This document shows positions 1 through 64,000 of a stretch of DNA of 64,000 nt, piece after piece. The position numbers were made by a program, and so were the translations under genes. How positions within the stretch are numbered: the stretch's first letter is position 1; the number at the start of each line of letters is the position of its first letter. The stretch is from Enterococcus innesii (GTDB lineage: Bacteria > Bacillota > Bacilli > Lactobacillales > Enterococcaceae). The notes below the pieces were generated by a model. The model saw nothing but the letters and a program-made list of their open reading frames with translations, searched no databases and was not told the DNA's origin. The stretch covers positions 5,001 to 69,000 of the forward strand of contig JAHHEN010000002.1 of NCBI GenBank assembly GCA_018982785.1, given 5' to 3'.

Positions 1-90
1 CCCTGAGAGATGATCAGGTAGATAGGTCAGAAGTGGAAGGCCAGTGATGGTTGGAGCGGACTGATACTAATCGATCGAGGACTTAACCAA
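1..90 (+). rRNA. 23S ribosomal RNA, 3' end (partial)
   Basis: The first 90 bases match the conserved 3' end of bacterial 23S rRNA, ending in the typical GGACTTAACCAA. The gene begins outside the window. It is followed by a short spacer, 5S rRNA and a long tRNA array, the usual order of a Firmicutes rrn operon. Confidence 0.95.
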
Positions 91-170
91 AAAGAAAAAG
101 CACGTAAACTCGTAGCGTTTTGATTTCTTCGATCCAGTTTTGAGTGAGCAAGACTTACTCAATTGAATAG

Positions 171-286
171 TGTGGTGGCGATAGCAAGAAGGATACACCT
201 GTAACCATGCCGAACACAGAAGTTAAGCTTCTTAGCGCCGATTGTAGTGAAGGGTTTCCCTTTGTGAGAGTAGGACGTCGCCACGC
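171..286 (+). rRNA. 5S ribosomal RNA
   Basis: The 116-nt gene has complementary ends (TGTGGTGGCG at the start, CGTCGCCACGC at the end) and the conserved internal block CCGAACACAGAAGTTAAG. It sits 80 nt after 23S rRNA and 16 nt before the first tRNA, so it is co-transcribed with both. Confidence 0.97.
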
Positions 287-302
287 GTTTTTTTTACCTT
301 AT

Positions 303-375
303 GGGGGTTTAGCTCAGCTGGGAGAGCATCTGCCTTACAAGCAGAGGGTCAGCGGTTCGATCCCGTTAACCCCCA
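303..375 (+). tRNA. tRNA-Val (TAC)
   Basis: Cloverleaf of 73 nt with acceptor GGGGGTT/AACCCCC, anticodon loop CTTACAA and discriminator A. CCA is not encoded. Confidence 0.97.
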
Positions 376-378
376 TAT

Positions 379-451
379 GAGTCGTTAGCTCAGTTGGTAG
401 AGCATCTGACTTTTAATCAGAGGGTCACAGGTTCGAGCCCTGTACGACTCA
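379..451 (+). tRNA. tRNA-Lys (TTT)
   Basis: 73 nt, acceptor GAGTCGT/ACGACTC, anticodon loop CTTTTAA. It starts 3 nt after tRNA-Val. CCA is not encoded. Confidence 0.97.
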
Positions 452-465
452 TAGTAATAACCTAT

Positions 466-547
466 GCGGGTGTGGCGGAATTGGCAGACGCACTAGATTT
501 AGGATCTAGCGCCTTCGGGCGTGGGGGTTCAAGTCCCTTCACCCGCA
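466..547 (+). tRNA. tRNA-Leu (TAG)
   Basis: 82-nt class II tRNA with a variable arm, acceptor GCGGGTG/CACCCGC, anticodon loop TTTAGGA and discriminator A, which suits the T-box of leuS in this window. Confidence 0.97.
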
Positions 548-554
548 CTTCATT

Positions 555-627
555 GCCGGCTTAGCTCAGTTGGTAGAGCATCTGATTTGTAATCAGAGGG
601 TCGAGGGTTCAAGTCCTTTAGCCGGCA
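555..627 (+). tRNA. tRNA-Thr (TGT)
   Basis: 73 nt, acceptor GCCGGCT/AGCCGGC, anticodon loop TTTGTAA, discriminator A. Confidence 0.97.
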
Positions 628-637
628 TCAGGAATAC

Positions 638-709
638 GCGGAAATAGCTCAGTGGTAGAGCACCACCTTGCCAAGGTGGGGGTCGCGGGTTCGAACCCCG
701 TTTTCCGCT
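638..709 (+). tRNA. tRNA-Gly (GCC)
   Basis: 72 nt, acceptor GCGGAAA/TTTCCGC, anticodon loop TTGCCAA, discriminator T. Confidence 0.97.
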
Positions 710-727
710 TTGCCTTAGCAATTTTCA

Positions 728-813
728 GCCGGGGTGGCGGAACTGGCAGACGCACAGGACTTAAAATCCTGCGGTGAGTGATCACCGTACCGGTTCGATT
801 CCGGTCCTCGGCA
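728..813 (+). tRNA. tRNA-Leu (TAA)
   Basis: 86-nt class II tRNA, acceptor GCCGGGG/CCTCGGC with one G-T pair, anticodon loop CTTAAAA, long variable arm, discriminator A. Confidence 0.97.
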
Positions 814-824
814 TTTCTTAATAT

Positions 825-898
825 GCGCCCATAGCTCAATTGGATAGAGTGTTTGACTACGGATCAAAAGGTTAGGGGTTCGACTCCTCTTGGGCGCG
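825..898 (+). tRNA. tRNA-Arg (ACG)
   Basis: 74 nt, acceptor GCGCCCA/TGGGCGC, anticodon loop CTACGGA, discriminator G. The A at the wobble position is expected to be edited to inosine. Confidence 0.97.
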
Positions 899-909
899 CT
901 TTTTAATAA

Positions 910-983
910 CGGGAAGTAGCTCAGCTTGGTAGAGCACTTGGTTTGGGACCAAGGGGTCGCAGGTTCGAATCCTGTCTTCCCGA
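910..983 (+). tRNA. tRNA-Pro (TGG)
   Basis: 74 nt, acceptor CGGGAAG/CTTCCCG, anticodon loop TTTGGGA, discriminator A. Confidence 0.97.
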
Positions 984-996
984 TACTTTTTCAAAA

Positions 997-1069
997 GGGG
1001 CCTTAGCTCAGCTGGGAGAGCGCCTGCTTTGCACGCAGGAGGTCAGCGGTTCGATCCCGCTAGGCTCCA
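997..1069 (+). tRNA. tRNA-Ala (TGC)
   Basis: 73 nt, acceptor GGGGCCT/AGGCTCC with one G-T pair, anticodon loop TTTGCAC, discriminator A. Confidence 0.97.
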
Positions 1070-1097
1070 TATCATTTGAATAAATGATTCTTTTTTA

Positions 1098-1171
1098 CGC
1101 GGTGTAGCTCAGCTGGCTAGAGCGTCCGGTTCATACCCGGGAGGTCGGGGGTTCGATCCCCTCCGCCGCGA
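1098..1171 (+). tRNA. tRNA-Met (CAT), elongator
   Basis: 74 nt, acceptor CGCGGTG/CGCCGCG, anticodon loop TTCATAC. The body closely resembles the B. subtilis elongator tRNA-Met. The first pair is a normal C-G, unlike the C-A mismatch of the initiator genes downstream. Confidence 0.9.
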
Positions 1172-1184
1172 TTTTTAAGAGCCT

Positions 1185-1258
1185 GGACCTTTAGCTCAGT
1201 TGGTTAGAGCAGACGGCTCATAACCGTCCGGTCGTAGGTTCGAGTCCTACAAGGTCCA
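1185..1258 (+). tRNA. tRNA-Ile2 (CAT, lysidine type)
   Basis: 74 nt, acceptor GGACCTT/AAGGTCC, anticodon loop CTCATAA. The sequence matches the B. subtilis tRNA that follows Met in trnB and is read as Ile after lysidine modification of C34 by TilS. Anticodon alone would call it Met; body sequence and order decide for Ile2. Confidence 0.85.
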
Positions 1259-1284
1259 TTGTGGCATTGTATCTGTTTTATTAT

Positions 1285-1374
1285 GGAGGATTACCCAAGT
1301 CCGGCTGAAGGGAACGGTCTTGAAAACCGTCAGGCGGGTAAAACCGTGCAAGGGTTCGAATCCCTTATCCTCCT
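1285..1374 (+). tRNA. tRNA-Ser (TGA), copy 1
   Basis: 90-nt class II tRNA, acceptor GGAGGAT/ATCCTCC, anticodon loop CTTGAAA, long variable arm. The discriminator is T, where G is usual for bacterial Ser tRNAs. An identical copy lies 710 nt downstream. Confidence 0.95.
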
Positions 1375-1440
1375 TAACTGTCTCTTTTGTTGCGAGCAAA
1401 AGAATCACAGTCTTTTAATTACTGTAAAGTAATTACTTAT

Positions 1441-1514
<74 letters not shown>

Positions 1515-1552
1515 TTGCTTTTGCTTTCAAAAGCGCAATAAAAGCTAAATAT

Positions 1553-1626
1553 GGTTTGGTAGTTCAGTTGGTTAGAATGCCTGCCTGTCACGCAGGAGGT
1601 CGCGGGTTCGAGTCCCGTCCAGACCG
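1553..1626 (+). tRNA. tRNA-Asp (GTC), copy 1
   Basis: 74 nt, acceptor GGTTTGG/CCAGACC, anticodon loop CTGTCAC, discriminator G. The next three bases are CCA, alone among the tRNA genes here. Confidence 0.97.
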
Positions 1627-1630
1627 CCAT

Positions 1631-1701
1631 GCGGGTGTAGTTTAGTGGTAAAACCACAGCCTTCCAAGCTGTTGTCGCGAGTTCGATTCTCGTCACCCGC
1701 T
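1631..1701 (+). tRNA. tRNA-Gly (TCC), copy 1
   Basis: 71 nt, acceptor GCGGGTG/CACCCGC, anticodon loop CTTCCAA. It differs from copy 2 by one base in the body. Confidence 0.97.
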
Positions 1702-1718
1702 TTAGCTTTTATTTTTTG

Positions 1719-1792
<74 letters not shown>

Positions 1793-1813
1793 TCAAAATG
1801 TAGTCATACATTT

Positions 1814-1901
1814 GGGGAAGTACTCAAGTGGCTGAAGAGGCGCCCCTGCTAAGGGTGTAGGTCGGGAAACCGGCGCGAGGGTTCAAATCCCTCCTTCTCC
1901 G
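1814..1901 (+). tRNA. tRNA-Ser (GCT)
   Basis: 88-nt class II tRNA, acceptor GGGGAAG/CTTCTCC, anticodon loop CTGCTAA, discriminator G. Present only in the first half of the duplicated tail. Confidence 0.96.
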
Positions 1902-1910
1902 TTTTTTATT

Positions 1911-1982
1911 GGTCCGTTGGTCAAGTGGTTAAGACACCGCCCTTTCACGGCGGTAACACGGGTTCGAATCCCGTACGGATCA
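1911..1982 (+). tRNA. tRNA-Glu (TTC), copy 1
   Basis: 72 nt, acceptor GGTCCGT/ACGGATC, anticodon loop CTTTCAC, discriminator A. Confidence 0.97.
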
Positions 1983-1994
1983 TTTTTTACTTTT

Positions 1995-2084
1995 GGAGGA
2001 TTACCCAAGTCCGGCTGAAGGGAACGGTCTTGAAAACCGTCAGGCGGGTAAAACCGTGCAAGGGTTCGAATCCCTTATCCTCCT
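1995..2084 (+). tRNA. tRNA-Ser (TGA), copy 2
   Basis: Identical in sequence to the gene at 1285-1374, including the unusual T discriminator. It marks the start of the second tRNA block. Confidence 0.95.
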
Positions 2085-2150
2085 TAACTGTCTCTTTTGT
2101 TGCGAGCAAAAGAATCACAGTCCTTTAATTACTGTAAAGTAATTACTTAT

Positions 2151-2224
<74 letters not shown>

Positions 2225-2263
2225 TCGCTTTGTTTAACGGCAAAGCAGCAATACAAAGCTTCT

Positions 2264-2337
2264 GGTTTGGTAGTTCAGTTGGTTAGAATGCCTGCCTGTC
2301 ACGCAGGAGGTCGCGGGTTCGAGTCCCGTCCAGACCG
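2264..2337 (+). tRNA. tRNA-Asp (GTC), copy 2
   Basis: Same body as copy 1. The bases after the discriminator are TTG, so CCA is not encoded here. Confidence 0.97.
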
Positions 2338-2345
2338 TTGTTTTT

Positions 2346-2418
2346 GGCTCGGTAGCTCAGTTGGTAGAGCAATGGATTGAAGCTCCATGTGTCGGCAGTT
2401 CGATTCTGTCCCGCGCCA
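2346..2418 (+). tRNA. tRNA-Phe (GAA)
   Basis: 73 nt, anticodon loop TTGAAGC with G37. The acceptor GGCTCGG/CCGCGCC contains a T4-C69 mismatch where family members have T-A. It is the only Phe tRNA in the window. Confidence 0.93.
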
Positions 2419-2425
2419 TAGGAAT

Positions 2426-2496
2426 GCGGGTGTAGTTTAGTGGTAAAACTACAGCCTTCCAAGCTGTTGTCGCGAGTTCGATTCTCGTCACCCGCT
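2426..2496 (+). tRNA. tRNA-Gly (TCC), copy 2
   Basis: 71 nt; one base different from copy 1 (AAAACTAC instead of AAAACCAC). Confidence 0.97.
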
Positions 2497-2512
2497 TTGC
2501 ATTTTTTATTTG

Positions 2513-2586
<74 letters not shown>

Positions 2587-2601
2587 TTACATTTTTAAAC
2601 T

Positions 2602-2673
2602 GGTCCGTTGGTCAAGCGGTTAAGACACCGCCCTTTCACGGCGGTAACACGGGTTCGAATCCCGTACGGATCA
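2602..2673 (+). tRNA. tRNA-Glu (TTC), copy 2
   Basis: 72 nt; one D-loop base different from copy 1 (CAAGCGG instead of CAAGTGG). Last tRNA of the array, 3 nt before the terminator. Confidence 0.97.
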
Positions 2674-2676
2674 TGC

Positions 2677-2701
2677 AAACACTCTTGAGAGTGTTTTTTT
2701 A
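2677..2701 (+). terminator. Terminator of the rrn-tRNA operon
   Basis: AAACACTC pairs with GAGTGTTT around a TTGA loop and is followed by a T tract. It closes the rRNA/tRNA transcript before metK. Confidence 0.9.
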
Positions 2702-2731
2702 TTACCCAAAAATGATCTTTTTATCATTTTC

Positions 2732-2762
2732 TCAAGCATGAGCAGTCAAAATTTGTTATAAT
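2732..2762 (+). promoter_or_regulatory. metK promoter (extended -10)
   Basis: TGTTATAAT at 2754-2762 is an extended -10 of the TGnTATAAT form. The -35 region about 17 nt upstream is poor. Transcription would begin just before the SMK box. Confidence 0.65.
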
Positions 2763-2768
2763 CAGTCC

Positions 2769-2836
2769 GTTGCAAGTTCCCGAAAGGATTCGCAGCTGCG
2801 AAGATGCCTTGTAACCGAAACATATATTAGGGGGAA
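2769..2836 (+). promoter_or_regulatory. SMK box (SAM-III) riboswitch of metK
   Basis: The leader has the SMK signature: GTTGCAAG pairing with CTTGTAAC, internal blocks CCGAAAGGATTCG and GAAGATGCC, then CCGAAAC and the Shine-Dalgarno region AGGGGG at 2829-2834. In this family S-adenosylmethionine stabilises pairing between the SD and an upstream anti-SD, so high SAM blocks translation of the SAM synthetase. This riboswitch class is confined to Lactobacillales, which supports the taxonomic placement. Confidence 0.93.
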
Positions 2837-2843
2837 TACAAAA

Positions 2844-4028
2844 ATGACAGAGAAACACTTATTTACATCAGAGTCCGTTTCAGAAGGACACCCAGACAAA
2901 GTAGCCGACCAAATCAGTGATGCCATCTTAGATGCGTTACTTGCCGAAGATCCAATGGCACGGGTCGCTTGCGAAACGTCAGTTACTACCGGACTGGTTT
3001 TAGTCTTTGGAGAAATTTCTACTTCTGCTTATGTAGATATCCAAAAAGTCGTCCGAGAAACCATCAAAGAAATCGGCTATACACGAGCAAAATTCGGCTT
3101 TGACGGCGACACGGTTGCTGTTTTGGTAGCGATCGATGAGCAATCACCAGATATCGCTCAAGGCGTTGACGATGCTTTAGAAAGTCGTGGAGAAACGGAT
3201 AAAGAAGATATCGGTGCCGGCGACCAAGGCTTGATGTTTGGTTTTGCCGTTGATGAAACACCTGAATTGATGCCTTTACCGATCGCATTGAGCCATCGGC
3301 TGGTACGTCGCTTAGCAGAGTTGCGTAAAAACAACGAACTAAGCTACTTGCGTCTAGATGCAAAATCACAAGTAACCGTTGAATATGATGATAACGATCA
3401 ACCACAAAGAGTGGACACCGTCGTTATTAGTACCCAGCATGATGATGCGGCTGATAATGAAACGATCCACCGTGATGTCATCGAAAAAGTGATCAAAGAA
3501 GTGATCCCTGCCGATCTTTTAGACGAGCAGACAAAATATTATATCAATCCTACTGGTCGTTTTGTGATCGGCGGTCCTCAAGGGGATGCCGGTTTGACTG
3601 GCAGAAAAATCATCGTTGATACTTATGGCGGCTATGCACGTCATGGCGGCGGTGCGTTTTCTGGAAAAGATGCAACCAAAGTTGACCGTTCAGCCAGCTA
3701 TGCGGCTCGCTATATTGCCAAAAACATCGTAGCAGCAAAGCTAGCCAAAAAAGTGGAAGTACAATTAGCCTATGCGATCGGTGTGGCACAGCCCGTTTCG
3801 ATCAGCATCAACACTTTTGGTACCGGAACCGTCAGCAACGAGCGCTTGATCCAAGCGGTGCGGGAAAACTTTGATTTGCGACCAGCAGGAATTATTGAAA
3901 TGTTAGATTTGCGCCGTCCGATTTATCGTCAGACTGCCGCTTACGGACATTTCGGTCGTACAGATATCGATTTGCCATGGGAACGCACCGACAAGGTGGC
4001 GGCACTTTTGGCAAGTGTGAAGGATTAA
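2844..4028 (+). CDS. metK: S-adenosylmethionine synthetase
   Basis: The 394-residue protein makes SAM from methionine and ATP in the cytoplasm. It has the usual length and three-domain pattern, with the conserved stretches [17 protein letters not shown] near the N-terminus, [12 protein letters not shown] near residue 122 and [17 protein letters not shown] near residue 270. The ATG start lies 9 nt after the AGGGGG ribosome site that forms part of the SMK box, so translation is expected to fall when SAM is plentiful. It is monocistronic: a strong hairpin terminator follows. Confidence 0.98.
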
Positions 4029-4036
4029 AAGAGGCG

Positions 4037-4074
4037 ACCTCTATTGATGACTATCAATAGAGGTTCTTTTTTTG
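4037..4074 (+). terminator. metK terminator
   Basis: Perfect 12-bp stem ACCTCTATTGAT/ATCAATAGAGGT with a GACT loop and a T-rich tail. Confidence 0.93.
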
Positions 4075-4093
4075 GAGTAAAAGGAGGAGTTAT

Positions 4094-5550
4094 ATGCGAA
4101 CCAATGTAAAATTAGTCACCATTGCGGTCTTTGTCGCAACGTTTATGACCGCGATCGAAGGAACGATCATTACGACAGCGATGCCTACCATCGTCAGTTC
4201 ATTGAAAGGAATCGAGATCATGAACTGGGTCTTCTCGATCTATCTTTTGACCAGTGCGATGTTGACCCCGATCTACGGCAAGTTTGCCGATAATATCGGC
4301 CGCAAACCAGTCTTTTTATTTGGTACGCTGCTGTTTATTATCGGGTCGGCGTTTTGTGGGATGGCCAATACGATGTTGACGTTGATCATTGCCAGAGCGT
4401 TGCAAGGATTAGGCGCAGGGGCCATGATGCCCGTTGCCCTAACGATCATTGCGGACCTGTATCCTGTTGAAAAGCGGGCGAAAGTCTTAGGGCTCAATAG
4501 TACTGCTTGGGGGATTGCCAGCGTCGTCGGACCCTTAGCCGGTGGCTTGATCGTAGATACGATCGGCTGGCATTGGATCTTCTTTATCAACGTGCCCATC
4601 GGATTAGGGTTGATCGCCTTGATTTGGTTTTATTTTCATGAAGAAAAAAAGCCTTTGCTGCAGTCAACATTGATTATGCTGGCAGTCTCTTGTTGATGTT
4701 GACGCTAGTAGGGCTCCTGCTAGGCTTCCAGTTGCTAGGAGATTATGGTATGAGTCTGCCTGTCATCGGGCTATTCGTTTTTTCTGTCCTTACGTTTATC
4801 GGCTTCATTCGAGTGGAGAAAAAAGCAACAGATCCGATTATTGATCTGAAGCTGTTCCACTCAAAATTGTTTGTGGTGGTCAATATCGTAGCAGCTTTGG
4901 CGAGCGGCTTCTTGATGGGGATCGATGTCTATATCCCAATGTGGATGCAAGGGGTCTTAGGCATGAGTGCGGGGATTGGCGGGCTTGTGTTGGCACCGTT
5001 GTCGATTTTATGGATGATTGGTTCCTTCTTAGCCAGCCGTTGGTTGACACAACACAGTGTCAGTTGGGTCTTGACGGTTAGCTTAGTGATCACGGCTACC
5101 GGTGCTTTATGGCTCTTTTTGACACCGGCACAGACGTCATTCTGGTTGTTCTTGGTGATTTCTTCTATTACGGGCGTCGGTTTAGGGGCAACGATGGTGG
5201 TTTGTACCGTTACTGCCCAAACCAGCGTTGCCCCCACCCAAGTCGGCGTGGCAACTTCTTTCAATACCCTGCTGCGCACGATCGGGCAAACCATCATGGT
5301 GGCGGTCTTCGGTATCGTTTTAAATACCAGTAATAGCGTAGGTTTAGCACAGGCGCAAGTCACTGACAGCAGTGTCATGAATCAGCTGGTTGATCCAGCC
5401 GCCGCGCGTCAGCTGCCAACCGCATTATTAGGACAATTACGGGAGATTCTTTATAGCGGTCTACACTGGGTTTTTGGGATCGGTGTTTTACTCATTGTGC
5501 TAGCGATTGGTTTGACCCGCACGATTTCGCGAGAATCTGGTACAATATAA
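4094..5550 (+). CDS. MFS drug:H+ antiporter of the DHA2 (14-TM) type, frameshifted
   Basis: The N-terminal part (4094 to about 4650) has hallmark MFS-DHA2 motifs: AIEGTIITTAMPTI in TM1, GKFADNIGRKP in the first loop and the TM5 motif GPLAGGLIVD. The rest continues in another frame (about 4650-5550) with the remaining membrane segments, for about 485 residues in all. The break is at an A7 run (4644-4650). One extra A gives EEKKAFAAVNIDYAGSLLLM, which rejoins the family sequence. I treat it as one gene with a probable base-calling error. Substrate unknown; relatives export dyes, antiseptics or antibiotics. Confidence 0.85.
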
Positions 5551-5572
5551 AAAAAGGATCGCAGGTGATTGT

Positions 5573-6350
5573 ATGGCTTTTTTACAAGCAAATATCTATT
5601 CAAATGTTCTTGAAATGGAGGTAATGATCGATGTGATCTTGCCTCAAAGTACCAAAAAAAATCGGCACCCAAAGCCAATCGACGGGCACAGATCTCCCAG
5701 TGCTTTATTTATTGCATGGGATGAACGGAAATCATAGTGTCTGGCAGCGACGGACGTCGATCGAGCGGTATGCCGCAGAGTATAAACTAGCGGTCATCAT
5801 GCCGTCTACTGATCTAGGCTGGTATACTGATACGACCTATGAAATGAAGTATTGGACATTTATCGCCGAAGAATTACCACAGATTTGCCATGAGCTGTTT
5901 CCTCAGCTGACGCAAAAACGAGAAAAAACTTTTGCAGCAGGTCTCTCGATGGGGGGCTATGGGGCTGTAAAACTTGGGCTGCGCAAGCCTGACCAGTTTG
6001 CGGCGGTAGCCTCTTTGTCTGGGGCATTAGCGCTGGCTGAAAGCATGGATTCCTTGCTGCAGCTGCGAAGCCAAGCTTATTGGGCAGGAATCTTTGGCCC
6101 TTTAGAGCAATTCAAAGGATCTGAAAATGATTTGATCCATCTGATTGAGACCATCGATCCAAGCACCGCGCCGCGTTTTTTTATTAGCTGCGGAACCGAA
6201 GATCAACTGTACCCGGCAAGTGAGTATGCGGCGGATAAGCTGCAAAAACGCAAAATAGCCGTAACGTTTGAATCGGGAACTGGGGATCATGATTGGAATT
6301 TCTGGGATCAATGGATCCAACGAGTCTTGCAATGGCTTTTTAGCGAATAA
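5573..6350 (+). CDS. estA: Tributyrin-type esterase (EstA family), frameshifted
   Basis: An alpha/beta hydrolase of the esterase D/EstA family acting on short acyl esters. The catalytic part (5700-6350) has LYLLHGM, the nucleophile elbow GLSMGGYG, a DQLYP acid region and the late histidine in GDHDW. The N-terminal 40-odd residues (MAFLQANIYSNVLEMEVMID, start ATG 5573 after an AGGTG site) lie in another frame. Removing one A from the A8 run at 5654-5661 joins them and gives 258 residues, the family length. No signal peptide, so cytoplasmic. It follows the MFS gene closely, ending before a shared terminator. Confidence 0.85.
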
Positions 6351-6403
6351 AAAAAACCATCAGTCGATCGACACATTAACGTGCCGAGGACTGATGGTTT
6401 TTT
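6351..6403. terminator. Bidirectional terminator between estA and ytqB
   Basis: AACCATCAGTC and GACTGATGGTT form an 11-bp stem flanked by A and T runs, serving both convergent genes. Confidence 0.85.
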
Positions 6404-6954
6404 CGTTCGATACAAAATAAGATCGGCGGCTGGTTCCGCTGATTGATAAATTGATAGGAAAGGACATTGAATGCCTCTTGCGGCAGTTGCTGACAAAAGG
6501 AGTGGACTTCTTTCAGCTCTGCTTCGCCGCCAGCGTGTCCATAATAGCAGACGAGGATGATTCTACCTTTCGAGACTAAACGTGTCAGTAAAGCTTCTAA
6601 AGCCGTTTTCGTTGTATCCGGCAGCGTGATGATCGCTTTGTCCCCTTTAGGCAAGTAGCCTAAATTGAAAATGGCGGCGTGAACCGGACCACTCACAACA
6701 TCTGCCAACGTCTCATGGCCTTGATGGATCAGCTGGACTTGCGCCAACAGCTCTTTTTCAGCCAACCGCTTTTTGGTAGCTTGCAGGGCTTGTTCTTGAA
6801 TGTCAAAAGCAAACACCTGACCAGTTGGTCCAACTAAGGAAGCCAGTAATTCCGTGTCGAAGCCGTTGCCCATCGTGGCATCAACGGCGGTTTGTCCCGG
6901 TTGCAGAACTTCTTTTAAAAGGGTGTGGCTATAGCGCATGGCGGTCGGCAGCAT
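6376..6954 (-). CDS. ytqB: Class I SAM-dependent methyltransferase, YtqB family
   Basis: About 192 residues. The Rossmann motif AVDATMGNGFDTELLA lies near residue 28 and FDIQEQAL forms the acidic end of strand 2, followed by the IFNLGYLPKGDK motif typical of the YtqB/rRNA-methylase-like family. In B. subtilis YtqB is a SAM-binding methyltransferase linked to tRNA wobble uridine modification. I chose ATG 6954 because AAAGGAG lies 8 nt upstream and the protein then begins MLPTAMRYSH. It overlaps the end of ytqA, a conserved pairing that suggests a shared tRNA-modification role. Confidence 0.88.
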   Translation of the reverse strand: MLPTAMRYSHTLLKEVLQPGQTAVDATMGNGFDTELLASLVGPTGQVFAFDIQEQALQATKKRLAEKELLAQVQLIHQGHETLADVVSGPVHAAIFNLGYLPKGDKAIITLPDTTKTALEALLTRLVSKGRIILVCYYGHAGGEAELKEVHSFCQQLPQEAFNVLSYQFINQRNQPPILFCIERKNHQSSAR

Positions 6955-7912
6955 CGACTGGCTCCTTTCGCACATTGAATTTTCCTTGATAGGAGTTGCG
7001 GCGTAGCATTTCTTGATCGATCTCATTCAAGACTTCCCATTTTTTCAAACTCCACATTGGACCTACCAGAGAATCCCATGGTGCATCGCCTGTCAAGCGA
7101 TGAATGATGATCTCTGGGGGGATCATTTCTAACTGATCGCAGATCAATGACACATAGGTATCGCGCCGCATCAATTGCAAACGTCCTTCATGATAATCCC
7201 GCAGCATCCGAGTATTGCGCATCAAATGCAGCAGGTGCAGTTTGATGCCTTGAATATCAGAATCTTGAATGGTACGGCGGACGTTTTCTTGCATCATCTC
7301 GATCGTCTCGCCTGGCAGGCCATTGATCAAATGGGTACAGACACGAATATTGTGTTTGCGCAGGCTGGCGACGCCGTCTAAGTAAGTTTGATAATCATGG
7401 GCGCGGTTAATGGCGTTGCTCGTGGTTTCAAAAGTCGTTTGCAGTCCTAATTCGACCCATAAATAAAAGCGTTGATTGAGTTCTGCCAGATAGTCAACGA
7501 CATCTGCTGGTAAGCAGTCTGGTCGGGTCCCAATGGAGATCCCGACAACACCAGGTAGTGTCAGCACTTGCTCGAAGCGCTCGCGGATCACTGCCACCGG
7601 TGCGTGAGTGTTCGTAAAGTTTTGAAAATAGACAATGTATTTGTCCACTTGCGGCCACTTTTTGTGCATCATGGCGATCTCTTTTTCAAACTGCTCTGGC
7701 AGCGGGGCTTCAGGTGCTACGATCATATCACCAGAGCCGGACACACTGCAAAATGTACAGCCGCCTTTGGCAACGGTGCCGTCACGATTGGGGCAGTCGA
7801 AGCCGGCATCAATGGGGACTTTAAAGATTTTTTCGCCAAATTCTTGCCGCAAAGCAAAGTTCCACGAATGGTATCGTTTGTTTTTATCTTCTGCATAAGG
7901 AAATGGATTCAT
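6929..7912 (-). CDS. ytqA: Radical SAM protein, YtqA/TIGR01212 family
   Basis: The 327-residue protein has the iron-sulfur cysteines in DCPNRDGTVAKGGCTFCS near residue 39, followed by the TIM-barrel blocks YFQNFTNTHAP, GISIGTRPDC and LHLLHLMRNT. Relatives of YtqA install modifications on tRNA wobble uridines in Firmicutes. Together with the overlapping YtqB methyltransferase it probably forms a two-gene modification pathway. The start ATG 7912 follows a GAAGG ribosome site. Transcription probably continues from the PAP2 gene, whose stop is 14 nt upstream. Confidence 0.92.
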   Translation of the reverse strand: MNPFPYAEDKNKRYHSWNFALRQEFGEKIFKVPIDAGFDCPNRDGTVAKGGCTFCSVSGSGDMIVAPEAPLPEQFEKEIAMMHKKWPQVDKYIVYFQNFTNTHAPVAVIRERFEQVLTLPGVVGISIGTRPDCLPADVVDYLAELNQRFYLWVELGLQTTFETTSNAINRAHDYQTYLDGVASLRKHNIRVCTHLINGLPGETIEMMQENVRRTIQDSDIQGIKLHLLHLMRNTRMLRDYHEGRLQLMRRDTYVSLICDQLEMIPPEIIIHRLTGDAPWDSLVGPMWSLKKWEVLNEIDQEMLRRNSYQGKFNVRKEPVDAADRHAL

Positions 7913-7926
7913 TTTTTTACCTTCTT

Positions 7927-8576
7927 TTATAATTGTTTACGGGTGAAGCGCCAGACAAAGCGTTTTTGCAAGTAGTAAGGGTAGGTCAACAGCAGCCATG
8001 AAAGGCCAACACAAAACCCACCTAACACATCACTGGGAAAATGCACGCCAACATAGATGCGGCTGATGCCGATGCAACCGATCAATAGGCCTAACAGAAT
8101 GCGGAGTCCCCATTGCCAAAAAGGCTGCTTGAAGAAGACCGGGACCAAGAAGAACAATGTCCCATAAAAAACCATACTGCCCGTCGAGTGTCCGCTGGGG
8201 AAACTGAAACTTGATTCCGTGACTAAGTGTTCAAGGGTTGGTCGCTCCCGTAAAAAGACGAGTTTGATCAATGGATTAAAGAGCCCAGCAATCCCAATGG
8301 TGCCGATACTTAGCCATAGTGCTTCTGCATAATATTTGTTGATCACTAAGACGGCTAAAACGGCGAGAAAGAGCAAGATGATCGTGGTAGGGTTCGCAAA
8401 TTTTGTGACCCATAGAAAAACGGTGTCCAAAACGGGTAGCCGCTGCGGATGATGCGAGTCAAGGTTTCGTCAAAGGAGACCAACCAAGTAGGATAAAATT
8501 TCACGAGATAGCCGAGAAAAACGAACAGCAGTAAAAAGCAGCTGCCGGCAAATTGAAAATATAGTTTTTTATGCAT
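7927..8576 (-). CDS. PAP2-family membrane phosphatase, frameshifted
   Basis: A lipid phosphatase-like membrane protein of about 216 residues and six predicted TM segments. The phosphatase signature is visible in order: KLVFLRERPT, the central PSGHS (FSFPSGHSTGSM), and SRIYVGVHFPSDVLGG. Relatives dephosphorylate undecaprenyl diphosphate or phosphatidylglycerophosphate at the outer membrane face. The N-terminal 55 residues from ATG 8576 are in a different frame from the rest. One added base in the A5 run at 8416-8420 joins them as TPFFLWVTKFANPTT. Likely a sequence error. Whether it is a true UppP-type enzyme cannot be told from sequence. Confidence 0.85.
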
Positions 8577-8867
8577 GGTAAAGCCTCGTTTCTAGAGAAT
8601 TTCTGTCCCTACAAGCAAAGAGACATCTAGAAGGTATTATAGCATTTATCGCACGACGGAAAAAGCAGGGGACCAATCAAGGATTCTCCCACTTTCAAAG
8701 AATAGCTTTCGTTTGGTTAAATACAAACTCTTCATTTCAATAAATGTTTGTTTGATTACAAAGAGTTTACAGTTTCTGAAATCGGCTCAAATACCTTTTA
8801 TAAATTCTTAAGAAATTGTATACTAAATCTACGTTCACTATAAGGAAAAAACGGAGGAATAACGGAC
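8577..8867 (+). promoter_or_regulatory. Intergenic region with autolysin promoter
   Basis: Divergent spacer of 291 bp between the PAP2 gene and the LysM autolysin. TATACT at 8819-8824 is a probable -10 for the autolysin, with a weak T-rich -35 about 17 nt upstream. AGGAGG-like GGAGGA lies before ATG 8868. I see no ORF or terminator in it. Confidence 0.5.
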
Positions 8868-10562
8868 ATGAACACGAGTCAATCAAGAAAAGTACATCGT
8901 CAAGCAGACCAATCGGGCGATAAGTATCGAGTGATCAAAAAAAGTGCAGTTGTTTTAGGAACGACACTGACTGCTTGCTCTGTTGTAGCTCCATTGGTGT
9001 CATCGGTTCAAGCAGAAGCCGTAGAGACCTCGATCGCCCAAGTTTCTACTAGCAATTTTGCCGCGCCGAATACTTCCGCATTTATTGCTGAAATCGCTAC
9101 GTACGCTCAGCCCGTGGCACAAGCCAACGATTTATATGCTTCTGTGATGATCGCACAAGCCATTTTAGAAAGTGGTTGGGGCCGAAGCAGTTTATCAAAA
9201 GCACCAAATTATAATTTATTCGGGATCAAAGGCAGCTACAACGGTCAAACCGTTTATATGAGTACCTTGGAGTACTTGAACAATCAATGGTTGACTATGA
9301 ATGAACCTTTTAAGCGCTACCCATCTTACACGCAATCATTCGAAGATAATGCACGTACTTTACGCTCAACCTCTTTACAAAGCGGTGTCGCGTATTATTC
9401 TGGCGCTTGGAAGAGCAATACGACTTCATATCTTGATGCAACCGCATGGCTAGCAGGTCGCTATGCGACTGCACCAAACTATGCCTCTTCACTGAATGCC
9501 GTGATCCAACAATTTGGTTTGACGCAATATGACACACCAGCTTCTGGCAATGCCGGTGGTGGTGCCACAGCTAGCGCATCAACCAATACCACGACTACAA
9601 CGGCAGCTGTTAGCACGAGCGGCAGTCAAACCTATACAGTCGCTTCAGGCGATTCGGTCTGGTCGATTGCTAACAAACATGGGATTTCCATGGATCAGTT
9701 GCGCAGTTTGAACAACATCAAAAACGATTTTGTTTATCCAGGGCAAACGTTGAATGTCAACGGTAGCACCCAAAGTACTTCGACAACTTCAACAGTATCG
9801 ATCGTTAATCGTAATACTTCAGCAACTACATCAGGCAACACCTATACCGTAGTTTCTGGCGATTCGGTTTGGTCGATTGCCAATAAGCATGGCATTTCGA
9901 TGGATCAATTCCGCAGCTGGAACAACATCAAAAATGATTTTGTCTATCCAGGGCAAAAAGTTGTCGTCAGCGGTGGATCGTCTACGAATACCAGCAGTAC
10001 TACGACCGTCAGCACTGCATCAACGGCTAGCCAAAGCAGCGGCGGCACTTACACGGTGGCAGCTGGCGATTCGGTCTGGTCGATTGCTAACAAACATGGG
10101 ATTTCCATGGATCAATTCCGCAGTTTGAACAACATTAAAAACGACTATGTCTATCCAGGACAAAAGGTGGTTGTCAGCGGTAGTTCCGCAACGAGTACTA
10201 CAACAAGCACGACCGTCAGCAACCAAACCAGCAGTAGTGTTGCAGGCAATACCTATACGGTGGCAGCTGGGGATTCAGTCTGGTCAGTTGCCAATAAACA
10301 TGGGATTACGATGGATCAATTCCGCAGCTGGAACAACATCAAAAATGATTTTATCTATCCAGGACAAAAGGTGGTCGTTAAGCAAGGCGGCACGGCAGCT
10401 ACCACCAGTACTTCCACGACAAATGGTTCTTACAAGGTCGCATCGGGGGATTCCGTTTGGGGAATCGCAGATAAGTTCGGCATCACGACGGATCAATTTA
10501 TCCAATGGAACAATATTCAAAATAACTTTATTTACCCAGGACAAACAGTTAGGGTAAAATAG
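8868..10562 (+). CDS. Secreted N-acetylglucosaminidase autolysin with five LysM domains
   Basis: A peptidoglycan hydrolase of 564 residues. A long signal region (about 1-50, with [16 protein letters not shown]) is followed by a GH73 glucosaminidase domain at about 65-225, with the catalytic-site context [12 protein letters not shown] and NLFGIKG. Five LysM wall-binding repeats then run from about 256 to the C-terminus, separated by Ser/Thr/Asn-rich linkers. The plan matches E. hirae muramidase-2 and E. faecalis AtlA, which have six LysM, so it probably acts in cell separation. It stands alone, with no operon partner. Confidence 0.93.
9637..10557 (+). repeat. Five tandem LysM-encoding repeats
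   Basis: Five units of about 135 bp, each encoding a LysM that opens with YTV or YKV plus GDSVW and closes with YPGQ, separated by 45-60 bp low-complexity linkers. Units 1-4 are nearly identical at DNA level. The core after DQ alternates SLNN, SWNN, SLNN, SWNN, and the fifth unit is the most divergent. Confidence 0.9.
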
Positions 10563-10599
10563 ATTGCTATTCCTAATGATTTTTGTTAGGATAAGTGCA

Positions 10600-10855
10600 A
10601 AGAAACTTTCACGTTTGAGAAGAAATAGTAGAAGTACGGTGGGACTTTTAGAGAGTGCATGGTTGGTGGAAATGCACAGCACACCTTTCGAACTCGTCTT
10701 CGAGTGATATCTGACTGAACCTGAATTGGCTAGGCAGATACGGCGATGGCCGTTAAAACATCGAGGTCTGCTTTTTTGAGGAGCAGATAAACTTAGGTGG
10801 TACCACGTTGATAACGTCCTATAAAAATCATAGCGATTTTTATAGGACTTTTTTT
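10600..10855 (+). promoter_or_regulatory. T-box leader of leuS
   Basis: The 349-bp gap before leuS holds a T-box riboswitch. Stem I has the AGAGAG and GGTTGGTG elements near 10632-10655 and an arm with leucine codons (CTC and CTT within GAACTCGTCTTCG). The T-box proper AGGTGGTACCACG is at 10795-10807. The terminator GTCCTATAAAAATC/GATTTTTATAGGAC plus T run is at 10816-10855. Uncharged tRNA-Leu, whose 3' end ACCA matches the TGGT bulge, should stabilise the antiterminator and allow leuS transcription. Confidence 0.93.
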
Positions 10856-10910
10856 AAGTTTTGCTAGTTGATTTGACGAGCAAAACACCAATTTTTAGGA
10901 GGAGTCCATC

Positions 10911-13322
10911 GTGAATTACAATCACAAAGAAATCGAAAAAAAATGGCAAAAATATTGGGCGAAGAAAAATGAATTCAACACCCATGATGAGCCGGACAAA
11001 CCAAAATTTTATGCGCTAGATATGTTCCCATATCCATCTGGACAAGGATTACATGTCGGACATCCAGAAGGCTATACGGCTACGGATATCTTGAGCCGCT
11101 TCAAACGCAGTCAAGGCTACAATGTACTGCACCCAATGGGCTGGGATGCCTTTGGTCTGCCTGCCGAACAATATGCACTAGACACAGGAAATGATCCAGC
11201 GGAATTCACAAAGAAAAACATTGAGACCTTCCGTCGTCAAATCAATTCGTTAGGGTTCAGTTATGATTGGAATCGTGAAATCAACACGACAGACCCTGAA
11301 TACTATAAGTGGACCCAATGGATCTTTACCAAGCTTTATGAAAAAGGGTTAGCTTATGAAGCTGAAGTTCCAGTAAACTGGGTACCAGAGCTTGGAACTG
11401 TGATTGCCAATGAAGAAGTCATTGACGGCAAGAGCGAACGGGGCGGCTATGATGTGATCCGCAAACCGATGCGCCAATGGATGCTGAAAATCACGGCATA
11501 TGCTGATCGTTTGTTGGACGATCTTGAAGAAGTTGACTGGCCAGAAAGCATCAAAGAAATGCAACGCAATTGGATCGGACGTTCTGTCGGAGCCAACGTA
11601 ACGTTTAAAGTGGCAGGGATGGAAAAAGACCTTACCGTCTTTACGACTCGCCCAGATACCTTGTTTGGTGCGACCTACGCCGTATTGGCGCCAGAACATG
11701 AGCTAGTGGCCCAAATCACTACCCCTGAACAAAAAGCAGCCATTGATGCCTATGTAGAAGAAGCGTCGAAAAAATCTGATTTGAACCGAACAGATTTGGC
11801 CAAAGAAAAAACCGGTGTCTTCACTGGTGCCTATGCCATCAATCCCGTGAATGGCAAAGAGATCCCGATCTGGATCGCCGATTACGTTTTGGCTTCTTAT
11901 GGAACAGGTGCGATCATGGCGGTTCCTGCCCATGACGAACGTGACCACGAATTTGCCAAAACATTTGGCTTAGAGATCATTCCTGTATTGGCAGGGGGCA
12001 ACGTGGAAGAATCTGCCTATACCGAAGATGGCCTGCATATCAATTCAGACTTTTTGGATGGGCTAGACAAAGAGACTGCCATCGAAAAAATGGTCGCATG
12101 GTTGGAAGAAAACCATGTTGGAAAAAAGAAGTCAGCTATCGTCTTCGCGATTGGTTGTTTTCTCGTCAACGGTATTGGGGGAACCAATCCCAATCATCCA
12201 TTGGGAAGATGGGACGACTACGACGCTTCCTGAAGATCAGCTGCCGTTGCGTTTGCCAAAAACCGACAATATCAAACCAAGCGGTACTGGTGAATCGCCA
12301 TTAGCCAATGTCACGGATTGGGTCAATGTCACCGACCCTGAAACTGGGAAAAAGGACGTCGGGAAACCAATACGATGCCACAATGGGCTGGAAGTTCCTG
12401 GTATTTCTTACGTTTTATCGATCCTCATAATAAGTCTGTTTTGGCTGACTACGATAAATTGAAACGCTGGATGCCAGTCGATATTTATATCGGTGGCGCA
12501 GAGCACGCTGTCTTGCATTTGCTTTATGCTCGCTTCTGGCATAAATTCTTGTACGATATCGGTGTTGTACCAACGAAAGAACCATTTGAAAAATTGTTTA
12601 ACCAAGGGATGATCCTTGGGGAAAACAATGAAAAAATGTCGAAATCCCGCGGCAACGTCGTCAATCCAGATGATGTCGTCAACCAATACGGTGCGGACAC
12701 CTTGCGTTTATATGAAATGTTTATGGGCCCACTGGATGCATCGATCGCTTGGAATGAGAACGGCCTCGAAGGCAGTCGCAAATTCTTGGATCGCGTGTGG
12801 CGCTTGATCGTCGATGAAAATGGCAAAATGCGCGACCGCATCACGACATTCAACGATGGCAAATTGTCGAAAGTGTACCATCAAACAGTTAAGAAAGTGA
12901 CGGAAGATTTTGAGCAGCTGCACTTCAATACGGCGATTTCCCAATTGATGGTCTTTGTCAATGAAGCGTACAAAGCCGATGCCTTGCCTTACGAATATGT
13001 CGAAGGATTTGTGCAGCTATTGGCTCCGATCGCACCGCATATCGGGGAAGAGCTCTGGTCGATCCTCGGAAATGACAACGGGATCTCATATGTGCCATGG
13101 CCAACCTATGACGAAAGTGCCCTAGTGGAAGATGAGATCGAAGTCGTCTTTCAAGTCAATGGCAAAGTTCGTGCCAAAGCAATGGTGCCAGCGGATGCCG
13201 AAAAAGCAGTGCTTGAACAATTGGCGCAAGAAAACGAACTTGTCCAAGAACAGCTCCAAGGAAAAACGATCCGCAAAGTGATCGTCGTACCGAATAAATT
13301 GGTCAATATCGTTGCAAACTAA
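10911..13322 (+). CDS. leuS: Leucyl-tRNA synthetase (three apparent frameshifts)
   Basis: Class Ia synthetase charging tRNA-Leu, cytoplasmic and essential. [21 protein letters not shown] is the HIGH region; the editing domain includes [15 protein letters not shown] and [26 protein letters not shown] is the KMSKS loop. The GTG start at 10911 follows TTAGGAGGAG. The frame breaks three times within about 230 bp: A6 at 12122-12127, G5 at 12177-12181, and A5/G2 at 12349-12355. One extra base at each restores [23 protein letters not shown] and [16 protein letters not shown] and gives 804 residues, the usual length. Certainly one functional gene. Confidence 0.95.
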
Positions 13323-13335
13323 ACGCTAAAAACGT

Positions 13336-13374
13336 AGCTGCCTAACAGATCGACAGTCTGTTAGGCAGCTTTTT
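13336..13374 (+). terminator. leuS terminator
   Basis: 14-bp stem AGCTGCCTAACAGA/TCTGTTAGGCAGCT followed by T5. Confidence 0.93.
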
Positions 13375-13386
13375 GGTAGCGACAAA

Positions 13387-13427
13387 GAAAAAAGTGTTAC
13401 TGAGTGGTTCTCAGCAACACTTTTTTG
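13387..13427. terminator. Bidirectional terminator
   Basis: AAAAAAGTGTTACTGAG and CTCAGCAACACTTTTTT form a long stem with runs on both sides. It mainly serves the small minus-strand gene that ends at 13428. Confidence 0.85.
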
Positions 13428-13658
13428 TTATTTTTTGCGAATGATCCCATAGAACAAAGCGGCTGTTGCGACCAATGGAATCAAGATCACTAATAGAAAG
13501 CCGTTTGGATACGTAGCGCGAGTGAAAATTTCTGATGAAGCATCACTTCCGCCAAATAGATGATTGGAAATCATGAACTGAGCCATCATAGCAACGATTG
13601 CGACAAAACCAATTGCAGCACCAGTACCGACGAATAATTTTTTCTTTGCGTTGTTCAT
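13428..13658 (-). CDS. Small two-TM membrane protein, unknown function
   Basis: 76 residues with predicted membrane segments at about 8-30 and 52-72 joined by a polar loop (SNHLFGGSDASSEIFTRATYPNG), and basic ends (NNAKKK, IIRKK). The start ATG 13658 has AAAGGGGC upstream. It is a single gene with its own terminator. I do not recognise a family. Confidence 0.75.
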   Translation of the reverse strand: MNNAKKKLFVGTGAAIGFVAIVAMMAQFMISNHLFGGSDASSEIFTRATYPNGFLLVILIPLVATAALFYGIIRKK

Positions 13659-13842
13659 TACATTTGCCCCTTTAATAGTCTCTATGTATCATTATACAAA
13701 ATTTGGATACGTGTTCAATCTGATTTTGTCAAATAATTGATTCGTAATACACTTGAAATGTTTCTGACATATTTAAGCGCCAAAAAAGCCAAAATTCCAC
13801 TTGTTAGCGATCATATTATTCGCTGATCCTCACGGACTCTCG

Positions 13843-13848
13843 TATAAT
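13843..13848 (+). promoter_or_regulatory. Probable -10 element
   Basis: TATAAT 31 nt before the start of the hypothetical gene at 13879. The -35 (TTCGCT, 18-nt spacing) is weak. Confidence 0.5.
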
Positions 13849-13878
13849 AAAGAAAGAGAAAAGAAAGAGGGGAATTAC

Positions 13879-14178
13879 ATGGAGTATCAATCATTTGAAG
13901 GCCAAACGGCTTTTTTTGAAGATTATGCACGGATTGCCAAACCTGGCTATGAAGAAGAGGCAGTCACTGCCGATGTCTTGGAACAGTTGAATCAACAATT
14001 AACAGAAGAAGAGCTGTTTTACCGTTTAGCAGCCGAAGATGCCAAAGAAGGGCAAGTCTTTCTATTTCCTTTCAGCAAGCGAATGTTTACCGAAGACCTT
14101 GACGCTGCCATTTCAACAGAATTCCGTTATGATGGCGCACCCTATGTCTATGAGACTTACGAAGACGAACAACCTTAA
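13879..14178 (+). CDS. Small acidic protein, unknown function
   Basis: 99 residues, strongly acidic, no membrane segment or signal peptide, so probably cytoplasmic. The start ATG 13879 is chosen for the AGAGGGG ribosome site 8 nt upstream; the frame is open further up but without a site. Aromatic-rich FEDYARIAKPGYEEE and VYETYEDE stretches are visible. Monocistronic between a TATAAT element and a strong terminator. I do not recognise a family. Confidence 0.75.
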   Translation: MEYQSFEGQTAFFEDYARIAKPGYEEEAVTADVLEQLNQQLTEEELFYRLAAEDAKEGQVFLFPFSKRMFTEDLDAAISTEFRYDGAPYVYETYEDEQP

Positions 14179-14186
14179 TCACGCAG

Positions 14187-14231
14187 AAAAAAGCTTTCAG
14201 ATGATCGGTTAAATCATCTGAAAGCTTTTTT
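14187..14231. terminator. Bidirectional terminator
   Basis: Stem AAAAAAGCTTTCAGATGAT/ATCATCTGAAAGCTTTTTT with runs on both sides, between convergent genes. Confidence 0.92.
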
Positions 14232-14247
14232 GGTTGAGGCATTGCTA

Positions 14248-15764
14248 TTAATGCTTGGCTTGCTGCTGCGCTAAGGTCAAGTCACCAATGTAAGGGACTT
14301 TTTTTCCGGCAACTTTCAAGTATTGTTCGGCACCTTTGCCCGCAATAATCACGATATCACGACTGTCTGCTTCAGCGATCGCCGATTTGACGGCTTGTTC
14401 CCGATCCATCTCAAGAATGACGGCAACTTCAGGATTGGTGATAGCGTCGGCGATCTCTTGGGCGATCGCAGCTGCTTCTTCAAAATCAGGATCATCGCTA
14501 GTCAGATAGACTTTGTCCGCATATTCTCCTAATGCTCGTCCCATATCTGCTCGGCGAGATTGGGCTTTGCCACCCGCACTACCAGTGACAAAAAGCAGGC
14601 GGCCATCTGGGCGCAATTGACGGGCAAGTTCACTTAATGATTGGAAGCTAAGGTAATTGTGGGCATAATCAACAATCATGACTGCCCCATTTTCTTTTTC
14701 TAAAACGATCATTCGTCCAGGGATGATCACTGTCGGCAGGACTTTCTGGGCGTCCTCACGAGAGGCACCCGCTAAGCAGGCAGCCAAAATCGCCGCTGCG
14801 GCGTTCTCATGGTTGAAAGAACCTAAGATCCCCAGTTGATATTCACCAGAGACTTGCAAGACATCAGAAGTAGCTGTCAGGGCAAAACTCTTTAGGTCCA
14901 TTCCTTCTTGAACGACATAATCGGCGTCTGAACGTCCGTAGGTGATATAAGGAACTTGATGGACTTCACAAGTTTCTCGCAGCAAGTGGTAGTGATCACT
15001 TTGCCGATTTAAAATCATTTGTTTGCTGTTGCGGATCAGTTCCCGTTTGCAGTAAAGGTAATCATCATAAGTCGGGTGTTCCACCGGTCCGATGTGATCA
15101 GGCGAAATATTCAAGAACGCGCCAATATCAAAGGTAATACCGGCGACCCGTTTGGTTTTATAGGCTTGGGAAGAAACCTCCATCACAAGATGGGTCAGGC
15201 CGTTTGCGACAGCCTCGGCCATCATCTTATAAAGATCCAGCGTTTCAGGGGTCGTCAACACTGCTTCATTAAAGGTTTTTCCATCGACTGAGTTTTCCTC
15301 AGATGAAAAGAATGCTACTTTTTGACCCGTCGATTCTGCTAAAATCGCCCGAGCAAAATAGGCGCAGCTGGTTTTGCCTTTTGTGCCAGTGATGCCGATG
15401 GTCACCAGCTGTTCTTGCGGGTTGCCATAAAACGCTTGGGCGATCACTGCCATCGTTTCTCGAATGTCCGTAACAATGATCCCGTAGGTTGCGAAGTTGT
15501 CATAAGGTGTTTCTGAAATGTAGCATTGAATGCCTTGATCAATGGCGGCGGCTAGGTAGCTTTCTTTAAAAGAAGCCCCTTTACAGAAAAAAGCGTCGCC
15601 GCATCGGCTGTTCGCGAGTCGTAGCTTAATGAGGTAAAGGCAAGATCAGTCATTTCTTGCGGCACGGTATAAACCCAATCAGTGGGGGTGATGATTTCTT
15701 TCAATAGGTTTTCCTGCAATAAGAGCTTGCGGATCTGGGGCACGGTAATGAGTTCCTTTTGCAT
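14248..15764 (-). CDS. murE: UDP-MurNAc-L-Ala-D-Glu:L-lysine ligase, frameshifted
   Basis: Mur ligase adding the third stem-peptide residue to the peptidoglycan precursor, cytoplasmic and ATP-dependent. The N-terminal domain (MQKELITVP, LSYDSRTADAATLF) is followed by the ATP loop GITGTKGKTSCAYFA, EVSSQAYKTKRV, FLNISPDHIGPVEHPTYDDY, and IVDYAHN. The substrate-selecting motif is SDDPDFEE, as in streptococcal lysine ligases (DDPN), not the DNPR of DAP enzymes. The frame breaks at the A6 run 15587-15592; one extra base gives LFFCKGASFKESYLAAAI and 505 residues. Start ATG 15764 follows AAGGAGAA. The essential role argues for a sequence error. Confidence 0.9.
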
Positions 15765-15963
15765 CGTTGTTCTCCTTCATTCCTCTAAAGATTTCTCTTA
15801 TTATAGCATAACTCCTAAAAACCGCCGTTTGGGAGAGAAAAGTTTTCTTTTTTTTCTCCTTATTTTGAAGAAACTTTAAGATGTTGCAAAAATAGATTGC
15901 GACCAACCCTTTTTCGAATTAAAATGGAAGGGATATGTTTGTAGAAAGTTGGAGATAATGGCG

Positions 15964-17610
15964 ATGGATAATCACATGCGTTCAGTGTCAAAAGAATTAA
16001 CTACACAAGAAAAAATGGCTCAAGGATCTGCTTGGATGACGATGGGAAATATCGGCTCACGTTTGCTTGGCGCCATTTACATTTTACCCTGGTATTATTG
16101 GATGGGGGCAAATGCTGATAAAGCAAATGCGTTATTTGGAATGGGCTATAATGTTTACGCCTTATTTTTAATGATCTCCACTGCGGGGATCCCATCGGCA
16201 ATTGCCAAACAGATTTCTTTTTATAATTCTCGCCAAGAATACCGCACGAGCCAGAAACTCTTTTTAAGAGCCTTCCAATTGATGGCAGGCTTTGGCGTGG
16301 TGACCGCCGGCATCATGTATTTGGCAGCCCCATGGTTGGCAACGGCTTCAGGTGGTGGGGAAGAATTGATTCCTGCAATGCGCTCATTGAGCATTGCACT
16401 ATTGGTCTTTCCTTGTATGAGTGTTATGCGAGGATACTTCCAAGGGAATCAAGACATGAAACCTTTTGCGATCTCGCAAGTGGTGGAACAAATCGCCCGC
16501 GTCTGCTATATGCTTTTAGCGACCTTCATCATTATGCGGGTCATCGAAGGCGAATACACGGCAGCAGTGACGCAATCGACTTTTGCCGCCTTTATTGGTG
16601 TCTTAGCAAGTATTTTGGTTTTAGGCTATTACTTCCAAAAGCAACGGGTGCGGATGGATGTCTTAGTCGATATGAGCAAAGAAGAAACCGTGCTGCAAAC
16701 CAAAGAATTGGTTTTAGCGACCATCAAAGAAGCGATCCCTTTTATTATCGTTGGTTCTGGGATCACGATTTTAAAATTGGTGGATCAGTACACCTTTGTA
16801 CGGATCATGAGTAGTTTTACTGAATTTTCAAATGACCAGCTCTTAGAATTAATGGCGATTTTCGGTAGCAATCCTGATAAGTTGACGATGGTCGTTATCG
16901 GATTAGCTACTTCCATGGCTTCAACAGGCTTGCCTTTGATCAGTGAAGCAGTCGCCAAAAAAGACAAAAAGAACTTAGCTAAATTGATCAGCAACAACTT
17001 GCAATTGTATTCCTTTGTAATGTTCCCAGCGACCTTTGGGATGATCGTACTGTCTTATCCCTTATATACCTTGTTTTATCGCCCAGATGCGTTAGGGGCG
17101 AGCGTCCTAGTCGCTGCCTGTCTGTCTGGACTGGTCTTAGGCTTGTTTATGCTTAGTTCCAGTATGCTTCAAGGAATGTACCACAACAAAGAAGCCGTTA
17201 TTTTCTTCTTTGTAGGATTACTGGTGAAAGTGATCTTGCAGTATCCAGCGATTCGGTTGTTCCAAGTTTACGGCCCATTGGTTTCCACCACGATTGCTTT
17301 AGGGATCGTCTGCTGGCTAAATATTCGCAAGATGATTCGCAAAGGCCATTTCAATGTAAACTTGACGTTGCGACGGACGTTATTGATTGGCGCGATGACG
17401 ATCATTATGGTAATCGCAGCGTTGATTGCCCGCCAACTCTTTGGGCTTGTCCTCAGTTCTGAAAGAAAAGTTCAAGCCTTTATCTTGAGCTTGCTAGTAG
17501 CAGGAGTCGGTGGCAGTGTGTACATCTACATTGCGCTGAAATTACGTTTAGCTGAAAAACTGCTCGGCTCATCAATGGTTCGTTTGCGCCAGAAATTACA
17601 CATCAAATAA
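15964..17610 (+). CDS. murJ: MurJ/YtgP-type lipid II flippase (MOP superfamily)
   Basis: A membrane protein of about 548 residues and 14 predicted TM segments, of the polysaccharide-biosynthesis/MurJ family. It is expected to move lipid II across the membrane. Seen in order are GSAWMTMGNIGSRLLGAIY, AGIPSAIAKQIS, MRGYFQGNQDMKPFA and MASTGLPLISEAVAKKD. The divergent murE and the following rsuA match the ytgP-ytzG order of Bacillus. Start: GGAG at 15951 fits ATG 15964; ATG 15958 is possible. Confidence 0.9.
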   Translation: MDNHMRSVSKELTTQEKMAQGSAWMTMGNIGSRLLGAIYILPWYYWMGANADKANALFGMGYNVYALFLMISTAGIPSAIAKQISFYNSRQEYRTSQKLFLRAFQLMAGFGVVTAGIMYLAAPWLATASGGGEELIPAMRSLSIALLVFPCMSVMRGYFQGNQDMKPFAISQVVEQIARVCYMLLATFIIMRVIEGEYTAAVTQSTFAAFIGVLASILVLGYYFQKQRVRMDVLVDMSKEETVLQTKELVLATIKEAIPFIIVGSGITILKLVDQYTFVRIMSSFTEFSNDQLLELMAIFGSNPDKLTMVVIGLATSMASTGLPLISEAVAKKDKKNLAKLISNNLQLYSFVMFPATFGMIVLSYPLYTLFYRPDALGASVLVAACLSGLVLGLFMLSSSMLQGMYHNKEAVIFFFVGLLVKVILQYPAIRLFQVYGPLVSTTIALGIVCWLNIRKMIRKGHFNVNLTLRRTLLIGAMTIIMVIAALIARQLFGLVLSSERKVQAFILSLLVAGVGGSVYIYIALKLRLAEKLLGSSMVRLRQKLHIK

Positions 17611-17679
17611 AACCAGAAGCAGTCGCTGAGCCTCCATTGCGAGACCTTGGCGGCTGTTTTCCATGAAAGGAAGAAAGCA

Positions 17680-18399
17680 ATGCGTTTAGACAAGTTTTTA
17701 GCGGATATGGGCTATGGCTCCCGTAAAGAAGTGAAGCAGTTGATCAAAAAAGGCCTCGTGACCGTCAATGGACAAGTCATCAAGAGTGACAAAACGCACG
17801 TTCAAGAAACACAAGATACCGTTTGTTTTGAGGGGGAACCCATCGTCTATCAAAGCCAGTTTTATTATTTGCTGAATAAACCCGCAGGAGTGATTTCGGC
17901 AACTGTCGATTCCTATGAAGAGACGGTTTTAGATTTGTTTTCTGAAGAAGCATTTCGCGAAGATTTGTTTCCAGTAGGACGGTTGGATAAAGACACCGAA
18001 GGCTTTTTGCTGATTACGAACGATGGCGGATTGGCGCATCAATTATTGTCGCCTAAGAAGCATGTGGAAAAAGAATATTATGCCCAAGTCGAGGGAATCA
18101 TGACAGCGGAGGATCAAAAAACCTTTGCCAAAGGCATCAAATTAGACGGCGAGTGGACCTTGCCGGCTGAACTGCAGATCCTCAACGTCGATGAAGAAGA
18201 AACGCGCAGCGAAATCAAACTGATTCTCCATGAAGGCAAGTTTCATCAAGTCAAACGGATGGTCCAGGCAGTAGGAAAAGAAGTCGTTTATTTGAAACGG
18301 ATTCGCATGGGAGGCCTGTCCCTGCCAGATGATTTGGCATTAGGCGAGTATCGGGAATTAACTCCTGAGGAATTGGCGAAGCTGCAAGAGCGAGGATAA
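17680..18399 (+). CDS. rsuA: 16S rRNA pseudouridine synthase, RsuA family
   Basis: 239 residues. An S4 RNA-binding domain (MRLDKFLADMGYGSRKEVKQ) is followed by the RsuA/RluB catalytic domain with the aspartate in GRLDKDTEGFLLITNDG near residue 105, then LHEGKFHQVKRM. It converts a uridine in small-subunit rRNA (U516 in E. coli). Start ATG 17680 follows GAAAGGAAG. It sits 70 nt after murJ without a terminator, so co-transcription is likely. RluB specificity cannot be excluded. Confidence 0.88.
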   Translation: MRLDKFLADMGYGSRKEVKQLIKKGLVTVNGQVIKSDKTHVQETQDTVCFEGEPIVYQSQFYYLLNKPAGVISATVDSYEETVLDLFSEEAFREDLFPVGRLDKDTEGFLLITNDGGLAHQLLSPKKHVEKEYYAQVEGIMTAEDQKTFAKGIKLDGEWTLPAELQILNVDEEETRSEIKLILHEGKFHQVKRMVQAVGKEVVYLKRIRMGGLSLPDDLALGEYRELTPEELAKLQERG

Positions 18400-18595
18400 G
18401 ACGATCGGCGAGCTAAAGAAATTCTTATAAAAGTTGTTATTCGGCTGCAATATTTGTAAAAAAAGCCCGTTTTATAGGTGATTTACATGAAAATTTGCAA
18501 CAATAGACTTTAAACTGTTGGAAAAACCCTCTTTTTTTTTCATAAATAAGCATGTTACAGTAGCCAAGCTACTAAAAAAAGAAGGAGTTACCTCA

Positions 18596-19618
18596 TTGAA
18601 GAAAAAGATTTTTTTATTGCTCGCCCTTACGTTGCCCCTTTTCCAGCCAGCTGTCAGTTATGCTGCTGAAACCAAGAGCAGCGAGGAACTGACGGTTTTG
18701 ACCACAGAACTAGCCTCTTATGAAGAAGAAGTCACCACTAGCCAACAGAAAGTCACAGCGCTGGAAAGTCAATTAGCAGATTATCAGGAAGAATTAAACC
18801 AATTGGCAGAAGAAAGCAAGGAAGTTCAAACGCAGATCGCTGCTCTGAATGACCAAAAAGCCCAGCACCAAGGAAGCCAAGCGCAAAGCAGCCTGGTAGT
18901 CGATGGACCGCAAGCCACGATCCAGCAACTACGCAAGTTTAGTGAAACACAAGCAGCTTTACGGGAAGTAAACCAACAGTTGGCGGAAAAAGAAGCCCAA
19001 CAACAACGTATCACTTCGTACCAAACCTTGACGCAAGCCCAATTAGTACATAGTAAAGAACAACTAGCAACAGCCCAAAAAGAATTGCAGAACCAACAAG
19101 AACAGCTGCAGCAAACGCAAGCGCAAGTACAAGACTTGCAAGAAAAAGTGGACAAAGAAGCAAAAGCCGCTGAAGAAACAAAACAAAAAGCCAAAGAAGC
19201 AGCAGAGAAAGCGGCAGCCAGTGAATTTTCACTGCCAATCACGGGCTCCGTGTCGATCTCCAGCGGTTTTGGTACTCGAGCTGACCCAACTGGTTTTTCA
19301 GGGACGCAGCATGACGGGATCGACTTCACAGGTCAAGCGGGGGAGAAGATCGTCGCCGCTCGTGATGGACAGGTAGAAGATGCTGGCTATGGTCCAAGCA
19401 CTGGAAATTACGTGATTTTGGCTCACGATAACGGCTTTTACTCGTATTATTTTCATTTAACAGCTGTCAGTGTCTCGAAGGGGGCGACCGTTGCAGTCGG
19501 CGACCAAGTCGGTACGATGGGGACGACTGGAAATTCGACAGGCGTCCATCTGCACTTTGGACTAAGTAAGACGTTGTGGTCAGAGTTCGTTGATCCAGCA
19601 GCTTACTTGCCGCTATAA
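18596..19618 (+). CDS. Secreted coiled-coil M23 peptidase
   Basis: Starts most likely at TTG 18596 after GAAGGAG, which gives a clean signal peptide (KKKIFLLLALTLPLFQPAVSYAA) and 340 residues. Residues about 30-205 form a Gln/Glu/Lys-rich coiled coil like those of CwlO and PcsB. An M23/LytM domain fills the C-terminus with zinc ligands in QHDGIDF and GVHLHFG. The domain order suggests a wall endopeptidase controlled through the coiled coil, as with FtsEX-regulated hydrolases; that partner is not in this window. Confidence 0.9.
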   Translation: MKKKIFLLLALTLPLFQPAVSYAAETKSSEELTVLTTELASYEEEVTTSQQKVTALESQLADYQEELNQLAEESKEVQTQIAALNDQKAQHQGSQAQSSLVVDGPQATIQQLRKFSETQAALREVNQQLAEKEAQQQRITSYQTLTQAQLVHSKEQLATAQKELQNQQEQLQQTQAQVQDLQEKVDKEAKAAEETKQKAKEAAEKAAASEFSLPITGSVSISSGFGTRADPTGFSGTQHDGIDFTGQAGEKIVAARDGQVEDAGYGPSTGNYVILAHDNGFYSYYFHLTAVSVSKGATVAVGDQVGTMGTTGNSTGVHLHFGLSKTLWSEFVDPAAYLPL

Positions 19619-19660
19619 GCCAAAGCTCCGAGTAGAAACATTGAAAACAATCATCTGAAA

Positions 19661-19711
19661 CCAAAAAGCATGACTGACAAGAGGGGTTCCTCAAGTCGTC
19701 ATGCTTTTTTC
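19661..19711. terminator. Bidirectional terminator
   Basis: AAAAAGCATGAC pairs with GTCATGCTTTTTT with an extended imperfect inner stem, between the convergent M23 and pseudouridine synthase genes. Confidence 0.87.
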
Positions 19712-19713
19712 GT

Positions 19714-20568
19714 TTACCACAAACCCGGTTGAGCGATGATCACTAACTGTTCTTTGGTAAAGGGATGCTCCAGATGCAATTCATAGCCATGCAGCAGCAA
19801 ACGCGGCGCTGGTTTGTTTTGGTAAAGCGGGTCACCAACGACTGGATGACCGATGCTGGCAAGGTGGACGCGAATCTGGTGCGTCCTCCCCGTATCTAAC
19901 ACACAATACACATCGGTCGTCTTTTGTTGGGCGTGGGCGATGGTTACATGGGTGACGGCTGACTGACCGTTGCGGGGGTCAATGATCCGCTTGCGCCTAT
20001 CGTGACGGTCACGACCGATTTTTTTGGCGATCGTTTGATCTTGCGTGAGTTTGCCCCAAACCGTGGCTTGATAGCGGCGGAAAATCTGTTTGTTTTCCAA
20101 CATTCGGCCCAAGATCGGCAACACCAAGGGATTTTTTGCGAATAAAACGACACCGCTGGTTTCTTTGTCTAGACGATGGACCACATAAGGCTGCTGCTGT
20201 TTCGGCGCAAGGTAAGCAGCTGCATCATTCAACAGGGTATCTGCTTCTAATGGCTGATTGGGGTGCGTCTTGACCCCGGCTGGCTTGTTCAGTACCAATA
20301 AGTGCTCATCTTCAAAAAGTACGTCGACTTTGTCTGCTTGGCCTAACTGGATCGGCTGGTAGCTGTAATCACTGTCTTCAATGATCAAAGTGATTTGATC
20401 GCCGCCACGAACTTCTTGATGAAACATCGCAGGCTGCTGATTGACGGCCACATTTTTCCGTGTGCGCAGAAAATGGCGCACTTTTCGTGGGACGAGCCAC
20501 TCTTGTTCCAACAACTCGCGAAGCGGCATGGGCGGGTGATTTTCGGGTAAAGTCATGGTGTATTCCAT
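19714..20568 (-). CDS. RluA/RluD-family 23S rRNA pseudouridine synthase
   Basis: 284 residues with the catalytic motif VHRLDKETSGVVLFAKN near residue 130 and the C-terminal blocks GRTHQIRVHLASIGHPVVGDPLY and LLLHGYELHLEHP. The N-terminal part resembles an S4-like domain. It should convert uridines of 23S rRNA helix 69 or a related site; B. subtilis has several paralogues and I cannot assign the target. It is divergent from the PBP gene, a pairing also found in streptococci. Confidence 0.9.
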   Translation of the reverse strand: MEYTMTLPENHPPMPLRELLEQEWLVPRKVRHFLRTRKNVAVNQQPAMFHQEVRGGDQITLIIEDSDYSYQPIQLGQADKVDVLFEDEHLLVLNKPAGVKTHPNQPLEADTLLNDAAAYLAPKQQQPYVVHRLDKETSGVVLFAKNPLVLPILGRMLENKQIFRRYQATVWGKLTQDQTIAKKIGRDRHDRRKRIIDPRNGQSAVTHVTIAHAQQKTTDVYCVLDTGRTHQIRVHLASIGHPVVGDPLYQNKPAPRLLLHGYELHLEHPFTKEQLVIIAQPGLW

Positions 20569-20729
20569 AAAAACGTCCTTTCTTTGCTGTTCGCTACCGA
20601 CTATTATAGCATCTTTAAGCTTTTCTTATAAAAAAAACAATAAAAAACAGAGTATTCAATGCTAGAATAATAAAGCATTCTTTTCGAATGAAATTACGTC
20701 TAGAGCCGTATAACAAAGAAAGTCATTTA

Positions 20730-20738
20730 TGCTACACT
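20730..20738 (+). promoter_or_regulatory. Extended -10 for the PBP gene
   Basis: TGCTACACT fits TGnTAnnnT, 22 nt before the start codon; no good -35 is seen. AAAGGAGCG at 20744 is the ribosome site. Confidence 0.55.
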
Positions 20739-20759
20739 TAACCAAAGGAGCGTGAAGTA

Positions 20760-22922
20760 ATGGATTGGAAGCACATCCTTCACAAAATAAAAACCGGTTG
20801 GCTGACCTTTTGGCGCTGGTTAAAACCATATTTGCAGCAATTTCATCAATGGCGCAAACGGGTTTGGAAAAAATACCACGTAAATAAAATTTTTATTTTA
20901 CTTAGTTTAGTTGCTATTTTAATCATGAGCGGGTATTTGTTTTATATCGCCAAAAATACGAAAGTTAGTGAATTAGAGTCAGGTCTGAAAGAATCAACGG
21001 TGATTTTTGATGCCAATGGCGATGAAGCAGGGCAATTGTACTCGCAAAAAGGCACGTACGTTTCTCTTGATGCCATCTCCAGTGATGTAGTCAACGCCTT
21101 GATCTCAACCGAAGACCGCAACTTCTATAATCACCACGGGTTTGATATCAAGGGGATCGCTCGGGCAGCCCTACGCATGCTGGTCAACCGCAGTGCCGAA
21201 GGCGGTGGGGGAAGTACCATCACCCAACAGCTTGCCAAAAATGCCTATTTGTCCTTGGATCAAACCTTTAGTCGAAAAGCCAAGGAGCTTTTCTTAGCGA
21301 TCGAGATCGAGAAGAAATATTCCAAAGATGAGATTTTGGAAATGTATTTGAACAGTTCCTATTTCGGTAACGGGGTTTGGGGCATTCAAGATGCCTCGCT
21401 AAAATATTTCGGTGTCAATGCTTCTGAACTAAGCGTGGGAGAAGCTGCGACGTTGGTGGGGATGCTCAAAGGTCCTTCGATCTATAACCCGATCGACAAT
21501 CTGGAAAACGCCACGAACCGTCGCGACACCGTCTTGAGTTTGATGGTGGATAACGGCAAGTTGGACCAGTCCGTTGCTGACCAAGAATCACAAGTTGCCT
21601 TAGCCAATTTACTGTATGATGGATTTGGCAATTCAGAATCTGGCTATAAGTATCCTTATTATTTCGATGCGGTCATCGATGAAGCCGAATCCTATGGGTT
21701 GGATGCTGATGATGTCATGAATCGCGGCTACAAGATCTATACAGCGCTGGATCAAAACTACCAAGCACAAATGGAAGCTGCCTATAAAAACGATGCCTTG
21801 TTCCCTGAAAATGCCGCTGATGGCACGATGGTGCAATCTGGCTCTGTCGCACTTGATCCGAATACCGGTGGGGTGCAAGCGGTGGTGGGTCGTCGTGGCG
21901 AGCACGTCTTTAGAGGCTTTAATTTTGCCACGCAAATGAAACGTTCACCAGGCTCCACGATCAAACCGATCAGCGTCTTCGCCCCTGCCCTAGAAGCTGG
22001 GTTTGAACCCGATAGTATCCTGAAAGACGAGCCCCTGGATTTTTATGATGCTCAAAACTTTGATGGGACCTATGCTGGCGAAGCAGTCATGTATCAAGCC
22101 CTCGCCCAAAGCTTGAATCTGCCAGCAGTTTGGCTGCTGCATGAGATCGGCTTAGATCGTGGGTACAGCAAAGCACAAGAATTCGGTCTTTCCTTGACTG
22201 AATCCGACAAATATTATGGCTTAGCATTAGGTGGTTTGGAAAAAGGGGAATCACCAATGACGATGGCAGCAGCGTATGGCGTTTTCGCAAATGGTGGGTA
22301 TTACTACAAACCGCATTTGATCACCAAAATCGTTGATTCTACCGGTGCCGTGATCGTTGACAATACGTCTGTGCAAGGCAAACGCGTGATTTCTAAAGAG
22401 ACCGCTGATAAAATGACGAGCATGATGCTGGGCACCTTCTCTAACGGGACGGGGGTTAGTGCCAGTCCGTACGGCTTTACGATCGCCGGTAAGACGGGTA
22501 CGACAGAGACCAACTTTGATGCTTCTAAGGTCAATGACCAATGGATCGTCGGCTATACCCCTGATATGGTTCTTTCAACCTGGCTAGGATTTGAACATGT
22601 GAGTGAAGATCATTACTTAACGGGAACTAGCGGACAAGTCGTTGGGAAAATATTTAAAGCAGAGGCCGAAAGCTTACTGCCTTATAGTCAAGGCACCCAA
22701 TTCCAAGTTGCAGACGCTTATTGGACAGGCGGAAAATTGATGGCAGCCGATGAAGTACCAGATCCTGAGAGCAGTACGTCACAAAATGGCAATGATTGGC
22801 AGCAAACCATCGATGACTTTGCCGAAAGCGCCAAAGAAGGCATGAAGGAATTCGGCAGCAAGATCAAAGAAGGAACGAAAGAACTGTTTGGTGGCTTGTG
22901 GAATTCCATCAGCGGAAATTAA
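20760..22922 (+). CDS. pbp2A: Class A penicillin-binding protein (PBP2a type)
   Basis: A bifunctional peptidoglycan synthase of 720 residues anchored by one TM segment (about 44-65) after a basic, Trp-rich cytoplasmic tail. The GT51 glycosyltransferase domain shows STEDRNFYNHHGFD, GGGSTITQQLAKNAYLS and EIEKKYSKDEILEMYLN. The transpeptidase domain has the acylated serine in SPGSTIKP near residue 398, SLN in the middle motif and KTGTTE near 577. A charged tail follows (ESAKEGMKEFGSK). The adjacent rluD-type gene supports the PBP2a assignment. It polymerises glycan and cross-links it at the outer membrane face. Confidence 0.93.
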   Translation: MDWKHILHKIKTGWLTFWRWLKPYLQQFHQWRKRVWKKYHVNKIFILLSLVAILIMSGYLFYIAKNTKVSELESGLKESTVIFDANGDEAGQLYSQKGTYVSLDAISSDVVNALISTEDRNFYNHHGFDIKGIARAALRMLVNRSAEGGGGSTITQQLAKNAYLSLDQTFSRKAKELFLAIEIEKKYSKDEILEMYLNSSYFGNGVWGIQDASLKYFGVNASELSVGEAATLVGMLKGPSIYNPIDNLENATNRRDTVLSLMVDNGKLDQSVADQESQVALANLLYDGFGNSESGYKYPYYFDAVIDEAESYGLDADDVMNRGYKIYTALDQNYQAQMEAAYKNDALFPENAADGTMVQSGSVALDPNTGGVQAVVGRRGEHVFRGFNFATQMKRSPGSTIKPISVFAPALEAGFEPDSILKDEPLDFYDAQNFDGTYAGEAVMYQALAQSLNLPAVWLLHEIGLDRGYSKAQEFGLSLTESDKYYGLALGGLEKGESPMTMAAAYGVFANGGYYYKPHLITKIVDSTGAVIVDNTSVQGKRVISKETADKMTSMMLGTFSNGTGVSASPYGFTIAGKTGTTETNFDASKVNDQWIVGYTPDMVLSTWLGFEHVSEDHYLTGTSGQVVGKIFKAEAESLLPYSQGTQFQVADAYWTGGKLMAADEVPDPESSTSQNGNDWQQTIDDFAESAKEGMKEFGSKIKEGTKELFGGLWNSISGN

Positions 22923-22992
22923 AGGAATTACGCAACTGCTAGTCTAGAACCTGAGAAGAATGGTATACTAGAAAAAAAGAGGAGGCGTCAAA

Positions 22993-23334
22993 ATGGCAAA
23001 TATTTATGATACAGCAAACCAATTAGAACGTGAATTACGGGAGTCAGAACAGTTTCAAGATTTGAAAGGTTCTTTCGACCGCTTGAAAGCAAATGAAGAA
23101 GCCTATGCGTTATTCAAAGAGTTTCAAGAGTTGCAACAAAGCCTGCAACAAAAAATGATGGCTGGCGAAGAAATGACGGAAGAAGAAGCGCAAAAAGCCC
23201 AAGAATTATCGCAAAAAATTCAACAAGACGGCATCGTTTCTGACTTGATGCAAAAAGAGCAAGCCTTCAGCTTAGTAGCCAATGACTTGAGCCGCATCAT
23301 CATGGGTCCTGTAAGAGATCTATACGAAGCGTAA
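22993..23334 (+). CDS. yheA: YlbF/YmcA-family small helical protein (YheA-like)
   Basis: 113 residues, almost entirely charged amphipathic helix ([35 protein letters not shown]), the pattern of the DUF964/YlbF family. Start ATG 22993 follows AGAGGAGG. The neighbouring yhaO-yhaN-yhaM genes match the lactobacillal order in which yheA precedes them. YlbF and YmcA paralogues form part of the RNase Y-associated Y-complex in B. subtilis; the role of YheA-type members is not established. Confidence 0.88.
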
Positions 23335-23405
23335 TCGCCAACAGACAAAGACCAAAGAAGCTAGTGAATCTTCAGAGAAATCGGCTGCAACTGCAAGAGC
23401 CGTTT

Positions 23406-23442
23406 CCAAAGAAGTTTCAAAAGCGCTTCTTTGGTTTTTTTT
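23406..23442 (+). terminator. Terminator after yheA
   Basis: 9-bp stem CCAAAGAAG/CTTCTTTGG with T8. Confidence 0.92.
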
Positions 23443-23479
23443 ATGAAAAAGGCGAACAAATTTTCGTATTTTGCTGACG

Positions 23480-23502
23480 AAATGCCTGAGAAATGTTATG
23501 AT
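23480..23502 (+). promoter_or_regulatory. Promoter of the yhaO-yhaN-yhaM operon
   Basis: TGTTATGAT at 23494-23502 is an extended -10, with a weak CTGACG-like -35 about 17 nt upstream. It lies 25 nt before the yhaO start. Confidence 0.5.
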
Positions 23503-23527
23503 AGAAGCATTAAGGAGGGAGAAAGAA

Positions 23528-24717
23528 ATGCGATTTTTACATAGTGCAGACCTGCATATCGACCGGTCATTTGAAGGGGTTCATTTGTTATCTGAAAAAG
23601 TGAAGACCCAACTCCCTGCCATCAATCAAAAAATCATCCGTAATTTGGTGGATGTTGCCTTAGAAAAAGCGGTCGATTTTGTTTTGCTGGCTGGGGATAC
23701 ATTCCATCAAGCACGGCCGAGTCTAAAAGTGCAGCATGACTTTTTTGCCCAACTGCAACGACTAGGGGAAGCACAGATCCCAGTCTATATGATTTTCGGC
23801 AACCATGATTATTATGATCCGCAACGGTATTGGTTTGCTTTTCCAGAAAATGTCATTCTCTTTTCATCAGAAGAAGTTCAAACGGTTCAAGGAACAACGA
23901 AAAACGGTGAAACCTATGCAATCAGTGGATTTAGCTACCAACATCCTTGGATCGCTGAAAATAAAGTAACAGAATTTCCCGCAAGAGCAGCGGTGGATTA
24001 CCATATTGGGCTTTACCACGGGGATCAAGCCGGTGAACGGTATGCCCCCTTTTCAATCAGTGAAATGAAGCAAAAAGGCTATGATTATTGGGGCTTGGGG
24101 CACATCCATGTACCTAAGACACTCTCAGAGCAGCCACCGATCCTCTATCCCGGTACACCTCAAGGAAAGACCAAGAAAGAACAGGCGACTGGGGTGATTT
24201 TGGCAGATTTAACGCCGCAAGGATCAACGATCGAGCGCTTGGAGGTCGCTGAGATCGCTTGGCAAAAGCAAGTGGTCTCCTTAGCGGATGTGACCGCCTC
24301 GAATGCCGTATTGCCAGCGATCATCGAGCGTTTAAAAAGTCCTCGTTCGCGCTTGCTGCATCTGGTGTTGACCGATGTGCAGCAGCTGCCGCCAGATTGG
24401 TTTCCAGCTGCGGAAAAAAATGAATGGCTAACCTACCTCAATGAACGGTTGGCGCAAACAGAGCCACTGCAAGTGATCTATGCCCTTGAAGTCGAGCAAG
24501 CCAATGAAGACAAGATCGCATTGGCGGTATCAGAAGATTATATGCTGCAGTTTTTAGCGATGTATGAGTCACCAGAGATGTTTGCGGACCGACTGTCGGA
24601 TCTATTGCAGCATCCGCTGATCCAGCGGGGATCACCCATGAATCATTTCAAGAAGAAGTCTTGCAGCAAGCCAAGCAATTGTTGAGAGACGACTTTCAAT
24701 GGGAGGAGCAGTCATGA
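23528..24717 (+). CDS. yhaO: Mre11/SbcD-like DNA repair nuclease YhaO, frameshifted near the end
   Basis: Calcineurin-type phosphoesterase with metal ligands in SADLHIDRSF, LLAGDTFH, IFGNHDYY, LYHGDQ and GLGHIHVP. Start ATG 23528 follows AAGGAGGG. As read, the frame stops at 24685 with an unrelated tail. One extra G in the G4 run 24627-24630 gives QRGITHESFQEEVLQQAKQL and a stop at 24717, overlapping the yhaN start as ATGA. The full protein is then 396 residues. It should form a nuclease-ATPase complex with YhaN, the Firmicutes counterpart of Mre11-Rad50/SbcDC. Confidence 0.9.
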
Positions 24718-27388
24718 GAATTTTAAAAGCAGAGATTACCGGTTTTGGGAAATACCATGAACAAAGCTTTGCCTTTCATCCGCAAAATCAGCTGCTCTTT
24801 GGGCACAATGAGATCGGAAAATCGACGTTGTATCAATTTATTGCCGCCATCTTGTTTGGCTTTCCGAAAAAGACAGCCAAGAAAAAGACTATACCCCCAA
24901 AAACGGTGCTGCTTACGGTGGCAAGTTATGGTTGGCGCTGGAACCCTTCGGCGAAGTGATCGTCGAACGCTATCGGCAAGTGGACCGTGGTCGTGCCAAA
25001 GTCCATGTCGCTGGTCAGACGGTTGATGAGCAATGGCTGGCACAACACTTGCAGCCCCTCAATCGAGCGTTGTTCTTCGATGTCTTTACTTTTCAGCAAG
25101 AGCAATTGACCCAGATCGATAAGCTAGAAGAAAATGAGCTGCACCAAGCGTTGATTTCTCTAGGGATCAGCGGCAGTCAAAAAATGCTGCAGCAAGTGGC
25201 GCAATATGAAACCACCAATCAGCAGCAATACAAGCCGCGGGGGCAAAAGCTGCCTTTGAACCAGGCGTTAAAACAATTAGAAAAACTGCAAAAAACGATT
25301 GCGGAAAAAGAAAGCGAAGAAAGCCGTATCCAACAGCAGTATCAGCAGATCGCCCATCTGCAAGAACAGATCCAAGACTTGCGACACCAGTATCAAGCAT
25401 TGAATGACGCCTATCAGGAAAATCAGCAGCAGCTGAGTCATTGGGGTCTTTATGAAGAGTGGCAGCAAATGGCACCAGCAGATACGTTAGCCGATCCTCA
25501 GCAAGTCCAAGCCATCAAACAGTTTTATCAGCAGTATCAGCAGCTGACAGAAGAAATTCGCAAAAAAGAAGCTGAATTAGATCAGTTGGAGCAAGGAAAA
25601 GAATCAGATAAGTATTTCTTTTATCTTGATCATGAGCACCAAATCCATCACTTGCTGCAGCAGCAAGTGACGATGGCGCGTTTGGCAGATCGTGAAGCAG
25701 CGGCCAATCAACAAGAAGCCGTCGCCATCACGGAGCTGAATCGCTTGATTGAAAAGCGCCAATGGAGCAGAGAATCGCCGCCGCTAGTAACGGCTTCGAT
25801 CCATGAACAAACCACACGTTTACTACAAGAACGTGTGCAGTTAGAAGAGCTCGAAAAGCGCATGATGCGTTTAGAAGAAAAAGCGCAGCCTTTGCAAGCC
25901 ACCGCGGCCCGCTTAGAACAGCAGCATCCTCAATTGATTGGCCGCAAGTCGGTTTCTCGCCCACTATGGCCGCTAGGGATCGTCGGTGGGCTGCTAGCAG
26001 TGATCGGTATCTTTTTGCCGAGTCCGTGGCGCTGGCTTGTATTAGGTGTGGGGATCGCAGCGATTATCGGCAGTGTTTTACCGCTGATGAAAGCAGCGCC
26101 AAACAAGCAGCAAGGCATCAAGCAAGAATGGCAGACGATCCTCATGCAGCTGGATCTACTGGGAGAAGAGTTGGCACAACTGGAAAATGAACAGCAGCAA
26201 AAGCAGCAGCAGATCGATCGTGCCTACCAAGCGTTGACACCCTTTTTTGGTGATTTGCCGGTGGAAAGCTGGCAGGCGTATCTATTGGCCTATGATGAAG
26301 ATGTTGCTAGCTATCAAGCCTACTCACAACAACGCAAACAAGCCTATCAAGAACGGCAAGCCGTCGCAGAAGAACTGGCCCCCTTTGACGAGCAGTTCCG
26401 TCCGTATGCGGAGTGGCTGCCGCTGCAAAACAAAACAGTGTTAGAAAAAGCAGCGATCTTACAGAAATTTCATGAAGAGATGCAAACGATCAAGCTTTCA
26501 CGGCTGCAACAACCTAGCACACTGCTGGCTCAACAATTGAACCGCACCCGCAATGAACGCGACCAACTACTTTCCCAAGCCAGTGCGCTCTTGCAGCAAC
26601 AAGGCTTAGATCACCCTGCAGAAATCAGCCTCTGGTTGAAGCAATGGGAAGCGGCGCAGCGCACGCAGCAGCGAGCAGAAGAATTGGCGGTGATGTTAAC
26701 ACCGATCTATCCTAAACCAGTGACGCAAGCAGAATTGCTGCAGCAAAAAGACCAGATCAAGCAGCAGCAAACACAGCTTCAGGCACAAATACAGCAGTTG
26801 ACGGAGCAAAAACAGCGCTTGGAATTAGAAGCAGCAGCTAGTCAAAAAAATGGCACCTTGAATCAGCTTTATCAAGAAGAAAGTGAGCTAAAGGCGGTCA
26901 TTGAAGAACTTGCTGTGGCATGGGGGAGTCGTCAGTTGGCGGCTTCGATTTTAACGGATGTCACGACCGAGTTGTCAGAACAGCAATTGCCGCAGCTATT
27001 GTCGGCTGCTTCAACCTATTTTGAACAGCTTTCAAACGGACGTTATCAAAAGATTCTTTTGGAAAATGGCTTGTTGGTAGCGGCAAATGCCAGCGAGACC
27101 TTTTCGATCATCGACTTGTCCACAGGCACGAAGGATCAGTTGATCATGGCGTTACGCTTCGGTTATCTAGCGCTGCAAAAAAATCATCCGTTGTGCCCGA
27201 TCATTATTGATGATGGTTGGTTGCATTATGACAGTGTTCGTAAGGAACGCTTCGCCGCGCTGTTAAAAGAGTTTGGACAAAGTTATCAAGTAATTTGTTT
27301 GTCTTCTGACCAAGAAATGGTAAGCTATTATCAGAAGTACCAGCAGCCTATCCAGGATCTGAGTAAAGGAAGTGAAAGATTTGGCTGA
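24714..27388 (+). CDS. yhaN: Rad50/SbcC-like SMC ATPase YhaN, frameshifted
   Basis: Starts at ATG 24714 inside the ATGA overlap with yhaO: MRILKAEITGFGKYHEQSF, then the Walker A GHNEIGKSTLYQF. The frame breaks at an A5 run (24882-24886); one more A gives KKDYTPKNGAAYGGKLWLALEP and joins the rest, 891 residues in total. A long Gln-rich coiled coil is interrupted near residues 410-450 by two hydrophobic segments, a known trait of YhaN proteins. The C-terminal head has LSTGTKDQLIMALR (signature) and IIIDDGW (Walker B). DNA-end-processing partner of YhaO. Confidence 0.9.
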
Positions 27389-28349
27389 TCGGCCAAATAA
27401 GCCCATGAAAAAAATTCGTGAATTAACTGTTGATGAAACGTTTCAACTTTTCTTACTGATTAAGAATGCCGATGTACGAATCGCGAAAAACGGCAAAAAA
27501 TTTATTGCCTTCACCTTTCAAGATACATCTGGCACGATCGACGGAAAGTTCTGGGATGCATCAGATGAAGAAATCGCCCGTTTTGAACCCGGGAAAGTAG
27601 TACTGCTAGATGGGAAACGGGAAGTCTACCAAGGCAATCCCCAAGTCAAAATCATGCATTTGCGCTTAGCGAAGCCGGAAGAACCTCATGAACCAAGCCA
27701 ATACATGGAAAAAGCGCCCTTGCGAAAAGAAGAGATGGAAGAAGAAATCAGTCAAACCTTGTTTGAGATCACAAATCCTCACTGGAATCGCATCGTCCGT
27801 TTCTTGTTGAACAAGTATAAAAAGGAATTCTTTGACTTTCCAGCAGCGAAGCGCAATCACCATGCCTTCGCCAGTGGATTGGCGTATCATACGACAACTA
27901 TGCTGCGGTTAGGAAAAGCGATCGTCAAAGAATACCCTGAATTAAATGCGTCACTGCTGTATGCGGGCATTATTTTGCATGATTTAGGAAAAGTAATCGA
28001 GTTGACAGGTCCCATGACGACAGAGTATACCTTAGCAGGGAATCTAGTAGGGCATCTCGTCTTAGTGGATGAAGAAATCACACAAGCCTGTATTGCTTTG
28101 AAATTTGATGATAAAGAAGAAGATATCGTTGTTTTGCGGCATATGGTCTTAGCTCATCATGGGTTGCTAGAATATGGGTCACCTGTTCGGCCCCGCATAA
28201 TGGAAGCAGAAATCCTCCATCAGATCGATAACTTGGATGCTTCCATGCAAATGATGCTGACGTCAATCCGTTTAACGGAACCTGGTCAATACACGGATCG
28301 TATTTTTGGCATGGACAACCGGAGTTTTTATGTACCGAAAGAAGTGTAG
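27381..28349 (+). CDS. yhaM: 3'-5' exoribonuclease YhaM
   Basis: An N-terminal OB-type domain (IAKNGKKFIAFTFQDTSGTIDGKFW) is followed by an HD phosphohydrolase domain with HHAFASGLAYHT, ILHDLGK and LAHHG metal ligands. YhaM trims RNA and single-stranded DNA 3' ends in Firmicutes. It overlaps the end of yhaN, so it is translated from the same mRNA. The start is uncertain: TTG 27381 has the AAAGGA site at a good distance, GTG 27372 is too close to it and ATG 27405 has none. About 322 residues. Confidence 0.9.
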   Translation: MADRPNKPMKKIRELTVDETFQLFLLIKNADVRIAKNGKKFIAFTFQDTSGTIDGKFWDASDEEIARFEPGKVVLLDGKREVYQGNPQVKIMHLRLAKPEEPHEPSQYMEKAPLRKEEMEEEISQTLFEITNPHWNRIVRFLLNKYKKEFFDFPAAKRNHHAFASGLAYHTTTMLRLGKAIVKEYPELNASLLYAGIILHDLGKVIELTGPMTTEYTLAGNLVGHLVLVDEEITQACIALKFDDKEEDIVVLRHMVLAHHGLLEYGSPVRPRIMEAEILHQIDNLDASMQMMLTSIRLTEPGQYTDRIFGMDNRSFYVPKEV

Positions 28350-28394
28350 CAGCGATGTTGCAGCACGATCAACCAAAGTGAATGACGGAAAGAA

Positions 28395-28430
28395 CAAAAA
28401 CCACGCTAGGCTTGCTTAGCGTGGTTTTTG
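28395..28430. terminator. Bidirectional terminator between yhaM and prsA
   Basis: CAAAAACCACGCTA and TAGCGTGGTTTTTG form a 14-bp stem. Confidence 0.9.
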
Positions 28431-28516
28431 TTAGCTGCTGGAAAAATTTGAATCGTAGATAGAAATCTAATCGGTACAAAAAAAGAAGCGCCGCTATGAC
28501 GGCACTTCTTTTTTCA

Positions 28517-29551
28517 TTATTCAGCAGAAGAATCTGTAGCACTTTCACTCGTTGCAGTAGAGTCATCGGTTGCATCAGTAGCAGAAGAATCTGCTGCAGA
28601 ACTGTCCGTTGCATCGGTTGCAGAAGAGTCAGCAGTTGAATCTTCTGTTTCGGCCGCTGTGATATAATCAGAAAGCAAGTCTGCTAAATCAGAGTCTTTC
28701 ATTTTCACGTTGGCTGCTTGCAATTCTTGACCGATCGTTGCTGCCACGAATGTTTGATCATTCAATAAGGTGTTTTGAGCGATCTCAGTCAAATCATCTT
28801 TGTATTTATCCATGTCGTTGCCTTTGTCTTGGTTTTTCACCATTTTCACGATGTAGTATTCTGTCGTGTAAGTTGATGTGTTGGTGGCAGAGATCACTTC
28901 AGAGATTTCACCATCTTTTAAGTCAAAAGCGGCTGTTTTTACTTCATTCGGTACAGCTGATGAAGTAGAATCGAATTTGATCGTTCCGCCATCTTCTTTT
29001 GTGGCTGCATCAGTTGATTTTTCTTTGGCAATTTCACCAAAATCAGCATCATCTTTTTTCACTTCTTCTAAGACATCTTTGGCATCATCTTCACTTGCTA
29101 CTTTGATGATTTGTGCCTCTACCTCTGGGTGGAAAGAATCCCATGCTGTTTTCATTTCTTCGTCAGTAATATCCATGTTGGCTTTTAAGCCTTCACGTAA
29201 AGCAAGTTGTTGCTTCAATTCTGCCCGGTAAGACTTCACCGTATAACCAGAGGCAGTCAAGGTTGATTCAAAGGAATCATTCCCACCGTATTGTTCAGCC
29301 ATATTGTTGAATTGCTCATCGATCATGTCTTCGGTAACATCATCACCATATTTTTCAGTAAAGACTTTTAAGACGATCATTTGACGCAACGCATTTTGGT
29401 TTTCTGAACTTGTTTTTGCTTGGTCATAAAAATCTTGAACAGTGATTTTACCGCCCTTCATTGTTGCGATTTCCTCACTTGAATTACCACAAGCCGCTAA
29501 TGCAAAAAGACTCATTGCACTGACTGCTACTAAAATTAATTTTTTCTTCAT
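28517..29551 (-). CDS. prsA: PrsA-type peptidyl-prolyl isomerase lipoprotein
   Basis: Membrane-anchored foldase that assists folding of secreted proteins outside the cell. The signal peptide KKKLILVAVSAMSLFALAAC ends in a lipobox (LAAC), so the cysteine becomes acylated. A parvulin domain covers about 145-240 (QIIKVASEDDAKDVLEEVKK, FGEIAKEKSTD, GGTIKFDS). The last 40 residues are only Ser, Thr, Asp, Ala and Glu repeats, an exposed spacer unusual in length. ATG 29551 is chosen because the lipoprotein signal begins there; GTG 29563 is the alternative. Confidence 0.93.
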   Translation of the reverse strand: MKKKLILVAVSAMSLFALAACGNSSEEIATMKGGKITVQDFYDQAKTSSENQNALRQMIVLKVFTEKYGDDVTEDMIDEQFNNMAEQYGGNDSFESTLTASGYTVKSYRAELKQQLALREGLKANMDITDEEMKTAWDSFHPEVEAQIIKVASEDDAKDVLEEVKKDDADFGEIAKEKSTDAATKEDGGTIKFDSTSSAVPNEVKTAAFDLKDGEISEVISATNTSTYTTEYYIVKMVKNQDKGNDMDKYKDDLTEIAQNTLLNDQTFVAATIGQELQAANVKMKDSDLADLLSDYITAAETEDSTADSSATDATDSSAADSSATDATDDSTATSESATDSSAE

Positions 29552-29667
29552 TCGTTTAAGCACTCCTAATTCTAAAAAAGATTCATAATAATCACTGCAC
29601 CTACTATACCACTTCTAGAAATGGTTGGGAAGAAAACAGTGGATGTTTCAAACAAAATTCATAAAAA

Positions 29668-30042
29668 CTACAAATTTTCAATTTGTTTGGTATCCTCTGC
29701 GCTTTGGGCTTGAATCGTCGTGATGTGCTGATTCAACTGCTCCATTTGGGTTTTGATCCGAGCAAGGCGCGGTTGCGCTTGGAATTTGAAGGCTTCCAGA
29801 TCTTTCGTAAAAGATTCGGTCACAACGGGGATGGTTTCGTCGATCGTTTTGCGGGTCACCATCACAGCATCCTTTAGCTGTTTAACGCTGTCATTGAATT
29901 CTAAGGTCGCTTCTGTCGTGTCATCTAAATAGCGAATCAATTCTTCACGAGTTTCATTGCCGCTTTTCGGTGCAAAAAGCAAACCACCTAAGCCGCCGGC
30001 GATGGAACCGAATAATAGTCCTTTAAGAAAATTGCCGATCAT
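29668..30042 (-). CDS. YtxH-family protein
   Basis: 124 residues. The N-terminal hydrophobic segment with GSIAGGLGGLLFAPKSG is the YtxH signature, followed by a coiled-coil-like polar helix ending in SAEDTKQIENL. Probably membrane-attached. It directly follows hit (TAA and ATG touch), so both share an mRNA. YtxH relatives are stress-induced in Bacillus; the function is unknown. Confidence 0.85.
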   Translation of the reverse strand: MIGNFLKGLLFGSIAGGLGGLLFAPKSGNETREELIRYLDDTTEATLEFNDSVKQLKDAVMVTRKTIDETIPVVTESFTKDLEAFKFQAQPRLARIKTQMEQLNQHITTIQAQSAEDTKQIENL

Positions 30043-30467
30043 TTAATCCACCTGCTTTCCAATTTTTTCGGCGATTGCCGCTAGTTCTTCCCCGTGTAGT
30101 TGTCTGCGTGATTGCCAAAATGGATCTTGAAATCATCGTCTTTGCTGTAACGAGGAATCAAATGGACATGGGAATGAAAGACCGATTGGTACGCCAATTC
30201 TTTATTGTTGTTGATGATATTTAAGCCTTCGATCTCAGGGAATGCTTTTTCGATCGCTCGAGCAATCTTAGGAATGCGGGCAAAAACCGCTGCTGCCAAC
30301 GTTTCATCGTACTCAAAAATATCCGTCACATGCGTTTTGGGGATCACCAATGTATGACCCGGGGTGACTTGGGAAATATCTAAAAAGGCATAGACTTGCT
30401 CATCCTCGTAGACTTTGTAGCTAGGAATCTCACGATTGTTGATTTTACAAAAAATACAATTTTCCAT
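30043..30467 (-). CDS. hit: HIT-family nucleotide-binding protein, frameshifted near the end
   Basis: Begins at ATG 30467 (MENCIFCKI) after an excellent AAGGAGG. The zinc-like CIFCKI, the PGHTLVIPKTH segment and the catalytic triad motif HSHVHLIPRY define a Hint/Fhit-type hydrolase of nucleoside phosphoramidates. As read, the frame stops at 30081. One extra G in the run 30090-30093 continues it as TGEELAAIAEKIGKQVD to a TAA next to the ytxH start, giving 141 residues, the usual length. Confidence 0.9.
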
Positions 30468-30679
30468 TGTAAAAAAACCTCCTTGATCTAGTACCTCTAC
30501 TTTACCATATTTTGCTTTTTTTCGTCTGGTTTCCTCTTTGAAAAAGTCGGAACAAGGCAACTGTTCCTTCAACAAAGGCGCTTTTTTAAAGAAATGCGAA
30601 AAGCGAGCGAGAAACGCTTGCATTTAGATTCCAACAACCCTAGACTTAATATCAGAAATCATTTGGAAAGAAGGAACCT

Positions 30680-31159
30680 ATGAAACCGATCATTAGAGAA
30701 ACCTTACAGAAAAAAACAACGACTTCAGCGAAGCTTCGCTACTTAGCCTATGCCTATAAAGAGTGGTTGATCGCGATCACGCTGTTTGTGGTGTTTGCTG
30801 GTTCAATCACTTATTCTCTGACACGTCCGCAAGAAGAAGTAGTCAATGCCGCCATTGTCACTGAAACAGCAATGGACCCTGCGGTGCAAAGTGAATTGGA
30901 AGCAGCCGTTGAAGCATGGGCGATCGACCAAGGGTATCAAAAAGAAGAGCTGAGGATCAGTCTGGTTTCTTATGCCGAACCAGCCGCTGTCCAAGCCTTT
31001 ACCACCCGTCTTGCTGCTGGTGCGATCCAAATGGTCGTCTTTCCAGCCAGCGAAGCACAAACGTGGCAAGAGCGCTTTGGCAGCCAAGAACTGCCGCAAG
31101 AACCCATTACAGTGGGAGAAAACGAATTTATCTTGCAAGTTACGAATAAAGAAAAATAA
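30680..31159 (+). CDS. Single-pass membrane protein upstream of ecsAB, unknown function
   Basis: 159 residues: a basic cytoplasmic start, one TM segment at about 34-51 (LIAITLFVVFAGSITYSL), then an extracellular region of about 105 residues with predicted alternating helices and strands. Start ATG 30680 follows AAAGAAGGA. It is divergent from hit and 83 bp before ecsA. The sequence gives no family name. Its position suggests, but does not show, a link with the Ecs exporter. Confidence 0.75.
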   Translation: MKPIIRETLQKKTTTSAKLRYLAYAYKEWLIAITLFVVFAGSITYSLTRPQEEVVNAAIVTETAMDPAVQSELEAAVEAWAIDQGYQKEELRISLVSYAEPAAVQAFTTRLAAGAIQMVVFPASEAQTWQERFGSQELPQEPITVGENEFILQVTNKEK

Positions 31160-31242
31160 ATAACTGTTTTGCCAGCTGACTGAATTGAACAAAAAGAGCC
31201 TACGTTGAAAAAGTGTCGTAATTAGGTAAATCGGAGGAAAAA

Positions 31243-31977
31243 ATGACTTTACAAGTAGCAAACGTGACAGGCGGCTATAATCAACTGCCAGTCTTAAAAA
31301 ATATTGATTTTACGATCGGCGATGGGGAGCTCGTCGGCTTGATCGGCTTGAACGGGGCAGGAAAGAGTACGACGATCAAAGAGATCATCGGGTTACTGCA
31401 ACCTCACAGCGGCACCATCACGATCGATGGCCTGACCCTGAAAGAAAACCCAGAGCAATACCGCAAACAAATCGGGTATATCCCTGAAACCCCTTCTTTA
31501 TATGAAGAATTGACCTTAAGAGAGCACATCGAAGTGACGGCGATGGCCTACGATCTTCCGCAAGGAGAAGCCATGAAGCGAGCAGAACGCTTGTTAAAAA
31601 CCTTTCGTTTAGAAAACAAACTCGATTGGTTCCCAGCAAATTTTTCAAAAGGAATGAAACAAAAAGTCATGGTGCTCTGTGCCTTTTTGATTGAACCAAG
31701 CGTTTACATCATCGACGAACCCTTCTTAGGATTGGATCCTTTAGCGATCAATGCATTATTGGAACTGATGAATGAGATGAAACAAACTGGAGCATCGATT
31801 TTGATGTCCACCCACATTTTAGCAACCGCAGAGAAGTATTGTGATAAATTCATTCTACTGCATAACGGTGAGATCCGCGCACAAGGGACCTTGGCGCAAC
31901 TAAGAAGCCAATTTCAAGCACCGGAAGCCTCCCTTAATGATCTGTACCTCGCACTGACAAAGGAGAGTCAAGCATGA
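31243..31977 (+). CDS. ecsA: ABC transporter ATPase EcsA
   Basis: 244 residues with Walker A GLNGAGKST, a weak signature FSKGMKQK and Walker B VYIIDEPFLGLD. It overlaps ecsB by ATGA, a typical ATPase/permease pair. In Bacillus and staphylococci EcsAB affects protein secretion, intramembrane proteolysis by RasP and peptide pheromone export. The hit and prsA genes nearby match the conserved Firmicutes ecs-hit-prsA neighbourhood. RBS CGGAGG lies before ATG 31243. Confidence 0.93.
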   Translation: MTLQVANVTGGYNQLPVLKNIDFTIGDGELVGLIGLNGAGKSTTIKEIIGLLQPHSGTITIDGLTLKENPEQYRKQIGYIPETPSLYEELTLREHIEVTAMAYDLPQGEAMKRAERLLKTFRLENKLDWFPANFSKGMKQKVMVLCAFLIEPSVYIIDEPFLGLDPLAINALLELMNEMKQTGASILMSTHILATAEKYCDKFILLHNGEIRAQGTLAQLRSQFQAPEASLNDLYLALTKESQA

Positions 31978-33183
31978 AGCAGTTTTTCTCGCAACGCTTA
32001 CAGCGGCATCAAAAACAGATGACACGCTATTTGCGCTATGTCTTCAATGATCATTTTGCTTTGATCAGCACCTTTTTAGTCGGAGGCCTCGGTCTTTACT
32101 ATTCGGAGTTATTAAAAACATTGCCGCGGCCGTTTCCCTTAGGCGGCGTCATCGTGGTGGCTGTTTGGTTATTTGTTTTACCGTTAGGACGCTTAGCGAC
32201 ATTGACAAAACCGGCAGACTTGATTTTTCTTTTAGCCAAGGAAGGACAAATGACAAGTTACCTCAGCCAAGCGTTACGTTATTCCCTCTGGCTGCCCTTT
32301 GGGGTTTTATTTTTAACCGTAGGGGCAACAATGCCTTTGGTCGTGGTCACAGCAAACAGCACCTTTGCCTCATTCCCATACTTTTTAGGGATGATGTGGC
32401 TCTTAAAACTGGGGGATCTTTCACTACAACGGATCCGTTTGTATCAAGAAACCCAGCAGCAAGTCAAACAGCAGCGAGGCATCTGGTTGGTCAGTGCGCT
32501 AGTTGCTGCACTTGCTAGTATTTATTTAGTACCTTGGCTAGGGTTGGTGATCAGCATCCTCCAAGCAATCTGGTTCCTCTTTGGCGTGAAATCTAATCGT
32601 CAGCTTTTAGATTGGGACTATATGATCCAAGCCGAACAGTCGCGCTTAATGCGGATCTATCGGTTTATCAACTTATTTACAGATGTTCCCCAAATCACGA
32701 CGGAAGCCAAACGGCGCAAATACCTCGATTGGTTGCTGGCAAAGATCAAGCCAGTGCACAGCAATACGTATCTCTATCTTTACTTGCGCCGAGTGATTCG
32801 TGGTGGGCAATACGGCGGCCTTTATGTCCGCTTATCCTTGATTGGTGGGTTCGTCTTGTTCTTTGTCGATGAGCTTTGGATCAGTCTGCTGATCGGCTGC
32901 TTGTTTCTTTATCTGATCGGTTTCCAACTGATTCCTTTGATCAATGAATTTCAATACATGGTTTTGACCCATCTGTATCCCGTGCCAGAAAAACAAAAAG
33001 CCGCAGCGATCAAAAATTCTTTGGGCACTCTTACTGGTGACCGCAGTTCTTTTCGGCGTGATCTGTTGCTTGCGCTTGCCTTTTGTTTGGCAAGGAGGTA
33101 TCGCGTTTCTTGGCTTCTTAGGGTTTGCGGGTCTCTTTTTAGGCATCTATTTACCAGGGCGATTAAAGAAAATGCATGCTTGA
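31974..33183 (+). CDS. ecsB: ABC transporter permease EcsB, frameshifted near the end
   Basis: A multi-spanning membrane subunit of about 402 residues, with hydrophobic blocks from residue 30 onward and the EcsB-typical PLGRLATLTKPADLIFLLAKE. As read, the frame runs on to 33251 with an implausible Arg/Cys-rich tail. Dropping one A from the A5 run at 33012-33016 gives IKILWALLLVTAVLFGVICC, two more membrane segments and a stop at 33183. Here the error is an extra base, not a missing one. Confidence 0.9.
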
Positions 33184-33225
33184 TCTACAAGTGGCTTCTC
33201 TTACAAAAAGCGAACGCATATGCGC

Positions 33226-33254
33226 TTGACGGCGACCCTTTAGGAAGCTAGAAT
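33226..33254 (+). promoter_or_regulatory. Promoter of ccrZ-trmB
   Basis: TTGACG, 17-nt spacer, TAGAAT, then 33 nt to the ccrZ start. Confidence 0.8.
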
Positions 33255-33287
33255 AAGAGGTACTGCGAAATAAGGAGAGAAGCTAGG

Positions 33288-34067
33288 ATGGATATTCGCT
33301 TGGATCAAGATTGGCGTATGCGGCCGATCAAAGGCGACACCGGGAAAGCCTATATCGGGCTCAAGGACAACGACAAAGTCTTTATCAAACGAAATACGAC
33401 CCCGATGCTTGCGGCACTCTCTAAAGAGGGCATTGCACCCAAACTCGTCTGGACGAAACGGACGGGAAATGGCGATACGCTCTCCGCACAAGAATGGCTG
33501 GATGGACGGGTCTTAGATCCCGATGAAATCGGCCAAAGAAATGACGTCATTGATGTGTTGTATCACTTGCATCATTCAAAAACACTGGCACAGATGCTAA
33601 GTAAAATAGGGGGACAAGTCAGATCGCCTGAACAGATGCTGATGGATTATCAGGATCAGCTGCCTTCTGCGGTCGCCCAAAACGGTTTTATTCATTTGGT
33701 CACCGAGTATTTAAAAGCTAATATTCCAGCTTTTGACGAGCAAAAAGCCGCGGTCGTCCATGGCGATGTCAATTATCGAAATTGGCTAGTTTGTCAAAAT
33801 TATTTATATTTAGTCGATTGGGATTCCGTGATGTTTGCAGATCCAGCAATCGATATCGGGACTATTTTAGGTCACTATGTGCCGCTATCCAGCTGGTCCC
33901 ATTGGCTGGTGCGCTATGGTATCCATAGCAGCAGCGAAGTGATCGAAAAGATTTATTGGTATGCATTGTTGAGTATGCTGCAAGAGGTCAAAAAATATTA
34001 TCTGCGGGGCGATTACAAAGCCATGAATGCAGAGATTTTACAATTAAAACGAATTTATAGTGAATGA
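33288..34067 (+). CDS. ccrZ: CcrZ/YtmP-type phosphotransferase-fold protein
   Basis: 259 residues of the aminoglycoside phosphotransferase/choline kinase fold, with the catalytic HGDVNYRNW and metal-binding LVDWDSVMFADPAIDIG. Pneumococcal CcrZ, encoded next to trmB as here, binds FtsZ and couples division to DnaA-driven replication; YtmP is the Bacillus homologue. Start ATG 33288 follows AAGGAGAG. The catalytic residues are intact, so kinase activity is likely. It is not an antibiotic resistance gene by context. Confidence 0.87.
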   Translation: MDIRLDQDWRMRPIKGDTGKAYIGLKDNDKVFIKRNTTPMLAALSKEGIAPKLVWTKRTGNGDTLSAQEWLDGRVLDPDEIGQRNDVIDVLYHLHHSKTLAQMLSKIGGQVRSPEQMLMDYQDQLPSAVAQNGFIHLVTEYLKANIPAFDEQKAAVVHGDVNYRNWLVCQNYLYLVDWDSVMFADPAIDIGTILGHYVPLSSWSHWLVRYGIHSSSEVIEKIYWYALLSMLQEVKKYYLRGDYKAMNAEILQLKRIYSE

Positions 34068-34124
34068 AGAGAAGATGGAGCGAGGCAATTTGGTTCCATC
34101 TTGTTTTTTCGGAAAGGAAGAAAC

Positions 34125-34781
34125 ATGAGAGTAAGAAAACGTGCAGGTGCAAAAGAGCTGATTGAAGCTCATCCACAATACGTCGTTGCAGAGCCTACCG
34201 AATGGAAAGGGCGTTGGCATGAACGCTTTGGCAATGATCATCCGCTACACATCGAAATCGGCATGGGCAAAGGCCAATTTATTACGGAAATGGCGAAAGC
34301 TCATCCCGAGATCAATTATATTGGGGTAGAGATGCAGATCAGTGTCGTTTCGATCGCATTGGATAAAATGATCGAGCAGGAGATCCCAAACTTGCAACTG
34401 CTGCATGTGGATGGTTCGGCTTTGACCAACTATTTTGCGGACAATGAAGTAGACCAGATCTACTTGAATTTTTCTGATCCATGGCCTAAGAAGAAGCATG
34501 AGAAGCGCCGTTTGACTTCCAAAGCCTTTTTAGCGGTGGACGAGCAAATTTTACGACCTAATGGCGAGATCCATTTCAAAACGGACAACCAAGGATTGTT
34601 TGAGTATTCCTTAGCGAGCTTTTCTCAATATGGCATGATCATCAAACAAGTTTGGTTGGACCTGCATAACAGTACCTTTGAGAACAATATCATGACGGAA
34701 TATGAAGAAAAATTCTCAAGTCGCGGTCAGCGAATCTATCGGGTGGAAGCCCAATTTGTGGCAAAAGAACCACAGAAATAA
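34125..34781 (+). CDS. trmB: tRNA (guanine-N7)-methyltransferase
   Basis: 218 residues with the SAM motif [15 protein letters not shown], the TrmB-specific [16 protein letters not shown] and the C-terminal [11 protein letters not shown]. It methylates G46 in the variable loop of tRNAs. ATG 34125 is chosen over the upstream frame because GGAAAGGAAG sits 6 nt before it. Same operon as ccrZ, ended by a palindromic terminator. Confidence 0.95.
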
Positions 34782-34791
34782 ACGAATGATG

Positions 34792-34822
34792 AAAGATGAA
34801 GCAAATTTGCTTCATCTTTTTT
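34792..34822 (+). terminator. trmB terminator
   Basis: Perfect palindrome GATGAAGCAAATTTGCTTCATC at 34795-34816 followed by T7. Confidence 0.85.
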
Positions 34823-34868
34823 TCTATTCTCAAAGCGTTTGCGTATTTCTTTTTAGGAGGGATAAGTC

Positions 34869-35831
34869 GTGGATATTCAAGCATTCTCAGACGAGTTGAT
34901 TCTTTATGGAAGACAAGAACGCATGCAGGATCTGGCCATTTTGCCTAGCGGTTCACAGATGGAGGTGACTTTCAGTAAAAGCTATCTCAGAAAGACCTAT
35001 CAAGTGTTGACGAATGAAGAAGCCCAGCAGCTGATCACTCGCTTCAAATTTTTAGGAGGAATGGAGGTGGGAGAGCGGCGTAAAGCTCAGTTAGGCGCAG
35101 TCAGTTATCCGTTAGGCGATCAGCTGCAGCGGCTGCGCATCTCAACAGTCGGTGACTACCAAGGGCGTGAAAGTCTCGTGATGCGGTTTCTTTATCCCTT
35201 GACTCAGGAGCATCTGCGCTATTTCTTTGCAGAAGACGTCCAGCAGATCCAGCAGGGGACCAAACAAAGAGGGCTGTATTTGTTTTCTGGCCCCACTGGC
35301 TCAGGAAAATCGACCCTCATGTATCAATTAGCTCGGGCAACCAAGGGGCAAATCATTACCATTGAAGATCCCGTCGAGATCGAAGAGCCGCGCTTTTTGC
35401 AGCTACAAACTAATTTGAAGATCGGGCAAGATTATGATGAATTGATTCGCTTGTCCTTGCGGCATCGTCCGGACCTGCTTTTGATCGGCGAGATCCGTAA
35501 CAAAGAAACGGCGCAAGCCGCTGTTCGAGCCGCTCTGACAGGTCACCGAGTATTTGCCACGATCCATGCCCGAGGTGTAGCAGAAACCAAGACGCGGCTG
35601 CTGGAATTGCTCGGGACAGACGATCGTCTGGCACATGCGCTGCAAGGGATCATTTATCAGCGATTGCTGCCAAATGAAGCGAATGAACCTCATGGATTGC
35701 TGGCGTATCACTTTTATGAGGGGCAAGTGGAAAAACAGTGGCAACACGTACTAAACCGAGTGAAAGAAAGTGGGTGGATCACCGATGAAGTTTATGAAAA
35801 AGAAGCCCCAGCTACCACGCCGTGCAACTGA
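34869..35831 (+). CDS. comGA: Competence pilus assembly ATPase ComGA
   Basis: 320 residues, traffic ATPase of the GspE/PilT family, with Walker A SGPTGSGKST near residue 140, the Asp box ITIEDPVEI, GEIRNKETAQAA (Walker B) and the His box TGHRVFATIHA. It powers assembly of the competence pseudopilus at the inner membrane face. GTG start at 34869 after TTAGGAGGG. First gene of a complete comG operon; it overlaps comGB. TGCGTATT 19 nt upstream loosely resembles a ComX box. Confidence 0.95.
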   Translation: MDIQAFSDELILYGRQERMQDLAILPSGSQMEVTFSKSYLRKTYQVLTNEEAQQLITRFKFLGGMEVGERRKAQLGAVSYPLGDQLQRLRISTVGDYQGRESLVMRFLYPLTQEHLRYFFAEDVQQIQQGTKQRGLYLFSGPTGSGKSTLMYQLARATKGQIITIEDPVEIEEPRFLQLQTNLKIGQDYDELIRLSLRHRPDLLLIGEIRNKETAQAAVRAALTGHRVFATIHARGVAETKTRLLELLGTDDRLAHALQGIIYQRLLPNEANEPHGLLAYHFYEGQVEKQWQHVLNRVKESGWITDEVYEKEAPATTPCN

Positions 35832-36813
35832 AGCCCTCTTAGTCACCTTCACGGTGTTATTGGAGAGTGGCTTTTCCCTACAAGAAAGCCTCCAAGTGCT
35901 GCTGCGCAGCCGCCAGTTTTCTGAACCTGTGATCGAACAGCTAATTGTCCATCTCGCCCAAGGGCAAAGCTTTGCAGCAGCGGTAGCGCCGTTGTCGTTA
36001 TCAGCTACTGAAAAAAGTCAGCTTCATTTAGCAGAAAATCATGGGGATCTCACGGCGACCTTGCGGCGGATGGTCGACTACCATAAATTGGTCAACAAGC
36101 AAAAACAGCTGCTGTACAAAGTAGCTGCCTATCCGCTTTTGTTGCTGGTCTTTTTACTAGCTGCGCTTTTTGGGATGCACCGCTTTTTATTGCCCCAATT
36201 GTTAGCCTCTGGCATGATCGACGAAGGTCATTGGGGCATTCGCGCCATCACTTGGGCACCCGCAGTACTTATCCTCTTCTTGTTGTTAAGTGGGCTGCTT
36301 TTTGTGACCAGCCGCTGGGTGTTTGCCCGCCGCACTGCCTTGCAAAAAGCTGTGTTTTTCAGCCGCCTGCCATTGTTCGGAGCATTGTACACGAGTTATC
36401 ACACGAGTTTTTTCGCATTGGAATGGGGCAAGTTGTTTCAGCAAGGGTTAGATATCCAACAGATCATTGAGTGTATGGAGCATACCAATAAAGCTACCTT
36501 GATCCAAGAATTAGCACGGGAGCTGCGAGTAACCTTGACGTTGGGTGGACAACTCCCAGAAAAACTTCGGCGTTTTTCGTTTCTCACACCAGAATTTTCT
36601 TTGATCGTCTTTCAAGGAGAGGTGCAGGGGAAGTTAGGAGAAGAACTTTTTTTATACAGTCAATTATTGATGGAACGCTTGTTTCAGCGGATCGAAAAAG
36701 CCATCCACTGGATTCAGCCCTTGATTTTTTTACTAGTTGCTTTAATGATCGTTGGGATCTATGCCGCTATGTTTTTACCAATCTATGGAAATATCCAAGG
36801 AGTGATCGAATGA
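35785..36813 (+). CDS. comGB: Competence pilus membrane platform protein ComGB
   Basis: GspF/PilC-family polytopic protein of about 342 residues. Two T2SSF repeats are visible (residues about 15-135 and 205-330) with membrane segments around LLLVFLLAALFGMHRFLLPQ, VLILFLLLSGLLFV and FLLVALMIVGIYAAMFLPIY. It anchors the pseudopilus base. The ATG at 35785 (MKFMKKKPQLPRR) is preferred; GTG 35770 is possible. The start lies inside comGA, so translation is coupled. Confidence 0.93.
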   Translation: MKFMKKKPQLPRRATEALLVTFTVLLESGFSLQESLQVLLRSRQFSEPVIEQLIVHLAQGQSFAAAVAPLSLSATEKSQLHLAENHGDLTATLRRMVDYHKLVNKQKQLLYKVAAYPLLLLVFLLAALFGMHRFLLPQLLASGMIDEGHWGIRAITWAPAVLILFLLLSGLLFVTSRWVFARRTALQKAVFFSRLPLFGALYTSYHTSFFALEWGKLFQQGLDIQQIIECMEHTNKATLIQELARELRVTLTLGGQLPEKLRRFSFLTPEFSLIVFQGEVQGKLGEELFLYSQLLMERLFQRIEKAIHWIQPLIFLLVALMIVGIYAAMFLPIYGNIQGVIE

Positions 36814-37115
36814 TAGAAAAGAAAGTAGCATCTCCTCGCAAGCAGGGGATTTGGCGTGTCAAAAAAGGCTTTACATTGGTTGAAATGCTAGTCGTTTTAT
36901 TAGTGATCAGTATTTTGGTTTTGTTGTTTGTCCCAAATCTTGCCAATCAAAGAGGAATCATTGATGAGAAAGGAAATGCGGCCATCGTGAAAGTAGTGGA
37001 AACCCAGATCGAACTCTTCCGTCTGAATGAAAATCGGGAGCCTTCGAGAGAAGAATTGATTGCTGAAGGGTATGTATCTGAGGAACAATATGCGATTTAT
37101 GAGCAGGGGAACTGA
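36810..37115 (+). CDS. comGC: Major competence pseudopilin ComGC
   Basis: 101 residues with the prepilin cleavage site KKGFTLVEMLVVLLVISILV near residue 19, so it is processed by ComC peptidase and methylated. It forms the shaft of the DNA-uptake pilus. The start overlaps comGB by ATGA. Confidence 0.95.
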   Translation: MIEKKVASPRKQGIWRVKKGFTLVEMLVVLLVISILVLLFVPNLANQRGIIDEKGNAAIVKVVETQIELFRLNENREPSREELIAEGYVSEEQYAIYEQGN

Positions 37116-37563
37116 GGACTGTCAATGGCGCTCTTTTGCTGGGTTTACCTTAATAGAAAGCCTTTTGGTCCTTCTTGTCAGTAGTATGTTTCTCTTTTTT
37201 CCTGTTGTGGCCATTGAATACTATCAGCAATCTGCCGAGGTCTTAGGCTTTTGTGCTCGCTTAGAAAAAGGGCTCTATACTTTACAGCAAACGGCCATCA
37301 TCGACAACACACAAACCCGGGCCGTCTATCAAGCAGCGCCAACGTCAACTGTTTCGTTTCACGGAGCTACCGCTGAGCCGGTAACGAAGATTGAAGTTCC
37401 TTCACAGCTAGAGGTGCAGGCGTTTCCCGACATCCTGTTCAGTAGTCAATCTGGCAACAACAGCAGTCTGCGAAAGATCGTTTTTTATTGGCAGGAGAAA
37501 AAGCAAACCATCAGCTATAAGTTTTTATTTGGGAGTGGCCGTTATGAAAAAATCGTTGAATAG
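37090..37563 (+). CDS. comGD: Minor competence pseudopilin ComGD
   Basis: About 157 residues with the prepilin motif FAGFTLIESLLVLLVSSMFL near residue 18. Minor pilin that primes pilus assembly. Start chosen at ATG 37090 after GAGGAA inside comGC; ATG 37099 is the alternative. Confidence 0.88.
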   Translation: MRFMSRGTEDCQWRSFAGFTLIESLLVLLVSSMFLFFPVVAIEYYQQSAEVLGFCARLEKGLYTLQQTAIIDNTQTRAVYQAAPTSTVSFHGATAEPVTKIEVPSQLEVQAFPDILFSSQSGNNSSLRKIVFYWQEKKQTISYKFLFGSGRYEKIVE

Positions 37564-37858
37564 CGGGTATATCTTGGCCGAAAGCCTGATGGGGTTTGGG
37601 GTGTTAGCAACGTGTATCTTATTGTTTTTAGTGATGCAGGCTGCTGTACTTGCGCAAAGTGCGGCATTGCAGGAAAAAGCCCAGATGATGAGGGTGCTGT
37701 ATGAAGAAGTCCAGAACCACTCCTTTGATGCGTCAACCATTACCTACACGACGCAGCGTCAGGCGGTCTATCAAGTTCGCTTTTGGCAAGCAGCGCAGCA
37801 TCAACAGGCACGCATCCAAAGTGGCGAACAGCTCTGGGAGATTGTGTATGATGAGTAA
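37544..37858 (+). CDS. comGE: Minor competence pseudopilin ComGE
   Basis: 104 residues. The hydrophobic start SGYILAESLMGFGVLATCIL replaces the usual GFTLxE with GYILAE, as in other ComGE proteins. The start ATG 37544 overlaps comGD, the end overlaps comGF (ATGATGAGTAA). Assigned mainly from order in the operon. Confidence 0.85.
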   Translation: MKKSLNSGYILAESLMGFGVLATCILLFLVMQAAVLAQSAALQEKAQMMRVLYEEVQNHSFDASTITYTTQRQAVYQVRFWQAAQHQQARIQSGEQLWEIVYDE

Positions 37859-38273
37859 AGGCTTTACTTTGTGGGAGTGCCTGTTGTCTTTATGGGTATT
37901 GGCGATCTGCTTATTGATGATCAGTGGGATCGTCAAGCACCTGGCACCGGTCAATCAGCAGATCATGGCTCGCAAAGATCAAGAGTGGCATGTGTTTTTG
38001 CTTCAGCTGGAACGGGAATTAAGTACCTGTACCTATCTATCAGTCAGCGAGACGACGCTATATTTGCGAAGCAGTCAAAACAATTCGGTAACGATCGATC
38101 GCATCAATCGCGTGCTGCGGAAACGGGACAACAATGGCTATCAACCACTATTGACAGAAGTAGCGGATGTGTCTTTTGAGAAAATTGGCGCAGCGATCCG
38201 CTTTACCGTTTCCTTTGAGAATGGAGAGCAAAAAATTGGGCAATGGAAAATACACACACAAGAGGCGGCATAA
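37848..38273 (+). CDS. comGF: Minor competence pseudopilin ComGF
   Basis: 141 residues, prepilin-like start SKGFTLWECLLSLWVLAICL then a ComGF-type domain with LQLERELS, TLYLRSSQNNSVTIDRINRVLRKR. ATG 37848 or ATG 37851; both overlap the comGE stop. The frame is open further upstream, but that part is the shadow of comGE. Confidence 0.88.
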   Translation: MMSKGFTLWECLLSLWVLAICLLMISGIVKHLAPVNQQIMARKDQEWHVFLLQLERELSTCTYLSVSETTLYLRSSQNNSVTIDRINRVLRKRDNNGYQPLLTEVADVSFEKIGAAIRFTVSFENGEQKIGQWKIHTQEAA

Positions 38274-38607
38274 GGGCGGTATTTTATTGACAGCACTATT
38301 GTTTGTACAGCTGATGAGTTTGATGCTATTACTGGTGTTAGAAAATAGTCGGACAACGGCACTTTTTTATACAAAAACCATTGAAACTTATGAAGCTCGC
38401 ATCATGAGTGAACTGTTCCATGCGGAATTCTTGCAAAACGAAATGGCTGATCAAGGGTCACGTCTTTATAATGTGGGAAAGTTGACCTATGAACGGCAAG
38501 GACAGGTCTTACAGATCGAGTGCCATGTCAAAAGCCGCCGCTTTACATTTACCTTTTTGTTACCCGAAGAACAGCCTGAAATAGACACAGAAGACCAAGA
38601 GGAATAG
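38221..38607 (+). CDS. comGG: Competence protein ComGG
   Basis: About 128 residues: a basic head KYTHKRRHKGG, one hydrophobic helix (ILLTALLFVQLMSLMLLLVL) and a polar C-terminus ending in an acid stretch. The last gene of the comG operon; in Bacillus ComGG is a minor pseudopilin. The start is uncertain (ATG 38221 has only a weak ribosome site); it overlaps comGF. Confidence 0.83.
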   Translation: MESKKLGNGKYTHKRRHKGGILLTALLFVQLMSLMLLLVLENSRTTALFYTKTIETYEARIMSELFHAEFLQNEMADQGSRLYNVGKLTYERQGQVLQIECHVKSRRFTFTFLLPEEQPEIDTEDQEE

Positions 38608-38614
38608 TACAGGG

Positions 38615-38643
38615 AAAGGATGGTTGTTTCGACCATCCTTTTT
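38615..38643 (+). terminator. comG operon terminator
   Basis: Stem AAAGGATGGT/ACCATCCTTT with T5. Confidence 0.9.
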
Positions 38644-38701
38644 CATACAGAAATAGAAAAAGAATGTTTACAGCTTCACAAATTATTCTAAACGAAAGCG
38701 A

Positions 38702-38730
38702 TTGATTATTTTGGATGAATCGGCTAAAAT
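38702..38730 (+). promoter_or_regulatory. Promoter of the methyltransferase-ackA operon
   Basis: TTGATT, 17-nt spacer, TAAAAT, 45 nt before the methyltransferase start. Confidence 0.75.
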
Positions 38731-38774
38731 TAAACAGGTATATATGTTGTTATAGTTTTGAAAAGAGGTGCAAG

Positions 38775-39779
38775 ATGTCCGCAGAAAAAATGGAAACGTC
38801 TTTTCATTTGACCGTTGAAGCGATCCAATTGCTTCAAAACGCATTGGAAACGTCTTTTTTTGATGCTTACGTAGAGACGATCGAAAATTTTGTTGATCAA
38901 TACCAAGTTCGTGTGATTGATGGGGTACCTGATGAAGCAACTGCTGCTCGTTTAGAAACCATCTATCAAGAAATTCGAGCAATGGAACTATCGGCAGAAG
39001 AAAAACGCAAGCTTGCGCAGTTGGTTTTGCTCAAAGGCAGCCAAACGGAGCGCTTGCAGGCCAATCACCAACTGACACCAGATAGTCTTGGGTTTTTATT
39101 CGTTTATCTGATCGAGCAACTAAGCAGTGCCGATCAACCAGTGAAACTTCTGGATTTATCGGTAGGCATGGGGAATCTCTTATTGACAGTCTTGCTGAAT
39201 CTACAATTAGCCAAGCGGCCAGTAGAAGGAACCGGTGTGGATATTGACGAAACCTTGTTGGCGATCGCAGCTGCAACGGGGGAATGGACCAAAGCGCCTT
39301 TGCATTTGTTCCATCAAGATGGCTTACAAGAGTTATTGATCGAACCAATGGATCTGGCAATCAGCGATCTACCGGTGGGCTATTACCCACAAGATGAAAA
39401 AGCCCAAAGTTTCATTACAGCGGCTCCTGAAGGACACAGTTACGCCCATCATTTGCTGATGGAACAAGCGATGAACTATGTCAAAGCAGGTGGGTACGGT
39501 TTGTTCTTAGTACCAAGCAACTTCTTGGAAACAGAACAGAGTGAATTTTTGAAAAAATGGCTGAAAGAAAAGGTTTATTTGCAAGGAATGATTCAGCTTC
39601 CTGAAGAACTCTTTAAAAATGAACATTCACGTAAAAGTATTTTGCTTTTACAAAACCATGGAGGGACAAGCAAACAAGCAGACGAAGTCTTGCTGGTCAA
39701 GCTAGCCTCACTGAAAGAACCAAAGAACATCACAAAACTTTTTGAACAATTTGCGGCTTGGAAAGCAGCAAATCTGTAA
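38775..39779 (+). CDS. N6-adenine-type methyltransferase, YtxK family
   Basis: 334 residues. SAM-binding motif LLDLSVGMGNLLLTVL near residue 120, and DLAISDLPVGYYP replacing the NPPY motif of DNA adenine methylases by SDLPVGYY. This is the YtxK family found between comG and ackA in many Firmicutes. Start ATG 38775 after AGAGGTG. The substrate is unknown; no restriction partner is nearby, so a restriction role is unlikely. Confidence 0.87.
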   Translation: MSAEKMETSFHLTVEAIQLLQNALETSFFDAYVETIENFVDQYQVRVIDGVPDEATAARLETIYQEIRAMELSAEEKRKLAQLVLLKGSQTERLQANHQLTPDSLGFLFVYLIEQLSSADQPVKLLDLSVGMGNLLLTVLLNLQLAKRPVEGTGVDIDETLLAIAAATGEWTKAPLHLFHQDGLQELLIEPMDLAISDLPVGYYPQDEKAQSFITAAPEGHSYAHHLLMEQAMNYVKAGGYGLFLVPSNFLETEQSEFLKKWLKEKVYLQGMIQLPEELFKNEHSRKSILLLQNHGGTSKQADEVLLVKLASLKEPKNITKLFEQFAAWKAANL

Positions 39780-39803
39780 TATAATTCGGATAAGGAGATC
39801 ATC

Positions 39804-40988
39804 ATGTCAAAAACAATCGCAATCAATGCTGGAAGTTCAAGTTTAAAATGGCAATTATATCAAATGCCAGAGGAAACAGTTGTCGCTAAAGGAATCGTTG
39901 AACGAATCGGTTTGAAAGATTCTATCTTTACCATCAAATATGGGGAAGATCAAAAATTCGAACAAATCATCGACATCAACGATCACGAAGTAGCGGTAAA
40001 AATGTTATTGGATCAACTGATCGAATTAAACATTTTAGGTGCCTATGATGAAATCACTGGTGTCGGCCATCGTGTCGTTCACGGCGGAGAAGATTTCCCT
40101 GATTCTGTTGTGATTACAGACGAAGTGATGGAACGCATCCAAGCATTGGCTGAATTTGCGCCATTACACAATCCAGCAAACTTGATGGGGATCACTGCTT
40201 TCAAAAAAATCTTGCCAGAAATCATTAGTGTCGCTGTTTTTGATACTTCTTTCCATGCAACGATGCCAAAACACAATTACCTATACAGCTTGCCATTAGA
40301 GTACTATAACGAGTTTAAAGTACGTAAATACGGCTTCCACGGTACAAGCCACCGTTATGTTTCTGAGCGTGCAGCAGAAATGTTAGGCAAACCAATCGAA
40401 GAATTAAAAATCATCACTTGCCATCTAGGGAACGGTGCGTCGATCACTGCGGTTGACGGCGGAAAATCAGTGGATACCTCAATGGGCTTCACGCCATTAG
40501 CTGGTGTAACGATGGGCACACGTTCAGGTGACATCGATCCTGCTGTTTTACCATATTTAATGGAAAAATTAGATTTGAACATCGATGAAATGGTGGATGT
40601 TTTGAATAAAAAATCTGGTCTATTAGGCTTAACTGGTATTTCAAGTGACATGCGCGATCTAGAAGCAAACTACGACAAAGAAGAAGTCAAAGTTGCTTAT
40701 GATGTCTTTACTGACCGGATCCGTAAATATATCGGTGGCTATGTCACAACCATGAATGGCGTTGACGCGATCGTCTTTACTGCTGGTATCGGTGAAAATG
40801 ATGCCCACGTCCGTAGCGAAGTCATCAAAGGCATGACTTGGTTTGGTTGCGAATTAGATGCCGATCAAAATGCAAAACGCGGCGAAGAATTAGTGATCTC
40901 AACTGAAGAGTCAAAAGTCAAAGTGCTTTTGATCCCAACAGATGAAGAATTAATGATCGCTCGCGATGTGGAACGTTTACGCGGCTAA
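39804..40988 (+). CDS. ackA: Acetate kinase
   Basis: 394 residues, the standard length, interconverting acetyl phosphate plus ADP and acetate plus ATP in fermentation. Family motifs [49 protein letters not shown] and FTAGIGEN are all present. Start ATG follows AAGGAGATC, 24 nt after the methyltransferase gene, so they are co-transcribed as in Bacillus (ytxK-ackA). Confidence 0.98.
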
Positions 40989-41015
40989 GCCAAAGCAATC
41001 CTTAAATAGAAGAGG

Positions 41016-41054
41016 AAGCACATGCAAGAGAAAATACTTGCATGTGCTTTTTTG
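41016..41054 (+). terminator. ackA terminator
   Basis: 13-bp stem AAGCACATGCAAG/CTTGCATGTGCTT with T6. Confidence 0.93.
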
Positions 41055-41248
41055 TAGGAAAATCAAAAAAAATGGTGTCAGAGGTAAAAATTGGTGAAGA
41101 CCAGTTTCTAATTTTTTAAACAGAATATTTAATAATTATACATATGAAAAGTGGTTCATACTGGACTTATTTAGAAGGCTTCTCATTTTACTTTCATTTG
41201 AATTTAAATTTCCCTCCTTTTTTACAGGATGTTCTCAGGGAAATACCC

Positions 41249-41277
41249 TTGTAAAAGTTGCCAAATGGGAATAAACT
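41249..41277 (+). promoter_or_regulatory. Promoter of the peptide transporter gene
   Basis: TTGTAA, 17-nt spacer, TAAACT. It gives a leader of about 60 nt before ATG 41346 (site AAGGGG). The rest of the 290-bp AT-rich gap from 41055 shows no ORF or terminator. Confidence 0.6.
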
Positions 41278-41345
41278 GGCATTTGTGAATTTTCAGAAAA
41301 ATTCCGCTATTTTATTTTCACTAATTTTTATAAGGGGCCATTCAT

Positions 41346-42806
41346 ATGGAAAAAGAAAAAACATTTTTAGGTCAGCCGCGTGGGCTGTCGACGTTATTCT
41401 TCACGGAAATGTGGGAACGATTCAGTTACTATGGTATGCGGGCGATTTTGGTGTACTTCATGTACGATGCAGTTGCCAACGGCGGCTTAGGGTTGCCAAA
41501 AGGAACGGCTGTGGCGATCATGTCGATTTACGGTTCCTTAGTGTATATGTCAAGCATTGTTGGCGGTTGGATCTCGGACCGTCTTTTAGGATCAAATAAA
41601 TCCGTTTTTTATGGTGGGATCTTGATCATGTTAGGACACATCGTCTTGGCAACACCTTTAGGGATTCCAGCGTTGTTTGTGTCCATGATGCTGATCGTCA
41701 TCGGAACCGGACTCTTGAAATCCAACGTATCGGGTATGGTGGGGCATTTGTACAGCAAAGACGATATCCGTCGGGATGCTGGTTTCTCGATTTTCTATAT
41801 GGGGATCAATATCGGCGGCTTGTTAGCACCGATCATCGTTGGGATCTTAGGACAAGAAGTTAACTACCACTTAGGCTTTTCCGTTGCTGCTATCGGGATG
41901 TTTATCGGTTTGGTGCAGTATTATGTGCAAGGAAAAACCACGTTGAAAAGTGTAGCGATCGCGCCAACGAATCCTTTATCGGCAGCCGAAAAGAAAACCT
42001 TCTTCCGAGCAGTCGTTCTGGTTCTTCTCGCATTGGCAGTGTTGTTTGGCGCAGCAGCTGCAACGGGGCATCTGACGGTTGATTTCTTCATCAACTTTAT
42101 CAGTGTTCTAGGTATTTTCTTACCGATCTACTACTTTACCAAAATGTTGCGTTCGAAAGATGTCACACCAGATGAAAAGAAAAAAGTATTGGCCTACATT
42201 CCGCTGTTTTTGTCAGCGATCGTCTTTTGGTCCTTAGAAGAACAAGGCTCATCGATCTTGGCATTGTTTGCCGCTGACCGTACGCAATCAACGTTATTCG
42301 GCATCAATATTCCAGCAAGTTTGTATCAAACCTTAAATCCACTTTTTGTTGTCTTACTGACACCTGTCTTTGTTTGGTTGTGGACCAAACTAGGTTCTCG
42401 TCAACCGCGGACAGAAGTGAAGTTTGCCATCGGTTTAGTCTTAGCCGGTTTGTCTTTTCTCTTATTGATGCTGCCAAGCCTTTTGTTTGGAGTAGAAGAA
42501 CGGGTCAGCCCATTATGGTTAGTATTGAGCTTCTTCATTATGATTGCTGGGGAAATGTGTCTTTCACCGGTGGGCTTGTCGGTGACGACCAAACTTGCGC
42601 CGAAAGCCTTCGAAGCACAAACCTTGGCGATTTGGTTGTTAGCAGACGCGTCTTCACAAGCCATCAATGCGCAAATCGCTCGGTTCTACACACCGCAAAC
42701 AGAAGGGATGTACTATGGCATCGTCGGCGGAGTAGCCGTTGTTGTCGGCATCATCTTGTATTTAGCTAGAAAACCGATCCGCAACTTGATCGGCAACATT
42801 CATTGA
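41346..42806 (+). CDS. dtpT: Proton-dependent di/tripeptide transporter (POT/PTR2)
   Basis: 486 residues, about 14 TM segments. The proton-coupling ExxER motif lies in FTEMWERFSYYGMRAILVYF, and FSIFYMGINIGGLLAPI is the second family signature. Imports di- and tripeptides. A single gene with its own promoter and a strong terminator. Confidence 0.95.
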   Translation: MEKEKTFLGQPRGLSTLFFTEMWERFSYYGMRAILVYFMYDAVANGGLGLPKGTAVAIMSIYGSLVYMSSIVGGWISDRLLGSNKSVFYGGILIMLGHIVLATPLGIPALFVSMMLIVIGTGLLKSNVSGMVGHLYSKDDIRRDAGFSIFYMGINIGGLLAPIIVGILGQEVNYHLGFSVAAIGMFIGLVQYYVQGKTTLKSVAIAPTNPLSAAEKKTFFRAVVLVLLALAVLFGAAAATGHLTVDFFINFISVLGIFLPIYYFTKMLRSKDVTPDEKKKVLAYIPLFLSAIVFWSLEEQGSSILALFAADRTQSTLFGINIPASLYQTLNPLFVVLLTPVFVWLWTKLGSRQPRTEVKFAIGLVLAGLSFLLLMLPSLLFGVEERVSPLWLVLSFFIMIAGEMCLSPVGLSVTTKLAPKAFEAQTLAIWLLADASSQAINAQIARFYTPQTEGMYYGIVGGVAVVVGIILYLARKPIRNLIGNIH

Positions 42807-42815
42807 TCAAAAAAT

Positions 42816-42885
42816 AAAAACTTGATTTTCCGCCTATGCATGGATTGAACAACCCATGCATACGGTAGGAAAATCAAGTTTTTTT
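42816..42885. terminator. Bidirectional terminator
   Basis: AAAACTTGATTTTCC/GGAAAATCAAGTTTT encloses a second stem TATGCATGG/CCATGCATA; runs on both sides. Confidence 0.9.
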
Positions 42886-42901
42886 GTTGCAAATCAATGT
42901 C

Positions 42902-44485
42902 TTAGTCAATTAAGGGACTCAGAGATTGGCGCGTGATCTGCTGCTGTTCAATAACTAAGGCTTCTTGGAAGTGCTGCTGTAAAAAGTAGCGGTCATGGCT
43001 GACTGCCAGCAGGGTCCCTTGATATTCTTGCAACATTTCTTCAATTTCTTCTCGGGCATAGCTGTCGAGGTGATTGGTTGGTTCATCCAAAATCAGGACG
43101 TTGATTTTTTCTAAAAAGAGTTTCAGTAACGCCAAACGGATTTTTTCACCACCAGATAAATCTTTGATTCGTTTGGCCACATCACTTTGATAAAAACCGC
43201 TTTTAGCTAACTGTCGGCGAGCCGTTTCTTCGTTTCCTGTCAACGTCTGTACGTAGGCCAACAAACGGCTCTCGGGGGCGGCAAACTGCAGTTGCTGGGG
43301 CAAATAGCCGATTTGTAAGCTGCTGCCGCGCTTGATGGTGCCGCCACTGGGAATTTCCTCACCGAGGAGTAACTTGAGTAAGGTTGATTTTCCGGTACCA
43401 TTGTCGCCGATGATCGCTAGATGCTCCCCACGGTAGACCGCAAAACTGCTGTCTTTGAATAGGAGCTGATCGGCATATTGCTGGTGCAAGTCGCGAACGA
43501 TGAACACCTCTTTGCCCGATTTTCCGCCATTTGCCAAGCCTTGCAGCCGATTTTTCGGGGGCGCTGGCGGTTTGACCAGGGTTAGTTTCGCTAGGCGGCG
43601 CTCCAATTCTTTGGCTTTTTTGAAGAAGGCCTCATTGTCTCCTTCATTGGCCCACTGACGAAATCGCCGAATCATGACTTTCAGTCGCTGGACCTCTTTT
43701 TGCTGCAGTTCGTAGTTTTTGGTCAGCTCCGCCAAGCGAGCTTCTTTCAAGACACGAAACCGGCTGTAGTTCCCGGGATACTCAATCAAGGCGCCTTCTT
43801 CCAGTTCCCAGGTCTTGGTGGTGACTTGATCAAGAAAGTGCCGATCGTGAGAAACGACTAGGATCGCTTTTTTCGTATTCTGTAAATAATTTTCCAACCA
43901 GCGAATACTGGAAAGATCCAAGTGATTGGTTGGTTCATCCAGTAACAGTAAGTCAGCATCGGCAACTAGCACTTTGGCTAAAGCGACTTTGACCCGTTCG
44001 CCACCGCTAAGCTCTGTTAGCCGTGCGTCCTGTCGATGGGGAATTCCTAAGCCTTGTAAGATCGCGGAAATTCGGTCTTCTAATCCATAACCGCCCAACT
44101 CTTCAAAGCGCTGCTGCAACTCGCCATAACGGATCAGACATTTCTCTAAATCAGTATTGGGTTCTGCCATCAAGGCTTCGTAATGACTCATTTGTTGTTT
44201 GAGTTCTTGAATGTTAGCAGCAGAATGGAGCAGGTAGTGGATAACGGTTGCTTCAGAAACGGTCAGCTCTTGCTCGACCGTCCCGATCCTTAAGCCTTTT
44301 TGGCGGCTGATAACGCCGCTATCGACGCCTTCAGCGCCAGTCAAGATTTGTAAAAAGGTTGATTTGCCCGTTCCGTTGATGCCGACTAGGGCTATTTTTT
44401 CTCCAGCTTCGATTTGGCAGGATAACTCCTCAAATAACGGATTTCCGCCGATGGTTTTTTTAATAGCAATTGCTTGTATGATCAT
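42902..44485 (-). CDS. ABC-F family ATPase (ribosome-associated type)
   Basis: 527 residues, two ABC domains and no membrane segment: GINGTGKST and GDNGTGKST Walker A motifs, LSGGERVKVALAKVL and LSGGEKIRLALLKLF signatures, and two LLDEPTNHLD-type Walker B motifs. The charged interdomain linker (about 255-315) matches the P-site tRNA interaction motif region. ABC-F proteins act on ribosomes, as translation factors or antibiotic-resistance factors. Start ATG 44485 after AAGGAGAG. The preceding leader ORF and terminator suggest a drug- or stress-inducible type, but the subfamily is not clear to me. Confidence 0.9.
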   Translation of the reverse strand: MIIQAIAIKKTIGGNPLFEELSCQIEAGEKIALVGINGTGKSTFLQILTGAEGVDSGVISRQKGLRIGTVEQELTVSEATVIHYLLHSAANIQELKQQMSHYEALMAEPNTDLEKCLIRYGELQQRFEELGGYGLEDRISAILQGLGIPHRQDARLTELSGGERVKVALAKVLVADADLLLLDEPTNHLDLSSIRWLENYLQNTKKAILVVSHDRHFLDQVTTKTWELEEGALIEYPGNYSRFRVLKEARLAELTKNYELQQKEVQRLKVMIRRFRQWANEGDNEAFFKKAKELERRLAKLTLVKPPAPPKNRLQGLANGGKSGKEVFIVRDLHQQYADQLLFKDSSFAVYRGEHLAIIGDNGTGKSTLLKLLLGEEIPSGGTIKRGSSLQIGYLPQQLQFAAPESRLLAYVQTLTGNEETARRQLAKSGFYQSDVAKRIKDLSGGEKIRLALLKLFLEKINVLILDEPTNHLDSYAREEIEEMLQEYQGTLLAVSHDRYFLQQHFQEALVIEQQQITRQSLSPLID

Positions 44486-44506
44486 GATCTCTCCTTGAGA
44501 CCACTC

Positions 44507-44531
44507 AAAAAGGCCATGGATATCCATGGCC
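44507..44531 (-). terminator. Attenuator-type terminator in the ABC-F leader
   Basis: Perfect 20-nt palindrome GGCCATGGATATCCATGGCC then T5, only 21 nt before the ABC-F start and after the leader ORF. An upstream ATGGCCA (around 44576-44583) can pair with the first arm, a possible antiterminator. Confidence 0.75.
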
Positions 44532-44587
44532 AGTGTTATTTAAACTCAGATTCTTTCGAGAAAAATACCTTGAGATGGCCATTGATT

Positions 44588-44716
44588 TTACGTAAATTTC
44601 ACTGTTTTGGACAGACTAGTCCCGTCAACAGCAACTGTAAAACCAATTGCATGGCTAAATGCGATATGGTATCGTTGGTAATTTTCATTACTTGTTATTT
44701 TAGTCATGCGCATCAT
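44588..44716 (-). CDS. Leader peptide ORF upstream of the ABC-F gene
   Basis: 42 codons (MMRMTKITSNENYQRYHIAF... ending SKTVKFT) behind a strong AAAGGAGGG with 9-nt spacing. Between promoter and attenuator, it has the position of a regulatory leader peptide whose stalled translation would alter leader RNA folding. Not a known protein family to me; it could also be a genuine small protein. Confidence 0.6.
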   Translation of the reverse strand: MMRMTKITSNENYQRYHIAFSHAIGFTVAVDGTSLSKTVKFT

Positions 44717-44750
44717 GGTCGTTTTCCCTCCTTTGTGTCTTTGTCTTTTC

Positions 44751-44779
44751 AGTGTACCTGAAAGTATCAGAAAGTTCAA
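44751..44779 (-). promoter_or_regulatory. Promoter of the ABC-F leader
   Basis: On the minus strand TTGAAC, 17-nt spacer, TACACT, starting just after the kup stop codon. Confidence 0.7.
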
Positions 44780-44796
44780 CCAGGACTGGCGGTTTC

Positions 44797-46797
44797 TTAG
44801 CGTTCCTCGATGCGTAATTCTGTCAGAGAGCTTTCTTTCATCTGACCGATGACCAATGGGACGGTCTCATGAACCACATCGCTATATTCTAAGCCGAACC
44901 AGCGTTCAGGTGAAATGGTATGGCGTTTGATAAAAAGCTTCGTCTGCATGACTTGCTTCTGCCATTTGCTTAATGCCGTTGCATTCGACAGCTCTTCTTC
45001 GATCATCACGAATTGGAAATCACCCACATTGCGTCCAGGCGTTAAGGAGTAGCGTTGCGGCTGCAGCGGCAAGCGACCATCTTTCATTAATTCTTGAATG
45101 ATTTGGCGAATGTAGAGATTGACTTCTTGCGGCACCCGAAAGCCGAGATAAAGCTTTAGTTTAACGATAAAATCGGTATCTGCCATCGAAACTTCATACT
45201 TTTTCGTATAGGGTTCATCGGTGACTTCCACATTGACGAACCAATACACTTTGGCACGCTTCGGCCGTTTGTCTAAAATGGAATAGATGAACTGCTGACC
45301 GATCTGATCGTCTTGCAGTTTAGGAACCATGAAGACGACATTCGTCTGAGATAATGGCAAAGAATCATCTTCCCGCAACTGTTTCAATTGAGGGATGTAG
45401 GTAGAAAGTGCAACTTCTTCGGCAGCATTTTCTTGAATACGATTGCCCCATTCCCAAATCAGCATCACGCCGATGATTAGGCAGGCTAGTAAGATGGCAA
45501 CGTAACCGCCGTGGAAAAATTTGGTCGCACTGGAGATAAAGAAAATGCCCTCGATCACTGCAAAAAAGAGCGTGATGAACGGTGCCAAGAAACGGGTCTT
45601 CTTGTTTTGGTGCAAGTAGAAATAGAGCAAAACAGTGGTCATCAACATCGTTACCGTAATGGCCAATCCATAAGCGGCTTCCATATGCGTAGAAGTCCTG
45701 AAGAATAAGACCACACCGGAGCAGGCGATCCACAACAAGGTGTTCAAGGCAGGAATATACATTTGCCCGATAGACGCCCCCGGATAGATGATTTGCATCC
45801 GTGGCAATAGTTTCAACTTGATGGCTTCAGAAACCAAGGTAAAGGAGCCAGACAGCAGGGCTTGCGAAGCAATGATGGCAGCGAGGGTGGCAAAGCTGAC
45901 ACCAAAGACTGTCCACCCTTGCGGCAACGCTTGGAAGAATGGATTCAAGTTTTCGATTTCTTGATAAGTCGGATTTTGATAGACTTGCAGCAACCACGCC
46001 GCTTGACCAAAGTAATTCAGCATCAAGCAGATTTTGATATAGGGCCAGCTGGCATAAATGTTTTTCTTACCCACGTGACCTAAGTCTGAGTAGAGGGCTT
46101 CTGCACCAGTCGTTGCCAAAAAGATATTGCCGAGAATAAAGAGCCCGGAACTGTTATCGGGACTAAAGAGCAGATTGATTGCATACCGGGGATCAAGGGC
46201 GCGAATCACCGAAAGGTCACCGGCAAAGTTCATCACCCCGACGATGCCTAAGAAGGTAAACCAGCCTAGCATGATCGGTCCGAAGGCTTTGCCGACAAAT
46301 TCAGTCCCAAAACGCTGCAGGGCAAAGAGGACCAATAAGATCGCTAAGGTGATGCCGACGATGATCGATTGGTCATTGCCGAAGCGATCAAAAAAGACTG
46401 GAATCCCTCGTAATCCTTCGATGGCAGTGGTCACCGTCACGGCCGGCGTCAACACGCCATCTGCTAGCAGGGCTGCGCCCCCGATGATTGCTGGAATAAT
46501 CAAATAGCGGCTATTTTTACGAACTAGGGTATAAAGGGAGAAAATCCCGCCTTCTCCATGGTTATCCGCATTTAATGCGATCAAGACGTACTTGATCGTC
46601 GTTAACAAGGTCAGCGTCCAAAAGACGAGTGAGACGCTGCCTAAGATAAAATCAGGTGTTAAGGTGCGTAGTCCGCCATTGTCCTCCACCAAGGCTTTCA
46701 TTACGTAAAGTGGGCTCGTACCAATATCACCGTAGACCACCCCCATGGCGACTAAAAGTCCGCCGGCGGTCACTTTTTTCATTTTGCTTGAACTCAT
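44797..46797 (-). CDS. kup: KUP-family potassium uptake protein
   Basis: 666 residues: 12 predicted TM segments to about residue 440, then a cytoplasmic C-terminal domain. The family signature GVVYGDIGTSPLYVMKAL is near the N-terminus. K+:H+ symport. ATG 46797 is preferred because GGAGGG lies 10 nt upstream; ATG 46815 overlaps that site. Transcription must pass the attenuator at 46826-46861. Confidence 0.94.
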   Translation of the reverse strand: MSSSKMKKVTAGGLLVAMGVVYGDIGTSPLYVMKALVEDNGGLRTLTPDFILGSVSLVFWTLTLLTTIKYVLIALNADNHGEGGIFSLYTLVRKNSRYLIIPAIIGGAALLADGVLTPAVTVTTAIEGLRGIPVFFDRFGNDQSIIVGITLAILLVLFALQRFGTEFVGKAFGPIMLGWFTFLGIVGVMNFAGDLSVIRALDPRYAINLLFSPDNSSGLFILGNIFLATTGAEALYSDLGHVGKKNIYASWPYIKICLMLNYFGQAAWLLQVYQNPTYQEIENLNPFFQALPQGWTVFGVSFATLAAIIASQALLSGSFTLVSEAIKLKLLPRMQIIYPGASIGQMYIPALNTLLWIACSGVVLFFRTSTHMEAAYGLAITVTMLMTTVLLYFYLHQNKKTRFLAPFITLFFAVIEGIFFISSATKFFHGGYVAILLACLIIGVMLIWEWGNRIQENAAEEVALSTYIPQLKQLREDDSLPLSQTNVVFMVPKLQDDQIGQQFIYSILDKRPKRAKVYWFVNVEVTDEPYTKKYEVSMADTDFIVKLKLYLGFRVPQEVNLYIRQIIQELMKDGRLPLQPQRYSLTPGRNVGDFQFVMIEEELSNATALSKWQKQVMQTKLFIKRHTISPERWFGLEYSDVVHETVPLVIGQMKESSLTELRIEER

Positions 46798-46825
46798 TGA
46801 CTGTTTTCCCTCCATTTTAAACTGC

Positions 46826-46861
46826 AAAAAGACCTAAGCGGCCCCTTGCCACTTAGGTCTT
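46826..46861 (-). terminator. Attenuator-type terminator in the kup leader
   Basis: AAGACCTAAG/CTTAGGTCTT stem then T5 on the minus strand, 29 nt before the kup start. The stem lies within the 3' part of the leader ORF. Confidence 0.8.
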
Positions 46862-46926
46862 GCAAGAAACATCTTAAACCAGCGGATTCCCGCTTGCTGT
46901 TGATCTAAGATCATGGAACGATCCAT
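46834..46926 (-). CDS. Leader peptide ORF upstream of kup
   Basis: 30 codons, MDRSMILDQQQAGIRWFKMF followed by LARPKWQGAA, with a strong AGGGGAG 6 nt before ATG. Its last ten codons are the terminator stem, and the TAG stop lies in the right arm. Ribosomes reading to the end would block hairpin formation, so translation and kup transcription appear coupled. Confidence 0.65.
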   Translation of the reverse strand: MDRSMILDQQQAGIRWFKMFLARPKWQGAA

Positions 46927-46950
46927 GTGCTACTCCCCTAAAGTGCTCTT

Positions 46951-46979
46951 ATTATCTTTGTTTTTGCAGCTCCTGTCAA
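46951..46979 (-). promoter_or_regulatory. Promoter of the kup leader
   Basis: Near-consensus on the minus strand: TTGACA, 17-nt spacer, GATAAT. Confidence 0.88.
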
Positions 46980-47067
46980 TCTATTTGCTAAAAATGGCAA
47001 TAAACATTTTTCATTTCCTGCTTTTCAGCGTAAGATAACAATAGGTATGGAATAAGGAGGCAGGAAA

Positions 47068-47823
47068 ATGATTGAGATCAAGAATCTGACGAAACAATAT
47101 GGACCAAAAAAAGCGTTGTCTGATCTTTCCCTGACGATCCGTCAAGGGGAGATCTTTGGCTTTCTGGGACACAACGGAGCAGGGAAGTCGACTACGATCA
47201 AAAGCTTAGTGAGTATTTTGCAGCCAACGAGTGGAGAAATCTATTTTGATGGTCAATCCCTCGTGGAACATCGGGAAGCGATAAAAAAACAAATTGCTTA
47301 TGTGCCGGACACGCCAGATTTGTTTTTACAGCTAACGGCAGGGGAGTATTGGGACTTGATTGCCGCAGCGTATGAGGTGCCAGCAGCGGAAAAGGCCGAG
47401 CGTTTGCAAAAATTAGGGCGCTTGTTTGATATGCTGTCTCATGAAGAAGAGACCATCGCCAGCTTTTCCCATGGAATGCGGCAAAAAACACTGCTGATTG
47501 GGGCATTGATCCCCGATCCAGACATTTGGATCTTGGATGAACCATTACAAGGCTTAGATCCCCAAGCGGCGTATGATTTAAAAGAAATGATGAAACAGCA
47601 CGCTGCCAAGGGCAAGACCGTGATTTTTTCCACCCATGTCTTGGACACCGCCCAGCAGTTGTGTGATCAATTGGCGATTTTGAAAAAAGGCGAGCTACTG
47701 TACAATGGCTCAGTGGCAGATTTGCTGGCACAGCATCCGTCGCTTTCTTTGGAAACGATCTATCTGCAAATGACTGGGAGAAGTCAAGAAGAAGCGATTC
47801 TTGCAGAAGCGGAGGAAGCGTAG
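47068..47823 (+). CDS. ABC-2 type transporter ATPase
   Basis: 251 residues with Walker A GHNGAGKSTTIKSL, signature SHGMRQK and Walker B IWILDEPLQGLDP. RBS AAGGAGG before ATG. It abuts the permease gene (TAGATG), forming an exporter of unknown substrate. It resembles EcsA but is a distinct system. Confidence 0.92.
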   Translation: MIEIKNLTKQYGPKKALSDLSLTIRQGEIFGFLGHNGAGKSTTIKSLVSILQPTSGEIYFDGQSLVEHREAIKKQIAYVPDTPDLFLQLTAGEYWDLIAAAYEVPAAEKAERLQKLGRLFDMLSHEEETIASFSHGMRQKTLLIGALIPDPDIWILDEPLQGLDPQAAYDLKEMMKQHAAKGKTVIFSTHVLDTAQQLCDQLAILKKGELLYNGSVADLLAQHPSLSLETIYLQMTGRSQEEAILAEAEEA

Positions 47824-49404
47824 ATGCGAAAACAACAATTTCTGACGCTGACCTCCGTTAATTTGCGGTATGCCAATCCCCAACTAACAGACAAAGCCCG
47901 CAAAAAAGGCAAGGCTGGTTCGACCTTGACCAGTTATTTGTTGTTTCAATATGCGCTTTCTGGGGTAGTGTTTTTGCTCGTCTATGGGTTGACGATGATC
48001 ACATTGGATTTTAGTCAGATGCCGGGATTTTTTACCGCTTATGTCGCTTTGTTCGGGATTTTAGGCTTTTCCCAAGGGATTTCGTCCATTTACAATGTCT
48101 TTTTCGAGAGTCAAGATCTGCCAGCGTATTTGCCGCTGCCCTTTCGACAGAGTGAAATTTTTCTGGCAAAAATCGTGGTGGTATTTCTCACCGTTGCGCC
48201 GTTTATTTTTCCTCTGTTGGTCTTATTTCTCCTGACAGGGATTCGGGCAAACGTCTTTTTCTTGCTGACGATCTTATGGGCGTTTTTGCTGTTCGGCTTG
48301 TTTTTAGTCTTGATCTTCAGCATTTGCAGCTTGATCGTCTTCAGCCTGACGCGGACCAAGATTTTCTTGAAGCATAAAAAGTTGGTCACTAGTTTATTGC
48401 TAGTCGTGACGATGCTGGTTGTTGTGATCGGGGTTTTAATGATGAATCAGGTGAATACTTATGAGACAGACGTGGTAGACCGAGGAGCGATCAGCTTTTT
48501 ATTGCCCTTTTATTATGTGATGGTGGCGCCGTTTCAAACAACTGGTTTGCTTAGCTTGCTAGGGATCATCGCCACAGCAGGCGTGTTGCTTTTTGCCCTC
48601 TATCGGTTGATCTTGCCGAAGTTTTATGAGCAAGTGGCAGCTGCGGCGCCCAACCAAGGAAGTGTTCGCCGAAAGCATAAACCCAATCAAGGCTTGGGCC
48701 AGCTGTTGTTTAATTACAACTCGCAGTTGATCCGAGATCCGAATTTGATTATGCAAGTCTTTTCTTCTTCGTTGCTGATGCCCATCATTTTCTTAGTGTC
48801 CTTTGTGTTTACAGGAGCGATTCAGTTAAGTGAATTGGATGAGCGGTTTATCGGTGTCGTTTTTGTGGCAGGGATCGCCTTGGCAGCATTGATGGTCAAC
48901 CCGACTTCTTTTATCAGTAATTTGATCTCACTGGATCAGGAGAATTTCTTGTTTGTCCGCTCCTTGCCGCTATCGATGAAGCGCTACTTGCGGGAAAAAT
49001 TCCGCTTTGGGGTCGTTTTGCAGCTGAGCTTAACGGCAGTCATCGTGCTGGCAGCAGTCCTTCTGTTCAAAATGCCGCTGATTTTGGCTGTCTCTTTTCT
49101 AATCGGGGCACTTTGGAGCAGTTTTCTTTTGTGCTTGAAATATTTTGCTCGTGATTATCGATTGCTGCTTTTGGATTGGACCAATATCAGTCAATTATTT
49201 ACGAGAGGGGCGGGGAGTCTTGGGTTAGCCATTGGAACGATCGCAACGCTGTTTCTTTCCGTCATTGTTATTATCCTTTATGGCTTTGCTGCAACTTCGG
49301 TTGATTTTTGGTTATTGAATGGTCCGGTTTTCTTCGTGATCCTCTTGACCAGCGGCCTCTGGATAGCCCATTATCAATACAGATTTTGGCGTCGTTTTTC
49401 CTAA
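47824..49404 (+). CDS. ABC transporter permease
   Basis: 526 residues, with about 12 hydrophobic segments (for example FLTVAPFIFPLLVLFLLTGI and LLLVVTMLVVVIGVLMM). It begins 1 nt after the ATPase stop. I cannot assign a substrate; the pair is a Firmicutes-type exporter of uncertain role. The stop codon sits in the loop of the terminator. Confidence 0.88.
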   Translation: MRKQQFLTLTSVNLRYANPQLTDKARKKGKAGSTLTSYLLFQYALSGVVFLLVYGLTMITLDFSQMPGFFTAYVALFGILGFSQGISSIYNVFFESQDLPAYLPLPFRQSEIFLAKIVVVFLTVAPFIFPLLVLFLLTGIRANVFFLLTILWAFLLFGLFLVLIFSICSLIVFSLTRTKIFLKHKKLVTSLLLVVTMLVVVIGVLMMNQVNTYETDVVDRGAISFLLPFYYVMVAPFQTTGLLSLLGIIATAGVLLFALYRLILPKFYEQVAAAAPNQGSVRRKHKPNQGLGQLLFNYNSQLIRDPNLIMQVFSSSLLMPIIFLVSFVFTGAIQLSELDERFIGVVFVAGIALAALMVNPTSFISNLISLDQENFLFVRSLPLSMKRYLREKFRFGVVLQLSLTAVIVLAAVLLFKMPLILAVSFLIGALWSSFLLCLKYFARDYRLLLLDWTNISQLFTRGAGSLGLAIGTIATLFLSVIVIILYGFAATSVDFWLLNGPVFFVILLTSGLWIAHYQYRFWRRFS

Positions 49405-49427
49405 GGGAAACGACGCTTTGCTTTTTT
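49389..49427 (+). terminator. Terminator of the ABC-2 pair
   Basis: GCGTCGTTT and AAACGACGC pair around the permease stop codon, followed by a T-rich tail. Confidence 0.8.
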
Positions 49428-49477
49428 ATTAAACGACGGGTAAATTGACTATTTATTCAGAAAATTCAGAAAAACTA

Positions 49478-49506
49478 TTTACAATCAAAAGGAAACATGG
49501 TTAGAT
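49478..49506 (+). promoter_or_regulatory. Promoter of a candidate small RNA
   Basis: TTTACA, 17-nt spacer, TTAGAT. A dyad ATAGG-AGTA-CCTAT (49505-49518) overlaps the -10 and start point and could be an operator. Confidence 0.65.
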
Positions 49507-49512
49507 AGGAGT

Positions 49513-49646
49513 ACCTATTACTTTGCTTTCATTTTTTGCTGTACAAGTTTGGATAACCGACTTGTCAAAGAGCTGTGACCAAAGGCAAAAAGACCAATGA
49601 GACCTAAGTGCTCGTTGCCTCTTTTGCTTTTGTCACGGTTTTTTTT
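49513..49646 (+). ncRNA. Candidate structured small RNA, unassigned
   Basis: About 134 nt with no convincing ORF. The first hairpin pairs ACAAGT with ACTTGT (49543-49565). A long 3' hairpin closes GTGAC/GTCAC at 49575-49636 with inner GGCAAAAAG/CTTTTGC and AATGAG/CTCGTT stems, and ends in T8. With the promoter upstream it forms a separate transcription unit convergent with usp. No family recognised. Confidence 0.55.
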
Positions 49647-49650
49647 GCAC

Positions 49651-49677
49651 AAAAAAACCTGCCGTTCGTCGGCAGGT
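49651..49677 (-). terminator. usp terminator
   Basis: On the minus strand ACCTGCCG/CGGCAGGT with T7. Confidence 0.92.
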
Positions 49678-49687
49678 CGTCTCACTA

Positions 49688-50182
49688 TCAAGCTTTGGTG
49701 TGGTCTTTTTCTGGGATTTTGTTTTCTAGATCTGTCCGTACAACTAACACATCACAGCCAGCATGGCGAATGACATACTCAGACACAGAACCGATAAAGA
49801 TTCGTTCCACGGCATTTAACCCAGTGGCACCGATCATAATCAAATCGATGTCGTGATCTTCGGGCAATTGTTTGGCAATGATCGGTTTTGGCGAGCCATA
49901 TTCGATCACTGTTTTGACAGCAGTTACTTGGTGTTTGCGAGCATAATCCTCATAGTCTTTCAAGGTTTGTTTGGCCATTTCGGTTGCTTGCTCAGCAAGC
50001 ATGCCGTCAAAAGAAGAAACGGTTTGAAAGGCCCGAGTGTCGATCACATGTGCTAAAACTAATTCAGAATCATTCCGCTGTGCCACGTTCACGGCTTTTT
50101 TGAAGGCTAATTCGGACTCGCTGGACCCATCGACGGCTACCATGATTCGTTGATATTGTTGTAACATAAGAAACACTCCCAT
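49688..50182 (-). CDS. usp: Universal stress protein (UspA family)
   Basis: 164 residues; start near YQRIMVAVDGSSESELAFKKA, ATP-binding MIGATGLNAVERIFIGSVSEYVIRHAGCDVLVVR (G-2x-G-9x-G[S] pattern). Cytoplasmic stress protein. ATG 50167 (MLQQYQRI) may be the start instead of the upstream codon. Together with the small membrane gene before it and the 6S RNA it forms the lacto-usp locus. Confidence 0.92.
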   Translation of the reverse strand: MGVFLMLQQYQRIMVAVDGSSESELAFKKAVNVAQRNDSELVLAHVIDTRAFQTVSSFDGMLAEQATEMAKQTLKDYEDYARKHQVTAVKTVIEYGSPKPIIAKQLPEDHDIDLIMIGATGLNAVERIFIGSVSEYVIRHAGCDVLVVRTDLENKIPEKDHTKA

Positions 50183-50231
50183 CTGTTATCTTCTACTTTT
50201 ATTGTAATGCTTTTTTCTGGAAAAAGAAAAC

Positions 50232-50522
50232 CTAATCTTCCTTTTTTTTCATTTTTTGTGCCAGCAAGATGCTGAAAGATGCGGAAGAGAGCAGCAGCAA
50301 AGCCAAATAAAACAAGGCAATCAGCTCTCTATCGACAAAGCCCACAACCAATGCCACTACGCCTAAAAGGAAATGAATGAGGCTATAGGTTTTTAAGAAG
50401 ACTTTATTCGCCTCAGTAGTAGGGATCAAAGTGAAAAAAATCGCTTGTTTGGCATAAAGCAAATAACTGGTGCCGAATAATACCAGTGCCACGATCGTAA
50501 ATAATAGAAGAATCATAAACAT
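50232..50522 (-). CDS. Small membrane protein upstream of usp
   Basis: 96 residues with three predicted TM segments (about 2-24, 44-64, 67-88) and a basic tail KMKKKED. It is the hypothetical gene that accompanies usp in the lacto-usp arrangement of lactic acid bacteria. Function unknown. 49 bp before usp, same strand. Confidence 0.8.
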   Translation of the reverse strand: MFMILLLFTIVALVLFGTSYLLYAKQAIFFTLIPTTEANKVFLKTYSLIHFLLGVVALVVGFVDRELIALFYLALLLLSSASFSILLAQKMKKKED

Positions 50523-50639
50523 ACGCCATCCTGTCCTAAGTTGATAGGTTTAGTATAGCGAACCCTAGAAAGAATAGCAAAAGCCACCTTTACTTTGATA
50601 TCGGAGAAGGACGTTACCTGATTTCTATCGGCTAGAAAA

Positions 50640-50885
50640 CGCAAAAAAGCCATCTGTTAAAAACAGATGGCACATTCTAAAAAGAATGGGTAATATCCGT
50701 TGATGCCGTTCTTTTTCCCATAGTATTGATCCCGCAAATTCTAGCAGGTGGGTTCCACGGTCTAAGCTTCGAACTACCAAAGGAAAAGGCATGTTACCAG
50801 CATTGACACAAGACGGATCCCAAGATATCAATAAAAATGTTCGGTCAACACACAAAAGGGACAACTCGTACATCACAGAATTCCC
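50640..50885 (-). ncRNA. ssrS: 6S RNA (lacto-usp RNA)
   Basis: An ORF-free minus-strand unit between rarA and the small-membrane-protein/usp pair. This is the position described for the lacto-usp motif, thought to be 6S RNA, and rarA is a frequent 6S neighbour. It has its own promoter and ends at a hairpin GCCATCTGTT/AACAGATGGC plus T6. GGGTGGG near the 5' end can pair with CCCACCT about 125 nt later. 6S RNA binds sigma-70 RNA polymerase in stationary phase. I did not fold the whole molecule; the exact ends are estimates. Confidence 0.75.
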
Positions 50886-52246
50886 ACCCTTATAGTAGCA
50901 TAGGAATGACGAAGGTGCAATAAAGTTGTTTGAAAACGATACCAAAAAGTCGCTATTTTTTTTAAGTACCTAGTTTTTTTCTTTCGCTGCTGCAATTGTT
51001 GGTACCGTTGACCTAAGGCTTGCTCATATTTACCGGTGGCTTTTGGTTGGTAATAATGAGTATTTTTCAGCTTATCAGGTAAGTATTGCTGATCGACCCA
51101 GGCATCATCAAAATTATGCGGGTATTGATAGCCAACACCCCGATTCAAGCTTTCGGCACCTTTGTAATGACTGTCTCGTAAATGATCCGGGACATCGCCA
51201 GCTTTGCAGCTGCGAATATCTGCGATCGCTGCATCCAATGCCATGTAGGCAGAGTTGGATTTGGGTGACAGACATAGATCGACCACTGTATCGGCTAACG
51301 GAATCCGAGCTTCCGGTAAGCCCAAACGTTCAGCGGCTAACACAGCATTGACGGTTCGAGCAGCGGCTGCTGGGTTAGCTAAACCGATGTCTTCATAGCC
51401 GATGACCATCAAGCGCCGACAAATGATCGCCAGATCGCCTGCCTCTACTAAACGACCTAAGTAATGCAGCGCACCATCCACATCACTGCCACGAATCGAT
51501 TTTTGAAAAGCAGAGATCACATCATAGTGCGCATCCCCATCTTTATCGTGGGTCAATGCTTTACGCTGTACGCACTCTTCGATGATTTCTAAGGTCAAAT
51601 GAATAATGCCGTCTGGTCCTTTTGGTGTGGAACGGGCAGCGAGTTCTAAGCCATTTAGCGCACTTCGTAAATCACCGTTGGTCGCTCGCGAGAGATGCAA
51701 GCGGGCATCATCGGTCAATACGATGGTTTCTGATCCAAGTCCGCGAGTTTCATCTGCTAAGGCTTGATCAATGGCGGTCAAAATATCTTCTTCTTGGAGC
51801 GGTTTGACTTCAAAAATCTGTGTCCGACTGCGAATCGCTGGATTGATCGTAATGTAGGGATTTTCCGTTGTGGCACCGATCATAATGATCTTGCCGCTTT
51901 CTAAATGGGGCAGTAAAAAGTCTTGTTTTGTCTTGTCTAGTCGATGGACTTCATCCAGCAATAAAATGACAGTACCGCTCATTTTGGCTTCCTCTGCCAC
52001 GATTTGCAGGTCTTTTTTTGTATCTGTGGCGGCGTTCAGCATGCGAAACGCATAGCGTGTCGAGCCGGCGATCGCACTGGCAATGCTGGTTTTTCCGGTT
52101 CCCGGCGGTCCGTATAGGATCATCGAAGAAAGCATTTTGGCTTCGACCATTCGGCGAATGATTTTCCCCGGGCCAACCAAATGCTGCTGTCCGACGACTT
52201 CATCTAAGTTCCGTGGCCGCATTCGATAAGCAAGTGGCTGCTGCAT
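50873..52246 (-). CDS. rarA: Replication-associated recombination protein RarA (MgsA)
   Basis: AAA+ ATPase acting at stalled forks. Walker A GPPGTGKTSIASAIA, Walker B ILLLDEVHRLDK, sensor IGATTENPYITINPAIRSR; the C-terminal tetramerisation part has GYEDIGLANPAAA and RGVGYQYPHNFD. As read it is 457 residues, but the last 30 lie over the 6S promoter and look unnatural. One base less in the run 50974-50980 would end it at 50962 with RKKKLGT, 427 residues, which fits the family. Start ATG 52246 after AGGAGAGG. Confidence 0.92.
   Translation of the reverse strand: MQQPLAYRMRPRNLDEVVGQQHLVGPGKIIRRMVEAKMLSSMILYGPPGTGKTSIASAIAGSTRYAFRMLNAATDTKKDLQIVAEEAKMSGTVILLLDEVHRLDKTKQDFLLPHLESGKIIMIGATTENPYITINPAIRSRTQIFEVKPLQEEDILTAIDQALADETRGLGSETIVLTDDARLHLSRATNGDLRSALNGLELAARSTPKGPDGIIHLTLEIIEECVQRKALTHDKDGDAHYDVISAFQKSIRGSDVDGALHYLGRLVEAGDLAIICRRLMVIGYEDIGLANPAAAARTVNAVLAAERLGLPEARIPLADTVVDLCLSPKSNSAYMALDAAIADIRSCKAGDVPDHLRDSHYKGAESLNRGVGYQYPHNFDDAWVDQQYLPDKLKNTHYYQPKATGKYEQALGQRYQQLQQRKKKTRYLKKIATFWYRFQTTLLHLRHSYATIRVGIL
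50892..50920 (-). promoter_or_regulatory. Promoter of 6S RNA
   Basis: TTGCAC, 17-nt spacer, TACTAT on the minus strand. Confidence 0.8.
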
Positions 52247-52462
52247 AAAACGATCCTCTCCTTTTCCTGTAAGTATAACATAAGAACGTACATTCTCATA
52301 AACAAGCTGATTTGCGCCCTTACGGAAACAAAAGGGCCCTTATTTTCCACTCAGTCAGCAAAAATCAGGTTCGTTGAAAAGAAATCGTTGAGATCGTCGT
52401 AACTCTGTAGTCAAAGATAGTAAGTTCGCCGAGAATTGTGTAGAATAAAGAGGGTGATGAGA

Positions 52463-53083
52463 ATGGATGAATTAATGGCACTTTTTGCGACACAGCCGAC
52501 AACGACCATCGCACGTGCCTTATTAGGGATGTATTTGGAACATGAGACCCCAGTAGGAACAGTAGGTGGGTATATCGTGGATTGTGAAGCGTATTTAGGT
52601 CCCGATGATCTGGCGGCTCATAGTGTGGGCATGCGAAACACACCAAGGGTTCGGGCGATGTATCAGGAACCCGGCACGATTTATTTATATACGATGCATA
52701 CGCATCGAATCGTCAACTTTATTACGCAACCAAAAGGCATCCCACAAGGAATCATGATTCGCGGGCTAGAACCGGTGGATGGGATTGACTTGATGGAACA
52801 ACAGCGACAAAAAACGGGACCGGATGTAGCCAATGGCCCCGGGAAACTAGTGCAGGCACTACAAATTCCAGCTGAGCTTTACGGCGAATCGATTTTTACG
52901 AGTCCGCTGCATTTGGTTCCTGAGCGCCGACGTACCCCGAAAGAAATTTTGGCATTGCCTCGGATCGGTATCCCGAACAAAGGGGAATGGACCCAGATGC
53001 CGCTTCGTTTTGCAGTGGCTGGCAATCCTTATTTGACAAATATACGAAAAACCGCTGTTCAGCAAGACCATGGATGGTGTTAA
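52463..53083 (+). CDS. 3-methyladenine DNA glycosylase (AAG/MPG family)
   Basis: 206 residues of the alkyladenine glycosylase family, which removes alkylated purines from DNA. Visible are GGYIVDCEAYLGPDDLAAHS with the catalytic Glu, YLYTMHTHRIVNF, MIRGLEPVDG and NGPGKLVQAL. ATG 52463 follows AGAGGGTGATGAG; ATG 52457 is too close to that site. It is followed directly by the DUF3013 gene. Confidence 0.92.
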   Translation: MDELMALFATQPTTTIARALLGMYLEHETPVGTVGGYIVDCEAYLGPDDLAAHSVGMRNTPRVRAMYQEPGTIYLYTMHTHRIVNFITQPKGIPQGIMIRGLEPVDGIDLMEQQRQKTGPDVANGPGKLVQALQIPAELYGESIFTSPLHLVPERRRTPKEILALPRIGIPNKGEWTQMPLRFAVAGNPYLTNIRKTAVQQDHGWC

Positions 53084-53099
53084 GAAAGAAGGAATAGTG

Positions 53100-53587
53100 A
53101 TGGCGAAATAAACGATATTGACTTACTTAGATCAGCGATTAACAAAAAAATCACCGACTATGATGTGGCGATCGATTGGGATGCCAAAAATCATACCATC
53201 GAATTGGTGCTGCGCTTGTTTGCCGAAAATCCTCACCACGTGCAGATCGACGATGCACAAGGTGTAGCATCAGAAGAAGCGATCATTGAATTTGAAGATG
53301 GGATTTTGCTGTATGATCCACAAAAATCAACGTTTGATGAAGAAGATTATTTAGCAACGATCCCTTATGCAGGGAAAAAAGGGATTCAAAAAGCGTTGTT
53401 AGACGGATTGGTTGATTACATTCAAGAAATTTTAGAGGAAGGCCAAAGCGATCTGCTTGATTTCTTGAACGATGACAGTGAAGAAGCGATCTTTGAATTG
53501 CGATTCAACGAAGAAGCATTTGTGGAGAAAATGACGAACTATCAAGCCGGGGCTGGGGAAACCATGATCCCGTACCCTAGTTACTAA
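53100..53587 (+). CDS. DUF3013-family protein, frameshift and early stop
   Basis: Acidic cytoplasmic protein of about 162 residues upstream of prmA, as in other enterococci. The open part (53165-53587) has VAIDWDAKNHTIELVLRLF and IIEFEDGILLYDP. Upstream, ATG 53100 (site AAGAAGGA) reads MAK, then TAA, then TILTYLDQRLTKK in the same frame up to an A7 run (53144-53150), where one more A joins KKITDYDVAID. So there is one indel and one T-for-A-like stop at codon 4. Sequence error or a damaged gene; I lean to error. Confidence 0.75.
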
Positions 53588-53598
53588 GGAGAACGAAC

Positions 53599-54546
53599 AT
53601 GAAGTGGAATGAAGTAACCGTAGCGACAGCTAGCGAAGCAGTGGAAGCAGTCGCCAATATTTTAATGGAACACGGAGCAAGTGGGGTAGCGATCGAGGAC
53701 GTTTTAGATATCGAAAATTTTAAAAGCGATGCATATGGCGAAATTTTGGATAAAGAAACCTATACAACCTTAGAAGAAGGCGCCCAAGTCAGTGCCTATT
53801 TCCCAGAGACGATCTTTTTACCAGAAGTGCTGCCGACGATCAAAGCAGCCATTGACTGTCTGCCAGAGTATGGTTTGGCGATCGGCAAAAACATCATCAC
53901 AACGAGCGAGGTCGTGGAAGAAGCATGGGCAACGGCCTGGAAAAAATATTACCATCCAGTCCGTATCTCCCGCTATCTGACGATCGTGCCGAGCTGGGAA
54001 AACTATCAACCGCTGCAAGAAGAGGAAAAGATCATCACCCTTGATCCGGGAATGGCTTTTGGGACCGGCACACATCCTACAACACGGTTGACATTACAAG
54101 CCCTAGAAGTCTACTTGCGAGGCGGTGAAACCGTCTTAGATGTCGGGACGGGCTCAGGCGTGTTGAGTATCGCCAGTAAATATTTAGGTGCCAAAGACGT
54201 GTTCGCTTATGATCTAGATGAAGTCGCTGTGAGGTCCGCCCAAGAAAATATGGCGATGAACCCTATTGCTCACGATGTGACTGTCCAAGCCAATGACCTT
54301 TTGCAAGGAGTGACAGTCCCTGCTGATCTTATCGTTGCCAATATTTTAGCGGACATCATTTTATTGATGATCCCTGATGCGTGGCGTCTATTGAAGCAAG
54401 AAGGCACCTTGATCGTTTCTGGGATTATTGAGACGAAAAAACAATTAGTGATCGATGCCATGATCGCACAAGGCTTTGAGATCGATCAATTGTTCAATCA
54501 AAAAGATTGGTATGCGATCGCCTTTAAAAAACCAGAGGTAGAGTAA
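53599..54546 (+). CDS. prmA: Ribosomal protein L11 methyltransferase
   Basis: 315 residues; N-terminal substrate domain, then DPGMAFGTGTHPTTRL, SAM motif VLDVGTGSGVLSIAS and NILADIILLM. Trimethylates L11. ATG 53599 after AAGGAGAA. 1 nt before rsmE. Confidence 0.96.
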   Translation: MKWNEVTVATASEAVEAVANILMEHGASGVAIEDVLDIENFKSDAYGEILDKETYTTLEEGAQVSAYFPETIFLPEVLPTIKAAIDCLPEYGLAIGKNIITTSEVVEEAWATAWKKYYHPVRISRYLTIVPSWENYQPLQEEEKIITLDPGMAFGTGTHPTTRLTLQALEVYLRGGETVLDVGTGSGVLSIASKYLGAKDVFAYDLDEVAVRSAQENMAMNPIAHDVTVQANDLLQGVTVPADLIVANILADIILLMIPDAWRLLKQEGTLIVSGIIETKKQLVIDAMIAQGFEIDQLFNQKDWYAIAFKKPEVE

Positions 54547-54547
54547 G

Positions 54548-55303
54548 ATGCAGCGATATTTTTTACAGGAGCCTTATGAAGCAAAAGCGGTGTTTGCCGT
54601 TTCGGGAGAACCTTTCCACCATATGATCCGAGTGATGCGCATGACGCCCGGCACGAAAGTCGGTTTAGTCTTTGAGGATCATTTGGCGATCATCGCCAAG
54701 ATCAAAGAGGCGGATGAAGAAACGGTTTACTTAGAGGAAGTCGAAAAAGAACAGCAGGACAAGGAATTGCCGCTGCAGGTCACGATCGCTAGCGGCTACC
54801 CGAAAGGCGACAAGCTGGACTTGATCGTTCAAAAAGGCACGGAACTGGGGGCAGCAGCCTTTATCGGTTTTCCTGCGCAAACTTCGGTCGTGAAATGGGA
54901 TCAAAAGAAGTTACAGAAAAAGCAGCAGCGGCTGCAAAAAATCGCCCAAGAAGCGGCGGAGCAATCCCAACGGCAGATCGCACCAGCCATCACACTGCTG
55001 GATAACGCCAAAGCATTTTGGCAAAGCCTCAGTCAGTATGATGCGGTCCTAGTGGCTTATGAAGAATCAGCCAAGCAAGGAGAAGCAGCGATGCTGCTGC
55101 AAGTGATCACCGCATTGCCCGTTGGTAGCAAAGTTTTAGCGATCTTTGGCCCAGAAGGCGGTCTGACCCCCTCCGAAATCGAAGAAGCCCAGGAAAACAA
55201 CGCCAAATTATGCGGGTTAGGCCCTCGGATTTTACGAACAGAAACAGCACCGTTTTATTTTTTAAGTGCTGTCAGTGTGCTAACGGAATTAAAGAGGATG
55301 TGA
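54548..55303 (+). CDS. rsmE: 16S rRNA m3U1498 methyltransferase
   Basis: 251 residues, SPOUT family with a PUA-like N-terminus (FHHMIRVMRMTPGTKV) and a knot region IFGPEGGLTPSEIEEA plus LGPRILRTETA. Forms the conserved prmA-rsmE pair, with a start 1 nt after the prmA stop. Confidence 0.95.
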   Translation: MQRYFLQEPYEAKAVFAVSGEPFHHMIRVMRMTPGTKVGLVFEDHLAIIAKIKEADEETVYLEEVEKEQQDKELPLQVTIASGYPKGDKLDLIVQKGTELGAAAFIGFPAQTSVVKWDQKKLQKKQQRLQKIAQEAAEQSQRQIAPAITLLDNAKAFWQSLSQYDAVLVAYEESAKQGEAAMLLQVITALPVGSKVLAIFGPEGGLTPSEIEEAQENNAKLCGLGPRILRTETAPFYFLSAVSVLTELKRM

Positions 55304-55307
55304 GTTG

Positions 55308-55973
55308 ATGAATAAGAACCAAGAAGCAATCAGTGTCCGTTTGTTGACGGCCGATCTGACCGACTGGGTCTTGAAGGATTTTATCAATCAATATAAGACG
55401 ACCTTAAAGGAAGTCGTCGTTTTGCCTAGTGCCATTCGACGGGCGAAAATCTTGGCACAAGGCTCTTCCCTACAAATCGGCGCAGTGATCGATTACCCCC
55501 TTGCCCAAGGAACATTGGCAAAGGTGGCGTTTGAAATCGGTCGGGCGTTTATGGAAGGCGCCGATTTTTTGGAAGTCTGGCTGCCAGCTTCTTCCTTCAT
55601 GGAAAATGATCGTGGCTTTGCGGAGCTGACTGAAACGATCCGCTCCTTGACCTTGACAGGAGGAGAGATCCGCTTAGCTGTGCAAACCGAGATCATGAAT
55701 GAATTGACGAAGATCCAAGTAGCACAACGCTTGAAAGAAGAAGCTTGGCCAAAGATTGTGTTAGGGCAAAAACAACCACTAGCAGAAGCATTGCATGACG
55801 TGAGCTTGTTTTCCTTAGATGGTGGCAGCCAACTGTCGATCCAGATCAATCCCGATACGGTCGATGAACAAGCTCTGGAAACATTACAGGCTGCTGGCGC
55901 TGAGAAAATCGGGCTCTCGTATCATATTTTTGAAGAATTGCTTAAGGACCAGCCAGCACCCGATATGCTTTGA
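55308..55973 (+). CDS. DeoC-like barrel protein, catalytic lysine not apparent
   Basis: 221 residues resembling deoxyribose-phosphate aldolase in the stretch AVIDYPLAQGTLAKVAFEIG and GADFLEVWLP, where true DeoC has a GFPxG and GADEIDMV pattern. The Schiff-base KTSTGF block of DeoC is not visible, so enzyme activity is doubtful. It follows rsmE within 5 nt (ATG 55308 after GAGTTG). Similar genes lie beside rsmE in enterococci. I name only the fold, not a function. Confidence 0.6.
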   Translation: MNKNQEAISVRLLTADLTDWVLKDFINQYKTTLKEVVVLPSAIRRAKILAQGSSLQIGAVIDYPLAQGTLAKVAFEIGRAFMEGADFLEVWLPASSFMENDRGFAELTETIRSLTLTGGEIRLAVQTEIMNELTKIQVAQRLKEEAWPKIVLGQKQPLAEALHDVSLFSLDGGSQLSIQINPDTVDEQALETLQAAGAEKIGLSYHIFEELLKDQPAPDML

Positions 55974-55983
55974 ACAACAGCGA

Positions 55984-56012
55984 TTGAAAAATAGCTGAAA
56001 AATTTGTATAAT
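55984..56012 (+). promoter_or_regulatory. Promoter of rel
   Basis: TTGAAA, 17-nt spacer, TATAAT, giving a leader of about 140 nt. Confidence 0.88.
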
Positions 56013-56034
56013 AATACTACTAAATAAGAACTGC

Positions 56035-56125
56035 AGGTTAGACAGGAGTCCCATGCTTAGAACGTTTGTCCGCAAGGCTTTGGGTGCGTGACGAGACGTT
56101 AACAGTGACTTCTGTCTGCCTTTTT
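56035..56125 (+). promoter_or_regulatory. Structured leader with terminator-like end upstream of rel
   Basis: An 11-bp stem AGACAGGAGTC (56040-56050)/GACTTCTGTCT (56107-56117) encloses nested stems AACGT/ACGTT, GTC/GAC and CGCA/TGCG. T5 follows at 56121-56125. It could be an attenuator or cis-regulatory element; no known class recognised. Confidence 0.6.
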
Positions 56126-56160
56126 GATAGCACAAAAAAGAAGAGCAGGAGGCGGAATGA

Positions 56161-58370
56161 ATGGCAAAAGAAGTTATATTGACCGGGCCCAATGTCATCA
56201 AATTGGTCGCTCATTATATGAGTGAAGAACACGTTGCCTTTGTCCAAAAAGCATTAGACTATGCGACAGAAGCCCACAAAGAACAATTCCGTAAATCCGG
56301 CGAGCCTTACATTATTCATCCAATCCAAGTTGCGGGGATCTTGGCAGAATTGCAGATGGATCCTCATACCGTTGCAACAGGTTTTTTGCATGATGTCGTC
56401 GAAGATACTGATGTGACGCTAGCCGATCTGAAAGAAGAATTCGGTGCCGATGTAGCGATGCTAGTGGATGGCGTGACCAAGCTGGGTAAGATCAAGTACA
56501 AATCTCATGAAGAACAATTAGCAGAAAATCATCGAAAAATGTTGATCGCCATGGCGCAAGATTTACGGGTCATCATGGTCAAACTGGCTGACCGTTTACA
56601 TAATATGCGTACGTTGAAACATCTGCGGGAAGACAAACAACGCCGTATCGCCCAAGAAACGATGGAAATCTATGCCCCATTGGCTCATCGTTTAGGGATC
56701 AGCCGCATCAAATGGGAATTAGAAGATATTTCTTTGCGTTACTTGAATCCACAGCAATATTACCGAATCGTGCATTTGATGCAGACCAAACGAGAGGAAC
56801 GGGAATCCTACGTTTCCGAAACCGTGGAAGAGATTCGGATCGCTACGGAAGAACTAGATATCTATGCTGAGATCTATGGTCGACCAAAGCATATTTACTC
56901 GATCTATCGCAAAATGAAAGACCAAAAGAAACAGTTCAATGAAATTTATGATTTGTTGGCGATCCGAGTGATCGTTGACTCCATCAAAGATTGTTACGCG
57001 GTTTTGGGAACGATCCATACAAAATGGAAACCAATGCCAGGGCGGTTCAAGGACTATATCGCGATGCCAAAAGCCAACATGTACCAATCACTGCATACGA
57101 CGGTTATTGGTCCCAAAGGCAATCCTGTCGAGATCCAAATTCGGACCCATGAAATGCATGAGATCGCTGAATTTGGGGTTGCTGCGCACTGGGCCTATAA
57201 AGAAGGCAAGACGGAAAAAGTCAAAGCCGACAAGATGACCCAACAAGTTGGCTGGTTCCGCGAAATCTTGGAACTACAAGACGAAAGCTATGATGCTTCT
57301 GAATTTATGGAAGGTGTCAAAGGCGATATTTTCAGCGACAAAGTCTATGTATTTACGCCAAAAGGTGATGTGACGGAGTTGCCTCAAGGCTCCAGTCCAC
57401 TGGATTTTGCCTATAGCATCCATACCGACATCGGTAACAAAACCACCGGCGCCAAGGTCAATGGCAAGATGGTCCAATTGGACTACAAGCTAAAAAATGG
57501 GGACATCATCGAGATCTTGACCTCACCAAATTCCTTTGGGCCAAGCCGCGACTGGGTCAAACTAGTGGCTACCAGCAAAGCGAAGAACAAAATCAAACGA
57601 TTTTTTAAAGCCCAAGATCGTGATGAGAATATCATCAAAGGGCATGAGGCAGTGGTTCGTACTTTACAAGATATGGGCTTTGTGCCGAAAGAATTTTTGA
57701 CGAAAAGCAAAATGGCGGAAGCTTGCGAACGGTTCAACTACCAAACAGAAGATGATCTATTTGCCTCTGTCGGCTATGGGGAAGTCAGTCCCACGACCTT
57801 AGCCAACCGTTTGACCGAAGAAGAGCGGCGGGAGAAACAAATCGAGAAGCAAAAGCAGCAAGTCCAAGAGATGATCAATCAACCGGCGAAAAAAGAACCA
57901 GAAAAAATGAAGGTTCGTCACGAAGGCGGCATTGTCATTGAAGGGGTCGATAACTTGTTGATCCGCATCTCCCGCTGCTGCAATCCGGTTCCTGGGGATT
58001 CGATCGTCGGCTACATTACCAAAGGCCGGGGATCTCGATCCACCGCAGCGATTGTCCCAATGTTCAAAACAAAGACGCCGCGAACCGTTTGATCGACGTT
58101 GAGTGGGAAGATGCCACCGACATCAACAAGGAATACGATGCCGATCTTGAGATCTATGGCTATGATCGTTCTGGTTTACTCAACGATGTCTTACAGACAG
58201 TCAATAGCGTCACCAAGCGTTTGGTAAGTGTCGAAGCCAAAACCAACAAAGACAAAATGGCAACGATCCGCATCACGGTGGCGATTCAGAATTTGACTCA
58301 TTTGAAATCGATCGTTGATAAGATCAAACAGATTCCAGATGTTTACAGCGTCAGACGTACGAAGGGATGA
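56161..58370 (+). CDS. rel: Bifunctional (p)ppGpp synthetase/hydrolase Rel, frameshifted
   Basis: Long RSH enzyme, the master of the stringent response. HD hydrolase (FLHDVVEDTDVT, ADRLHNMRTL), synthetase (RVIVDSIKDCYAVLG, RFKDYIAMPKANMYQSLHT), TGS domain (VFTPKGDVTELPQGSSPLDF), zinc-finger-like RCCNPVPGDSIVGYITKGRG and C-terminal ACT domain (58140-58370). The frame breaks at the G4 run 58028-58031. One extra G gives GRGISIHRSDCPNVQNKDAANRL and 736 residues. HD and synthetase motifs are intact, so both activities are expected. ATG 56161 after AGGAGG. Confidence 0.95.
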
Positions 58371-58376
58371 GAAAGA

Positions 58377-58823
58377 ATGCGGGCAGTGATCCAGCGAGTC
58401 AGTCAAGCAAGCGTGTCGATTGAGGACAATGTCGTCGGTGCGATCCAACAGGGATTCATGGTTTTGTTGGGGATCACCCATGAGGATACAGGTGACGATG
58501 TGGCTTATCTCGTAAGAAAAATCAAGAATTTACGGGTTTTTGAAGACGAAGAGGGCAAAATGAATCGGTCACTGGAAAGCATAAACGGTTCCGTCTTGAG
58601 TATTTCACAGTTTACCCTCTATGGGGAGACCAAGAAAGGCAATCGCCCCAGCTTCATTCAAGCGGCACCGCCAAGTATTGCGATCCCGCTTTACGAAGCC
58701 TTTAATGAAGGCTTAAAAGCCGAAGGGATCACTGTTGCTACCGGAAAATTTGGCGCAGATATGCAAGTCGCCTTGGTCAATGATGGCCCGGTGACGATCG
58801 TGATCGATACGAAAGAAAAATAA
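58377..58823 (+). CDS. dtd: D-aminoacyl-tRNA deacylase
   Basis: 148 residues with [15 protein letters not shown], the catalytic SQFTLYG and [10 protein letters not shown] (GP motif). Removes D-amino acids from tRNA. It is 6 nt after rel, the standard rel-dtd operon. Confidence 0.97.
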
Positions 58824-58830
58824 GTGATAC

Positions 58831-58882
58831 AAAACGAAGGATTTTCTCGCTGGAAAAAGTGGGAGAAGTCCTTCGTTTTTTT
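58831..58882 (+). terminator. rel-dtd terminator
   Basis: AAAACGAAGGA/TCCTTCGTTTT with an inner CTTCTC-type stem and T7. Confidence 0.9.
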
Positions 58883-59093
58883 ATCCTCTCGAAAGCGCCA
58901 AGCGTTTTTGATGGGATCCAAAGGAAATCTAAGTTGAAATCGGGAAATCTTACAAAACTGTTAGCAAAAATCCCATTCTTTTATTTGTTATTTAACATCT
59001 TTTTCTTGTTCTTTTATAAGGGTTTTTAAATGAAAATATCGTTTGCGTTCGTTTTTTAATATTTTAAATTCGAAAAACGACCCTTTATTGCGA

Positions 59094-59122
59094 TTGTTCT
59101 TAAGGGAGAAGTATGGAATAAT
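59094..59122 (+). promoter_or_regulatory. Promoter of the MacB-type ABC/PASTA operon
   Basis: TTGTTC, 17-nt spacer, AATAAT. The 330-bp gap from 58824 otherwise holds the rel-dtd terminator and an AT-rich stretch with a dyad TCGTTTTT/AAAAACGA at 59049-59080; no ORF is seen. Confidence 0.6.
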
Positions 59123-59155
59123 TGTTAAAAAATAATGTCACTGGAGGAAATAACA

Positions 59156-60685
59156 ATGAACTTTTGGCAGCGTGCATTAAAAAGTATCACCAGAAGAAAA
59201 GGGAAATCATTTATTTTATTTTTAGTTCTGTTTATTTTAGGCAATGTGATCGCTGGTGCTGTAGCAATTCAACAATCCACTGCCAACGTGGAGCGTGAGA
59301 CGAAACGCAAAATGGGGAACGTAGCTACGGTGGAAATGGATTGGGAAGGTTTTGAAAAAGACAACGCAGATGTTTCGGATGAAGAGCGGTCTCGAGAGGA
59401 TTTTTATCCGAAACCACCAGCATTGGATGTTTATGAGCAAATCGGTCAGTTAAGCTATGTGAAATACTTTGATTATCAAAATCAAGCGTGGTTAGAAACA
59501 ACAAAATTGAAAGCCTATACGCCAGAGGATGGCTCGGTCGGCATGGGTGGCAACTATTTCACCTTGAAGGGTGGAAATTTGGTTGAGCCATTAGACATGC
59601 AAGAAGGCTTGATTCGCTTGGAGGAAGGCGAGGGATTGACAGAAAAAGATGTCAGTGAGTTGACGAACGCGGTATTGATCAGTAAAGAGATCGCAGAATT
59701 GAATAACCTGAGTGTCGGTGATCAATTGGTGTGGGATACACGGGCAGAAGTCATGATGGAAGAAGGCTCAAGCGAAGCAGTGAGTGACGATAGTGAGGAT
59801 GCGACGGACGAAACAGCTGAAAGTGGCAATCGTGTCGCAACCTTTGATTATCCCGTGACCATTGCAGGGATCTTTTCTGTCGTTAAAAAGGATCAAAGCA
59901 ATCAAGGCAATTCATCAGAGCAAAGCAATTCTCAAAATAGTGATCAGATATGGCAAGTGATGGATCAAATCAACACCTTTTATGCTAGCAATAATTTAGT
60001 GCAGGATTTTAACAAATTGCAGTCTGAAAAGCTTTGGGGTCAAGAAGTGATCGAAGAAGAGTCAGACGCCTATTATCAGCCGATCTTTGTCCTAAATTCA
60101 ACGGATGACGTCGAAGCCTTTAAACAAGAAGCCGGTGCCTTATTGCCCCAATATTACCGCGTCGTTGCCAATACGGATCAATACGAGCAGATCGCCGGTG
60201 GTTTTACTCGTTTAGGAGTGATCGCAAATTACATCGTGATCATTGCATCGATCGCAACCATCTTTATCATTTCCTTAGTGGTCCTACTTTTCTTACGAGA
60301 TCGGAAACAAGAATTAGGCATCTATCTCTCCTTAGGGGAAAGCCGTGGGAAAGTCATTGGTCAGATCGTGATTGAAGTCTTGCTGGTTAGTTTAGCCGCA
60401 CTGCTATTGTCCTTAGTGACCGGGAACTTATTAGGTGGGGCCGTTTCAAATACCTTGATGCAAAACGATTGGATGAGCAATCAAAATGATATGGGCGGTG
60501 TTTATTCTGGCGGTTTGATGGCAGCTAATATTGATTACATGGATATCAAGAATGCCTATCAAGTGTCCTTCTCAGCAGGCTACATCATCACGTATCTGCT
60601 ATTAGGTCTAGGAACTGTCTTACTCTCAGCGATTTTACCGCTATTGTATATTTTACGCTTGAATCCAAAGAAAATCATGATGTAG
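59156..60685 (+). CDS. MacB/FtsX-type ABC transporter permease
   Basis: About 509 residues: TM1 at 20-40 (FILFLVLFILGNVIAGAVAI), an extracellular MacB-core domain of about 300 residues, then three TM segments (about 360-385, 410-435, 480-505) with an FtsX-type domain. A Ser/Glu/Asp-rich insert (about 200-220 and 250-265) lies in the extracellular part. ATG 59156 after CTGGAGG. First gene of a three-gene operon. The four-TM layout separates it from the ten-TM BceB type. Confidence 0.9.
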   Translation: MNFWQRALKSITRRKGKSFILFLVLFILGNVIAGAVAIQQSTANVERETKRKMGNVATVEMDWEGFEKDNADVSDEERSREDFYPKPPALDVYEQIGQLSYVKYFDYQNQAWLETTKLKAYTPEDGSVGMGGNYFTLKGGNLVEPLDMQEGLIRLEEGEGLTEKDVSELTNAVLISKEIAELNNLSVGDQLVWDTRAEVMMEEGSSEAVSDDSEDATDETAESGNRVATFDYPVTIAGIFSVVKKDQSNQGNSSEQSNSQNSDQIWQVMDQINTFYASNNLVQDFNKLQSEKLWGQEVIEEESDAYYQPIFVLNSTDDVEAFKQEAGALLPQYYRVVANTDQYEQIAGGFTRLGVIANYIVIIASIATIFIISLVVLLFLRDRKQELGIYLSLGESRGKVIGQIVIEVLLVSLAALLLSLVTGNLLGGAVSNTLMQNDWMSNQNDMGGVYSGGLMAANIDYMDIKNAYQVSFSAGYIITYLLLGLGTVLLSAILPLLYILRLNPKKIMM

Positions 60686-60697
60686 GAGGAACCAACG

Positions 60698-61372
60698 ATG
60701 ACTTTATTAGAAACCAAAGCAGTCGATTACTATTACCAAGACGGCGATCAGCGTCGCTATATATTGAAAGAGACTTCTGTTTCTTTTGAAAAAGGCCGAT
60801 TTTATGCCATCTTAGGTCAATCTGGTTCGGGAAAAACGACGTTTTTGTCCTTGATCAGTGCACTGGATAGTCCGAAAAGTGGACAAGTACTTTATGAAGG
60901 CACCGATATCGAAAAAATCGGGCATGAGAATTACCGCCGCGACGACATCAGTATTATTTTCCAAAGCTATAATCTGATTCCTTATTTGAGTGCAGTCGAG
61001 AATGTCTTAGTGCCGATGGCAATCACGAAAAATCAGTTGCCGGACAATCAACGAGAAGTGGCGTACAATTTGCTGGATTATATTGGCATCACCAAGGAAA
61101 AAGCTGATCGGCTCGTCAATCAATTATCTGGTGGTGAACAACAACGGGTAGCGATCGCGCGGGCATTAGCCACCAATGTCGATATCATTTTAGCGGATGA
61201 ACCAACCGGAAATTTGGATGAAGAAATGGAGCAAGAGATCATCGATATCTTTAAAGAGCTGGCTCACGTCCACAACAAATGTGTGATCGTCGTGACCCAC
61301 GCCAATGAGATCGCCCAACAAGCAGATGAAGTCTTGTATTTACGTAAAGGTGTGTTGAGTAAGCATGAGTGA
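60698..61372 (+). CDS. MacB/LolD-type ABC transporter ATPase
   Basis: 224 residues: [34 protein letters not shown] and [15 protein letters not shown]. Drives the mechanotransmission-type permease encoded before it. RBS AGGAGG. Overlaps the PASTA gene by 8 nt. Confidence 0.94.
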
Positions 61373-62914
61373 TTTTTTATCAAATTTCAGCCCGGACAAC
61401 TATGATGGCAAAAAGAAGCCTGCTGGCAATAGCGAGAAAAAACTAGCGAACCTGTCGGAGATCAAAATGCAAGCGGCGCTGAGCAAGCGAGCAAACCAGC
61501 GGAGCCAACGACGGTTCACCAATCAGAAGAGCCGACAGCTAGTGAGCCGATGAGTCGCTCGGCAGCCCGTCAACAAACACAGACGACTGAAGCAAAAGCA
61601 GCGAGTTCTTCGACGGAGAAGATAGCGTCAAAGGAACCAGTCAGCCGTTTTGGGAAAGAAGAAACGGAATTTGATCCGACCTACAAAAAGCGTCGGCAGA
61701 AAAAAATCTTGCTGATTGCTTTACTGACCGCCTTGGCGGTTACCGTGATCGGGATCGTCTATTATCAGATGACCCATGTGAAGGTGCCGGATTTCACTGC
61801 CCAAGATCTGTCAGAAGCGCGGACGTGGGGCATGGAAGAAGGCGTCGCTATCAAAGTGGAGCAAGAATATGACTTTAACAAAGACGTCAACCAAGTAATC
61901 GACCAAAGTGTTGACCCTGACAAAAAGATCAAGAAAGGTGCCACACTGACACTGACGGCGAGTCTCGGGCCTGATCCTGAAGAACGCTTAGAGCTGCCAG
62001 ATTTTTCAGCGATGCAAGTGACCGAAGCAAAAGAATGGATCGCCAGCAATAAAGCCGAGAACCTCTCTTTGATCGAACAATTTGACGACAACGTAGCAGC
62101 AGAAGCTTTTATTAAACAAGAAGCAGCCAACAAAGAGCTTGATTTAGCCGAATACAAACGCAAAGACCGTTTGAGTGTCTATTATTCAAAGGGCAAAGAA
62201 GTTTTTGAAAAAAATATTGAAGTACCTGATTTTACAGGCAAAGCCAAAAGTGAAGCTTCCGAATGGGCGAAAAAGAATGACTTGAAATACAAAGAAGAAA
62301 CCGTCTTTTCTGACAGTGTCGCCCTAGACCTGGTGGTTTCACAAGAACCAGTCAAAGGCAGCAAACTTGCGAAAAAAGAAGAATTTGTGGTGAAGGTCTC
62401 AAAAGGCCAGGCTTTGACCGTTCCAGATTTTTCACAATACACGATCGAAGAAGCCCAAGGTCTAGAATCGAAGATCCCGCTGCAAGTCAGCACGGTCTAT
62501 TCCGATCAAGTGGCGTATGGTAGTTTCTTGAGTCAGTCGGAGGAAGCCGGCAAAGAATACAGCGAAAGCGATACTTTGCCAACTGTCAAAGTCGTCTACT
62601 CATTAGGCAGACCGTATTTGAAAGACATCCGTTTCCAAGCAACGGAAGGCGACTTGCCAAAACTATTCTTTGATGAATACAAATCAAAAGGCGCCAATGT
62701 CTATTACGAAATCTACTATGTCGATTCGGCGGAACCGAAAGGAACCGTCGTTGAAATGAGCCGCTACGGCGAGTTTATTCCCTTAGAAACGTGGATCACT
62801 ATCGGGATCAGTCGTGGCAATCTGCAAGGCAGTACCCAAACACCGCCGGCAGATGATGGCGGTGACGATACCGATGAACCGATCAGTACCGCTGGTTCAA
62901 ACGCTACCGAATAA
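61365..62914 (+). CDS. Membrane-anchored PASTA-domain protein, frameshifted
   Basis: A cytoplasmic acidic/basic N-terminal part ([20 protein letters not shown]) is followed by one TM segment (ILLIALLTALAVTVIGIVYY) and four or five extracellular PASTA repeats (VPDFTAQDLSEA, LPDFSAMQVTEA, VPDFTGKAKSEA, VPDFSQYTIEEA). About 516 residues. The A6 run 61437-61442 needs one more A, which gives SEKKTSEPVGDQNASGAEQ. PASTA domains usually bind muropeptides or beta-lactams, but no kinase domain is present. Co-translated with the ABC ATPase, so it may be a wall-sensing partner of the transporter. Confidence 0.87.
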
Positions 62915-62954
62915 TTCCTACCAAGCGCTTTTTCAAACCGCATCAAAAGGTAAG

Positions 62955-62981
62955 CACCCTTCCTTGGAAGGGTGTTTTTAC
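62955..62981 (+). terminator. Terminator of the ABC/PASTA operon
   Basis: Perfect CACCCTTCC/GGAAGGGTG stem with TT loop and T5. Confidence 0.93.
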
Positions 62982-63014
62982 TTACTAATTGTAAAAAAAA
63001 CACGAGCGAGCCGC

Positions 63015-63043
63015 TTGAAATCGCTGGATCGATAAAGTAAACT
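63015..63043 (+). promoter_or_regulatory. Promoter of the ABC exporter
   Basis: TTGAAA, 17-nt spacer, TAAACT; a small ATGGC/GCCAT hairpin follows before the ribosome site. Confidence 0.7.
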
Positions 63044-63099
63044 TGATGGTAACGATAAAAAATGGCTCCGCAGTGCCATCTATAGAAGGGACGAAACAA

Positions 63100-64000
63100 A
63101 TGATAAAAAAATTACTCGCGAATGTTGGCAGCTATAAGAAGGACAGCTTGCTGACCCCTGTGTATGTAGCAGGAGAGGTTGCCTTAGATGTCATTATGCC
63201 CCTGATCATGGCCATGATGATCGACCAAGGGATCGAAAAAGGAGACGCCGGTGTGATTCTAAGAGATGGCGGCTTGCTTTTTTTATGTTCCTTGATCGCA
63301 TTACTTTTAGGAACGCTTGGCGGACGAACCGCAGCGATCGCTTCGGCTGGTTTTGCCCGCAACCTGCGGCACAATCTGTTTCGCCGAATCCAAGATTTTT
63401 CCTTTTCAAACATTGACCGCTTTTCTTCCTCCAGTTTGATCACCCGCTTGACCACTGACGTGACCAACGTCCAAAATGCGTATCAAATGATTATTCGTAT
63501 TCTGGTCCGCAGCCCGTTAGTTCTGATTTTCTCACTTGCAATGGTTAGCACCATCAGCCCAGAACTTATGACGATCTACTTAGTTGTTTTACCGATCTTA
63601 GCGATTGGCCTTGCCTTAGTGATTCGTTTTGCCCACCCACTGTTTTTAAAAGTATTCCGCATTTATGACCGCTTGAATAATGTGGTGCAAGAGAATTTAC
63701 AAGGGGTTCGTGTCGTGAAATCGTATGTTCGGGAAGAACAGCAAGAAGAACTGTTTGGCGAAGTGTCCACCGATGTTTATCGGAATTTCACGCTGGCGCA
63801 ACGGATCGTTTCCTTTAATATGCCATTGATGCAATTTGCAGTCTATACATGTATGCTGCTCTTGTCATGGTTTGGTGCCCAGTTGATCGTGGAACAAAGT
63901 AGCCTGACGACGGGTGAATTAGTCAGCATGTTCAACTACACGATGCAGATTTTGATGAGCTTGATGATGATGTCGATGGCTTTCGTGCAGATTTTGATCG
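63100..64000 (+). CDS. ABC multidrug exporter half-transporter, N-terminal part (cut by window end)
   Basis: 300 residues visible, open to the edge. The type I exporter transmembrane domain shows PLIMAMMIDQGIEKGD, RNLRHNLFRRIQDFSFSNID, SSLITRLTTDVTNVQ and ENLQGVRVVKSYVREE, the coupling-helix region. The ATPase domain should lie beyond 64000. ATG 63100 after AGAAGGG. Similar to the LmrA/EfrA-type heterodimeric exporters; a partner gene is likely downstream. Confidence 0.9.
   Translation, partial: MIKKLLANVGSYKKDSLLTPVYVAGEVALDVIMPLIMAMMIDQGIEKGDAGVILRDGGLLFLCSLIALLLGTLGGRTAAIASAGFARNLRHNLFRRIQDFSFSNIDRFSSSSLITRLTTDVTNVQNAYQMIIRILVRSPLVLIFSLAMVSTISPELMTIYLVVLPILAIGLALVIRFAHPLFLKVFRIYDRLNNVVQENLQGVRVVKSYVREEQQEELFGEVSTDVYRNFTLAQRIVSFNMPLMQFAVYTCMLLLSWFGAQLIVEQSSLTTGELVSMFNYTMQILMSLMMMSMAFVQILI

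Follow-up and report, generated by a model that had tools for sequence, protein, structure and literature searches.

A putative yybP-ykoY-type ON riboswitch in the leader of the potassium transporter gene kup of enterococci

The leader of kup in Enterococcus innesii (46946-46826, minus strand, of the window, as we call the whole 64,000-nucleotide stretch analyzed) is probably a yybP-ykoY (Mn2+) family riboswitch acting as an ON switch at the level of transcription, with ligand and direction predicted; we put the probability of this reading at roughly 0.8. The leader has a conserved fold with an L1/L3 core, is homologous to leaders of P-type cation ATPase genes, and the 3' strand of its switch helix P1.1 is common to the terminator before kup. 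We rate the aptamer class as known, and the subtype and its target as new. What exceeds chance at this locus is the RNA, and not the 30-codon open reading frame (ORF) that overlaps it.

Architecture and conservation of the kup leader

The kup gene (44797-46797, minus strand) encodes a K+ transporter matching the Pfam family K_trans (PF02705, E 4e-145), and the ATG at 46797 is its preferred start in view of the Shine-Dalgarno sequence GGAGGG (46808-46813). Upstream on the same strand, a promoter scan places a -35 hexamer TTGACA (46974-46979) and a -10 hexamer GATAAT (46951-46956) at a 17-nt spacing, from which transcription would start near 46944. With 11 of 12 consensus bases over 46979-46951, the near-consensus promoter of the earlier note is indeed present, though the scan expects 1.7 sites as good per 1200 bases by chance against the one found, so that the promoter is plausible and alone not significant. 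Folding identifies an intrinsic terminator (46826-46860) with a 13-bp stem, in which 46860-46848 pairs with 46842-46830, a 5-nt loop and five T residues, the last of which (46826) lies 29 nt before the kup ATG. A simple terminator scan did not list a hairpin before kup. The leader as a whole folds with a z-score of -3.3, and one of 200 shuffled sequences was equally low.

Overlapping the terminator stem, Rfam model RF00080 and our model R2 (see below) place a yybP-ykoY-type aptamer (46851-46946), a three-way junction of P1, P2 and P3 that lacks P4. The switch helix P1.1 is formed by UUUAGG (46937-46942) and CCUAAG (46852-46857), the latter being common to the 5' arm of the terminator. L1 consists of GGGGAGUAGC (46929-46938) on the 5' side and GCAAGACC (46856-46863) on the 3' side. 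The P2 hairpin occupies 46912-46927, and P3 (46871-46911) carries the internal loop L3, AACAGCAA (46894-46901), closed by UC/GG. The fourth base of L3 (46898), when placed by eye against the published numbering, is the equivalent of the invariant Mn2+ discriminator, which is A48 in X. oryzae and A41 in L. lactis (PMC6754395, PMC9190785).

The structure was evaluated on an alignment (A1) of 33 of the 55 distinct kup leaders, chosen by hand, the remainder being mostly near-identical. Under the hand-drawn helices P1.1, P1, P2, P3a and P3b, 96.7% of cells are paired, and 13 of 27 pairs have changed on both sides, compared to 4.2 in shuffled alignments (0 of 500 as high). This covariation signal vanishes when the pairing partners are slid, and unguided RNAalifold returned nearly the same fold. 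A P4 helix or four-way junction is absent in A1; we do not treat P4 as defining, since a three-way-junction member of the family has been described for mgtA (PMC9495176).

The core positions are similarly conserved. The equivalents of G9-A10-G11 read GAG in all 33 rows of A1, and the L1 feature GGGGAGUA with an extruded A, together with AGACC on the 3' side, occurs in the kup leaders. Among the 55 distinct Enterococcaceae leaders, GGGGAGTAGC is present in 52 and TCAACA, which includes the discriminator A, in every one; the A itself is found in 33/33 rows of A1. Outside the Enterococcaceae, L3 reads AACUA in 7 of 12 kup leaders, which leaves the register of the discriminator A unsure in those seven.

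Family assignment and distribution

Scored alone against RF00080 (Mn2+ riboswitch), the window leader reaches 20 of the 45 bits required (cmscan, E 0.00066), and Rfam gives no match for it at the gathering score. At that score no element passes in any of 105 Enterococcaceae genomes, ATPase-linked leaders included, and we therefore read the missed threshold as a limit of the model. Relaxing the search to E 5 yields a match at 2 of 20 Enterococcaceae kup loci and none at the other 18; up to E 1, 9 of 12 kup leaders from two other families match (E 0.007-0.54, below the gathering score), as do just 3 of 20 ATPase-linked loci. As these Rfam scores are weak, it is the common motif, together with examples from the literature, that supports membership of the ATPase-linked leaders. 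Several other RNAs of the window pass their Rfam cut-offs, namely a SAM-III riboswitch (2765-2846), a T-box leader (10605-10824) and 6S RNA (50690-50884); a 5S rRNA gene and a dense tRNA cluster lie at 171-2673.

Two models were built, R1 from the 33 kup leaders of A1, and R2 from an alignment (A2) holding no kup leader. For A2, 22 ATPase-linked leaders were used from a set of 33 non-kup sequences; four ATPase-linked sequences (L129, L229, L246, L256) and seven family f7 sequences proved difficult to align and were omitted, and L235, L257, L133 and L134 were not among the sequences extracted. The two models are not independent, as the members of R2 were gathered with R1. In the 64-kb window the kup leader is the single match to R2 (42.6 bits, E 2.6e-7), and all 69 kup leaders tested match at E 0.002 or better. 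Among 35 kup upstream regions missed by our first sequence pattern, R2 matches one, a truncated true leader (L085). It also recovers, weakly, 6/6 family f7 leaders that pass RF00080 (E 0.005-0.37), one of which, in L144, is followed by a TerC gene according to Pfam.

Across the whole source genome R2 detects three elements, the kup leader and two before P-type ATPase genes. The latter are at G000:C7:169840-169933 (L306) and G000:C10:162752-162852 (L305, L247), and the ATPase ORF behind the second is split over two frames in this assembly. R1 likewise detected, in addition to the kup leader, an element before a P-type cation ATPase gene in the source genome. We examined 40 matches to R1, namely all 29 listed outside the Enterococcaceae plus 11 taken from 40 weaker matches within the family. 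Judged by sequence motif, 12 of those examined are followed by kup and 28 by a P-type ATPase gene. Separately, Rfam model RF02617 (SSRC10, "Streptococcus sRNA 10") matches ATPase-linked leaders at 16 of 20 loci, L247, L248, L240 and L233 among them, with 26-40 bits against a cut-off of 56. SSRC10 itself may be a terminated yybP-ykoY-type leader and not a separate sRNA.

The likeness to the leaders of P-type cation ATPases (such as L. lactis yoaB and S. pneumoniae mgtA) extends to GGGAGUA and AGACC in L1, the UC-AACA core of L3, a P1.1 strand common to the terminator, and the predicted ON logic; it was assessed on the 22 ATPase-linked leaders (two such leaders lie in the source genome), with yoaB and mgtA compared by description only. 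In contrast to these leaders, the target here is a K+ importer, and L1 ends in GUAGC where 19 of 22 ATPase-linked leaders have GUAAC. TCAACA is followed in the ATPase-linked set by GT, AT, AC and GC in 12, 5, 3 and 2 of the 22 leaders, respectively.

The leader is present in 6/6 genomes of the window's genus, and in one of these (G001) it is identical to that of the window over 194 nt. More widely, 58 of 92 kup genes from Enterococcaceae have the element upstream (57 loci with the full motif within 700 nt, and G091 with the element approximately 725 nt upstream), and none was seen at the remaining 34; the motifs that recur upstream of these 92 genes are GGGGAGTAGC, TCAACA, CTGGT and AGACCTAA, in shifting frames. 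Twelve genomes from two families other than the Enterococcaceae also carry it before kup, and in genus g4 it is found in 1 of 15 genomes. In genus g13 the distance between aptamer and kup ranges from 94 to 507 nt. In one g13 locus (L077:399-722), a 122-nt repeat occurs twice after the riboswitch terminator and before kup, the two copies being 89% alike. Repeat-like stretches were seen by eye in other g13 loci (L081, L082, L068), and a repeat search in L082 found no family.

A pattern scan of one genome per species (84,980 species) gave 47 matches. Of these, 42 lie before kup, all in records titled Enterococcus, including E. casseliflavus, E. gallinarum, E. avium, E. raffinosus and E. malodoratus. 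The others precede genes for a P-type ATPase (three), OAD_beta (one) and Na_Ca_ex (one). The OAD_beta case, from an uncultured Neglecta (L277:7008-7075), concerns the beta subunit of a Na+-transporting decarboxylase, and the Na_Ca_ex case, from Glaciimonas soli (L298:5735-5830), a Na+/Ca2+ exchanger. A record titled E. faecalis 13-SD-W-01 (L286) carries the element and is possibly misnamed; no other record so titled is among the 47 matches.

Predicted switching and its input

The arrangement of P1.1 and the terminator is shared by most of the 57 Enterococcaceae kup leaders that were classified by expression platform. In 52 of them the 3' strand of P1.1 forms the 5' arm of a hairpin of 10-19 pairs, and 4-8 of the 9 nt that follow are T. 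The other five, all from genus g5, carry at the ribosome site of kup the sequence AACUUAGGAGG, which is complementary to CCUAAGUU in P1.1. Judging from this complementarity, P1.1 can mask or pair the kup ribosome site in g5, as a candidate translational version of the same ON logic. As the platform changes from terminator to ribosome site while kup stays, kup appears to be the real target of the element.

Since the 5' arm of the terminator is the 3' strand of P1.1, the kup leader should be an ON switch. Stepwise folding, which models secondary structure only and includes no metal, gives P1.1 a probability of 0.67-0.84 for transcripts ending between 46853 and 46838, up to the point where the 3' arm begins to appear, and the terminator a probability of 1.00 from 46830 on, once this arm is complete. 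A metal bound between L1 and L3 would keep P1.1 closed, which would block the terminator and let RNA polymerase reach kup; with no metal, the terminator would form. The same layout of P1.1 and terminator is found in the L. lactis riboswitch, where Mn2+ stabilizes P1.1, the 3' strand of which otherwise joins the terminator (PMC11087558).

Kup is not a manganese exporter, and Mn2+ is the ligand of the yybP-ykoY family. A downstream gene of Mn2+ homeostasis, which is a usual and not a defining feature of the family, is thus lacking here, kup encoding a K+ transporter. By analogy, the ligand of the kup leader is likely Mn2+, with alkaline pH tightening its binding. Two E. coli riboswitches compared here by description, alx and mntP, belong to the same family and are reported to respond to Mn2+ and to alkaline pH alike. 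Binding of Mn2+ by the mntP element is 17- to 22-fold tighter at alkaline pH, and reporters for alx and mntP are most active with Mn2+ plus alkaline pH (PMC9603457). They differ from the kup leader in their targets, and mntP also in acting on translation initiation (PMC9603457). In S. agalactiae, expression of the gene behind an ATPase-linked leader drops more than threefold at pH 5.2 and that of the leader does not, with more termination in acid (PMC4448216). At alkaline pH, growth of an E. faecalis kup ktrA double mutant is poor, the more so when K+ is scarce, and import of H+ by Kup was proposed in that study (PMC9945522). In the light of these findings on mntP and alx, S. agalactiae and E. 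faecalis, it makes sense for a K+/H+ symporter to be governed by a Mn2+/pH switch: rising Mn2+, rising cytosolic pH, or both, would lead to synthesis of Kup.

An input other than Mn2+ excess on the same scaffold, either a low-K+ state or Ca2+/Mg2+, is unlikely in our judgement. Here, diminished competition by K+ at the phosphate-rich L1-L3 site would allow divalent cations to bind and kup to be turned on. The identity of the target, a K+ importer and unlike the usual Mn2+ exporters, favors such an input, as do the response of the relative before mgtA to both Ca2+ and Mn2+ (PMC9495176) and the divergent L3 in 7 of 12 non-enterococcal kup leaders. Moreover, lactic acid bacteria apparently lack the c-di-AMP riboswitch (PMC10243994), so that K+ uptake could be controlled by some other RNA. 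Against it, L1 and the L3 core of the kup leaders (A1) are close to those of the ATPase-linked leaders (A2), and a K+ dependence of any family member was not found in the passages of the literature that were covered. The c-di-AMP (ydaO) riboswitch is likewise an RNA switch before K+ importers (PMC6108528). As the identity of the kup leader it was rejected, Rfam showing no ydaO match there, either at the gathering score or with E up to 10.

It is possible, if doubtful, that the Mn2+-family reading and K+ itself meet in one device, a subtype recruited to K+ homeostasis. Either alkaline pH or low K+ would then strengthen divalent binding and turn kup on, and the leader would integrate Mn2+, pH and the monovalent ion background to direct K+/H+ import.

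The overlapping ORF and unregulated termination

The earlier note took the ORF (ATG start, 46926 to 46834, minus strand) for a leader peptide gene whose translation opens the hairpin. The ORF exists as described, and its stop codon TAG (46836-46834) lies within the 3' arm of the terminator, followed by the T run; start codon and spacing recur in the six genomes of the window's genus, one of which lacks the stop. We nevertheless judge the ORF incidental and regard control by ribosomes on it as very improbable. Its supposedly strong ribosome site, GGGGAG, which ends 6 nt before the ATG, is the conserved L1 loop of the aptamer. A start codon at this position occurs in just 6 of 57 kup leaders, every one in the window's genus. 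Counting any ATG 4-14 nt past GGGGAG raises this to 11 of 57, and the resulting ORFs span 1 to 100 codons. The conserved leader letters sit in different frames in other genera, with indels and stops, an outcome that the earlier note itself had named as speaking against its reading. Within the six genomes, variable sites fall on codon positions 1, 2 and 3 in 5, 6 and 2 cases, so that third-position changes are not in excess, and 10 of 11 variable codons show an amino-acid or stop change; L041 has no stop codon there, and its frame continues into kup. A search with the peptide in 105 Enterococcaceae genomes returned weak matches, many directly before kup in other genera, which we attribute to the conserved RNA being read in shifted frames. 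In short, a conserved start codon, a conserved frame and coding-type substitutions were all tested for and are absent.

The ATG itself is located in the 5' strand of P2. CAUGG occurs in this strand only in the window's genus, where the partner strand is altered to match, and the pair at the start codon is A-U in 30 and G-C in 3 of the 33 rows of A1. A constitutive terminator that merely limits readthrough is, if anything, still more improbable. The strong hairpin with its T run would suit this role; a promoter-like site directly upstream, the conserved covarying aptamer that overlaps the stem, and the five of 57 leaders that use ribosome-site pairing instead all argue against it. From the earlier proposal, a conditional terminator before kup and a part for ion conditions are retained, and the translation state of a leader ORF is not.

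Within the titles, abstracts and passages covered, we found no paper linking the yybP-ykoY class to kup; where "yybP-ykoY" and "kup" were mentioned together, "kup" was part of authors' names. The case shows that conservation of an RNA fold can produce a leader ORF as a side effect. Our analysis suggests that many enterococci couple potassium uptake to manganese, and possibly to pH as well. If this is true, many enterococci and some of their relatives would have a K+ importer controlled by a riboswitch of the Mn2+ family, and three published facts previously unconnected would be joined: the response of E. coli members of the family to alkaline pH, termination in acid in S. agalactiae, and the role of Kup at alkaline pH in E. 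faecalis.
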